64,000 nucleotides of DNA, taken from NCBI RefSeq assembly GCF_964020005.1, contig NZ_OZ026474.1:1-64000 (forward strand). The letters run 5' to 3'. Positions 1-64,000 of the stretch are shown here, in pieces. The notes beneath the pieces were generated by a model. The model made no database searches. It was not told the origin of the DNA and saw only the letters and a program-made list of their open reading frames with translations. The stretch's first letter is position 1; the number at the start of each line of letters is the position of its first letter. Source of the DNA: Spiroplasma endosymbiont of Atherix ibis (lineage in GTDB: Bacteria > Bacillota_I > Bacilli_A > Mycoplasmatales > Mycoplasmataceae). The position numbers were made by a program, and so were the translations under genes.

Positions 1-1331
1 TGACTAACGCAATCTTATGAAAAGAAATTAAAAAATGATTAATTTCTTCAGACTTAATAGAACCAAATGTATATGAAGAATACGTAAAAAATGCTTCAAT
101 TGAAGATCTTTTTGATAATCAAAAAGCAATTGTTGTAAATAAAGATCTTTCAAAATACTATTTAGAAAATATTGGCAATGAACTTAAGCAAAAAATAAGT
201 GCTATTTTAGAAAAAGATACTACAATTGTATTTTTATCTAAAGAAGAATATAAAAAAGAAAAAAAAATAAGTGAAATTATTAATAACAAAAAGAAAAATA
301 ATAATGGAAAAGAATTTATATTTGAAAGTTTCATCTCAGGAAAAAGTAATAGTGAAGCCTATAACGCTGCAAAAGCAGTTATTAATAACTTAGGAAATAA
401 ATGAAATCCTTTATTTATATATGGAGATTCAGGTCTAGGAAAAACTCACTTGCTTAAAGCTATAAGTAATGAATTAAATAATATAAATAATGATTTAATT
501 GTTAAATATTATCCCTCAAATGACTTTAGAAGAGAAATATTAGATTCATTATTAGGAGGATTTAAAGAAATTGAGCAAACTAAAAATGAAATGACTGAAA
601 TAGATGTATTGTTAATTGATGATATTCAATTTCTAGCAAATAGTGGTAAAACAAATGAAATTTTCTTTAATATATTTAATAATTTTATAGAAGAAGGAAA
701 ACAAATAGTAATTTCTTCAGATAAATTTCCTGAACTTTTAAATGGTTTTGATAAAAGACTTGTTTCAAGATTTAATCAAGGTTTAAGTGTAAAAATAGAA
801 ACTCCAGATTTAGATACTGCTTTAAAAATTATTGAATATAAAATTCAAGTAGCTAATTTAAAGCTTGGAGAAGATTCAAAAAAATATATAGCTTCTCATT
901 TTGGATCGGATGTTAGAAAAATTGAAGGAATTATCAATAAAATTGAGTTTAAATTAATTCAAGAAAAAGAAACTATTAAAGAAATTATTGAGTTAGATAC
1001 AATTCAAAAACTACTTGAAGATTATTCATATGCTCCTGGAGGAGAAATAACTGTACAAAAAATTAAAAACGTTGTTGCTCAAAACTATGGTGTTAATGTC
1101 AAATCAATTGACGCTAAAAATAAAGTATCAAGTGTTGTTCTTGCAAGGCATGTTTCAATGTATTTAACAAATGAATTAATGAAAAAAAACTATTCAGAAG
1201 TTGGTATTTTATTTGGTGGTAAAGACCATACAACTGTAATAAATGCTTGTAATAAAATTAAAAAATTAGTAGCTGATGATAAAATTTTTCAAGCTACTAT
1301 AAAGAAAATTAAAAAGGAAATAACTTCTTAA
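1..1331 (+). CDS. dnaA: Chromosomal replication initiator DnaA (5' end outside window)
   Basis: AAA+ ATPase that binds DnaA boxes at oriC and opens the origin. The reading frame is open from base 3 and gives 442 residues, so only about ten N-terminal residues are missing. The Walker A GDSGLGKTH is at 423-449, Walker B with DDIQF at 618-632, and the C-terminal DNA-binding domain carries the signature GGKDHTTVIN near 1215-1244. Two early TGA codons (in the stretches ILWKEIKKW and GNKWNP) are read as Trp; without this the gene would appear to start at 450. It is followed by a 133-bp gap with a DnaA box and then dnaN, the usual origin arrangement. Confidence 0.97.
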
Positions 1332-1464
1332 TTTTTATTAAGAGTTAATAAGTGATAAAATTAATTTATATTTTTCTTTGTTTGTTTAGCTTATTTAAGG
1401 TTATCCACAATTTAAGAGCATAATAATAATATAAATAATTATTAATAAATATGGAGGTTTTTAA
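1332..1464. other. dnaA-dnaN intergenic region, part of the likely oriC
   Basis: This 133-bp, very AT-rich interval between dnaA and dnaN holds one perfect DnaA box (1401-1409) and an AT-rich stretch just after it. In related bacteria the origin lies on one or both sides of dnaA. Only one consensus box is visible here, so more of the origin may lie upstream of the window. Calling it oriC is inference from position and the box. Confidence 0.6.
1401..1409 (+). promoter_or_regulatory. DnaA box
   Basis: TTATCCACA matches the DnaA-box consensus exactly. It sits between dnaA and dnaN, where DnaA is expected to bind for initiation and for autoregulation. Confidence 0.85.
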
Positions 1465-2589
1465 ATGTTTTTTAGTATAAATAGATTAATTTTTATAGAA
1501 GAAATAAATAAATGTAATAGAATTATAGATTCAAAAACACCAACACCTAGTTTATCTGGAATTTTATTGGAAGTTGAAGCTGATAAAATATCTTTGATAT
1601 CTTCTAATACTTCTATGTCTATTAAAACAATTATAGATATAGGAACAAGTGATTTAATAATTAAAGAAACAGGTTCAATTTTAATAAGAGGAAAATATTT
1701 TATTGAAATTTTAAGAAGAATGGATGATGAAGCTATTAATATTTCAAGTGTTGAAGATAATCTTGTTTTTCTATCAGGAGAAAAATCAGAATTCTCGCTT
1801 AATATTTTAAATTATATAGATTATCCTTTAATTGCTTTTAGAGAAAAAGGAAATAGTGTAGTTGTAAATAATATAGATCTTAAAAAAAGTCTTAATCAAA
1901 CAATCATTTCAGTTAATGAATGAAATCAAAAGATAGTTCTAGCTGGATTAAATTTTTCATTAGATAATTCTATGTTTTATATTACAGGAACTGATGGTTT
2001 TAGAGTTTCAAGAAAAAGAACTAATTTATTAGATAAAATTCCTGAAAAATTTGAAACAAATATTCCTCATAAAAGTTTGTTGGAAGTTATTAAATTACTT
2101 CCTGAAAAAGGAGAATGTAAAATTGTTTCAACAGAAAGTCATGTTACTTTTATAATTAATAATACAATTTTTCAAACAATAATATTGGAAGGACAATTTC
2201 CAAATGTAAATGCAGTATTTCCAACTGATTTTAATACAACATTATATATGGAAAATAAAAAATTTTTTAAATTAATTTCTAGAGCAGATATTCCAAGTGA
2301 AGATAATGCATCAACAGTTGTAAATTTAATTTTAAACAATGATAGTATTTTTATTAAATCAAATATTCATCAAATTGGAAGTTTTGAAGAAGTTTTTAAA
2401 GATTTTGAATTAAAAGGATTAGATGAACAAAATATTTGCTTTAACTCAAAATATTTAATTGATTCATTAAAAACTTTTGAAACAAAAAATATAGAAATTA
2501 ATTTAATTGATTCTAAAAAACCAATAGTAATTTCTTCATCAGAAGATATGAACTTAAGTCAAATAATATTACCTATGTTTTCAAATTAA
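1465..2589 (+). CDS. dnaN: DNA polymerase III beta subunit (sliding clamp)
   Basis: Ring-shaped processivity clamp loaded by the DnaX/HolB complex. The gene encodes 374 residues, normal for the family, once the TGA at 1921 is read as Trp. The motif FYITGTDGFRVS and the C-terminal end SQIILPMFSN fit the clamp fold; the terminal hydrophobic LPM is typical. The start is ATG 1465, preceded by GGAGG at about 1453. It lies directly after the origin interval and precedes gyrB. Confidence 0.95.
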
Positions 2590-2623
2590 CTAATAACTGG
2601 ATTATAACTTTCATTGACTTAAA

Positions 2624-2632
2624 TGATATAAT
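2624..2632 (+). promoter_or_regulatory. Extended -10 promoter of gyrB
   Basis: TGATATAAT is an extended -10 (TG-N-TATAAT) 24 bp upstream of the gyrB ATG. A TTGACT at 2614-2619 is only 7 bp from the -10, too close to be its -35. A transcript would start near 2639. Confidence 0.5.
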
Positions 2633-2656
2633 TAAGTTTGTGAGAGGTATTTTAAT

Positions 2657-4561
<1,905 letters not shown>

Positions 4562-4586
4562 TAAAAATAAAAAAGAAGGTGAAAAA

Positions 4587-7019
4587 ATGAGTAATATTAA
4601 ACACGAACGTATTTTAGAAATGGATATTAAAAATGAAGTAGAAAAAGACTTTTTAGAATATTCTATGAGCGTTATTGTTAGTCGTGCTCTTCCTGATTTA
4701 AAAGATGGTTTAAAACCAGTTCATAGAAGAATTATTTATGCTATGAATGATTTAAAAATTACATCAGACACACCTCATAAAAAATCTGCTCGTATTGTTG
4801 GAGAAGTTATCGGTAAATATCATCCACATGGAGATTCTTCAGTTTATGAAGCTATGGTAAGAATGTCCCAAGATTTTTCATATAGATATCCTCTTGTTGA
4901 GGGACATGGTAACTTTGGATCAATTGATGGTGATGGAGCAGCTGCTATGCGTTATACTGAAGCAAGACTTGCAAAAATTACATCAGTTTTATTAAAAGAT
5001 ATAGATATGGATACTGTTCCATTTGTGGATAATTATGATGCTTCTGAAAAGGAACCAAAATATTTAACAGGTTATTTTCCAAATCTTCTAGTAAACGGTG
5101 CAACAGGTATTGCAGTTGGTATGGCAACAAATATACCACCACATAATTTAAAAGAAGTTATTCAAGCAATTGTTACCTATATTAAGAATGAAGAAATTAC
5201 TATTGATGATATTTTAAAATATATTAAAGGACCAGATTTTCCAACAGGTGCTTTAATGACAAATGGAAAAAGCATGATCGATGGATATAAAACAGGTAGA
5301 GGTAATTTAATTATTAGATCTAAAATTGATATAGAAGAAACTAATAAAAATCAAAGAATTGTTATTAGTGAAATTCCATATCAAACAAATAAATTAAAAA
5401 TTGTAGAAAAAATTGCAGAACTTTATAAAAATAAATTTATAAGTGGAATATCGGATATTAGAGATGAATCAAACTATGAAGGTATCAGAATTGTAGTTGA
5501 ACTTCAAAAAAATTCTAATCCGCAATTAATTATTAAAAAATTATATAAATATACAAATTTACAATCTAATTTTGCAATTAACATGTTGTCTTTAAATAAT
5601 GGAATTCCTGTTGTTTTAAATATAAGAGATATAATTAAATTTTATGTTAAATATCAAATTGAAATTATTATTAAAAGAAGTATTTTTGAAAGAAATAAAT
5701 TAAAAGCAAGATTGCATATTTTGAGTGCAATCAGAATTACTTTAGATAATATAGATAAAATTATAAAAATAATTAAAGAATCTAAAACAACTGAAATAGC
5801 AAACCAAAAATTATTTGAAGAATTTGGTTTTGATGAAAAACAGTCAAAAGCAATTTTAGATATGAGACTTCAAAGATTAGTTGGGTTAGAAAGAGAAAAA
5901 ATTGAGCTTGATATTAAAAATATAGAAATAAGAATTTCTGAATTAGAAGAAATTTTAGCATCAAAAGAAAAACAAAATAATCTTCTAATTGAACAACTTG
6001 AAGAAATATCTCAAAAATTTGGAGATGATAGAAGAACAAAAATTATTGAAGAAGATGAAACTCAAATTGATGAAGAAGAATTAATTCAAGATTCACAAAT
6101 GTTGATAACTTTATCTGAACAAGGTTATATTAGAAGATTATCTAATGAAGAGTTCAAAACACAAAAACGTGGAGGTAAAGGAATTATAATTAATAATAAT
6201 CAAGATGATAATCTTGTTATTGCTAAGATTGGTAAAATCAAAGATGATGTTTTATTTTTCACAGATGAAGGAAAAATTTATAGAATCAAAGGTTATAATA
6301 TTACTCAATTTTCAAGAAATGCTAGAGGTGTTCCAATAATTAATTTTATTGGAATAAATTCTTCTGAAAAAGTTACGTCGATATTATCATTAAAAGATAA
6401 AAAAAATGTTTATAAATATTTATTGTTTGTTACTCAAAATGGAGTAGCTAAAAAAGTTGAAATTAATGAATTTAGTAGAATTAATAATTTTGGAAAAATT
6501 GCAATTAATTTAGATGAGGGAGATAAACTTGTTTCAGTTATACCAACTGTGGGAGAAACTGAAATTTTGATTGCCTCTCAAAATGGAAAAATAGTTAAAG
6601 TAAATGAAAATGTATTTAGGTCAATGTCTAGATCTTCAAGAGGAGTTAAAGGCATGGGGTTAGATAAAAATGATATTGTTATATCAGCATGCTCTAGTTA
6701 TAAAAATGAATCAGTAGCAACTATATCAGAAAAGGGATATTGTAAAAAAACACTGATAAGTGAATATAACATTTTTGGTCGAGGTGCTAAAGGTATTGTA
6801 GGAATGAAGTTAAGCAACAAAACTGGTAAATTTAAATCAATTCTTCCTATTAGAGAAACTGATGAAATTTTAATGATATCTTCAAAAGGTAAAATTATAA
6901 AAATAGGAGCTCAAGATATTAATCTTCAATCTAGAAACTCTACAGGAGTTATTGGATTTAATTTAGAAAATAATGAAAAAATTACAGCAACAACATTAGA
7001 ATGAAATAAAGGTGAGTAA
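4587..7019 (+). CDS. gyrA: DNA gyrase subunit A
   Basis: Breakage-reunion subunit of gyrase. It encodes 810 residues. The catalytic Tyr is in [11 protein letters not shown] (about Tyr123), the quinolone-pocket segment reads [11 protein letters not shown] (about 79-89), and a GyrA-box-like QKRGGKGI near residue 523 marks the C-terminal DNA-wrapping domain, which distinguishes it from ParC. A late TGA (7002) is Trp, so the true stop is TAA 7017-7019. The start is ATG 4587 after GAAGGTGA. It follows gyrB and its last codons contain the serS ribosome binding site. Confidence 0.97.
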
Positions 7020-7020
7020 A

Positions 7021-8286
<1,266 letters not shown>

Positions 8287-8302
8287 TGTTTCACGTGAAA
8301 CA
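8287..8302. other. parS centromere-like site (ParB-binding palindrome)
   Basis: TGTTTCACGTGAAACA is a perfect 16-bp palindrome identical to the bacterial parS consensus TGTTNCACGTGAAACA, which ParB/Spo0J binds to segregate origins. It starts on the base after the serS stop codon, about 8 kb from dnaA, the usual distance for parS sites. I see no second copy in the window and no parA or parB gene. The match is seen directly; its function is inferred. Confidence 0.82.
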
Positions 8303-8340
8303 ATTTTATAAAAAAAATTTGTTCAATTTTATAAAAAAAA

Positions 8341-8349
8341 TGTTATTAT
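8341..8349 (+). promoter_or_regulatory. Extended -10 promoter of the SRP RNA gene
   Basis: TGTTATTAT is an extended -10 placed 7 bp upstream of the predicted 5' end of the SRP RNA (8356). The same nonamer precedes the rplK and rplJ leaders. A weak TTGTTC at 8319-8324 could be a -35. Confidence 0.55.
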
Positions 8350-8355
8350 ATATTT

Positions 8356-8434
8356 GTCATTGTAAGGGTGACGTTCGAATTTGGTCAGGACCGGAAGGTA
8401 GCAGCCATAAAGATCTAGTGCCCTGTACAGTGAC
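8356..8434 (+). ncRNA. ffs: Signal recognition particle RNA (small, 4.5S type)
   Basis: The RNA partner of Ffh in co-translational membrane targeting. The conserved apical domain GTCAGGACCGGAAGGTAGCA (8384-8403), with its GGAA tetraloop and asymmetric loop, is unmistakable. The 5' segment from 8356 (GTCATTGTAAGGGTGAC) pairs with the 3' segment ending at 8434 (GTGCCCTGTACAGTGAC), closing a single hairpin of about 79 nt without an Alu domain. A 16-T run follows directly and should terminate transcription. Confidence 0.93.
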
Positions 8435-8450
8435 TTTTTTTTTTTTTTTT
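8421..8450 (+). terminator. SRP RNA 3' stem and T-run
   Basis: The closing stem of the SRP RNA is followed by 16 consecutive T residues (8435-8450), an intrinsic terminator. The tadA ribosome binding site GGGAGAA starts on the next base. Confidence 0.75.
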
Positions 8451-8466
8451 GGGAGAAAACATTTAT

Positions 8467-8892
8467 ATGGAATTAATTTTTAATACACTTTTTAAGGAGT
8501 TAAAAAAATGCACTAGGAGTAAAGATGTACCTGTAGCTGCATTAATAATAGATAAAAATAATAAAATAATAGTTAAGTGTTTTAATAGCAGACAGAAAAA
8601 ATATAATTTTGTTAATCATGCAGAGATAAGAGTTTTAAATAAAATGTTTAAAAAAACAAAAAATAAAAATTTATCTGATTATATATTGGTAACAACATTA
8701 AAGCCTTGTTTAATGTGTATTACAGTTATTGAACAATCTAATATAAAAGAAGTATTATATTATCTTGAAAATATAAAATGTAACTATAGTATATTAGAAA
8801 CAAATCTAAATTTTAAAAAAATTGGTAATGATAAGCAAATGAAAATTTTTGAAAAGGAATTAAAAAATTTTTTCTTAAATTTGAGAAAATAA
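8467..8892 (+). CDS. tadA: tRNA adenosine(34) deaminase
   Basis: Zinc deaminase that converts A34 to inosine in the tRNA wobble position. It encodes 141 residues with the zinc motifs NHAEIRVL (His and catalytic Glu) and TLKPCLMC (PCxxC). The start is ATG 8467 after GGGAGAA (8451-8457); an upstream in-frame TTG at 8449 lies in the SRP RNA T-run and is unlikely to be used. The position between ffs and dnaX is the standard firmicute/mollicute arrangement. Confidence 0.9.
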   Translation: MELIFNTLFKELKKCTRSKDVPVAALIIDKNNKIIVKCFNSRQKKYNFVNHAEIRVLNKMFKKTKNKNLSDYILVTTLKPCLMCITVIEQSNIKEVLYYLENIKCNYSILETNLNFKKIGNDKQMKIFEKELKNFFLNLRK

Positions 8893-8925
8893 CTATGTAA
8901 AATATTTATGCAGAGGTATAGAATT

Positions 8926-10707
8926 ATGGAAAATAAAAAATCACTTTATAGAGAATACAGACCTAAAAATTTTGATCAAGTTGCTGGACATGAAGGTATA
9001 AAAGAAATATTAATTTCTCAAATAAAATTAAATTCATTTGGTCATGCTTTATTATTTTCTGGTCAAAGAGGAACTGGGAAAACATCTGTAGCTAAGATTT
9101 TTTCTAAAATTGTCAACTGTCAAAATCTAAATGGATATAATCCCTGTGATAAATGTTTAAGTTGTAATGAGTTTAATAATAATGCTCATGCTGATATTTT
9201 TGAAATTGATGCTGCTTCAAATAATGGCGTAGAGGAAATTAGAAATATTAAAGCAAATGTATCACTAATGCCTAATTTCTCTAAATATAAAGTTTATATT
9301 ATTGATGAAGTTCATATGTTGTCAAACTCTGCTTTTAATGCTTTATTAAAAACTTTAGAAGAACCACCTAGACACGTAATTTTTGTTTTAGCTACAACAG
9401 AGTTTTCAAAAATTCCTTCTACAATAATTTCAAGATGCCAATTATTTAATTTTAAAAGAATTGATCAAAAATCTTTAGAAAATAAAATTTCTGAAATTTG
9501 TAATGCAGAAGGAAAACAAATAACAAAAGAAGCACTTAATGAAATATATTATATTTCTGATGGTTCATTAAGAGATGCTTTAAATTATTTAGAACAATCT
9601 TTAATAATTTCAGTTAATGAAGTATCTACTGAAGTTTTAAAAAAAATATTTTATATTTCAACTAAAAATGAAAAAATTAATATTATTAAAAATGTTATTG
9701 AAGGAAATTCAAAAGAAATAATAGATTATTTTGAAATATCTAATAATCAAGGAATAGATTTTCAAACTATGACTTTAAGTTTACTTGATATTTTAAAGGA
9801 AATAATTGAGATTAAATTAACAGGTGATTATCAATTTTTAGTAAATTTAACTCAAAATGATTTTGAATATTTTAAGGACAAAAAAATAGAACTATTATTT
9901 AATTTATCAGATAATATTGCTGATTCTTATACAAAATCTAAAAATTCAAATATAAGTTTTCAATATATTTTAATTAATATATTGAAAACTATTTCAAATA
10001 ATAAACTTATAAGTTTAATAAAAAAAGATAATAATTTATCAAAAAATAAAATAAATTTTGTTAATAAAGTCGAATCTTCTAAAAAAGCAAATCATATGGA
10101 AGAAGTTAGAAATAATATACAAGAATTTTTTAATTCTGAAGATGATTCTAAATTTTTGAAATTACAAATGAAGTTATTAATTTCAGAATCTTATCTTTAT
10201 AAAAAAAATATCAATTTTTCTAATGATCAAATAATAAATGTTCTTGTTGGTGCAAATAAACAAATTAGAAGTTATTATGATGAAAAATTTAGTTTAATTT
10301 TAAGTGAAGAATCTATAAATCAAAATTCAGAATTTATTGAAAATTTTATAATGTTTTTTGGATCAAAAATTACAGCTGCAAGTAATGATTCAATAATTTT
10401 AGTTTGTGAAGAAAGAACTATTTCAAAATGAATAAATAACAGAATGCAAAATGAAAAAATTAGAGATTCAGTTTTTAAATATTTTGAAAGGGAAATAAAA
10501 ATTATATCTATAGATAAAAAAAGATGAGCGGAAATAAAAATTGATTTTATGGAAAGAAAGCAAAATAATAATCTTGAATCTTATAAAGAAATCGATGTAA
10601 AAGATTTTTATGATAATTTAATTTCAGAAACTGATGAAAAAGAAAATGAATATTTGAAAAGAGCTAAGGAACTTCTAGGTTCTAAAAATATTAAGGTTGT
10701 GAATTAA
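8926..10707 (+). CDS. dnaX: DNA polymerase III subunits gamma/tau
   Basis: AAA+ motor of the clamp loader. It encodes 593 residues: the Walker A GQRGTGKT at residues 46-53, a Cys zinc cluster with CDKCLSC, DEVHMLS (Walker B) and SRC (sensor/arginine finger), then a long Lys/Asn-rich tail. Two late TGA codons (10429 and 10525) are Trp, extending the protein by about 90 residues past the first. ATG 8926 is preferred to ATG 8908 because AGAGGT lies 7 bp before it and MENKKSLYREYRP matches the family. The recR start overlaps its stop codon. Confidence 0.95.
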
Positions 10708-11278
10708 TGGAAAAAATAATAGAGTAACTAAAAAAATTGATGGAATTGGTAAAAAAGTTGCTGAAAAAATTATTTTTGATTTAATAATTGATAAAGAAAA
10801 AATTGACTCTCTTGAAGAAATACTTAGTCAAATTAAAAATACTTATAATGAGTGCGAAAGATGTTTCTTTTTTAAGGAAAATAATAAATGCTCTTTTTGT
10901 GATAATAAAAATAGAAATGAAAATATTATTTGTGTAGTTTCTACAAAAATGGATGCAATTAAAATTTTAGATAGTAGCTATAATGGATTAATTCATATTT
11001 TAAATGGAGAAATAAATTTAAATAAAAATATAGGTCCAGAAAAATTAAAATTAAGTGAATTATTTGTTAGAATTAATAAGGAAATCGAATTATTGTTAGC
11101 ATTAAATTTAACCTTTGAAGGAGAAGTTACTTCAAATTATATTGCAAATAAAGCTAAAAATATAACTGAGAAAATTTCTAGAATTGCAAGAGGTATTCCT
11201 TTGGGCGGGGTTATTGATTATATTTATCAAGAACCCCTTAATGATGCTATTGCTAATAGAAAAAAATTAGAGAGTTAA
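10707..11278 (+). CDS. recR: Recombination protein RecR, frame disrupted at the start
   Basis: RecR works with RecO/RecF in gap repair. The body is intact: a helix-hairpin-helix segment (DGIGKKVAEKIIF), a zinc finger CERCFFFKENNKCSFC, a Toprim domain (ICVVSTKMDAIKI) and the C-terminal RIARGIPLGGVIDY. The expected ATG 10707, which overlaps the dnaX stop and has AAGG upstream, leads to a TAA after six codons. Adding one A to the A6 run at 10711-10716 joins it to the recR frame as MEKNNRVTKKIDGIG, giving 190 residues. The gene is either frameshifted, rescued by slippage, or started from a non-ATG codon such as ATT 10703 or TTG 10697. Confidence 0.82.
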
Positions 11279-11291
11279 GAGGGTATAATAT

Positions 11292-11921
11292 ATGATATTT
11301 ATTTCATTAGAAGGAATTGATGGTTCTGGTAAAACAACAATTGCAAAAATGATAAAAGATAATTTAATTCAAAAAGGATATGAAGTTTTATTAACTAGAG
11401 AGCCTGGTGGTGAACCATTAGCAGAAGAAATAAGAAGAATTATTCTTGATGAAAAAAATAAAATAAATCCATGAGCAGAAACATTATTGTATATTGCAGC
11501 TAGAAAACAACATTTAGATTCAATAATTTTGCCAGCTTTAAAAGAAGGAGTAATTGTTATTTGTGATAGATTTATGGATTCAACTTCAGCTTATCAAGGT
11601 TATGCAAGAAATATTGGTATGGCAGATGTTAGTGAATTACAAAATATAGTTTTAGGTTCAACAAAACCAGATTTAACAATTTTTTTTGATATAACACCAA
11701 AAGAATCTCAAATAAGATTAATGAATAGAAAAAGAAGTGCTGATAGAATAGAACAAGAAAATCAGAAATTTCATGAGGCAGTTTATGAAGCATATCAAAT
11801 TTTAATATCTGAAAATTCAGACAGAATTAAAGTTGTTGATTCTAGAAAACCCATAAGTGAAGTTTTACAACAAGTAGATTTCTTAATTGAAAATGCAATT
11901 AATGAAAGAATAAAAAAATAA
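11292..11921 (+). CDS. tmk: Thymidylate kinase
   Basis: Phosphorylates dTMP to dTDP for DNA synthesis. It encodes 209 residues, the normal size, with the P-loop GIDGSGKTT (residues 8-16), TREPGGEPLAEEIR and the DRFMDSTSAYQGYAR substrate motif. One TGA (11472) is Trp in NPWAET. The start ATG 11292 follows AGAGGGT. It lies in the dnaX-recR-tmk-holB cluster and overlaps holB by one base (TAATG). Confidence 0.96.
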
Positions 11922-12667
11922 TGAAAAAAAATGAAGTATTTAAAATTGTTAATGAGATGATAAAAAACAATAATTTTTATCATTCAATAATAATTTCAAA
12001 CGAGATGCAAAAAGATTTGGAAGAAGTTTCATTAGAAATTATAAGACAAATATATTGTTATAATAAATCAATTGAAAATGATAGTTGTAACTGATGTTTA
12101 AAAGTTATGAATCAAAACAATTTAAATACTCTTTTTATTGGAAATGGTGTAAATAAAATTTCTAAAGAAGAAATTAAAGAACTAATAGTAAAATTTTCTT
12201 CAACAGGAATTGAGGAAAATAAAAATAAAGTTTATATTATATCTAACGGAGAAAATTTAAGTGAAGGTGCATCAAATGCTATTCTTAAGTTTTTAGAAGA
12301 ACCACCTAATAATACTTATGGAATTATTTTAACCAATGATAAAAATCAGATATTATCAACAATTAGATCAAGATGTAAGTTATTTTCTTTGGAGAACGAG
12401 ATATTTGAAGTATTAGAAGAGTCAGAAATTTTAAATCTCATATCTAAAAAAGATAAAAATGGTCTTTTTGAATATTTAGTAGAATTCAAAAAAATGAATA
12501 AAACTGATATATTAAAAAAACTAAATAATACATTTAAAAAATCAATTAATTTAGATTTAAAATATTTACAAGAGATTCTTTTAGACACAATAAATGAAAT
12601 AAAAGGATCAAATTATATAAATCTTATTTTAGAAAATATGTTTATAAAAATATATGAGGTAATTTAA
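11921..12667 (+). CDS. holB: DNA polymerase III delta' subunit (clamp loader)
   Basis: Non-catalytic clamp-loader subunit. It encodes 248 residues with the delta'-type segments KVYIISNGENLSEGASNAILKFLEEPPNNTYGIILT and IRSRCKLF. No intact Walker A is visible, as expected for delta'. The start ATG 11921 overlaps the tmk stop, and the stop overlaps the next start. One TGA is Trp in NWCLKV. Without it the gene would seem to begin at 12107 and lose its N-terminal quarter. Confidence 0.88.
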
Positions 12668-13389
12668 TGAATGTGGAAAATTGTATTTTAAATTATAAAA
12701 ATTTAAAAATAATTCAAGATAATGAAATGTTTAATTTTTGTATTGATTCAGTTCTTCTTGCTAGATTTTGGAAACCTTCAAAAAAATTTCAACATATTAT
12801 TGATTTTGGAACTAATAATGCAATTATACCTTTAATTATTTCTAGATATACAAAAGCAAAAATTATAGGAGTAGAAATTCAAAATGAAGCTTGTGAAATA
12901 GCTATAAAAAATATTGAATTAAATAAACTTTCAGATCAAATTCAAATTATTAATAATGATATTAAGGATTTTGTTAAAAATAAAAATAATGAATTTGATT
13001 TGTTGTTTTGTAATCCTCCTTTTTTTAAAGTTGAAAAAAACTCTAATTTAAATAAAAGAAGTAAGTTTCTAACTCCTGCAAGACATGAAGTTTTTATAAA
13101 GTTAGAAGAAATAATACAAAGTGCAAAAATTGCTCTTAAAAATGGAGGGAGATTATTAATGATTCATTTAGGTGAAAGACTTGATGAAATAATATATATA
13201 CTTAAAAAAAACAATTTTGCTATTAAAAGATTACAATTTGTATATTTCAAAAAAAGTCAAGACGCTAAAAGAGTTTTAATTGATGCTATAAATGATGGAA
13301 ATGAAGGTATGAAAATTTTAAGTCCTCTTTATATTCAAAATAGTGATGGAAGTTATAAAAAGGATATTTTGGAAAAGTTTGGTGATTAA
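12667..13389 (+). CDS. tRNA1(Val) A37 N6-methyltransferase-like protein
   Basis: SAM-dependent methyltransferase of the TrmN6/YfiC (B. subtilis YabB) family, which methylates N6 of adenine in tRNA. It encodes 240 residues with the SAM-binding segment HIIDFGTNNAIIPLIIS and the N6-adenine motif NPPFF (about residue 116). It uses a TGG Trp codon at RFWKP and contains no TGA. The position between holB and tilS matches yabB in Bacillus. The family assignment is firm; the exact tRNA target is inferred. Confidence 0.85.
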   Translation: MNVENCILNYKNLKIIQDNEMFNFCIDSVLLARFWKPSKKFQHIIDFGTNNAIIPLIISRYTKAKIIGVEIQNEACEIAIKNIELNKLSDQIQIINNDIKDFVKNKNNEFDLLFCNPPFFKVEKNSNLNKRSKFLTPARHEVFIKLEEIIQSAKIALKNGGRLLMIHLGERLDEIIYILKKNNFAIKRLQFVYFKKSQDAKRVLIDAINDGNEGMKILSPLYIQNSDGSYKKDILEKFGD

Positions 13390-13390
13390 A

Positions 13391-14527
13391 TTGTTAGATA
13401 AAAATAAAAAATATATTTTAGGATTATCAGGAGGACCAGATAGTGTTTTTCTTTTTTATTATCTTCTTGATAAAGGAATAAAAAATTTTATTGCTTGTCA
13501 TGTTAATTATAACTTTAGAAATGATTCTTATAAAGATTTAAATCTTGTAAAAAAAATATGTAAAAAAAATAATATTAAATTAGTTTTTAAAAATATTAAT
13601 CAAAATTACTCTCAATTAAATCAGAATTTTGAATCATGAGCTAGAATAATAAGATATGATTTTTTTTGTAAAGAATTAGAAAAATATAATGCACAAGCAA
13701 TTTTAATAGCTCATAATTTAAATGATCATATAGAAACATATGTAATGCAAAATCAAAATCATAAAAAAGTTTCTTTTTATGGTATTAAATCTGAATCTTT
13801 TTATAAAAATAAAAAAATTATAAGACCAATTATTTTATATAGAAAGTCTTTTATTTTGGATTATTTAAAAAGACAAAATATTTCTTATATAATTGAAAGT
13901 ACTAATTTTGATACTAAATATGAAAGAAATAAAATTAGAAAAATGTTAAAGGAAAAAGATTTTGATGAGTTTATAAATAAAATTAATTTTAAAAATAAAA
14001 TAATTAATGAATATAACGCTAAAATTGATTTATTATTGAATTCAAGAGAATTAGACTTATTAAACTTAAATAATAATGAAGAATGAAATGAACAATTAAT
14101 TTTTAGATTTTTAGAACACAATGGTTTAAAAGATGAAATTTATTACTCTAAAAAGTCGTTTATTAAAGAAATTGTAAAGCAATTAAAGTCTAATAAAAGC
14201 TTTATAGAGGTTCAAAAAGGAAATTTTATTTTAATGAAAGATTATAATAAATTTAAAATAATAAATAAAGAAGAAATAGAGATTTTTGAGTTTGCTGATT
14301 TAAAAAGCAAAAACTTAAAAAAAATTCTAATTGATAATAATATTAATAAAAATTCAAATATAATTATTACAAATAATTGAAAAAAATATCAATCTCAACT
14401 TTTTGTAAAGAATAAATTACTTTCAAAGATTTATAAAAATAAAAAGGTAAGTTATTTTCAAAGATATAAAAATATTTTAATTTTTAATAAAACAAGTAAA
14501 ATAGTTTTAAATAAAATAGACATATAA
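13391..14527 (+). CDS. tilS: tRNA(Ile)-lysidine synthase
   Basis: Converts C34 of the CAU-anticodon tRNA-Ile to lysidine, an essential modification. It encodes 378 residues with the PP-loop SGGPDS at residues 13-18, followed by ACHVNYNFR and LIAHNLNDHIET. TGA codons at 13637, 14084 and 14378 are Trp. I place the start at TTG 13391 because GGTGAT (13381-13386) lies just upstream; GTG 13382 is the alternative. It precedes ftsH, as in Bacillus. Confidence 0.9.
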
Positions 14528-14566
14528 TGTTAAAATTATTTATGATATTAGAAAAATGGTGAAATA

Positions 14567-16485
<1,919 letters not shown>

Positions 16486-16486
<1 letters not shown>

Positions 16487-16511
16487 AACACTTTATTAAA
16501 AAGTGTTTTTT
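16486..16511 (+). terminator. Intrinsic terminator after ftsH
   Basis: A 9-bp stem AAACACTTT / AAAGTGTTT (16486-16494 with 16500-16508) and a 5-nt loop are followed by a short T run. Confidence 0.8.
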
Positions 16512-16563
16512 CATTGTCAAACAAGTATAATAAAATAGTTAAAATTATAAGGAGAATAAGCAC

Positions 16564-17415
16564 ATGGATATGCAAATTAGAGCTTTAAGCAAAAAAAATA
16601 ATGTAAAAATTTCAATAGTTGATATTACCGAAGGATTTAATGAAATTATTAAATTACAACAAACTAATCATTTAGCATCTGTTGCTCTAGGAAGAACTAT
16701 AATTAATAATTCTTTGTTGAGTTTATCTTTAAAATATGTAAAAAAAATGACAGCAAATATAAATGGAATGGGATTAGGAGGTACAATTATTGCTGAATTT
16801 CAGGATAAAAATTTTAGAGGTTATATTCAAAATCCAAATTTTAAAATAGATAAAATTGAAAAAGAAAATGGTACTCCTTTATCACAAGTTGTAGGAAAAC
16901 AAGGTTTCTTACAAGTATCAAGAGATAATAATGAAAAGCAACCATATATTTCAAGAGTAGAATTAGTTTCTGGAGAAATTAATTTGGATTTTATGTATTA
17001 TTTACAAAAAAGTGATCAAATACATTCATTAATAAGTTCAACAGTAAAAATTGATGATAATGGAATGGTAGAAAAAGCTTGTGGAATAATAATTCAAATG
17101 TTACCAGATTTTGTTGAAGAAAATATTGATTTTATAGAAGAAAAAGTAGGTTCTCTTGATCATTTGGTAAAAACTTTAATTAGAACAACAAACTATGAAG
17201 CTTTAATAAAAGATATTTGTGAAGATGCAGAAGTTTTGAATATAGGAGAATTAAAATTTAAGTGTACTTGTAATATAAAAAAAGTAATGGATTCTATAAA
17301 AATGCTAGGCGAAGAGGAAATTAAAAAAATTATTGAAGAAGGTGAAATGGTTGAAGTAGTTTGTGATTTTTGCAAAAAGAAATATAATGTAAAATCAGAA
17401 GAAATTGCTAAATAA
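16564..17415 (+). CDS. hslO: Redox-regulated chaperone Hsp33
   Basis: Holdase chaperone activated by oxidation of a zinc-bound Cys cluster. It encodes 283 residues, close to the family norm. The C-terminal cluster is complete: KCTC (about residues 234-236) and CDFC (about 267-270). The N-terminal part shows LGRTIINNSLLSLSLK and GLGGTIIAEF. The start is ATG 16564 after AAGGAGAA; ATG 16570 is possible. It lies between two terminator-bounded units. Confidence 0.92.
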   Translation: MDMQIRALSKKNNVKISIVDITEGFNEIIKLQQTNHLASVALGRTIINNSLLSLSLKYVKKMTANINGMGLGGTIIAEFQDKNFRGYIQNPNFKIDKIEKENGTPLSQVVGKQGFLQVSRDNNEKQPYISRVELVSGEINLDFMYYLQKSDQIHSLISSTVKIDDNGMVEKACGIIIQMLPDFVEENIDFIEEKVGSLDHLVKTLIRTTNYEALIKDICEDAEVLNIGELKFKCTCNIKKVMDSIKMLGEEEIKKIIEEGEMVEVVCDFCKKKYNVKSEEIAK

Positions 17416-17468
17416 TTTATGATAAAATTATTTTGGTATATTTAAGCTCTAAAATTAGGGAGATTAAT

Positions 17469-18434
17469 ATGAAAGATAAAAATTTAAAGCAACCTTCATC
17501 AAAAAAAGAAAAGGTTGTTAAAAAGGGTAAAGATATTGCAAGTTTAGAAAAACCTCGTTTAAGAGAATTTGAACATTTTCAGTTACCAATTGTAACTGAA
17601 GAAGGTGTTAAAGGATTAAAACAAAAAAATAAAATCCAAAAACAAAATACTGCAAAGTATTCAAAACAAATTTTAGAGGGTAAAATAGTTTCTACAACAG
17701 GTAATAAACCTGATATAGAAAAAAATGTTATTGAGTTATACAACGTAAAAAGATCATATATAACTGGAGATATGTTAACTCCTGTATTACGTGGTGTGGA
17801 CTTAAAACTTGAAAAGGGTAAATTTATTGTAATTTTAGGACCATCTGGTTCAGGAAAAACAACTTTATTAAATACAATTTCAGGATTAGATAAAACTTCT
17901 GAGGGTGATGTTTTTGTTTTAGGAAATAACTTGTCTTTATTAAAAGACTCACATTTAACAAAATTCCGTAGAGAAAATGTTGGATTTATTTTTCAACAAT
18001 ATAATCTACTTTCAAACTTAAATGCAAAAGAAAATGCAGAAGTTGGAGAAAATCTAAGTAAATCAAAAGATAACAAAATGTCAATTGATGAGATCTTTAA
18101 AACAATTGGTATGGAAGAACAAATGAATAAATATCCACACCAAATGTCAGGAGGGCAACAACAAAGGGTTTCAATTGCTAGAGCACTAGCTAAAAACCCA
18201 GAAATTTTATTTGGTGATGAGCCAACAGGAGCGCTTGATGAAGAAATGGGTAGAAAAGTATTAGAAATTTTAGTTGATGTTAAAGAAAAATATAATACAA
18301 CTGTAATTATTGTTACTCATAACCCAAATATTAGTGAAATTGGAGATACTGTAATCCATGTTAGAAATGGTTTAATTGATGAAATTAAACATAATGCTAA
18401 TCCAAAAAGACCTTCAGAAATTGACTGATCTTAA
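17469..18434 (+). CDS. ABC transporter ATP-binding protein (MacB/LolD class) with N-terminal extension
   Basis: ATPase subunit of the lipoprotein/peptide exporter class. It encodes 321 residues. The first ~95 are Lys-rich and not part of the ABC domain. Then come VIELYNVKRSYITGD, the Walker A GPSGSGKTT (about residue 124), the Q-loop FIFQQYNLLSNL, the signature MSGGQQQR (about 226) and Walker B ILFGDEPTGALDE. ATG 17469 follows AGGGAGA; an earlier in-frame GTG at 17433 lacks such a site. No permease gene is adjacent. The last codons DWS include a TGA. Confidence 0.88.
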
Positions 18435-18441
18435 AATTTTT

Positions 18442-18477
18442 AACTACAAAGCACTGCAAAAGCTTTGTAGTTTTTTT
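18442..18477 (+). terminator. Intrinsic terminator after the ABC ATPase gene
   Basis: An 11-bp perfect stem AACTACAAAGC / GCTTTGTAGTT (18442-18452 with 18462-18472) is followed by a T run. Confidence 0.88.
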
Positions 18478-18532
18478 ATCTTAAAAGGTTTTAAAAAAGT
18501 ATATAATTATATTTGTTAAAGGTGGGAGAATT

Positions 18533-18841
18533 ATGTCAATTTTTACTTTTAAAGGTGTAAATCAAAATGAAGTTAATAAACATTTTGAAAAAATAGAAGA
18601 ATTAAAATCAATTATTGATACTGATGTTAAAAAAAATGTATTTTGATATGATACAAGTATATTAATTGCAAATGATTATGATAAAAATGCAATTCAAATA
18701 AACATAGATTGAGTAGCAAGACCATCAAAGCAAAAAAAAGTTGCTAAATATATTTTTTTTGCAAATATATTAAAAAATATCTGTGTAAAATTTCATGAAA
18801 TTAACAATTTTTTATATTTAAATGGAGAATATGTAGTTTAA
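18533..18841 (+). CDS. Small protein of unknown function upstream of dusB
   Basis: I do not recognise this family. The frame encodes 102 residues starting MSIFTFKGVNQNEVNKHFEK, with two TGA Trp codons. It starts at ATG 18533 after a strong GGTGGGAG, has a -10-like TATAAT at 18502-18507, and its stop overlaps the dusB start by one base, so it is very probably a real gene translated with dusB. No signal peptide, membrane segment or known motif is visible. The protein is basic and lacks low-complexity sequence. Confidence 0.7.
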
Positions 18842-19827
18842 TGAAAATTAAAAATATTGATATTAAAGGTCAAGTCTTTTTAGGTCCTATGGCAGGAACT
18901 ACTAATGCGGCTTTTAGAATTATTTGTAAAGAAAAGGGAGCATCTTTAGTTTATGCTGAAATGGTTAGCACAGAGGGTTTAGTTCATAATAATCAAAAAA
19001 CCAAAACTATGATAGAAGTATCTGAATTAGAACATCCTATTACTTTACAAATTTTTGGTTTTGATGTTAATTCATTTGTTGAAGGTGCAAAAATAGTTGA
19101 AGAATTTTCAGAATGTGATGTTATAGACATAAATATGGGTTGTCCAGCACCAAAAGTTGCTCTTAGAAGTAAAGCTGGAGCAAATTTATTAAAATACTCA
19201 GAGAGAGTTGGAGAAGTAATAAAAGCTGTTGTAAGCAATATAACAAAACCAGTTACTGTTAAAATGAGAATTGGTTGAGATCAGGAAAATAAAAATGTTG
19301 TTGAGCTTGCAAAAATAGCAGAAGCAAATGGAGCAAGTGCAATTGCAGTTCATGGTAGAACTAGAAATCAATTTTATAATGGTAAAGCAGATTGAAGTTG
19401 AATTAAAAAAGTAAAACAAGCAGTTAAAATTCCTGTTATTGGTAATGGCGATGTAATCGATGGTCCATCAGCAAAAGCAATGATAGAAGAAACAGGTTGT
19501 GATGGAATAATGATAGCAAGAGCTGCACAAGGTAATCCATGAGTTTTTAGAGAAATTCAACATTATTTGGATACTGGAAAAATTTTAGAAAAACCAACTT
19601 ATAAATAATGAAAAGAAACAGTTTTAAGACATGCAAATCTTTTAATAGAAATGCGTGGTGAGGAGTTTGCAGTTAGGGAAATGAGAAAGCAACTTATTTG
19701 GTATTTAGGAACATTAGGTAGTGATTTTGTAATAAAAGAAATTAAACAAAAAGCAACTATTATAGAATCTTTAGAAGATATTAATAATATATTTGCAATT
19801 TATGAAAATAAAAATTTAGGAGAATAA
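18841..19827 (+). pseudogene. dusB: tRNA-dihydrouridine synthase DusB, interrupted by an in-frame TAA
   Basis: FMN enzyme that reduces uridines in tRNA D-loops. The N-terminal TIM-barrel is intact: GPMAGTTNAAFR, the catalytic Cys in NMGCPAPKV (about Cys101), KMRIGW and AVHGRTRNQFYNG. At 19606-19608 a TAA follows PTYK, then the same frame continues WKETVLRHANLLIEMRGEEFAVREMRKQLIWYL to TAA 19825-19827, which is the normal C-terminal helical domain. Read through, the protein has 328 codons; as written it stops after 255 residues and lacks the tRNA-binding helical domain. TAA serves as a stop throughout this window, so a nonsense mutation is the simplest reading. Confidence 0.85.
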
Positions 19828-19831
19828 AAAA

Positions 19832-21339
<1,508 letters not shown>

Positions 21340-21340
<1 letters not shown>

Positions 21341-22347
21341 TGAAATATGGTATAGATTTAGGTTATGTTTCTAAATTAAATTTTCAAGAGACTATTGAGG
21401 TAATAGAATATATTAAAGAAAATATATTTTCATCACTTAAAAAGAAATTTAATTTAATAAATATATCTAGTGGTTTAATAACAAATAAATATATTTGATT
21501 GAACGATGATTTTCAACAAACAAAAAGATCAATTGATTTTGATATTCTAAGTGAAAACGATTATGGTGAAATAATTCAAGCAAATAATAAGTGAAGAAGA
21601 TATTTTCTAAAAAATTTTGAAAAGGACAATGAAAATATAAAAGGAATAATTACAACATTTATATCAGTTAGTAGAGATAGTATTTTAGATAATGTTAATT
21701 CTTTAATAATTGAAGAAATAGGATTAGAAATTCTTTGTAATGAAGTTGATATGGAAGATTTAAATAAAAGTTTAATTGATATTTACAAGATAATTTGTAC
21801 AGTAGATTCTAATATAAGTAAACAATTTGAGTCTTTAAATGAATTTCATTTTTCTAGAACTCTTACATTTATTACTTATAAAAAATTAAAAGAACTTTAT
21901 CCTTTTTTAACTTTTTCAGAGAGATTAAATAAATTTGCTAAAGATAATGGAAGTTTTGTAATTCAAGATTATGCTGAAAAAATATTTAATCAAAAAAATG
22001 TTATTCAATTTTCAGAAGATGTTTTTAACCTAAAAACTTATTCAAAATTATATGTATATAATGGTGAATGTGAAAAGGCAATTTCTATAGCTTATGCAGG
22101 ATTTCAAGTTGATAGAAAAACTCTTAAAAATCAAAATCTTATTCTTAAAGAAAATAGCAAAATTAATAATGAATATAATCATTTAATAAAATCAAATAAG
22201 TTACCTCTAACATTATCTATAGGCATTTTTACAAATAGAGTTGTTATGACAATCCTTGAGAAACAACATATTGGTGAAGTTCACTCATCTATATGAAGTA
22301 ATGATTTTATTGAGTATTGTAAAATAAATAATATTAAAATATTTTAA
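21340..22347 (+). CDS. Aspartate-ammonia ligase (AsnA)-like protein, divergent
   Basis: It encodes 335 residues, matching AsnA (about 330). Collinear similarity to AsnA is visible from memory: IIQANNKWRRYFLKNF against the VVHSLAKWKRQTL region, RTLTFITYKKLKELYP, and the C-terminal GFQVDRKTLK...HIGEVHSSIW against GIRVDADTLK...HIGQVQAGVW. AsnA, a relative of class II synthetases, makes asparagine from aspartate and ammonia. The motif-3-like GGGIGQSRL is replaced by SIGIFTNRV, so activity is uncertain. It is translationally coupled to lysS (TAATG overlap). The fold is fairly sure; the reaction is inferred. Confidence 0.68.
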
Positions 22348-22371
22348 TCACAGTTAATTGTGATTTTTTAT
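22346..22371 (+). terminator. Intrinsic terminator after the AsnA-like gene
   Basis: The stem AATCACA / TGTGATT (22346-22352 with 22359-22365) overlaps the stop codon and is followed by T residues. Confidence 0.65.
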
Positions 22372-22393
22372 TTATAATTAAATTGGTGATAAA

Positions 22394-22993
22394 ATGGTAT
22401 CCTTAATAATTGTAGCTAATGGAAAAAGTCAAAGATTTGGTAAAAATAAAATGTTAGCAAAAATAGATAATGATTTTTTAATAAATAAAACAATTAAATG
22501 TTTTAAAGAAATAAAAGATATAAGTGAAATTATTTTAGTATCTAACGAAGAAATTTTTAATATAGTAAAAAATAAAAAAATAATTTTTGTAAACGGGGGT
22601 TTAACAAGAACTGAATCAGTTAAAAAAGGATTAGATAGAGTTAGTAAGAATTTTGTTTTAATTCATGATGGTGCAAGACCGTATGTTTCAAAAAAAATTA
22701 TTGAATCTATAATAATTAATTTAAAAGAAAATGATTGTGTAGTTCCTGTTTTGAAAGTGATAAATTGTTTGAAAAAAATTACTAATAATAAAATTGAAAC
22801 AGTTAATCGTGATGCATATGTACAATCACAAACACCTCAAGGATTTAAAACTAAAATTATTAAAAAAGCATTAGAGAATAATTCATCAAATTTTTACGAT
22901 GATTGTCAAATTTTAGAGAATATGAAATATAAAATTAAATTTATTGATGGTGAAGATGAAAATAAAAAAATTACTTTTATAAATGATTTATAG
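22394..22993 (+). CDS. ispD: 2-C-methyl-D-erythritol 4-phosphate cytidylyltransferase
   Basis: CTP-dependent step of the MEP isoprenoid pathway. It encodes 199 residues with the nucleotidyltransferase N-terminus VANGKSQRFGKNKM, GGLTRTESVKKGL, HDGARPYV and QTPQGFKTK. It is slightly shorter than typical enzymes (about 230). The start ATG 22394 follows GGTGAT. The last 14 bases of the gene are duplicated on the far side of the adjacent IS element. A TarI/IspD-like cytidylyltransferase for another alcohol phosphate is the main alternative. Confidence 0.83.
   Translation: MVSLIIVANGKSQRFGKNKMLAKIDNDFLINKTIKCFKEIKDISEIILVSNEEIFNIVKNKKIIFVNGGLTRTESVKKGLDRVSKNFVLIHDGARPYVSKKIIESIIINLKENDCVVPVLKVINCLKKITNNKIETVNRDAYVQSQTPQGFKTKIIKKALENNSSNFYDDCQILENMKYKIKFIDGEDENKKITFINDL
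22980..22993 (+). repeat. 14-bp direct repeat, left flank of the IS element
   Basis: TAAATGATTTATAG abuts the left inverted repeat and contains the stop codon of ispD. An identical copy abuts the right end at 24244-24257, so it looks like a target-site duplication. Confidence 0.85.
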
Positions 22994-23018
22994 TGTAGTG
23001 TAACCTTTTTTCGGACAC
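22994..23018 (+). repeat. IS left terminal inverted repeat
   Basis: It begins TGTAGTGTAACC and ends TTTTTTCGGACAC. It matches the complement of the right end at 22 of 25 positions. Confidence 0.88.
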
Positions 23019-23077
23019 AAAATTAAAATATTTTATATATAGTTATAAAATATTTGTGAATGAAGAGAGGTTTTATT

Positions 23078-23374
23078 TTGAATAAGTATACAGTTAATCA
23101 AAAAATAAATATAATTATTAATTTTTATAAATCAAATCAATCTATAACTCAATATGCTAAGCAAGTAGCTATTGATGTTCAAAGAATTAAAAATTGAATA
23201 AAAGTCTATGACCAAAAAGGTAGAAGTGGATTTAATAATTCAAAATTTAATCAAATTGACAAAATTAAAGATTTAGAAAAAGAAAATAAAAAATTGCGAA
23301 GAGAAACTGAAGATCTTAAATTGAGAGATGAGATGTTTGCTGAATTAAGAAGAATGATTGATAGAAAAAAGTAA
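23078..23374 (+). CDS. IS3-family transposase OrfA (helix-turn-helix)
   Basis: DNA-binding subunit of the transposase. It encodes 98 residues from TTG 23078 (after AGAGAGG), beginning MNKYTVNQKINIIINFY, with a helix-turn-helix region (about 5-45) and a C-terminal leucine-zipper-like coiled coil (IKDLEKENKKLRRETEDLKLRDEMFAEL). One TGA is Trp. The frame ends AGA-AAA-AAG-TAA: A-AAA-AAG is the classical -1 slippery heptamer used by IS3 elements to make the OrfAB fusion. Confidence 0.88.
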
Positions 23375-24211
23375 ACAAGGGGCAATTAAATACACTCAAA
23401 TCAAAAGTTGTTTATAAATTTTGAATAGCAAAAAAAGATGTTCAAATTAGAAAGTTATGCAAACTTATTCTATTGGCAAAAAGCACATATTATGATTGAC
23501 TTGCTAAAGGTAAACCCAATTTTAAAGGTTATGATTGGGAACTTGTTGAGGAAATCAATAATGCTTACAAAAACGAAGTTCAAATATATGGCTCAAGACG
23601 AGTAAAAAAATATTTAAATTCTGAGTATAGTCATAAAAAAATTTTTAAGAGTTATGAAATTTTTAAATATTAAGCCAAATAATTATAGATATATAAAATC
23701 TAAAAAAGTAAAGAATGAAAAGATTGGAAAGTATGAAAGATTATTCAAATCTAAAAGTGATTTAAATAAATATGGTGATGTTTTCTCAGTTGATATTACT
23801 GAAAAAGAAATTGCAGGAAATAGATTATATACCTGTGCTTTTTATCATGTAAATAGCAAGAAAGTTTTTGGTTTAATTACAAAAACACACAAAGGAAAAG
23901 ATCTAGTTTTAGAGTCATTTGAAAAAATGACAAATCAATTTGGTTCTTTTAAAGCAAACTCTATTATACATTCTGATAATGGTTCAGAATTTAAATCATA
24001 TAATTATAGACTAGCTACAATGTGATTTAATTTCAAACTTAGTATGTCTAGGGTTTCTAGATCAACTGACAATGGATATATTGAGGGTTTTTGAAGCATA
24101 ATGAAGAGAGAAGCTATAAAAGAAAATTATAAATACATAGATATAAATGAATATGTTTTAAATCTAAAAATGTATGAATCTTTTTATAATGAATCTAGAA
24201 TTAAGTTATAA
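23371..24211 (+). pseudogene. IS3-family transposase OrfB (DDE), frameshifted
   Basis: Catalytic transposase domain (RNase H fold). Entered by -1 frameshift at 23366-23372, it reads through WIAKKDVQIRKLCKLILLAKSTYYDW and YGSRRVKKYLNSEYSHKK, then breaks near 23641-23652. Removing one T from the T5 run there restores HKKILRVMKFLNIKPNN and the rest of the frame. The DDE residues are in FSVDITE, IHSDNGSEF and GYIEGFWSIMKRE. The C-terminus stops at YNESRIKL, lacking the usual tail after YNxxR. Two lesions suggest an inactive copy. Confidence 0.85.
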
Positions 24212-24218
24212 AATTAAG

Positions 24219-24243
24219 GTGTCCGAAAAAATGTTACAGAACA
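24219..24243 (-). repeat. IS right terminal inverted repeat
   Basis: Read on the minus strand it begins TGTTCTGTAACA and ends TTTTTTCGGACAC, matching the left repeat with three mismatches. Confidence 0.88.
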
Positions 24244-24257
24244 TAAATGATTTATAG
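24244..24257 (+). repeat. 14-bp direct repeat, right flank of the IS element
   Basis: TAAATGATTTATAG, identical to 22980-22993, directly abuts the right end of the insertion sequence. Confidence 0.85.
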
Positions 24258-24268
24258 TTAAAATAAGA

Positions 24269-24298
24269 TTGCAAATACTATAACTTTTACTATATAAT
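24269..24298 (+). promoter_or_regulatory. Promoter of rpsF-ssb-rpsR
   Basis: TTGCAA (24269-24274) and TATAAT (24293-24298) are 18 bp apart. It lies just downstream of the IS flank, so the insertion left it intact. The transcript would start near 24305. Confidence 0.6.
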
Positions 24299-24304
24299 AA
24301 ATAA

Positions 24305-24366
24305 GCGAGTTAATTTTTTAATTAACTCCTTGCCTTTAATTAGGCCAAAAGACCATAAGGAGATAG
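24305..24366 (+). promoter_or_regulatory. Structured 5' leader of rpsF, candidate S6:S18 leader
   Basis: A perfect 9-bp hairpin GAGTTAATT / AATTAACTC (24307-24315 with 24320-24328) is followed by a small stem GCCT / AGGC (24332-24335 with 24342-24345), then the ribosome binding site AAGGAGAT. The S6:S18 complex autoregulates rpsF operons through leader RNA in many bacteria. I cannot confirm the consensus fold here, so the assignment is by position and structure. Confidence 0.45.
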
Positions 24367-24370
24367 AAAT

Positions 24371-24850
24371 ATGATTAGAAAATACGAAATAATGTACATT
24401 ATTGATCAAGATACAATAGATGTAAAAGCTGTTCAAAAAAAATTACATGATGTTCTTATTGCTAATGGGGGGGAAATACTAGAGTCAGAAGATTGAGGAC
24501 TAAAAGATTTCGCTTATTTAATTAAGAAAAAAAGAAAAGGCTATTATTCAGTAGTAATTGTTGAAACAGATTCAGCAAATATTAATGAATTTGAACGTAT
24601 ATCAAGAATAGATAAAAATGTAGTTAGATATCAAGTAATTAATACAGAAAATGAAAAAAAATATATTCAATCAACAAAGTTATCTAAAACAGATATGTCA
24701 AAATTTAAAGAAGAGAAAAAACCTTCAAGAGGATTTGATAAAAGAATGCCAAGAAGAGAAGAAAATAATAAATCAGAAGAGACAAATGATGTAAAAAATA
24801 ATAATGAAGCAAAACCAACTATTAAAAAAGTTGAAGAAAAAGAAGCTTAA
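24371..24850 (+). CDS. rpsF: 30S ribosomal protein S6
   Basis: Small-subunit protein that pairs with S18. It encodes 159 residues: the S6 domain (about 1-95, MIRKYEIMYIIDQDT, DLKDFAYLIKKKRKGYY with ESEDWG before it) and a Lys/Glu/Asn-rich tail of about 60 residues, a common mollicute extension. One TGA is Trp. The start ATG 24371 follows AAGGAGAT. It heads the rpsF-ssb-rpsR operon. Confidence 0.95.
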
Positions 24851-24871
24851 TAGCTTTAAGGGAGAAGTCAA

Positions 24872-25336
24872 ATGAACTCAGTAAATCTAATTGGAAGAAT
24901 AACAAAAGATCCAGAATTAAGAAGCTCATCAAATAGTAAATCATTTGTTGCATTTACATTAGCTGTTAATGAATTTGCTGGAGGGAATCAATTTACACAA
25001 TTTATTCCTTGTTTTGCTTGAGAAAAAACTGCAGAAAATCTTGCAAAATTTGTTAAAAAAGGAGCTCAAATATCTGTAGAGGGATCTATTAATGTTAGAC
25101 AAGAAAATAATAATGGACAATTTTCACAAATTATTACAGTTAGAGCTAACAGAATTGAATTTTTGAGTGTTACTGGAAATAATCAAGCAATGACAAATAA
25201 TTTATTTGATTCAAATCAACCAAATCAACCAAATCAACCAAAACAATCTACTCAAGGACCATCAAATAATTTTGATTTTGATTTAATAGATGATGTAAAA
25301 CCAAATGATGATGATTCAATTTTATGAGAAGACTAA
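24872..25336 (+). CDS. ssb: Single-stranded DNA-binding protein
   Basis: Protects single-stranded DNA and recruits replication and repair proteins. It encodes 154 residues: an OB-fold (about 1-105, MNSVNLIGRITKDPELRSS, FIPCFAWEKTAENL), a linker with NQPNQPNQPKQ repeats, and an acidic tip DDDDSILWED in the place of the usual DDDIPF. The start ATG 24872 follows AAGGGAGAA. Its place between rpsF and rpsR is the standard order. Confidence 0.95.
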
Positions 25337-25353
25337 TATAGGAGGAAAAAATA

Positions 25354-25575
25354 ATGAAAAAATTTGTAAGAAGAAAAAAAGTGAATTTTTTTGCTAAAAA
25401 CAAAATTGATTATATTGATTATAAAGATATAGATTTATTAAAAAAATTTATTTCAGCTAATGAACAAATCTTGCCAAAAAGAATTACAGGTACATCACCA
25501 AAACATCAAAGAATTTTGGCTGTAGCAATTAAAAGAGCAAGAAGCATGGGATTATTACCATTTGTAATTCAATAA
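25354..25575 (+). CDS. rpsR: 30S ribosomal protein S18
   Basis: Small-subunit protein and partner of S6. It encodes 73 residues ending [31 protein letters not shown], the conserved S18 core. The start ATG 25354 follows TAGGAGGAA. A terminator follows. Confidence 0.96.
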
Positions 25576-25585
25576 TAAATTATTC

Positions 25586-25610
25586 AAACACCAACAAGGT
25601 GTTTTTTATT
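25586..25610 (+). terminator. Intrinsic terminator after rpsR
   Basis: The stem AAACACC / GGTGTTT (25586-25592 with 25598-25604) with a 5-nt loop is followed by T residues. Confidence 0.75.
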
Positions 25611-25619
25611 TGTTATAAT
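25611..25619 (+). promoter_or_regulatory. Extended -10 promoter of rplI-dnaB
   Basis: TGTTATAAT directly follows the rpsR terminator. Transcription would start near 25626, leaving a leader of only about 10 nt before the rplI start codon. Confidence 0.55.
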
Positions 25620-25635
25620 TAAAAAGGTGAAAAAA

Positions 25636-26082
25636 ATGAAAGTAATTCTATTAGCTGATGTAAAAAATTATGGTAAAAAAGATGAAGTAGTAGATGTATC
25701 TGATGGATATGGAGCAAATTATTTAATTCCAAAAGGTTTAGCAATTCTTGCAACAAAAGAAGATTTAAGTCATTTGAATGTTAGAAAAAGAAAAGAAGAG
25801 GAGTTAAATAACGAAAAAAAAGAAGAAATAAACTTTTTAAAAGAAAAAATTGAATCAATAATTTTAAATTTTAAAATAAAAACAATGAATAATAAACCTT
25901 TTGGATCAATTTCTCTTTCACAAATTACAGATAGATTAAAAAAAGAGTTTTCAATAAACTTAGATAAAAGAAAATTTGAAAAACATGAAAATATTAATAA
26001 ATTAGGTTTATTTTATTTAAAAATTAAACTTGAGTTTAAAATAGTAGCAACTTTAAAAGTGTTTATAGAAGGTACAGAATAA
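25636..26082 (+). CDS. rplI: 50S ribosomal protein L9
   Basis: It encodes 148 residues: the N-terminal domain MKVILLADVKNYGKKDEVVDVSDGYGANYLIPKGLA, a long helix and a C-terminal domain. ATG 25636 is chosen over GTG 25627, which lies in the ribosome binding site AAAGGTGA. The stop overlaps the dnaB start by one base (TAATG). Confidence 0.95.
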   Translation: MKVILLADVKNYGKKDEVVDVSDGYGANYLIPKGLAILATKEDLSHLNVRKRKEEELNNEKKEEINFLKEKIESIILNFKIKTMNNKPFGSISLSQITDRLKKEFSINLDKRKFEKHENINKLGLFYLKIKLEFKIVATLKVFIEGTE

Positions 26083-27428
26083 TGAATGAAAATTTAGATT
26101 TAAATACTGTTTTAATAGATTCAGAAAAAGCTGTACTAGCAATTGCTATGCACTCACCAAAAGCAAGTTTTGATATTTTGACTCAACTTAATTCAGAGGA
26201 TTTTAGTTTAGAAAAGCATCAAATAATTTTTGAAGCTATAAACGAAGTTTCACAAAATAGTCAAAATATTACTATTACAAAACTTGCTGAATTTTTAGAA
26301 GATAAAAAAACTTTAGAAAAAATAGGAGGAGTTTCTTATTTATCAGATGTTTCAGGTTATTTTTATACTGATGAAGGATTTGAAGATTATGTTGAAATTG
26401 TGTTTAAAAACTCAATAGGAAGACAATTAGATAGAGCATTAATACATATTAAACAATTAAGAGAAAGCAAATCTCCAATTGATGAAGTTTTTGTAATTGC
26501 TCAGCAAAAAATTTTAAATATTAAAACAGATATTAAAAAAGATGATGCAACTGCTGTAAAAGAAACTATTGTTGATGTTATTAAAAAAATTGAGTTATTA
26601 GAAAAAAATGGTGGATTAATTAATGGTGTGCCATCAGGATTTTCAGATTTAGATCAAATTACAAATGGTTGACAAAAAGGAGATTTTATAATTCTAGCTG
26701 CACGTCCTTCAATGGGAAAAACTGCATTTGCACTTAATTTAGCAGTTAATGCTGCAGAAAGACAAAAGGGAGTAGCTTTTTTTTCATTAGAAATGCCAAA
26801 AGAACAATTAGTTCAACGTATTTTAAGTTCTGTTTCAGGAATAGAATCAAGTTCGCTTAGAAATGCTCAAGGATTAACAACAGAAAAATGAACTAGAATT
26901 ACAGCTGGAGGAGAACAAATTAAAAATATGAATATTGTTATTGATGATACTCCAGGAATTAATGTTTTACAGTTACAATCAAAATTAAGAAAAATGAAAA
27001 GAGATTTTGGTGTGGAGATTTGTTTTATTGATTATTTACAATTAATATCATCAATGACAAATAGATTTGACAGTAGACAAAATGAAGTTGCATCTATTTC
27101 TAGACATCTAAAAAAAATTGCACGTGAATTAAATATGCCAATAGTTTGTCTTTCACAATTATCACGTAGTGTTGAAAAACGAGAAGAAAAAACTCCTTTA
27201 ATGTCTGACTTAAGAGATTCTGGAGCAATAGAACAAGATGCAGATATTATTATTTTCTTATATAGGGATGCATATTATAAAACAAAAGAATACAGTGTAG
27301 CAAGTTATGATCCAACTGATGAAACAGATATTATTATTTCAAAACATCGTAATGGAGCAACAGGGCTTGTAAAAGTTAATTTCCTTAGAAGCTATGGTAA
27401 ATTCATTGATCAGTCAAAAAATTCTTAG
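26082..27428 (+). CDS. dnaB: Replicative DNA helicase
   Basis: Hexameric 5'-3' helicase at the replication fork. It encodes 448 residues: an N-terminal helical domain (about 1-105), a linker, and a RecA-like domain with Walker [25 protein letters not shown], Walker [11 protein letters not shown] and [24 protein letters not shown] codons at 26670 and 26888 are Trp. It is coupled to rplI by a one-base overlap, the usual firmicute arrangement. Confidence 0.97.
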
Positions 27429-27490
27429 TGTTTTTTTTAATATTTTAATGTAAAATAAAGAATAGATATTTTTAAAAAAGAGGTTATATT

Positions 27491-28831
27491 ATGAAAAAAT
27501 TATTTTCTATTTTAGGAGCATTTGCTATTGTTTCAACAAGTATTTCAGATGTAGTTTCATGTTCAGTAGCAACTACTAGTATTGAAACATTAGTTGATGG
27601 AAATAATAAATTTACAATTGGTGGTAAAAAAGTGGAAATGGAAAAGGTTTTTGGAAGTAAAAGAGTTCTTACAATTTTAGGCTATCAAATTCTTGATGCT
27701 ATTTCATTTACTGAAAGTAAATATCAAAATCATGATAAATTAGAAAAGCAAAAAAATGTTTTAGGAGCAAAAGGACAAGCTTTATCTTTAGATAATTTAA
27801 AAAAAGAAGATTCTAATTCATTTGGAATAGAATTTATTAAAGGAAAAGATATAGAAGAATTTAAAAATGATTATAATTCACCTGTAGATTCTAGATTTTC
27901 ACAATTAAATTTTAAATTAGGTATTAATCACGAAATAAAAGAATCAGAAATATGAACTTCTAATAATGCTACAACTTTTACTGCTAATAAAGCAAAAGTT
28001 TTAAAAGCTAAATTAAATTATGATAATAATAAAGTTGAAAGTATCGAAAAAGTAAATGAAGAAAAAAGTTTACAAGATTATTTTAGTCTTACTTGAGAAA
28101 AAAAATTAAATGATAAAGATTTAAAAGAGAAATATAAAAAATACGGATTTTACTTATTAACTAATGATCAAGCAAATTCATTATATGATGAAATTTCACG
28201 CTCTAATAATCAAGATGATAAAGATAAACTTATTAAACATTTATCAAAAGAAGAATTTAGGATTTTACATACACAATTAAGAACTAAAGAAGAAGCTTTA
28301 AGAAATGGTATTGTTATGCCTGGTAAATTTGAAAATAATTTTAAAAATAAAGATGAAACTAAACTTGAAAATTTTACTAAAGGTCAAATTCATGATATTT
28401 CTAAAGGAAGTTATTTTTTTAGAACAGAAGACAAAAAAACTTTACAATCACAAGTTATTGGAGGTTCAAATAACAGTGAAAGAACATTTATTTATGGAAA
28501 AAGCGATTCAAATATTACTTTAGAAATAGATTTTACTTTTGATATACCTGCTAGCAAAAGAGATGGAACTGTAGATAGAAAATATAATATTAATTTGAAA
28601 TTAAAAAATATTGTAGTTAGTTATCAATTAAATGCAGTAGTTTTAGACAAAGAAAAAGAAGAAAATAAAAAAAGAAATGATGAAGTTATATATTGATATC
28701 AACCAGTTTTTTATCAATTTACAACACAAGAAATGTTTAAAATAAATTCAAGTACTAAAAATAATGATGGAACTAAGGATATTTTTAAAGACTTAGAAGG
28801 AGCAACAATTAATATTACTAGAAAACAATAA
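27491..28831 (+). CDS. Predicted lipoprotein of unknown function
   Basis: It encodes 446 residues. The N-terminus MKKLFSILGAFAIVSTSISD and a lipobox ending VVSC (Cys24) form a lipoprotein signal peptide of the Spiroplasma/Mesoplasma type, so the mature protein should be anchored on the outer face of the single membrane. The rest is hydrophilic, Lys/Asn/Asp-rich, with TGA Trp codons at several places. No catalytic motif is recognised. The start ATG 27491 follows AGAGGTTAT. It stands alone between dnaB and the Asn-rich protein gene. Confidence 0.83.
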
Positions 28832-28872
28832 TAAATGTGAGATAATTATTTAAGGAAAAAGGGGCATTTCTT

Positions 28873-30324
28873 ATGAATTATTACATTAAATTTGAAAATA
28901 ATTTTTATAATGTAATTGAAGTTAATACAGGCCAAATGATTGCATCTTTTATTAGTGATATAGAAGCTAATGAATTTGTTCAATCCCTTTTTGACATGTC
29001 AAATAATTCACATGAATTATTAAAACAAAATTTATTTAGTCCATATAATAATATTAATTATCAAAGTTTGACTCCTCAATTGGGAGCACCTTTGCAAAAT
29101 CAATTTGGATTAGCACAGCCTTGAAATTCAAACTCTCCTTTGCAAAGTCAAACTCCAAATTCACAAAATGGTGGACAAACAACAGTTTTTAATAATTATT
29201 GACAAGCACCAAATCCACAAAATTCTTATGTACAAGGAAATTCTTCTTTATCAAATCCTTTATCTCAAAATCAATATCCTGATCAACAAAATATAAATCA
29301 ATTGAGAGTTCCTAATAATGGAAACCAAATGTTTCAAAATCAAGACCCTTATTCATTAGAAAATCAGTATGGTTTAAACTCAATTAATTCTAATTTATCA
29401 AATAATTTAAATTTACAAAAAAACAGAATTAATGAAAATATTCCATTAAGTAATAATAGAAATTTTTTAAATTCTAATCAACCTAATCTTACTTCACAAA
29501 ATTCTTATTTGAATGATGATTTTTCTAGAGGTTCATTTTGTCATACAGATAGTTTAAATTCTAATTTATCTCAAAATCAAAAATTGAATGATAGTTTTTT
29601 AGAATCTAAAAATTTAGTTCAAGAATCTTTCAATGAGCAAAGTTCATTGGTAAATAATAATTTAGATGAAAATCAAAAAAATTATGAAAAAAATAATTTA
29701 GGTGGAGCTGGTTTTGCTTCACAAAATTCTTATTTAAATAAAAATTTATCTAAAGAAACTAAAAATAGTGAGATTGAAATAGCTGAAAAAAATATATTTG
29801 AAGAAGTAGAAAATGATTTTAAATTTGATTTCAATGATAATACTCTTTCAGTTGATACTAGTTTATTTGAAGAAGACAAAATGGGAGCAATAATATATGT
29901 GCCTAAAAATTTCATAAATAATACTGATGATGACAGTTTGGGGGAAGTTGCAGCATATCAAGATATGAAACATGTTTCTAAAGATAAATTGCAATATGAA
30001 GATCAAGAAATACATTATAAGGAATCATCAAATTTAGAATCTGATAATTTTTTTGAAAATTCTATTCAAGAAGTAGAAAATAAAGAAAAAACTCTTTCAG
30101 AAATATATGAAAAAGATTTAGTTTCTGAAACTTATTTATTGCCAAAGAGAGATCCAAATATAATTGATTTAGGACCAATAAATGAATATGATGAAGTATT
30201 TTCAACTCCAAGAAAAGATACAGAAAAAGATGATTTAGAAAGTTTGATTTTATCAAAAAAAGAAAAAAAAGATTTGAAAAAAATTAAAAAGTTAGAAAAA
30301 GGCTCTAGAAAGAAAGAAAAATAG
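28873..30324 (+). CDS. Asn/Gln/Ser-rich protein of unknown function
   Basis: It encodes 483 residues, two TGA codons (at about 29122 and 29197) being Trp. An N-terminal folded-looking segment (about 1-50, MNYYIKFENNFYNVIEVNTG) is followed by about 250 residues of low-complexity Asn/Gln/Ser/Pro sequence with recurring units such as SQNSYLN and NSNLS, then an acidic part and a basic tail LSKKEKKDLKKIKKLEK. No signal peptide or membrane segment is seen. The N-terminus looks like a conserved domain, the middle like a disordered linker. I do not recognise a function. It ends 10 bp before ung. Confidence 0.75.
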
Positions 30325-30334
30325 TACTAAAATA

Positions 30335-31003
30335 ATGAATGTGATTAAAGAATTACCAGAAGAATGAGTTGAATTATTTTTACAAGATAATATTTATAAT
30401 GAAATTAAAATAATTTTAAAAAAAATTAGAAATTTATAAAATATATATCCATTAAAAGAAAATATTTTTAGAGTATTTAAGTTAATTAAACCTAAAGATA
30501 TTAAAGTGATAATAATTGGTCAAGATCCATATCATGGTCCAAATCAAGATAATGGAATTGCATTTAGTGTTTCAAATAGTGTTAAAATGCCTCCAAGTTT
30601 AAAAAATATATTTAAAGAACTTAAATATGATTTAAATATAGATAATTTTAAAAATAATGATTTATCTAATTGAGTTCGTCAAGGAGTATTTCTAATAAAT
30701 TATTGTTTAACTGTAGAAAAAGGAAACCCTAATTCTCATAAAGATTTAGGTTGAGATAAAGTAATTTTAAAAATATTAAATAAAATAAATGAAATTAATA
30801 GAGATATTATTTATTGTTTATGAGGAAATTACGCAAAAAAACTATATAATAGTCTTGTATACAAAGATAAAGCAAAAATTATTTATTCCGCACATCCATC
30901 AACATTTAGTTTTAAAAAAGGTTTTGAAAAGAGTAAGCCATTTTCAAAAATAAACTCAATGTTAAAAAATAGTAATAAAAAAATAATTAACTGAGAAAAT
31001 TAA
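30335..31003 (+). pseudogene. ung: Uracil-DNA glycosylase, interrupted by an in-frame TAA
   Basis: Removes uracil from DNA. The family motifs are present: the catalytic IIIGQDPYHGPNQDNGIAFS (Asp of GQDPYHG), NWVRQGVFLINYCLTVEKGNPNSHK and the DNA-intercalation segment SAHPSTFSF. The frame from ATG 30335 (MNVIKELPEEWVELFLQ) meets TAA at 30437-30439, then continues in the same frame with IYPLKENIFRVFKLIKP to the true stop at 31001-31003. Read through, it has 223 codons, the normal length. A downstream start such as GTG near 30506 would lose the N-terminal helices. Most likely a nonsense-inactivated gene. Confidence 0.85.
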
Positions 31004-31014
31004 GGAGCAAAAGC

Positions 31015-31920
31015 ATGAATAATATTAGTAAGTGGTTGCTTGAAGGAAATAATATGGCTTATGCTATGGCAGTCTTTATAGGTTTTTTTATAATTTTGTA
31101 TTTCCTATATAATGGTATGTCTTTTTGAATTTTAAAAGAAAGATATCATGGAATTAGATTTACAACTAAAAATATTGCTTATATAACTATGTTTACAGCT
31201 ATTAATGTTAGTGTAACTGTTGTAATTTCCTTGACTATTCCAGTTACAGTTTTTCCTCCAATAAGAATTGCTTTTGAAGGTGTAATGGTTAAAATAACTG
31301 GATTTATTTTTGGACCAATAATAGGAGTTTTAGTAGCTTTAATTACAGAAGTATTAGTTATGATTTTTGTTCCATCATTTATTCATCCAGCTTTTATAAT
31401 TGTAATTATTTGTTATGGATTTATTGCAGGTATAGGTTCAAGTTTTTTAAGACTTGGAAAAGGTTATAATTGAGTACCAGTTCTTTTAATTAATTTATTT
31501 TTAATTGTATTTGCTGCATTTATGGTTTTTGTTATTGATGCATACCCAGATGGTCAAAAAATAACCGTACTAAGTTTTCAAGTAGATAAAGAAACTTATA
31601 AATGAATCTTTTTAGGATCAATTATTGCATGTTTGGGAACGTTTTGAATAATTTATTTAGTATTATTATTTAAGGGACAAATGAAGATTTTACATGTACT
31701 TCTTCCAATTATTTTATTTGCAACCGCATCAGAGTATCTAGTAACTGCAGTAATTTCTGCTTGAGGAGATGCAGGATTTTTAGGAATACCTTCTGAAGGT
31801 GGATATACGGCTATGTTTATTGGTAGACTTATTCAGGCTCCTTTAAAAATTATATTTAATTCAGCTATTTTATTTTTAACATATAAAGCTGTGGCACCAT
31901 TAATCAAAAGAGATAGATAA
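31015..31920 (+). CDS. Integral membrane protein, probable ECF transporter S component
   Basis: It encodes 301 residues with about seven hydrophobic segments. The stretch IPVTVFPPIRIAFEGVMVKI followed by TGFIFGPIIGVLVALITEVL resembles substrate-binding S components of ECF vitamin transporters. These need a shared EcfA/EcfT module, not encoded in this window. Residues 1-50 add an extra transmembrane segment not typical of the family. ATG 31015 follows AAGGAGC, and the ung stop lies only 11 bp before. The substrate cannot be told; a folate-type S component is one possibility. Confidence 0.62.
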
Positions 31921-31934
31921 TGGAGGTTTTTTAA

Positions 31935-33266
31935 ATGAAACTATATGATTCATTAATAAGTAATTTTAAGGAAATAGATTTATCTAAGGTTCTTATTTAT
32001 ACTTGTGGACCAACAGTTTATGATTATATTCATATTGGTAATGCAAGACCTCTAATCTTAACTGATATTATAATTAGATATTTAGAGAGTATGGATATAA
32101 AATATAAATATCTTTTAAATATTACAGATATTGATGACAAAATTATTAATAAATCGTTAGAAAAAAAAATTAGTGAAGAAGATTACTCTAAAAAATTTAC
32201 AAAAGCATTTTTAGAAGATCTTGATTTTTTAAATATAAAAAGGCCAACAGCAGTTGTACCTATATCTTCAAAAATAAATGAAATTTTATTTTTTATTGAT
32301 AATTTAGTAGAAAAGGGTTTTGCATATGAAAAATCAGGAAATGTTTATTTTGATATTAGTAAATGAGAAAATGATTATGGAGCTCTTTCAAATCAAAATA
32401 TTAAAAATTTAAATATAGGTGAAAAAATAAAAAAAGATGAAAATAAAAAAAATCCTCAAGATTTTATTTTATGAAAAAAAACTGAAATAGGTAAGAAGTG
32501 ATTATCTAAATGAGGGCTAGGAAGACCAGGATGACATACGGAGTGTGCAGTTTTAATTGATGACTTTTTTAAAACATCAATTAATATCCATGTTGGAGGA
32601 ATAGATTTGAAATTTCCTCATCATGAAAATGAAAGAATTCAATATATTGCCAAAAATTTAAGAGAGTTATCAGATGTTTGATTACATAATGGTCATTTAT
32701 CATTAGAAAATATTAAAATGTCAAAGTCTCTTAAAAATACTATTTTAGTTAGAGACTATGTAAAAGAAAATGGAAGTAATTCATTAAGATTTATATTTTT
32801 AAATTCTAATTATAAGCAGCCTTTAAATATTAATCAAGAATTAATTGATTATTCAAAAGAGTGAATATTAAAAATAGAATTTATGCTTAAAACAATTAAT
32901 TGATCAACAAGAGTAGGAGAATTAATTTTAACAAATAATACTCCAATCGATGATAATTTTAATTCATATAAATATCTTACAAAATTTAAGAAATTTCTTA
33001 ATGATGATTTAAATACTCCTTTAGTAATTTCTTTAATTGATGAAATGTGTAAAAGTATTAATAAACAAATTAAAAATAAAATGTTAGATTCTACTTATTT
33101 AAAATTAAAAACAATATTAAAAACTCTTGGTTTTTCTTTTGAAATTAAGGATTTATCAAATAAAGATATTGATAAGATTAAAAAATGAAGAGAAATGATA
33201 AGTAAAAAAAATTTTCAAAAAGCTGATAAATTGAGAAATGAACTTAAAGAGGAGAATATTATTTAA
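31935..33266 (+). CDS. cysS: Cysteinyl-tRNA synthetase
   Basis: Class I synthetase that charges tRNA-Cys. It encodes 443 residues with the zinc-site Cys in [17 protein letters not shown] (HIGN is the HIGH motif), [18 protein letters not shown] and IKMSKSLKN (KMSKS). Many Trp residues are TGA. The start ATG 31935 follows TGGAGGT. It precedes rlmB with a one-base overlap, reproducing the Bacillus cysS-rlmB-sigH-rpmG-secE-nusG order. Confidence 0.96.
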
Positions 33267-33985
33267 TGAAGAACTATATTTATGGTAAAAATGCAGTTGA
33301 GAATACTATTAAAAATTTTAGTTCTGAAATAAAACAAGTATTTATTTTAAAGGGTCATTCATTTGAGCCAGATATTTATAGCTTAATTAAAAAACAAAAA
33401 ATTGAATGAAAATCTTTAGAAAAGCAAGAGTTTGGTTTATTAATAAAAGAAGGTGTAAATCATCAAGGTTTAATAGCTCAAGTTATAGATTTCAAATATT
33501 TAGAAATGAAAGATTTTTATAATGACTCTAAATTAAATCAAACAGTTCTAATTTTAGATAAAATACAAGATCCACAAAATTTTGGATCAATAATTAGAAC
33601 AGCAAGTTTATTTGGAGTAGATGCAATTATAATTCAAGAAACTAATCAAGTTCAAATAACACCTGCAGTTATGAAAGCTTCAGCAGGAACAATTTATAAT
33701 GTACCGATTATTAAAGTTAGTAATTTAAAATCTGCAATAAACAATTTAAAAGATAGGGGATTTTGGATATACAGTTCTTATTTAGGAGAAAAAAGTATAT
33801 CTATAAGGGAAATTGATTTTGATAAAAAGTCAGTAATAATTATAGGGAATGAGGGCAAAGGAATTGGAAATAAAATCTTAGAATTATCAGATTTTATGTT
33901 TCAGATTGATACTAATAATGTAATTGATTCATTAAATGTTTCAGTAGCAACAGGGATTATCCTTTTTAAACTATTTAATAGGTAA
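33266..33985 (+). CDS. rlmB: 23S rRNA Gm2251-type 2'-O-methyltransferase (RlmB/TrmH family)
   Basis: SPOUT methyltransferase. It encodes 239 residues: an N-terminal substrate-binding domain (IYGKNAVENTIKN) and the SpoU domain with ILDKIQDPQNFGSIIRTASLFG, IIGNEGKGIG and IDSLNVSVATGIILF, the three family motifs. The start overlaps the cysS stop. The rRNA target is inferred from the family. Confidence 0.9.
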
Positions 33986-34007
33986 AATTTCGAAAGGAAA
34001 AAATAAA

Positions 34008-34436
34008 ATGAAAATTATAATAGCTGAAATTATAAAAAGTGAATTTCAAAATGATGTTACAGCAGATGTATTAATACATCTTCAAAGATCTACAATAAAA
34101 ATTATAAATACAGAACATCAAAAAATTAGTTATTTAAGATTAGATAAAGAAGATTTAATAACTAATGTTTATCTTGCAATTAAAGAAGTTAAACAAAAAT
34201 ATGATATTAATAAAAATGTTCCATTAGTAGCTTATGCTAATTTTATTATTAAACGAAGAATATTAGATTATGCAAAATTTTTAAAAAGAGATAAAAGAAA
34301 GTTGACACTTAAAATGATTAACTCTTATAGAAGCAGTTTAACAGAGGATGGACAAACTTTTTTAGAACGAGACATTGATCGTTATTATTACGAAAGCGAA
34401 AGAGAAAAAATTTTTTACAGTGTAAAGAAAAGTTAA
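34008..34436 (+). CDS. Sigma-70 region 2 protein in the sigH position, lacking region 4
   Basis: It encodes 142 residues. EDLITNVYLAIKEVKQKYDI and LVAYANFIIKRRILDYAKFLKRDKR resemble sigma region 2 of SigH. The position between rlmB and rpmG-secE-nusG is that of sigH in Bacillus. The protein ends at FYSVKKS; the roughly 60-residue region 4 that reads -35 elements is absent, and the 71 bp before rpmG cannot encode it. It may act as a reduced alternative sigma factor or a regulator. The start ATG 34008 follows GAAAGGAAA. Confidence 0.72.
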   Translation: MKIIIAEIIKSEFQNDVTADVLIHLQRSTIKIINTEHQKISYLRLDKEDLITNVYLAIKEVKQKYDINKNVPLVAYANFIIKRRILDYAKFLKRDKRKLTLKMINSYRSSLTEDGQTFLERDIDRYYYESEREKIFYSVKKS

Positions 34437-34475
34437 AAAAGGTTTTTAACTATTTTAATAAAGATATATCTAATA

Positions 34476-34481
34476 TATAAT
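34476..34481 (+). promoter_or_regulatory. -10 element upstream of rpmG
   Basis: TATAAT lies 26 bp before the rpmG start in the gap after the sigma-like gene. No convincing -35 is seen. Confidence 0.4.
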
Positions 34482-34507
34482 ATCTATGAAAAGAAAAGAG
34501 TGTTTTT

Positions 34508-34669
34508 ATGCCCACAAAATCCAATAAAAAGGTTATACTTATTTGTAGTGAGTGCTTATCAAGAAATTATACTATTCAAAAAAGTACAATTTCTCAAAGA
34601 GAAAGATTACAAATAAAAAAACACTGTATAACATGTAATGCGCATGTAATTCATAAGGAGACAAGATAA
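34508..34669 (+). CDS. rpmG: 50S ribosomal protein L33, zinc-binding form
   Basis: It encodes 53 residues, [22 protein letters not shown], with two Cys pairs (CSEC and CITC), the zinc-ribbon form of L33. The start ATG 34508 is preceded by AAGAGTG. It stands before secE and nusG, as in Bacillus. Confidence 0.93.
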
Positions 34670-34670
34670 A

Positions 34671-35081
34671 ATGTCTAAAAATAATGATATTAAAGAGCAA
34701 AAAGCTCAGGAAAAATTAAAGAAAATTCAAGAAAAGCAAGCTCAAAAACAAAATAAAAAACAAAATAAACAAAATAAAAAAGAAGAGTTTAATAAGCTTT
34801 TCAATGAGTTTGAAGGACATGATGGAACTCAAGAAGGTAAGCTTAAAGCTGCAAAAAAGAAAAAAGTTAAAAAAGAAAAAAGCAAAATTAATTATAAATT
34901 AGCATTTAAAGAAGCACCGATTAAGTTTCTTAAAGAAGTTAATAAAATACAGTGATCTTCAAGAAAAAATTTGGGAACTAAATTTTTATGAGTTATAGTA
35001 TTTATTGCTATTTTTGGAGTGTTCTTTTTCTGTTTAGATTGAGCTTTCCAAGCTTTATTTGAAGTTATGAAAATTATTTAA
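34671..35081 (+). CDS. secE: Preprotein translocase subunit SecE
   Basis: Component of the SecYEG channel. It encodes 136 residues: a long Lys/Gln-rich cytosolic extension (about 1-85), the amphipathic segment around FKEAPIKFLKEVNKIQWSSRKN, and one transmembrane helix (FLWVIVFIAIFGVFFFCLDWAF). Three TGA codons in the second half are Trp, so a standard-code search loses the membrane segment. It starts one base after the rpmG stop and precedes nusG. Confidence 0.9.
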
Positions 35082-35093
35082 GAGGAGATTATC

Positions 35094-35723
35094 ATGGAAC
35101 AAAACTTATTTGAATTAGAAGATGAATTAGGCTCATACAAGGGACAATGGTTCGTCATTAACTGTAATAGTGGTCACGAAGATAGAGTAAGAGCAGATTT
35201 ACTTCAAAAAATTGAAACTTCTAGTTTAGAAGATAGAATATTTAATATTAGAATTTCAAAAGCACCTGTAATGGGAAAAAATAATAAAATTAATGAAAAA
35301 AATAAATTTCCTGGATATTTATTTATTAATATGAATATGACAGATGAGACATGATTTATAGTTAGAAATACTCCTGGAGTTACAGGATTTATTGGTTCTT
35401 CTGGTAAAGGTGCAAAACCATTACCTTTAACTATTGAAGAGGTTTCAAGAATGCTTGAACAAAGTGAAAATCAACAATCAAAAAATGATAAAACCTTAAA
35501 AGGTAATGCAAATCAACCTAAAAAAGAAAAAGTTTTATTTACAGCTGATTATGATATAAAAGATGTAGTTTTTGTTAAAGACGGACCTTTTGCAGTTACA
35601 GAAGGTCAAGTTATGGAAATGGATTTTGAAAAAGGAATTGCAATAGTTAATATTGAATTATTTGGAAGAATTACTCCAACTGAATTTGAATTTTTAAATT
35701 TAGAAAAAGCTTATAAAAATTAA
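35094..35723 (+). CDS. nusG: Transcription termination/antitermination factor NusG
   Basis: It binds RNA polymerase and modulates pausing and termination. It encodes 209 residues: the NGN domain (GQWFVINCNSGHEDRVRADL, FPGYLFINMNM, TPGVTGFIG) and a C-terminal KOW domain (VFVKDGPFAVTEGQVMEMDFEKGIAIVNIELFGR). The start ATG 35094 follows AAGAGGAGAT. It closes the rpmG-secE-nusG unit and a terminator follows. Confidence 0.95.
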
Positions 35724-35738
35724 TTTTATATTAATTTA

Positions 35739-35780
35739 AACTTTGTAGATATTTTGAAATTTACAAAGTTATTTTTTTTC
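35739..35780 (+). terminator. Intrinsic terminator after nusG
   Basis: The stem AACTTTGTA / TACAAAGTT (35739-35747 with 35762-35770), loop about 14 nt, is followed by a T8 run. Confidence 0.75.
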
Positions 35781-35809
35781 TTGTATTATTATTTATAAAG
35801 GAGATAATT

Positions 35810-36322
35810 ATGAAAAAAATTAAAATTGAAATTATTTTAGAAGATGAAAGAATAATGAGAGCTGATTTATATCCAGAATTAGCTCCTATCTCTGTTGAAA
35901 ACTTTGTTAATTTAATTAAAAAAAATTATTATAACGGATTAATATTTCATAGAGTAATTAAAGGTTTTATGATTCAAGGGGGAGGAATGTTTTCTGATTT
36001 AAATCAAAAAGAAAATGTAGATCCAATTAAGGGAGAGTTTTCAATTAATGGTTGAAATAAAAATACATTAGCTTTATCACATGTTCCTGGAGTTTTATCA
36101 ATGGCAAGAACAAATAAAATGGATAGTGCAACTAGTCAATTTTTTATTGTTACAGGAGATGCTAAATTTTTAGATGGACAATATGCATCTTTTGGAAAAC
36201 TATCAGATGAAGAAAGTTTAAAAGTAGCTTTTTCAATTGAAAGTGTAAAAACAGGCATTAAAGATTTTTATGAAGATATACCAATAGAGCCAATTATTAT
36301 AAAATCTATTAATCTTATTTAA
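35810..36322 (+). CDS. ppiB: Peptidyl-prolyl cis-trans isomerase, cyclophilin type
   Basis: It speeds proline isomerisation during protein folding. It encodes 170 residues with [15 protein letters not shown] (catalytic Arg of FHRxI), [20 protein letters not shown] and [11 protein letters not shown], the cyclophilin core. One TGA is Trp (NGWNKN). No signal peptide is present, so it is cytosolic. The start ATG 35810 follows AAAGGAGAT. It forms a single-gene unit between terminators. Confidence 0.92.
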
Positions 36323-36338
36323 TATAAGATTTTTTTTA
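36311..36338 (+). terminator. Intrinsic terminator overlapping the ppiB stop
   Basis: The stem AATCTTAT / ATAAGATT (36311-36318 with 36324-36331) has a loop that includes the stop codon and is followed by a T run. Confidence 0.75.
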
Positions 36339-36349
36339 TTTTAAAAATA

Positions 36350-36358
36350 TGTTATTAT
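36350..36358 (+). promoter_or_regulatory. Extended -10 promoter of rplK-rplA
   Basis: TGTTATTAT, identical to the elements before ffs and the rplJ leader. Transcription would start near 36365, just before the structured leader. Confidence 0.55.
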
Positions 36359-36377
36359 TAATTATGTCAGATTTTAA

Positions 36378-36425
36378 TTGTGGAAGTATGATAAACAAAT
36401 GTCTATCATTACGTTAGGACCACAG
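36378..36425 (+). promoter_or_regulatory. Probable L1-binding leader of rplK-rplA
   Basis: An outer stem GTGG / CCAC (36380-36383 with 36420-36423, with a neighbouring U-A pair) encloses the hairpin ATGATA / TATCAT (36388-36393 with 36404-36409). Asymmetric internal-loop sequences AAGT and TACGTTAGGA lie between them. This resembles the L1-stalk mimic that L1 uses to repress L11-L1 operons. The structure is seen; the regulation is inferred. Confidence 0.55.
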
Positions 36426-36447
36426 CGAAAACAGGGAGGTGTTGTTC

Positions 36448-36885
36448 GTGGCAAAAAGAATCACACGTATAGCAAAATTAGAATTTATGGCAATGCAAGC
36501 AAAACCTGGTGCAGAATTAGCTTCATTAGGAATCAATATGCCTCAATTCACACAACAATTTAATGATGCCACTAAAGATAGAGCAGGAGAAGTAGTACCT
36601 GTAGTTATTACAGCTTATGATGATAAATCATTTGATTTTATTTTAAAAACTACTCCAGCAGCATTTATGCTTAAAAAAGCAGCAGGTATTCAAAAAGGAT
36701 CATCTAAATCAGGAACTGAATTAGTTGCAACTATTTCAGCAGATGAAGTAAAAAAAATAGCTGAATATAAAATGGTTGATTTAAATGCAAATACAATTGA
36801 AGCAGCTATGAGAATTATTGAAGGATCAGCAAGAAATATGGGTATTAAAGTTACTGGAATGCCAGAAAAAGAAGGTCAAAAATAA
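36448..36885 (+). CDS. rplK: 50S ribosomal protein L11
   Basis: Part of the GTPase-associated centre. It encodes 145 residues, [20 protein letters not shown], with [14 protein letters not shown] and GSARNMGI as family marks. The start is GTG 36448, six bases after GGGAGGTG (36434-36441); no ATG fits. The stop overlaps the rplA start by one base. Regulation by L1 at the leader is likely. Confidence 0.96.
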
Positions 36886-37571
36886 TGGCAAAATTAAGTA
36901 AAAAATTAAAAGTAGCTAATGAAAAAGTTGATAAAACAAAATTATACCCAATTTTAGAAGCTATAAAATTAGCAAAAGAAACTTCAATTACAAAATTTGA
37001 TTCAACTGTAGAAATAGCTTTCAATTTAAATGTAGATCCAAGACATGCAGACCAACAAATTCGAGGAGCAATAGTAATGCCTGGAGGAACTGGGAAAACT
37101 CAAAGAGTTTTAGTTCTAACAAAAACTAAAGTAAAAGAAGCTGAAGAAGCAAAAGCAGACTTTGTAGGAGCAGAAGATTTAATTCAAAAAATTGCAAAAG
37201 AAAACTGATTTGACTTTGATGTTATTGTTGCAACTCCAGAAATGATGGCAGAACTAGGGAAAATTGGTAAAATTTTAGGACCAAAAGGATTAATGCCTAA
37301 CCCAAAAACTGGAACAGTTACAATGGATGTAGCAAAAGCTTTAGATGAAATTAAAAAAGGTAAAGTTGAATATAGAACTGACAAAGAAGGAAATGTTCAT
37401 TCAATTTTAGGAAAAGTATCATTTAAAGAAGATAACTTAATGAAAAATTACTCAGCTCTTTTAGATGTAATTAGAAAAGCAAAACCAGCAGCAGTTAAAG
37501 GAATATATATTAAAAATATATCACTTTCAACAACTATGGGTCCTGGAATTAAAGTTTTAATTGAAAACTAG
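36885..37571 (+). CDS. rplA: 50S ribosomal protein L1
   Basis: Protein of the L1 stalk and likely repressor of its own operon. It encodes 228 residues with [37 protein letters not shown] and [10 protein letters not shown], all characteristic. One TGA (KENWFDF) is Trp. The start ATG 36885 overlaps the rplK stop. Confidence 0.97.
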
Positions 37572-37576
37572 TTTTA

Positions 37577-37602
37577 AATCTCATGTATATGAGATTTTTT
37601 AT
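37577..37602 (+). terminator. Intrinsic terminator after rplA
   Basis: The stem AATCTCAT / ATGAGATT (37577-37584 with 37589-37596), loop 4 nt, is followed by T residues. A -10-like TATAAT at 37605-37610 follows for the next gene. Confidence 0.78.
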
Positions 37603-37638
37603 TTTATAATTATAAAGAAAGATTAAGAGGTAATCGAA

Positions 37639-38436
37639 ATGAAATGATGATTTTCTGATTATGATGGAACAATTAATTTAAAACATAATGATTATATTGA
37701 TCCAAGAGATTTGGATTTTATAAGAAATTGAATTGCTGAAGGTAATAAATTTGCAATTGCAACTGGTAGAATGGAACATGAAATTAGACCTGTTTTAGAA
37801 AAAGCACAAATTCTATATGATTATATGATTTGTAATAATGGTACTGTTATTTATGAAAAAGGACAAAAAATTATTGCAAATGCATCTATTCCTATGGAAT
37901 CAAGAAAAGAAATAATTGAATTATTTGATAATTTAAAAGAAGAGTATATTTTAGGATATTGTTTAAAAGATAAAAGAATGTCTTATTCTAAAATTGATGA
38001 GTCTGAAATTTATCAAAATCCTTTTTTAATTAAATATGCTCCAAGTGAAAATAATTTCAAACAAGGTAATGAAGATATTTTAAATTCTTCTGATTTAAAT
38101 TTACTTTATTTTTATGTACCTGATTCAAAAGTTTTACAAGTAAAAGAAATATTAAATGGAAAAATAAAAGGATGTAAAGCTGTTAGAACTCATAAAAATG
38201 TAATTGAAATTATGAGAGAAGATGTTTCAAAAGCATATGGTATAAAAGTTATTCAAAAATTAAAAGGTTTCGATATTAAAGATATTTATACAAGCGGTGA
38301 TGGTGAAAATGATATTGAAATGTTGAAATATACAAAGAACTCATTTGTAATGAAAAATCATCAACCAAATGTAGATAAAGCAGCTAGTTATATAATTGAA
38401 AATGTTTTTCAAATTAAAAATTTTAAAAAAGTTTAA
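37639..38436 (+). CDS. HAD-superfamily hydrolase, Cof/YbiV subfamily
   Basis: Haloacid-dehalogenase phosphatase of the type that acts on sugar phosphates or flavin nucleotides. It encodes 265 residues starting MKWWFSDYDGTIN: the DxD motif SDYDGT is at residues 6-11, a cap domain follows, and GDGENDIEML with the late Lys/Asp cluster closes the active site. Four early Trp codons are TGA, so the real start lies well upstream of the first ATG of the standard-code frame. The start ATG 37639 follows AAGAGGTAA. The substrate cannot be told from sequence. Confidence 0.88.
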
Positions 38437-38632
38437 TGCAATTTATTTTAAATACTAATGAATCTATTATCAGATTTTTTAATTTAAGAGGTATTTTAAT
38501 AAAAGTTTAAAAAATGAGCTTGATAAAGTTGGAGATATTATTGTTAGTGTATTGAAAAAACAAAATAATGATAATTTAAAAAAAGCAAAACTTTTTGTAT
38601 TAAACTTATGTCAAAATTTTGCTATATATTAG
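38436..38632 (+). pseudogene. Remnant of the 3' end of glyA (serine hydroxymethyltransferase)
   Basis: After the HAD gene a short frame (from ATG 38436) reads ESIIRFFNLRGIL and stops. In the frame reached by a shift near 38483-38500, KNELDKVGDIIVSVL and DNLKKAKLFVLNLCQNFAIY run to TAG 38630-38632. The pattern RG..., VGDIIVxVLK, then LCxxFxIY resembles the last ~60 residues of GlyA. The PLP-binding core is absent. This is probably a decayed gene fragment; the identification rests on a short stretch recognised from memory. Confidence 0.5.
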
Positions 38633-38676
38633 AATCTGAAATAAAGATATTAATTTTTTATTATATTAAAAAATTA

Positions 38677-38685
38677 TGTTATTAT
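38677..38685 (+). promoter_or_regulatory. Extended -10 promoter of rplJ-rplL
   Basis: TGTTATTAT precedes the L10 leader; transcription would start near 38692. It is the third copy of this nonamer at a stable-RNA or r-protein promoter in the window. Confidence 0.55.
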
Positions 38686-38691
38686 ATTAAT

Positions 38692-38850
38692 GCTATTCGT
38701 ACCGAAGAAAGTAACTGGGACGTATCCCTTAATTTGTTACCGAGGAATGAAATTACATATATAAATTGTAAATTTTTACAATATTTATTGTATTTTTAAT
38801 TGATCTCGGAAATTATCTGAGGTTTTTATTTTGATTTAATAAAGCGAAAA
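38692..38850 (+). promoter_or_regulatory. Ribosomal protein L10 leader (rplJL autoregulation)
   Basis: The 180-bp untranslated region before rplJ contains the conserved L10(L12)4-binding core (GCTATTCGTACCGAAGAAAG, AACTGGGACGTATCCC, GTTACCGAGGAATG). It ends in a hairpin ATCTCGGA / TCTGAGGT (38803-38810 with 38816-38823) followed by a U-rich tract, an intrinsic terminator. CCGAG at 38740-38744 can pair with CTCGG at 38805-38809, an alternative antiterminating pairing. The layout indicates attenuation by excess L10-L7/L12. Confidence 0.78.
38803..38830 (+). terminator. Attenuator terminator inside the L10 leader
   Basis: The 8-bp stem (with G-U pairs) at 38803-38810 / 38816-38823 is followed by TTTTATTTT. 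It lies upstream of rplJ, so it regulates rather than ends the operon. Confidence 0.65.
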
Positions 38851-38873
38851 GTAAAAAAAGGAGGTCGTTACGA

Positions 38874-39374
38874 GTGTCAAACGCAAGACCAGCTCATGCT
38901 AAAAAGAATGAGATAGTTAAAGATATTGCAAACATAATCAAAAACTGTAAAGGTATGGTGATTGCTGAATACAAAAATTTAACTGTAGCACAAATGACAG
39001 AATTAAGAAACAAAGCTCGTGAACAAGGAATTTTTATTAAAGTTTATAAGGATTCTTTAGTTAGAAGAGCAGTTGAAGAATTAAAAATTAAAGGATTAGA
39101 TGCTTACTTAATACAACAAAATATTTATATTTTTTCAGATGAAGAAGCTTTATATCCTGCAAAATTAGTTGCAGATTTTGCAAAAATAAATAAGGATTTA
39201 GTACTTAAAGCAGGAATTTATGAAGGAAATGTTATGGATACAGCAGCAATTAACGAAATTGCTTCTCTACCATCAAAAGATGAATTATACTCAATGTTTG
39301 CTTCATCACTTATTTATCCATTACGTCAATTTATGTTGACTGTAAAAGAATTAGCAAAAACAAAATCAGAATAA
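38874..39374 (+). CDS. rplJ: 50S ribosomal protein L10
   Basis: Base of the L7/L12 stalk. It encodes 166 residues: SNARPAHAKKNEIVKDIANIIKNCKGMVIAEYKNLTVAQMTELRNKAREQ and the C-terminal helix that binds L7/L12. The start is GTG 38874, with AAGGAGGTCG eight bases upstream. Expression is probably controlled by the leader. Confidence 0.95.
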   Translation: MSNARPAHAKKNEIVKDIANIIKNCKGMVIAEYKNLTVAQMTELRNKAREQGIFIKVYKDSLVRRAVEELKIKGLDAYLIQQNIYIFSDEEALYPAKLVADFAKINKDLVLKAGIYEGNVMDTAAINEIASLPSKDELYSMFASSLIYPLRQFMLTVKELAKTKSE

Positions 39375-39432
39375 AATAGCAATTAAGTGTACAAATAGCA
39401 ATTAATAAAAGAAAAATAAAAGGAGAAAAATT

Positions 39433-39798
39433 ATGGCAATTACAAAAGATGATATTATTAAAGCTTTGGAAGAAATGAAATTAACAGAATTAAATGAATT
39501 AGTTAAAGCAATAGAAGATCACTTCGGAGTTGTTGCAGCAGCAGCAGTTGCAGCACCGGCTGCTGGAGCAGCAACAGCAGCACCAACAGAAGTTTCAGTT
39601 ATGTTAACAAATGCTGGAGGAAACAAAGTTTCAGTTATTAAATTAGTTAAAGAAATCACTGGATTGGGATTAATGGATGCTAAAAAATTAGTCGATGGAA
39701 CATTACCTGTTGCTATTAAAGAAAATGTAAAAGTTGAAGATGCAGAAGAAATGAAAAAACAATTAATGGAAGCTGGAGCATCAGTAGATTTAAAATAA
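39433..39798 (+). CDS. rplL: 50S ribosomal protein L7/L12
   Basis: Flexible stalk protein that recruits translation GTPases. It encodes 121 residues: an N-terminal dimerisation domain, an Ala-rich hinge ([18 protein letters not shown]) and the C-terminal domain with [28 protein letters not shown]. The start ATG 39433 follows AAAGGAGAA. A terminator follows, so rpoB is not simply co-transcribed as in many bacteria. Confidence 0.97.
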
Positions 39799-39810
39799 TA
39801 AATTATTTTT

Positions 39811-39837
39811 AATAACCTTAAAAGGTTATTTTTTATT
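39811..39837 (+). terminator. Intrinsic terminator after rplL
   Basis: The stem AATAACCT / AGGTTATT (39811-39818 with 39823-39830), loop 4 nt, is followed by T residues. Confidence 0.78.
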
Positions 39838-39853
39838 TGAAAGGATTTTAATT

Positions 39854-40435
39854 ATGTCTAAATCATCAAAAATATATTTATTGAAAAATTTTATTACCAA
39901 TGAAGGTATAGAAATAGGAAATTATACTTATTTTTATAGTTTTAAAAATGAACAAGGTGTAAAGGAATTTCAAAATAGAAATGTACTTTATCATTATCCA
40001 AAAATACATAATGATAAATTAATTATAGGAAAATTTTGTGCAATAGCAGATGAAGTTAAAATTTTAATGAATGGTGCAAATCACAGAATTAACTCAATTT
40101 CTACTTTTCCCTTTGCAATGTTTGAGGAATTTAGAATAAATAAAAAAACTTTATTACCCTCTAAATTAAAAGGATATACAATTATTGGAAATGATGTTTG
40201 AATTGGTTATGGAGCAACAATTATGCCAGGTCTTAAAATTGGGAATGGATCAATAATTGCTGCAAAAGCTGTTGTAACTAAGGATGTAAAACCATACTCT
40301 ATTGTTGGAGGTAATCCAGCAAAACTTATAAGAATGAGATTTGATAAAAATAAAATTAAAGAATTAGAAGACTTGAAATGATGAGACGAAAGTATAGAAT
40401 CAATATGTAATATATTGGACAAATTAACTAAATAA
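39854..40435 (+). CDS. Xenobiotic-type (CatB/Vat-like) acetyltransferase
   Basis: Left-handed beta-helix O-acetyltransferase. It encodes 193 residues with GKFCAIADEVKILMNGANHRINSISTFPF, where the catalytic His lies in NGANHR, and hexapeptide repeats [31 protein letters not shown], ending IVGGNPAKLI. Such enzymes acetylate chloramphenicol, streptogramins or other hydroxyl compounds; the substrate here is unknown. Three Trp codons are TGA, so it is adapted to this code. The start ATG 39854 follows GAAAGGA. It stands alone between two terminators, in the gap between rplL and rpoB. Confidence 0.85.
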
Positions 40436-40452
40436 TTTAAAAATGGTAAAAA

Positions 40453-40480
40453 AATAAACAAAAAAAGTTTATTTTTTTTG
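40453..40480 (+). terminator. Intrinsic terminator after the acetyltransferase gene
   Basis: The stem AATAAAC / GTTTATT (40453-40459 with 40467-40473) with an A7 loop is followed by a T run. Confidence 0.7.
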
Positions 40481-40490
40481 CTATTTCTTC

Positions 40491-40519
40491 TTGAAAATAG
40501 TTTAAAAATAATATATAAT
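40491..40519 (+). promoter_or_regulatory. Canonical promoter of rpoB-rpoC
   Basis: TTGAAA (40491-40496), a 17-bp spacer and TATAAT (40514-40519) form the best -35/-10 pair in the window. It gives rpoBC its own start point downstream of the acetyltransferase. Confidence 0.78.
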
Positions 40520-40559
40520 TTGTTTGCGTATGTTTTATTTGAACGGGGGATAATAATAA

Positions 40560-44378
<3,819 letters not shown>

Positions 44379-44392
44379 GGAGAAGTTTTAGT

Positions 44393-48142
<3,750 letters not shown>

Positions 48143-48169
48143 AAAATTTTAAAGTTGTAAATAGAATAA

Positions 48170-48197
48170 AAAATACCAAATTAATGGTATTTTTTTA
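48170..48197 (+). terminator. Intrinsic terminator after rpoC
   Basis: The stem AAAATACCA / TGGTATTTT (48170-48178 with 48185-48193), loop 6 nt, is followed by T residues. Confidence 0.8.
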
Positions 48198-48294
48198 ATT
48201 ATCAGTTTTTTAAATTAAAATATTAACTATTTTCTTTATATAATAGTAATAAAATTAAAATAGTGTATATTATTTTTTAAGGAGGATTCATAAT

Positions 48295-48720
48295 TTGAAA
48301 ATTTTTATAGGAAACGATCATACAGCAACAGAAATGAAAAATAAAATAGTGGATTATTTAAAATTACATGGACATGAAGTTGTAAATATTGGAACAAATT
48401 CTAATGACTCAGTAGATTATCCAGATTTTGGTAAGCAAGTTGCAACAAAAGTTGTAGAAGAAAATGCAATGGGAATAGTGATATGTGGAACAGGTATTGG
48501 GATTTCAATATCTGCAAATAAAGTTAAAGGTGCAAGAGCAGCACTTTGTTATGAAGATCAAACAGCAATTCTTGCAAGAGAACACAATGATGCAAATATA
48601 TTAGCACTTGGAGCAAGAATGATAGCAATTGAAAAAGCAGTTAGATTAGTAGATATTTTTTTAAATTCGAAGTTTGAAGAAAGACATTCTAACAGAGTAA
48701 ATAAACTTAATAATCAATAA
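48295..48720 (+). CDS. rpiB: Ribose-5-phosphate isomerase B
   Basis: Interconverts ribose 5-phosphate and ribulose 5-phosphate. It encodes 141 residues, MKIFIGNDHTATEMKNKIVDYL, with DYPDFGKQVA, the catalytic Cys in VICGTGIGISISANKVKGARAALC and NDANILALGARM. RpiB, or the closely similar LacA/B, is the usual mollicute enzyme. The start is TTG 48295, nine bases after AAGGAGG. upp follows after 11 bp and is likely in the same unit. Confidence 0.92.
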   Translation: MKIFIGNDHTATEMKNKIVDYLKLHGHEVVNIGTNSNDSVDYPDFGKQVATKVVEENAMGIVICGTGIGISISANKVKGARAALCYEDQTAILAREHNDANILALGARMIAIEKAVRLVDIFLNSKFEERHSNRVNKLNNQ

Positions 48721-48731
48721 AAGGAGATAAA

Positions 48732-49381
<650 letters not shown>

Positions 49382-49459
49382 TATGAATAAAAATTTTATA
49401 GATTTTGCAAATTAATAGGAGTATTATTAATTAGATGGAACTTAATAAAGGTGATTTTA

Positions 49460-49813
49460 ATGTTACTTAAAAATAAAAGAATAACTGTATTTTTATTCTT
49501 TATTTTATTAATTCTAGTTTTAATATCAATTCTTGTTTTGTTTAAAGTTGTTAGTTATACATTTATTACAGGGTATATTTTAGGGTCAGTTTTTTTGTAT
49601 ATTTCTTTTACATTTATGAAAATATCAATAAAAGATTTGGCTACTAATTTAAATCCTTATAATTTTATGTTTTTTTTAACTCTAAGAATTGGTTTTTATA
49701 TTGTTCCATTCCTTATAAGTTTTTATTTACCAAATATATTCAGTATATATGCTCTATTAATGGCATTTTTAATAAATTGAATTCCTTTAATTTTTATAAA
49801 TAAGAGTAAGTAA
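49460..49813 (+). CDS. atpI: Small membrane protein, probable AtpI
   Basis: It encodes 117 residues with about four hydrophobic segments (LFFILLILVLISILVLFKVV; FITGYILGSVFLYISFTFM; FMFFLTLRIGFYIVPFLISF; IYALLMAFLINW). Its position directly before atpB, size and topology fit AtpI, the assembly factor at the head of ATP synthase operons; the sequence itself is poorly conserved. ATG 49460 follows AAGGTGA; GTG 49451 lies inside that site. One TGA is Trp. Confidence 0.68.
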
Positions 49814-49855
49814 ATTTTTATATGGTAACCAAAAAATAAAAAAGGAGGTTTTTTT

Positions 49856-50632
49856 ATGTTTCTTCCAGAAGAAAGCAAAATAATGTTGTATATTTGAAAG
49901 TCAATAACTCCTCAACTTTTATCTATTTTATTAACTTGTATTATTATTTGTACATTTTGTATAGTTTATAATGTTAAAATTAGAAATTATAAAGATGACA
50001 AAAAATTAACTGGTTTTTTAGTTTTAACAGAAATGTTTATTACTAAAGTTGAAAATATGGTAGTTACAATTATGGGAAAATCTCATAGAAAATTAACACC
50101 ATATATTATGTATTTATTTATGTATATTATGGTTTCTTCAATAGTAGCAATTTTAGGTATAGAACCTTTAACTAGTTCGTATACTGTAACATTTTCAATG
50201 GGAATGGTAACATTTATAGGTATTTATTATTATGGATTAAGATATCAAAAATTAGCTTTCTTTAAAAGATATTATAATCCAATTGAAATTATTGGACAAT
50301 TTGTACCATTAATTTCAATTTCCTTTAGGTTATTTGGAAATATTCTTGGAGGAATTATTTTATTAGGTTTGCTTTATGCTAGCTTAATAAAACTTCAAGG
50401 AAATATATTTTGACCGAGTGGTCCTGGAATGGAGTGAGAAGATAAATTAAACTACTGATGAGCAGGGTTTAATATTTTCTCAGTTATTTCCCTTCCTTGA
50501 TTACATTTGTACTTTGATTTATTTGATGGAGCAATTCAATCGATAGTTTTTTCAATGTTAACTTTATCATATTGATCTGGAGCAAAAAATGGTGAAAGTG
50601 CAAATGAAGAAAAAGAAAAATTAGAAAGATAG
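49856..50632 (+). CDS. atpB: ATP synthase Fo subunit a
   Basis: Proton-channel half of the Fo motor. It encodes 258 residues with several membrane helices. The essential Arg is in SFRLFGNILGG, and PIEIIGQFVPLISI precedes it. The C-terminal part contains many TGA Trp codons (IFWPSG, EWEDKLNYWWAG, YWSG) and would be lost with the standard code. The start ATG 49856 follows AAAGGAGGT. Confidence 0.93.
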
Positions 50633-50653
50633 TTTATAAAAGGAGAAAAAATT

Positions 50654-50980
50654 ATGTTTATAGAAACACTTACTATAACAATAGGGGGTAACTTTATTTC
50701 AGTTATGCCTCTTTATACAACATTATTAATGTTTTTAGCTAATACTGGTGAATCAGTTGGAGAAGGATTAAAATATCTGGGTGCTGGTATTACTGGAGTA
50801 GGTATGATTGGAGCATCAATAGGTCAAGGACTAGTTGGATATGGAGCATGTATTGCAATTGGAAGAAATCCTGAAACTGCACCAAAAATTACTTCAACAT
50901 TAATTATTACTGCTGGTTTTGCTGAATCAGGAGCAATTTATGCATTAGTTATTGCAATTTTACTAATTTTTGTAGCATAA
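50654..50980 (+). CDS. atpE: ATP synthase Fo subunit c
   Basis: Rotor-ring protein. It encodes 108 residues: a ~25-residue N-terminal extension, then two membrane helices joined by the polar loop [10 protein letters not shown]. The ion-binding carboxylate is the Glu of [13 protein letters not shown]. The extended N-terminus is longer than in the classical 70-80-residue subunit. The start ATG 50654 follows AAAGGAGAA. Confidence 0.95.
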
Positions 50981-50996
50981 GAAAGGTGTGAGAATT

Positions 50997-51515
50997 ATGT
51001 TTTTAGAAGCTTCAGGAATTCCTGACGTTATGAAACTCTTATTTCCTAATTTAGCTAATTTTATTGCACATATCTTATCAACAATAGTTATTTTGATATT
51101 ACTTACAAAATTAGTTTATAAACCATTTAGAGAAATGATAAAAGAACGTAGAAAAAAAATTAATGAATTATTAGATGATGCAGCTACAAAGCAAGCAAAA
51201 GCTAATAGAAATAATAAAGAGGCTTTTAAGTTTTTAGATTCTGCAAAAGAAGAATCTAAACAAATTATTAATTCAGCTAAATTATCAGCAGATAATTTAA
51301 GGTTAGAAATAATTGAAAATGCAAGAACAGAAGCTACAAATATTCAAACACATGCTAAACAAGCAATTGATTTTGAGAGAAATGAAATGCAAGAGCAAAT
51401 GAGACAAGAAGTAATTGATTTGGCATTTGTAGCAGCTGAAAAATTAATGAAGGAAAATGTTTCTAAAGAAAAAAATGCAAAAATGATTAAAGATTTTATA
51501 AAAAGTTTGGATTAA
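50997..51515 (+). CDS. atpF: ATP synthase Fo subunit b
   Basis: Peripheral stalk subunit. It encodes 172 residues: one N-terminal membrane helix (about 17-40, NFIAHILSTIVILILLTKLVY), KPFREMIKERRKKINELLDDA and a long charged coiled coil. ATG 50997 is chosen over GTG 50988, which lies in the ribosome binding site AAAGGTG. It belongs to the atp operon. Confidence 0.93.
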   Translation: MFLEASGIPDVMKLLFPNLANFIAHILSTIVILILLTKLVYKPFREMIKERRKKINELLDDAATKQAKANRNNKEAFKFLDSAKEESKQIINSAKLSADNLRLEIIENARTEATNIQTHAKQAIDFERNEMQEQMRQEVIDLAFVAAEKLMKENVSKEKNAKMIKDFIKSLD

Positions 51516-51519
51516 ATAA

Positions 51520-52065
51520 ATGATAAAACAAAGTCTAATTAATAATTGATCAACAGCAATTTGTGAATTGGCAATTGAAGAAAACAAAGTTAAATTATTT
51601 ATAGAGACATTAGAAAATCTAAAAAATATTTTTGAAGAAAATGAAGAAGCTGTGGTTTTTTTATCAAATAAATTTATTCCTTTTAAAAAAAGAATAAATT
51701 TTATTAATGAAATTTTTAAAAAGGAAATAGATATTTTACTTTTAAATTGTTTAAAACTAATAATTGAAAGAGAATGTTTTTCATCTTTAAATTATATTTT
51801 TAAAACTTCAATAGATAAACTTTGAAAAACTTTAAAAATTCAAAAAGGAATTATTTATTCAACAATTGAAATAGATAAAAAAACTATTTTATCAATAGAA
51901 GAAAAAATTCATAAAAAAATAAATCAGCAAGTAAAATTAGAAAATAAAATTGATAATTCATTAATTGCAGGAGTCAGAATTGAAGTTGCCAATAATGTTT
52001 TTGACTATTCATTAAAAGGAAAAGTTGAAAATATGAAGAACAGTATTTTAGAAAATAGAAAATAG
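51520..52065 (+). CDS. atpH: ATP synthase F1 subunit delta
   Basis: Links the peripheral stalk to the F1 head. It encodes 181 residues: an N-terminal helical domain (MIKQSLINNWSTAICELAIEENK) and a C-terminal part ending ASVRIE-like AGVRIEVANNVFDYSLKGKVENM, typical of delta. TGA codons near both ends are Trp. The sequence is variable, as usual, and identification rests on position, size and the C-terminal motif. The start ATG 51520 lies 4 bp after the atpF stop. Confidence 0.9.
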
Positions 52066-52075
52066 AGGTGATTAT

Positions 52076-53650
52076 ATGTCACTTAAGATAAATGAAATAT
52101 CTGAAGTCATAAAAAAACAAATAAAAGAATATGATAAAGAAATTATTGAATCTCAAGAAGGTATTGTAGCAAGTATTGGAGATGGAGTTGCTTTACTTTT
52201 TGGATTAGATAAAGTTATGATGGGTGAACTTTTAATTTTCTCAAACAATATTTATGGAATGGCTCTTAATTTAGAAGATGGAGCTATTGGTGCAGTTATT
52301 ATAGGAGATGATTCAAAAATTCGTCAGGGTGATAAAGTTATAAGAACAGAAAAAGTTGTTGAAACACCTGTTGGAGATCAATTACTTGGAAGAGTTTTGA
52401 ATGGTATAGGACTACCAATTGATGGAAATGGTCCATTAAATAATGATAAATTTGCTCCTGTTGAAAAAATGGCATCAGGAGTTATGTCAAGAAAATCAGT
52501 TAATGAGCCAATGGAAACTGGAATACTTGCAATTGATTCTATTATTCCAATAGGAAAAGGACAAAGAGAATTAATTATTGGTGATAGACAAACTGGTAAA
52601 ACTGCTATTGCAATAGATTCAATAATTAATCAAAATGGCAAAAATGTTAAATGTGTTTATGTAGCTATAGGACAAAAAGAATCAACGGTTGCACAAGTTG
52701 TAGAAAAATTAAAACAAGCAGGTTCAATGGAATATACAACAGTAATTTCAGCATCAGCTAGTGAATCTGCACCAATGCAATATATTTCACCTTATACTGG
52801 TGTTTCAATTGCAGAAGAGTGAATGTCAAAAGGCGATGATGTTTTAATTATTTATGATGATTTGTCAAAACATGCTATTGCTTATAGAACATTAGCTTTG
52901 CTTTTAAGAAGACCACCAGGTCGTGAAGCTTATCCAGGAGATGTTTTTTATTTACACTCAAGATTATTAGAAAGAGCTGCAAGATTAAATGAAAATTATG
53001 GAGGAGGAAGTATTACTGCTCTTCCAATTATAGAAACTCAAGCTAGTGATATTTCAGCGTACATTCCAACAAATGTTATTTCAATTACAGATGGACAAAT
53101 TTTTTTATCAGAGCAATTATTTAATTCAGGAATAAGACCTGCTGTAGATACAGGACTATCAGTATCAAGAGTTGGTTCATCAGCTCAAATTAAAGCTATA
53201 AAAAAAGTTGCAGGTACTTTAAAATTGGAATTAGCTCAATATTATGAACTTCAATCATTTGCAAAATTTGGAAGTGATTTAGATGAAACAACAAAAGAAA
53301 CTTTAAATCATGGACAAAAAATTGTTGAGTTGCTAAAACAAAGACAATATAAACCAATTTCTCAAATAGAACAATCAATTATATTGTTAGCTATTAAAGA
53401 AAGATTAATAAAATGATTACCTTTAAATGAAATGATTAATTTTAAAGAGTCAATTATAAATCATTTTGAAAATAATAAGGAAGCAAAAGCACTTAGAAAA
53501 TTGTTGGCAACAGAAAAAGATTTTACAGATGAACTTTATGCAAAAATAAAATCTCATGTTGTTTTAGTATTAAAAGATATGACCTCAAAAATAAAAGGTT
53601 ATGAAGCATCTGATTTTGGTAAAGAAGAAGAATATAAAAAATTAAGTTAA
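52076..53650 (+). CDS. atpA: ATP synthase F1 subunit alpha
   Basis: Non-catalytic nucleotide-binding subunit of F1. It encodes 524 residues with [21 protein letters not shown] (Walker A), the [23 protein letters not shown] signature and [17 protein letters not shown]. Two TGA codons are Trp (EEWMSKGDD, KWLPLNE). The start ATG 52076 follows AGAGGTGAT. Confidence 0.97.
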
Positions 53651-53651
53651 T

Positions 53652-55911
<2,260 letters not shown>

Positions 55912-55912
<1 letters not shown>

Positions 55913-56199
55913 TGCAATTAACTAAATTAAAAATAATTACTCCTGAAGGCATATATATAAATGATTTAAAAGTTGAAAGTGTTAGTGTAAGAACTGCAGA
56001 CGGGCAAATTACCATTTATGCAAATCACTCATCAATAGTTTCTACTTTGTTAATTGGAGATATGAAGTATGAAATAAATGGTACTGTAAAATATATTCAT
56101 TTGCATAGAGGAATATTAAGAGTTTCAAAAGAGCAAATTAAAATACTAACTCAAAGATTATATGAAGTAAATGAAAAAGGTCAACGATTAAAAAAATAA
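55912..56199 (+). CDS. atpC: ATP synthase F1 subunit epsilon, short form
   Basis: It encodes 95 residues, against roughly 130-140 in most bacteria. The N-terminal beta-sandwich is complete (MQLTKLKIITPEGIYI, RTADGQITIYANHSSIVSTLLIGDM, LHRGILRVSKEQIKILTQ), but the C-terminal helical hairpin that inhibits ATP hydrolysis is missing apart from YEVNEKGQRLKK. It ends the operon and is coupled to atpD by a one-base overlap. Confidence 0.9.
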
Positions 56200-56228
56200 T
56201 TACTTTATAAGATTTTTTTTATAATTAA

Positions 56229-56266
56229 AAAAGCAGATTTAAGATTTTAATTCTTGTTCTGCTTTT
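56229..56266. terminator. Candidate bidirectional terminator between atpC and the exonuclease gene
   Basis: The stem AAAAGCAGA / TCTGCTTTT (56229-56237 with 56258-56266) lies between convergent genes, with an A-rich left arm and a T-rich stretch on the right. It overlaps the last codons of the minus-strand gene. The 20-nt loop is large. Confidence 0.5.
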
Positions 56267-57168
56267 CTTTTTTCTCTAACTTCTAATTGTTTTTGTACTT
56301 TATCTTCAATCATTTTAGTAAATGCTCACATTTTTTCTCTTTTTAAAAATCCCATAAATCTAATGTAATTAACTTTTAATGGTTTAAAATTTATTATTCC
56401 AATTTCAACATTTTTTAAAATACGAGCTATTTGTTTATTCATTAAAACTTGATCTTTACATTGTTCAAGTTTTTTTCTTTGTTCTTCGGGAAAATCCTTC
56501 AAATTCTTATAAACATTTTCAATGCAACCATATTTTGAGATAAGTTTTGTAGCAGTACTGTAGTGCATACCTCTAACACCTTTTATATTATCTGATTGAT
56601 CTCCTAATAGAGATTTCATATCTGGTATTTGATATGGTTTACATCCAAATTTTTCAATTACTTCTTTTGTTGTAATTACTTCTTGTTTACATTTTTTAGA
56701 TTGTTGTGAAACAATTCTTACATCATCTGAAACTAATTGATATGTATCTTTATCATTTGATATTATATCTACTTGATATCCCAATTTAACTGCTATTCTA
56801 GCAATTGTTCCCATAATATCATCACCTTCAAATTTTACTTTTTCATATCACGGAATATTTGCTGAAGTTAAAAAATCTCTTACTAGCTGCATTTGTGGAA
56901 TTAAATCAGATGGTGTTTCTTTTCTTGTAGCTTTATATTCTGGATAAATTTCTCTTCTTCAACACTCTTTGCCAACATCAAATGTTACTATGACTGTATG
57001 ATATTCATTTGATTGAATTAATTGAAAAATATTTGCAACAAATACATAGACTGCATTTATTAAAAAACCTTCTCTATTTATTGCTATTTTTTTTCTTTTT
57101 AAACTTCCATAATATCCCTTATGAAGAAGGTGATATCCATCTATGATTACCACTTTTTTCTTATTCAT
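56239..57168 (-). CDS. 5'-3' exonuclease (Pol I N-terminal domain type, stand-alone)
   Basis: Flap/5' nuclease that removes RNA primers and flaps. It encodes 309 residues: VVIIDGYHLLHKGYYGS, VTFDVGKECWRREIYPEYKATR, the metal-binding FEGDDIMGTIA, ISNDKDTYQLVSD and PDMKSLLGDQSDNIKGVRGM with the helix-hairpin-helix. No polymerase domain follows, so it is the separate YpcP-type nuclease. TGA codons (TCA on the plus strand) at 56956, 56848 and 56326 are Trp. The start is preceded by AAAGGAGAA. It lies 13 bp after the YigZ-like gene on the same strand. Confidence 0.9.
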
Positions 57169-57181
57169 TGCTATTCTCCTT

Positions 57182-57790
57182 TTAGTAATATCCTTGTTCT
57201 TTTTTTTCTATTTTAATTTTATTTTTAATTGAATCTAATTTTTCTATTTCTTTTAATTTAAAATTAGCATGAACAATTTCATTTATATATTTATATTTAA
57301 TTTCATCAGATATATTTTTTAAATATAGATTAATATTTTTAATATCAGAAATATTAAAAGAAATCTCTATATTATAAAGAAACTCCAATTTTTTAAAATT
57401 AGTTTCTTTTAGGAATTTAATAGCACAGGTACTATAAGATTTTTGTAAGCCTCCTGTTCCTAATTTAATACCTCCATAATATCTTTTTACAAAAATAATT
57501 AGATTGGTTAAATTATTAATTTCAATTAACTTTAGCAATGGTTCACTTGCTGTTCCATTGGGTTCTCCATCATTATTGTATCCATAAGTTAATTTTTTAT
57601 CCCCATATCTAAAGGCATAACAATTATGAGTTGCACTTTTATCCTTGTTATTTTTTATGAATATATCTAGTTCTTCTTTATTTTTAATTTTTGAAATATA
57701 GGTAATGAATTTTGATTTCTTAACTATATAATTACATTCAATAATTTTTTCATTTTTTAGTATTTTTAAAGATATCATAACTTCTATCAT
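57182..57790 (-). CDS. YigZ/IMPACT family protein
   Basis: It encodes 202 residues with KKSKFITYISKI, the family motif ATHNCYAFRYGDKK, NDGEPNGTASEPLLKLIE and FVKRYYGGIKLGTGGLQKSY. The family fold resembles domains of ribosomal factors, and its biochemical role is not settled. The start ATG (plus-strand end 57790) has AAAGGT about ten bases upstream; the later Met at residue 5 is possible. It is the first gene of the only minus-strand unit in the window. Confidence 0.88.
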   Translation of the reverse strand: MIEVMISLKILKNEKIIECNYIVKKSKFITYISKIKNKEELDIFIKNNKDKSATHNCYAFRYGDKKLTYGYNNDGEPNGTASEPLLKLIEINNLTNLIIFVKRYYGGIKLGTGGLQKSYSTCAIKFLKETNFKKLEFLYNIEISFNISDIKNINLYLKNISDEIKYKYINEIVHANFKLKEIEKLDSIKNKIKIEKKEQGYY

Positions 57791-57817
57791 TTATTATTTT
57801 ACCTTTAATAAGATTAA

Positions 57818-57826
57818 AATATAACA
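57818..57826 (-). promoter_or_regulatory. Extended -10 promoter of the yigZ-exonuclease unit
   Basis: On the minus strand the sequence reads TGTTATATT, an extended -10. Transcription would start near 57811, about 20 nt before the start codon. It is divergent from the secA promoter. Confidence 0.5.
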
Positions 57827-57871
57827 AAATTTATATTTATTATAAATTCTAATAAATATTGATACTATAAC

Positions 57872-57900
57872 TTTATATTTACTAATAATAATTGTATAAT
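57872..57900 (+). promoter_or_regulatory. Promoter of secA
   Basis: TATAAT at 57895-57900 with a TTTATA-like -35 at 57872-57877 (spacer 17 bp). It lies 36 bp before the secA start codon. Confidence 0.5.
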
Positions 57901-57936
57901 TATTAGGATTTTGACTTAATAAAAAGGAGCATTTTA

Positions 57937-60837
57937 ATGGCAAGAGATAAATCGATAATTAAAAAAAATGGAAAAATAGCTGATGAAATTATCTCACTAG
58001 AATCAGTTTATGAAAAATTAAGTGATTCAGATTTAGCAAATAAAACACAAGAATTTAGAGATAGATTAGAAAAAGGAGAAACTTTAGATGACCTATTAGT
58101 TGAAGCTTTTGCAGTTGTAAGAGAAGCTGCTTTTAGAGTTTTAAAATTAAAAGCTTATAAAGTTCAACTTATCGGAGCAATTATTTTACATCAAGGTGAT
58201 ATAGCAGAAATGAGAACTGGGGAAGGTAAAACTTTAACAGGTCTTTTTCCTGCATATTTAAATGCTCTTTCAGGTTTAGGAGTTCACGTTGTTACTGTTA
58301 ATGAATACCTTTCTCAAAGAGATAGTGAAATAAATGGAAGTGTCTATAGTATTTTGGGCTTAACTGTTGGTTTAAATGGAAGAGATCTTTCAAAAGAACA
58401 AAAAAGAATTGCTTATGGACAAGATATTACTTATACAACAAATTCAGAATTAGGATTTGATTATTTAAGAGATAATATGGTTTATCGTTTAGATCAAAAA
58501 GTTCAAAGAAAGTTAAATTTTGCAATTATTGACGAAGCTGATTCAATTCTTATAGATGAGGCAAGAACTCCATTAATTATTTCAGGAGGTAGTCAAAATA
58601 GAATCAATTTATATAAATCAGCGGATTCATTTGCAAAAACTTTAGACTCAAAAATGGATATAGAAATTGACTTAGAATCAAAACAAGTTTATTTAACTGA
58701 GTCAGGGATCAAAAAAGCTCATAAATACTTTAGTATTGAAAACTTATTTGACTTTAGAAATACTGAGCTATTTCACTTAATTATGAATGCTTTAAAAGCT
58801 TTATTCACATTTAAATTAGAAGTAGAATATACTGTTCAAGATAACGAAATTATTTTAATTGACCAATTTACAGGAAGAACTATGCCTGGTAGAGCATATA
58901 GTGATGGTTTACAACAAGCACTTCAAGCAAAAGAAGGTGTTGAAATTGAAGAAGAAACAACAACACTTGCAACTATTACTTATCAAAATTTTTACAGACT
59001 TTATAGTAAACTTTCTGGTATGACAGGTACTGCAAAAACAGAAGAAGAAGAATTCTTAAAAATTTATAATACAAGAGTAATTGTTTGTCCAACAAATAAA
59101 CCAGTTATTAGAGTTGATGAAGCAGATTTAACTTTTGGAACAATAAATGCAAAATTAAAGCATTTAGTAAGAGATTTAGAAGAAGTTACACAAGCTGGAA
59201 GACCTGTGCTTATTGGTACAACTTCAGTTGAATCATCAGAACAAGTAGCTCATTATTTAAAAAATGCTAATTTAAAGTTTGAGATGATTAATGCAAAAAA
59301 TCACCATAGAGAAGCAGAAATTGTTGAAAAAGCAGGACAAGTAGGTTCAATTACTTTAGCTACTAATATGGCAGGACGTGGAACTGATATTAAGCTTTCT
59401 GATGCAGCAAAAGCAAATGGTGGATTATTTGTTATGGGTATTGAACGTAATGAAGCAAGACGTATTGATAATCAGTTACGTGGTAGAGCAGGAAGACAAG
59501 GAGATCCAGGAACTTCAAGATTTTATATTTCAATGGAAGATGAACTTATGGTTCGTTTCTCTTCTCCAAAGTTGAGACAAATGTTCTTAAAACTTGGAGA
59601 CGATCATATTAAATCTAAATTATTTACAAGAGCAATTACAAATGCTCAAAAAAAATTGGAAGGTTTAAATTTTGATCAACGTAAAAACGTTCTTGATTAT
59701 GATAATATTCTTTCACAACAACGTGAAGCTATTTATGCACAAAGAGATTCAATTTTGGAACAAGAATCTTTAAAAGTTGTTCTTTCAAGATTTCATTATA
59801 CAATTGCATTTGAATTTGTAGAAAGAAACTCAGAGTTAGTTCGTGGAGAAAGAACAATAAATATTCCATTATTAATTCAAGAAATAGATGGTAAATTTGT
59901 TTTTGAAGGAAGTTTAACAGAAGAAGATTTTGTAGGTTTGGAAAAACAAGATATAGCTAAAAAAATATCAGAAAAAATGATGGAACATTATATAAATAGA
60001 TCTAGCTTAGTTCCCCATGAAGTAATTTCTGAAATGGAAAGAAGAACAATTCTTCAAACTTTAGATTACTACTGACAAAAACATATTAATTTAACTCAAA
60101 AGTTAAGAAGTGGTATTTACTTGCAACAGTATGCACAAAATAATCCATTACATGAATATGTAGAAGAGTCTGCAAAATTATTTAATAAAATGAAAGTTAT
60201 GATTGCAGAAGAAACAATTATAAAATTAAATGGCTCATTTGTTCAAGAAATGAAAATGAATGAGGAGATTAATTTTGTAGATTTAGAACCTAAAACTGTA
60301 AATATAACAGATAAAGATATTGATGAAATTTTAAAGGAATGAAATATTCCAAAAGAGAATTTTGCAAGAATAGCTGTTGAAAAAAGATTTAAAGAACTAA
60401 AAAAACAATTTAAAAATGATAAAAGTGAATTAGAAAAAGTAAATTTCCAATTTGCAGTTCTTGATGGTTTAATGAAAAAACTTGATGATATGTTTGCTCA
60501 ACAAAATAAACAGGCAGCTGAATTATCATTTGAAGCTATAGAAAAAATAACTAAGAAATTTAATCTTGGTAAAGCATTTACAAAAGAGCAAGTTAAAGAT
60601 AGTTTTGATAAATTGATAAAAGAAACTGAAAAAGATGAAGAAAAAACTAGTCTTTTAATAGAAACACAGATACTAATGGCAATTGCAACTCAATTTGAAT
60701 CTAATCAAAAGCAATTTACAATAACTGATGAAGATGGAAATATTAAAAAGGTTTTTAAAACAAATCCTGATGGTTCAATATCAGAAGATGATATTGAAGA
60801 TACAGAACAAGTTCAAACTAAAACTAAACTAGGATAA
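57937..60837 (+). CDS. secA: Preprotein translocase ATPase SecA
   Basis: Motor that drives proteins through SecYEG. It encodes 966 residues with AEMRTGEGKTLTGLFPAYL (Walker A), IIDEADSILIDEARTPLIISG (DEAD), ATNMAGRGTDIKL and QLRGRAGRQGDPG. It is longer than the ~840 residues of Bacillus SecA; the extra C-terminal ~100 residues are Lys/Glu/Asp-rich, and the usual Cys/His zinc tail is absent. TGA codons at 60073 and 60340 are Trp. The start ATG 57937 follows AAAAGGAG. Confidence 0.96.
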
Positions 60838-60863
60838 TAAAATATTTTATAATTAATTTGTAT

Positions 60864-60896
60864 AAACAAGAATTAAATATTTTTCTTGTTTTTTTC
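60864..60896 (+). terminator. Intrinsic terminator after secA
   Basis: The stem AAACAAGAA / TTCTTGTTT (60864-60872 with 60883-60891), loop 10 nt, is followed by T residues. Confidence 0.72.
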
Positions 60897-60918
60897 ATTT
60901 ATCTATGTAAAATAATTG

Positions 60919-60968
60919 CTAGGAAATAACATCTCTAGGGGCTAAGCTCTAGATTTTTTAGTTCCTAG
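60919..60968 (+). other. Nested inverted repeat in the uvrB leader
   Basis: An outer repeat CTAGGAA / TTCCTAG (60919-60925 with 60962-60968) encloses an inner 7-bp hairpin (60934-60940 with 60947-60953, one G-U pair, loop GCTAAG) followed by TTTTTT. The inner hairpin alone looks like a terminator; the outer pairing would compete with or frame it. It lies 20 bp before uvrB. An attenuator, a second terminator or an operator are all possible. Confidence 0.5.
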
Positions 60969-60988
60969 AATAGATATGAGTATAATAT

Positions 60989-62974
60989 ATGGAAAATTTA
61001 AAACAAAAATTTGAATTAGTAACTGATTATAAACCTAGTGGAGATCAACCAAATGCAATTATTAAATTGATTGATGGTTTAAAAAAGGATGTTAAAAATC
61101 AAGTATTAATGGGTGCAACAGGTACTGGTAAAACTTTCACAATGGCAAATGTCATTAAGGAAATAAATAAGCCAACATTAGTTTTAGCACATAATAAAAC
61201 TCTTGCGATGCAACTGTATATAGAATTAAAAGAATTATTTCCAAATAATAGAGTAGAGTACTATGTTTCTAATTTTGATTTTTATCAACCTGAAGCATAT
61301 ATTCCCTCAAGAGATTTATATATTGACAAAGATGCAAAAAGAAATAATGATTTGGAAATGATGAGATTAAGTGCTATGAATGCATTAATGATTAGAAAAG
61401 ATACAATAGTTGTTGCCTCAGTTGCTTGTATTTATGCAACTCAAGATCCAAAAGAATATGGAAATGTATTTTTTGAACTCCAAGTAGGTCAGATTTTATC
61501 TAAAAAAGATTTGCTAACTTTTTTAGTTCAAACTGGATATATACGAGATGAAAATGATCTTGCAATGGGTTATTTTAGTGCAAAAGGTGATGTAATTAGA
61601 ATTGCACCAAGTTGAACTGATAAATACCATATTAGAATTTCTATGTTTGGTGAAGAAATAGAATATATTGAGATGATTGATATTTTAAACAATCATGTTT
61701 TAGAAAAGTTAAGAATGTTTACAGTTTATCCTGCTGCTGCATATGTAACTAATTTTGACAAAATGAAATTAGTTGTAGAAAATATTAGAAAAGAACTTGA
61801 ACAAAGAGTTAAATGATTTCAAGATCAAAAGAAATTTATTGAAGCAGATAGATTAATGAAAAGAACAAAATATGATATGGAAACTATGAGTGAATTTGGA
61901 ATATGTAGTGGAATAGAAAATTATTCGCCCCATTTAGATTTCAGAGCTCCAGGTGTTCCTCCATTTACATTATTAGATTATTTTGGTGATGACTTTTTAA
62001 CAATTATTGATGAATCACATATGATGATTCCACAATTAAATGCAATGTATAATACAGATAGAAGTAGAAAGCAAACTTTGATAGAACATGGATTTAGATT
62101 ACCCAGTGCAATTGATAATAGACCTCTTAAATTTGAAGAATTTATAGAAAAATTAAAGAACACAATTTATACTTCTGCAACACCAGGTCCTTATGAATTA
62201 GCTTTAACAGAAAATAAAGTTATTGAACAAATAATTAGACCTACTGGTTTAGTTGATCCACAAATTGAAATTCGCTCAACTATAAATCAAATGAATGATA
62301 TAGTCGATGAGATAAACAATGTTGTAAAAAAAGGACAAAAAGTTTTTATAACTGCTATTACAATTAGAATTTCTGAAGATATTACAACTTATTTACAATC
62401 AAGAAATATAAAAGTTTCTTATCTTCATTCTGAATTAAAAACTTTAGAAAGAAATCAAGTTTTAACAGATTTAAGAAAAGGAGTTTATGATGTTATAGTG
62501 GGGGTTAATTTATTAAGAGAAGGATTAGATGTTCCTGAAGTAAGTCTTGTTTGCATTTTAGATGCAAATAAACAAGGTTTTTTAAGAAATACTAGAAGTT
62601 TGATTCAAACAATAGGTAGAGCTGCAAGAAATTCAGAAGGTAGAGTTATATTTTATGCAGACTCAATTTCTCAATCAATGAAAGAAGCTATTGAAGAAAC
62701 TGATAGAAGAAGGAAGATTCAAGAAGAATATAATATTGCTCATAAAATAACTCCAAAAACAATTATTAAAAAAATATCAAATATTATTTCTGATTCAGCA
62801 ATTAGAAATAAAGTTGATGAATTAAAAAAATTAAAAAGAAAAGATAAAGAGAAAAAAAGAGAAGATTTTATTTCTGATTTAAGAAAACAAATGTTAACTG
62901 CAGCAAAAGAACAAAATTATGAAAAAGCTGCAGAACTTAGAGATCTTATTTTAGAGTTACAAGTAGAAAGTTAG
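60989..62974 (+). CDS. uvrB: Excinuclease ABC subunit B
   Basis: DNA-damage verification helicase of nucleotide excision repair. It encodes 661 residues with VLMGATGTGKTFTMANVI (Walker A), the beta-hairpin region YYVSNFDFYQPEAYIPSRDLYIDKD, FLTIIDESHMM (Walker B), GLVDPQIEIR, ARNSEGRVIFYAD and the C-terminal UVR motif AKEQNYEKAAELRDLI. TGA codons at 61613 and 61813 are Trp. The start ATG 60989 has only a weak ribosome binding site (GAGTATAAT). uvrA follows after 11 bp, so the pair is an operon. Confidence 0.96.
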
Positions 62975-62985
62975 AAGGTATAATT

Positions 62986-64000
62986 ATGAATAAAAAAATT
63001 ATTGTAAAAGGAGCAAGAGAACACAATTTAAAAAATATTGATATTGAAATTCCTAAAGAAAAACTTATTGTTTTTACTGGTCTTTCAGGAAGCGGAAAAT
63101 CTTCATTAGCCTTTAATACAATTTATGCAGAAGGTGAGAGAAGATATATCGAATCACTATCTTCATTTTCAAGACAGTTTTTAAAATCTGTTGAAAAACC
63201 AGATGTAGATGAAATAGAAGGTTTAAGCCCCGCAATTTCAATTGATCAAAAAACTACAAGTCATAATCCAAGATCAACTGTAGGTACTACAACAGAAATT
63301 CATGATCATTTAAGATTATTATTTGCAAATATAGGAACTCCTTTTTGTATAAATGGGCATGGTCCTATTAAAACTTCTTCATTAAAAGAAATAATTGAAA
63401 CAATTAAAAAAGAAACAAAAGAAGATGATCAAATTTTTATTTTAGCTCCAGTTATAAGAGATAAAAAAGGAACTCATAAAGATTTATTATTAAAATTAAA
63501 AAAAGAAAATTTCTTAAGAGTTCAAATTAATGGGGAAATAAAAAATTTAGAAGATGATATTCAATTAAAACAAAACAAAAGACACAACATAGATATTGTT
63601 GTTGATAGATTAATTTATAAATTAAAAGATGAAGATTTACAATCAAGAATTTATTCTGCAATTGAAGTTGGTTTAGGATATTCAAATGGTTTAATAAAAA
63701 TTAATTATCCTAAAAAAAATGAATTTACAAGATTATTTTCAACTAAATATTCTTGTAATGAATGTGGCTTTTCAATTCCAAATTTAGAGGCTAATTTATT
63801 TTCTTTTAATAAAAAAAATGGAGCTTGTGAAACTTGTTCAGGATTAGGTGTAAATTTAGAAGCTGATCCAAGTCTAATAATTCCTGATTCATCACTTTCA
63901 ATTAGAGAAGGAGGAATTTTATATTACAAAAATATTGTTGATACAACAAATATTGAGTGACAAAAATTTAAATTACTTTGTGATTATTATCTTATAGATT
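62986..64000 (+). CDS. uvrA: Excinuclease ABC subunit A (3' end outside window)
   Basis: Damage-recognition ATPase of nucleotide excision repair. The first 338 codons are present: KGAREHNLKNIDIEIP, the first Walker A FTGLSGSGKSSLAFNTIYAEG, RRYIESLSSFSRQF, LSPAISIDQKTTSHNPRSTVGTTTEI, and the zinc-finger cysteines CNECGFSIPNLEA and CETCSGLG. The TGA at 63958 is Trp and the frame runs open to the edge. The start ATG 62986 follows AGAAGGTATAAT. It is co-transcribed with uvrB. Confidence 0.97.

Follow-up and report, generated by a model that had tools for sequence, protein, structure and literature searches.

Between rlmB and rpmG, the window (i.e., the whole 64,000-nt stretch of DNA analysed here) carries a 142-aa ORF, translated with code 4, which lies 22 nt after rlmB and 71 nt ahead of rpmG and is preceded by a good Shine-Dalgarno sequence (Table 1). 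The gene order around it is cysS-rlmB-sigma ORF-rpmG-secE-nusG, where the name secE is presumed from position and sequence; we take rlmB-sigH-rpmG-secE-nusG to be the position of sigH in Bacillus as well. With nusG as a locus finder, which worked in 60/60 genomes of the family, the corresponding site could be followed across relatives.

Table 1. Features at and around the sigma locus, in positions of the 64,000-nt window
Feature	Position	Strand	Remark
cysS, next upstream of rlmB	31935..33266	+	
rlmB (SpoU-type rRNA methyltransferase), upstream neighbour	33266..33985	+	Pfam SpoU_methylase 1.7e-41
Shine-Dalgarno-like GAAAGGA	33992..33998	+	read from sequence
Truncated sigma ORF, 142 aa	34008..34436	+	residues 1-134 = conserved region 2 and linker
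Junction of the 142-bp deletion relative to G019	34405..34410	+	position ambiguous by ~6 nt
3' end of the ancestral sigma gene (end of region 4), surviving out of frame	34411..34480	+	
Ancestral stop TAA	34478-34480	+	
rpmG, downstream neighbour	34508..34669	+	
secE	34671..35081	+	
nusG	35094..35723	+	

The window protein, used as a query, retrieves relatives in 21 of 60 genomes, i.e., in all 20 of its own genus (g1) and in one elsewhere in the family, and a query with the alignment gives matches in 29 of the 60; as the gene is present in 20/20 genus genomes, the ORF is more than a product of chance. All 19 other genus genomes have the sigma gene at the same site. Open copies, found in 17 of the 20, encode about 200-212 aa with a C-terminal helix-turn-helix; reading of the loci and the alignment places this motif within the ~65-70 residues by which the relatives extend beyond the window protein. 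Three genus copies are broken: several stops interrupt that of G005 and one frameshift that of G010, the third being the window copy. The G010 gene (L009, reverse strand) is split by a one-base difference in an A run relative to the near-identical G004, which may reflect phase variation, an error in the reads, or incipient decay. In G075, a 320-aa transposase-like ORF sits within the broken sigma gene (L124, 2560-3522).

Across the family, the rlmB-rpmG site (surveyed with four loci lacking a found rlmB) holds an ORF of ~187-252 aa, or its remains, in g1, g3, g4, g6-g9, g11, and g12, the ORFs outside the genus being very divergent; g2, g5, and g10 have only a gap of ~86-109 bp and no sigma ORF. 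The 248-aa ORF at this site in G027 of g9 (L107, 3005-3751) has no match to a sigma profile. G079 (L057) and G028 (L059), without a sigma at the site, each give weak sigma-profile matches 4-7 kb from comEC, possibly representing a moved copy.

Relative to the nearest sister genome, G019, in which the sigma gene is full length (89.6% amino acid identity to the window copy over residues 1-134), the window gene differs by a single 142-bp gap, with 364/403 nt identical before it and 68/70 nt after it. At both edges of the gap, G019 has AGAG(A/G)AAA as a short, imperfect direct repeat. As 142 is not a multiple of three, the last eight residues of the window ORF are out of frame and end at the stop at 34436. 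The deletion took most of region 4, and the old frame continues to the ancestral TAA. An earlier note on this DNA had remarked that the ORF ends without a region 4, which is correct, and had suggested that such a factor could recognise -10 elements only. The latter claim is not supported by alignment with the genus neighbours: these carry region 4, which in the window genome was lost through an out-of-frame deletion and is still encoded past the break in damaged form, an outcome that the note itself had named as counting against it. A -10-only factor was dropped as the main reading once the relatives were compared. Judged from its sequence, the window gene is a damaged remnant, the recent casualty of a sigma factor kept by most relatives.

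Profile searches locate region 2 in the window copy and no region 4 encoded in frame. Pfam Sigma70_r2 matches residues 45-90 at 18.5 bits (E 0.0018), a signal that is weak when taken alone and lies under the cut-off of 24; the region 2-like core described in the earlier note is nonetheless real, and the same model matches 16/19 family members at E values up to 1 (best, 7.1e-7). The sigma70-ECF model (TIGR02937) covers only residues 37-101 of the window protein (21.0 bits) versus residues 39-182 of the full-length, 204-aa G019 protein (38.2 bits; cut-off, 42.9), a span that, together with region-4 matches of SigH models in g8, places region 4 in the intact relatives. In the window genome at large, the only clear Pfam region 2 belongs to the housekeeping sigma (742149-742976), and a second region-4-like match (855949-856047), directly after an FtsY-like end, is presumably YlxM.

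As to the type of sigma factor, NCBIfam SigI models match the window protein with E values down to 2.7e-7, SigI is the best NCBIfam match of most g1 members, and one SigI model (NF006175) matches 18/19 of them; these g1 matches reach ~30 bits against cut-offs of 185-498 and fall mainly in region 2. SigH models match three g8 members, chiefly over region 4, at up to 27.7 bits; this is the maximum for any member, and none attains the SigH equivalog cut-off of 208 bits or more. As a profile, eight divergent family members find the solved sigma-H factor 3mzy as their best match, over both regions 2 and 4 (E 3.2e-11), while a profile of g1 members only finds nothing below E 0.029 among the solved structures, with 3mzy at just E 0.62. 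Structure prediction for the window protein alone gave a mean pLDDT of 48.5. Gene position and profile match taken together favour SigH, and the best reading of these data is that the gene encodes a putative SigH-family alternative sigma factor sited between rlmB and rpmG throughout the genus. The earlier claim of a SigH-type sigma at the sigH position is thus sustained by the locus order and the 3mzy match.

Direct inspection, without a search pattern, revealed the tetranucleotide CGAT shortly before the recA start in 19/20 genus genomes (as strict CGATWW in 16/20) and before 11 of the 12 genus recU genes found. CGAT also lies near the ribosome-binding site of the ORF preceding comEC (the comEC operon) in 17/20 genus genomes, with the exceptions of G018 (TACGAATA, which we take to be the core of the streptococcal CIN box), G014 (ACGTTTA), and G012 (GCGAATT), and before recA in three g12 genomes. 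CGAT does not occur between -45 and -8 at any of 78 control gene starts, drawn from the window, a further 40 kb of its genome, and 40 kb of G019. The box was not seen before the recA or comE genes of g8; there, comE is preceded in three genomes by a common AAGGAAAAT and, after it, a TGATTATA-like element, an arrangement that resembles the -35 of SigH promoters. Upstream of the CGAT box, positions -17 to -13 hold a T-tract in promoters of the window's clade, and positions -23 to -18 a TGTACAA-like element in those of the other clade, as compared in sets of 43 and 27 promoters, both chosen for CGAT.

A CGAT-plus-ribosome-binding-site pattern searched across the genus gave 146 matches. It is not enriched genome-wide, and since a reversed control pattern outnumbers it in most genomes, the genome-wide count constitutes no evidence. 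Forty of the match regions, hand-picked for spacing and form, were read; 30 of these precede ruvA-ruvB (7), recU (4), recA (2), a gene for a 417-aa protein (8), a gene for a 508-aa protein (3), or a SocA/Panacea gene (6), two lie before a short ORF beside mraZ, and the remainder are isolated instances or evident false matches. (Lacking a usable Pfam match, RuvA is so called on our assumption, from its ruvB neighbour.) A CGAT promoter is shared by recA and ruvA-ruvB, genes that sigma-20 of Mycoplasma genitalium is reported to control, and may depend on the sigma factor described here.

The 417-aa protein behind the box, of no known Pfam family, is encoded at L190:243-1493 (G009), L193, L198, L201, L204, L205, L210, and L212, in most loci followed by a ~90-aa membrane-like protein; both are candidate new DNA-uptake or recombination genes. 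The 508-aa protein has a signal-like start and no Pfam match, with the box in three genomes (L189:3-1526 in G009, L195, and L199). The SocA/Panacea-domain gene, situated before pgk, has the box in six genomes (L197:988-1497 in G002, L200, L209, L211, L214, and L226), the domain scoring 25.9 bits against a cut-off of 25.7 where tested (G002). In G015 (L218, L222), each of the short proteins of 115-165 aa has a separate CGAT box, and three of these proteins are related and encoded one after another; in both G011 (L215) and G015 (L221) the box lies before a 103-aa ORF with mraZ immediately downstream.

Several of these genes are damaged in the window genome: recA is interrupted at alignment codon 172 by a nonsense change (E to stop), comEC and the ORF preceding it are frame-shifted (L080, G000:C1:620000-624000), and the 417-aa gene meets a stop after ~327 residues. 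Its recU was read only to the edge of the examined stretch, and ruvA and ruvB are absent from the 40 kb examined at a guessed site 40-75 kb before comEC; dprA, present in 20/20 genus genomes, is open. Within the genus, 18/20 genomes have comEC in one full-length frame; the two with a broken comEC, the window genome and G005, also have a broken sigma gene.

With intact and broken states assigned by the analyst's reading of the loci, and without correction for descent, (i) sigma and comEC in g1 plus g8 (34 genomes) are intact together in 23 and broken together in 9, with a single genome deviating in each direction (Fisher 1.8e-6), (ii) the same comparison in g1 alone gives 17 / 0 / 1 / 2 (Fisher 0.016), and (iii) that of sigma with recA gives 22 / 2 / 3 / 7 (Fisher 6.5e-4). 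Of the 14 g8 genomes, six have both sigma and comEC intact and seven have both broken or missing; in G070, comEC is broken and the sigma frame is almost open, with a short in-frame loss. G071, G072, and G074 were scored as sigma-broken because the 4.5 kb before nusG yielded no intact sigma. In an RlmB tree with 56 genomes, 7 changes are required for the sigma label and 5 for that of comEC; six descent-corrected pairs, from which G071, G072, and G074 are left out, comprise 4 changing the same way, 0 the opposite way, and 2 without difference (sign test p 0.125), so that, although recurrent, the joint loss does not reach significance after this correction. There are exceptions besides: G010 has a frame-shifted sigma with intact comEC and recA, G005 and G075 a broken sigma with intact recA, and G034 an open sigma with a stop in recA; g2, g5, and g10 mostly keep comEC without a sigma at the rlmB-rpmG site, and G024 and G029 have a sigma-like ORF and no full comEC. 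Of the two lines of evidence, the promoter box is stronger than the joint loss.

The factor might instead be a SigI-like general stress sigma, its disappearance alongside comEC and recA reflecting general genome decay only. The g8 losses do fall in the kind of genome in which RecA loss is known, and one study reports this loss throughout the Citri clade (PMC12453411). Protein change in rlmB and nusG is likewise raised in the window lineage, such that decay there may be general, and SigI models are, as detailed above, the best NCBIfam matches of most g1 members. Those matches, however, remain far below cut-off and mainly confined to region 2, whereas the widest profile matches sigma-H best, the gene occupies the sigH position, and CGAT precedes recombination and uptake genes and not other gene starts; we thus regard a SigI-like role with general decay as unlikely.

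The sigma deletion and the other breaks could also be faults of assembly, with the gene whole in the organism, given that the species is represented by one assembly and that some of the breaks are frameshifts in AT-rich sequence. However, neither a clean 142-bp deletion with repeats at its edges nor the single-base nonsense codon in recA is typical of read errors, the rlmB, nusG, dprA, and cinA-like ORFs are open in the same genome, and its stated completeness is 99.87%, all of which render this explanation very improbable.

Over residues 1-134, comparison of the window copy with that of G019 yields a dN/dS of 0.112; the window branch has 3 nonsynonymous and 7 synonymous changes and the sister branch 10 and 15, with no excess of amino acid changes seen on the window branch in this part, a pattern to be expected equally if the deletion is young or if the N-terminal part is still in use. 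That the truncated protein is a functional, region 2-only sigma reading -10 elements, for which one could cite the open 142-aa frame with its good ribosome-binding site and this unrelaxed N-terminal part, is very improbable, since region 4 is conserved in the intact relatives, the out-of-frame deletion left a visible 3' remnant, the window genome has broken copies of the predicted targets (recA, comEC, the pre-comEC ORF, and the 417-aa gene), and a recent deletion accounts equally for the low dN/dS.

We consider it probable, then, that the window gene is the remnant of a SigH-family factor, that its intact counterparts drive a recombination and DNA-uptake regulon in the manner of M. genitalium sigma-20 and the competence sigma factors SigH and ComX, and that this programme is dying in the window genome. 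In the intact relatives, the sigma would bind core RNA polymerase, its region 2 opening the CGATWW -10 element and its region 4 contacting a clade-specific -35; the link between sigma and box is inferred from comparative sequence evidence. It would thereby switch on recA, recU, ruvA-ruvB, the comEC operon, and a few genes of unknown function, i.e., a programme of DNA uptake and homologous recombination. The window copy would no longer be able to drive this programme, which would decay as a unit. With more reserve, and at only slightly better than even chances, we propose that a fast-evolving SigH-type sigma at a fixed site is the master switch of natural transformation in Spiroplasma, with a -10 that keeps its CGA core and a -35 rewired between clades (T-tract, TGTACAA-like, AAGGAAAAT-like), and that switch and targets repeatedly die together.

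What is of interest here is the likely role of the intact sigma in switching on DNA uptake and recombination; the window gene itself exemplifies only decay and should not be taken for a new type of sigma factor. Were the regulon correctly drawn, Spiroplasma, for which few genetic tools exist, would have or have had a dedicated DNA-uptake and recombination programme whose regulator is named and whose promoter box can be read, and which includes at least two new candidate genes of unknown family. A connection would also be drawn between the M. genitalium recombination sigma and the sigma factors for competence in other Firmicutes, and a marker gained for species that probably retain DNA uptake.

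Alternative sigma factors of mollicutes are described as mostly species-specific partial homologues (PMC5138195), and neither this sigma nor its regulon in Spiroplasma is described in the literature searched. In S. poulsonii, ruvA, ruvB, recR, recU, and comEC transcripts are reported to be higher in culture than in the host (PMC5874924). A close parallel is M. genitalium sigma-20 (MG428), also a mollicute alternative sigma, which is reported to control recA, ruvA, and ruvB (PMC9262362). The parallel is drawn from the described regulon; unlike that of MG428, the regulon predicted here includes DNA-uptake genes (comEC), and the window copy is broken. To the sporulation/heat factor SigI, the Spiroplasma sigma is akin through the best NCBIfam matches of its region 2, but these lie mainly in that region and far under cut-off, and the gene position also differs. 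SigH and ComX (SigX) have a role in competence. Relative to SigH of Bacillus and Staphylococcus and ComX of Streptococcus, the Spiroplasma factor is very divergent and under every SigH cut-off, most of its -10 boxes read CGATWW, and its mollicute hosts are without sporulation; with SigH of Bacillus and Staphylococcus it nonetheless has in common the sigma-H 3mzy profile match and what we take to be the same gene position.
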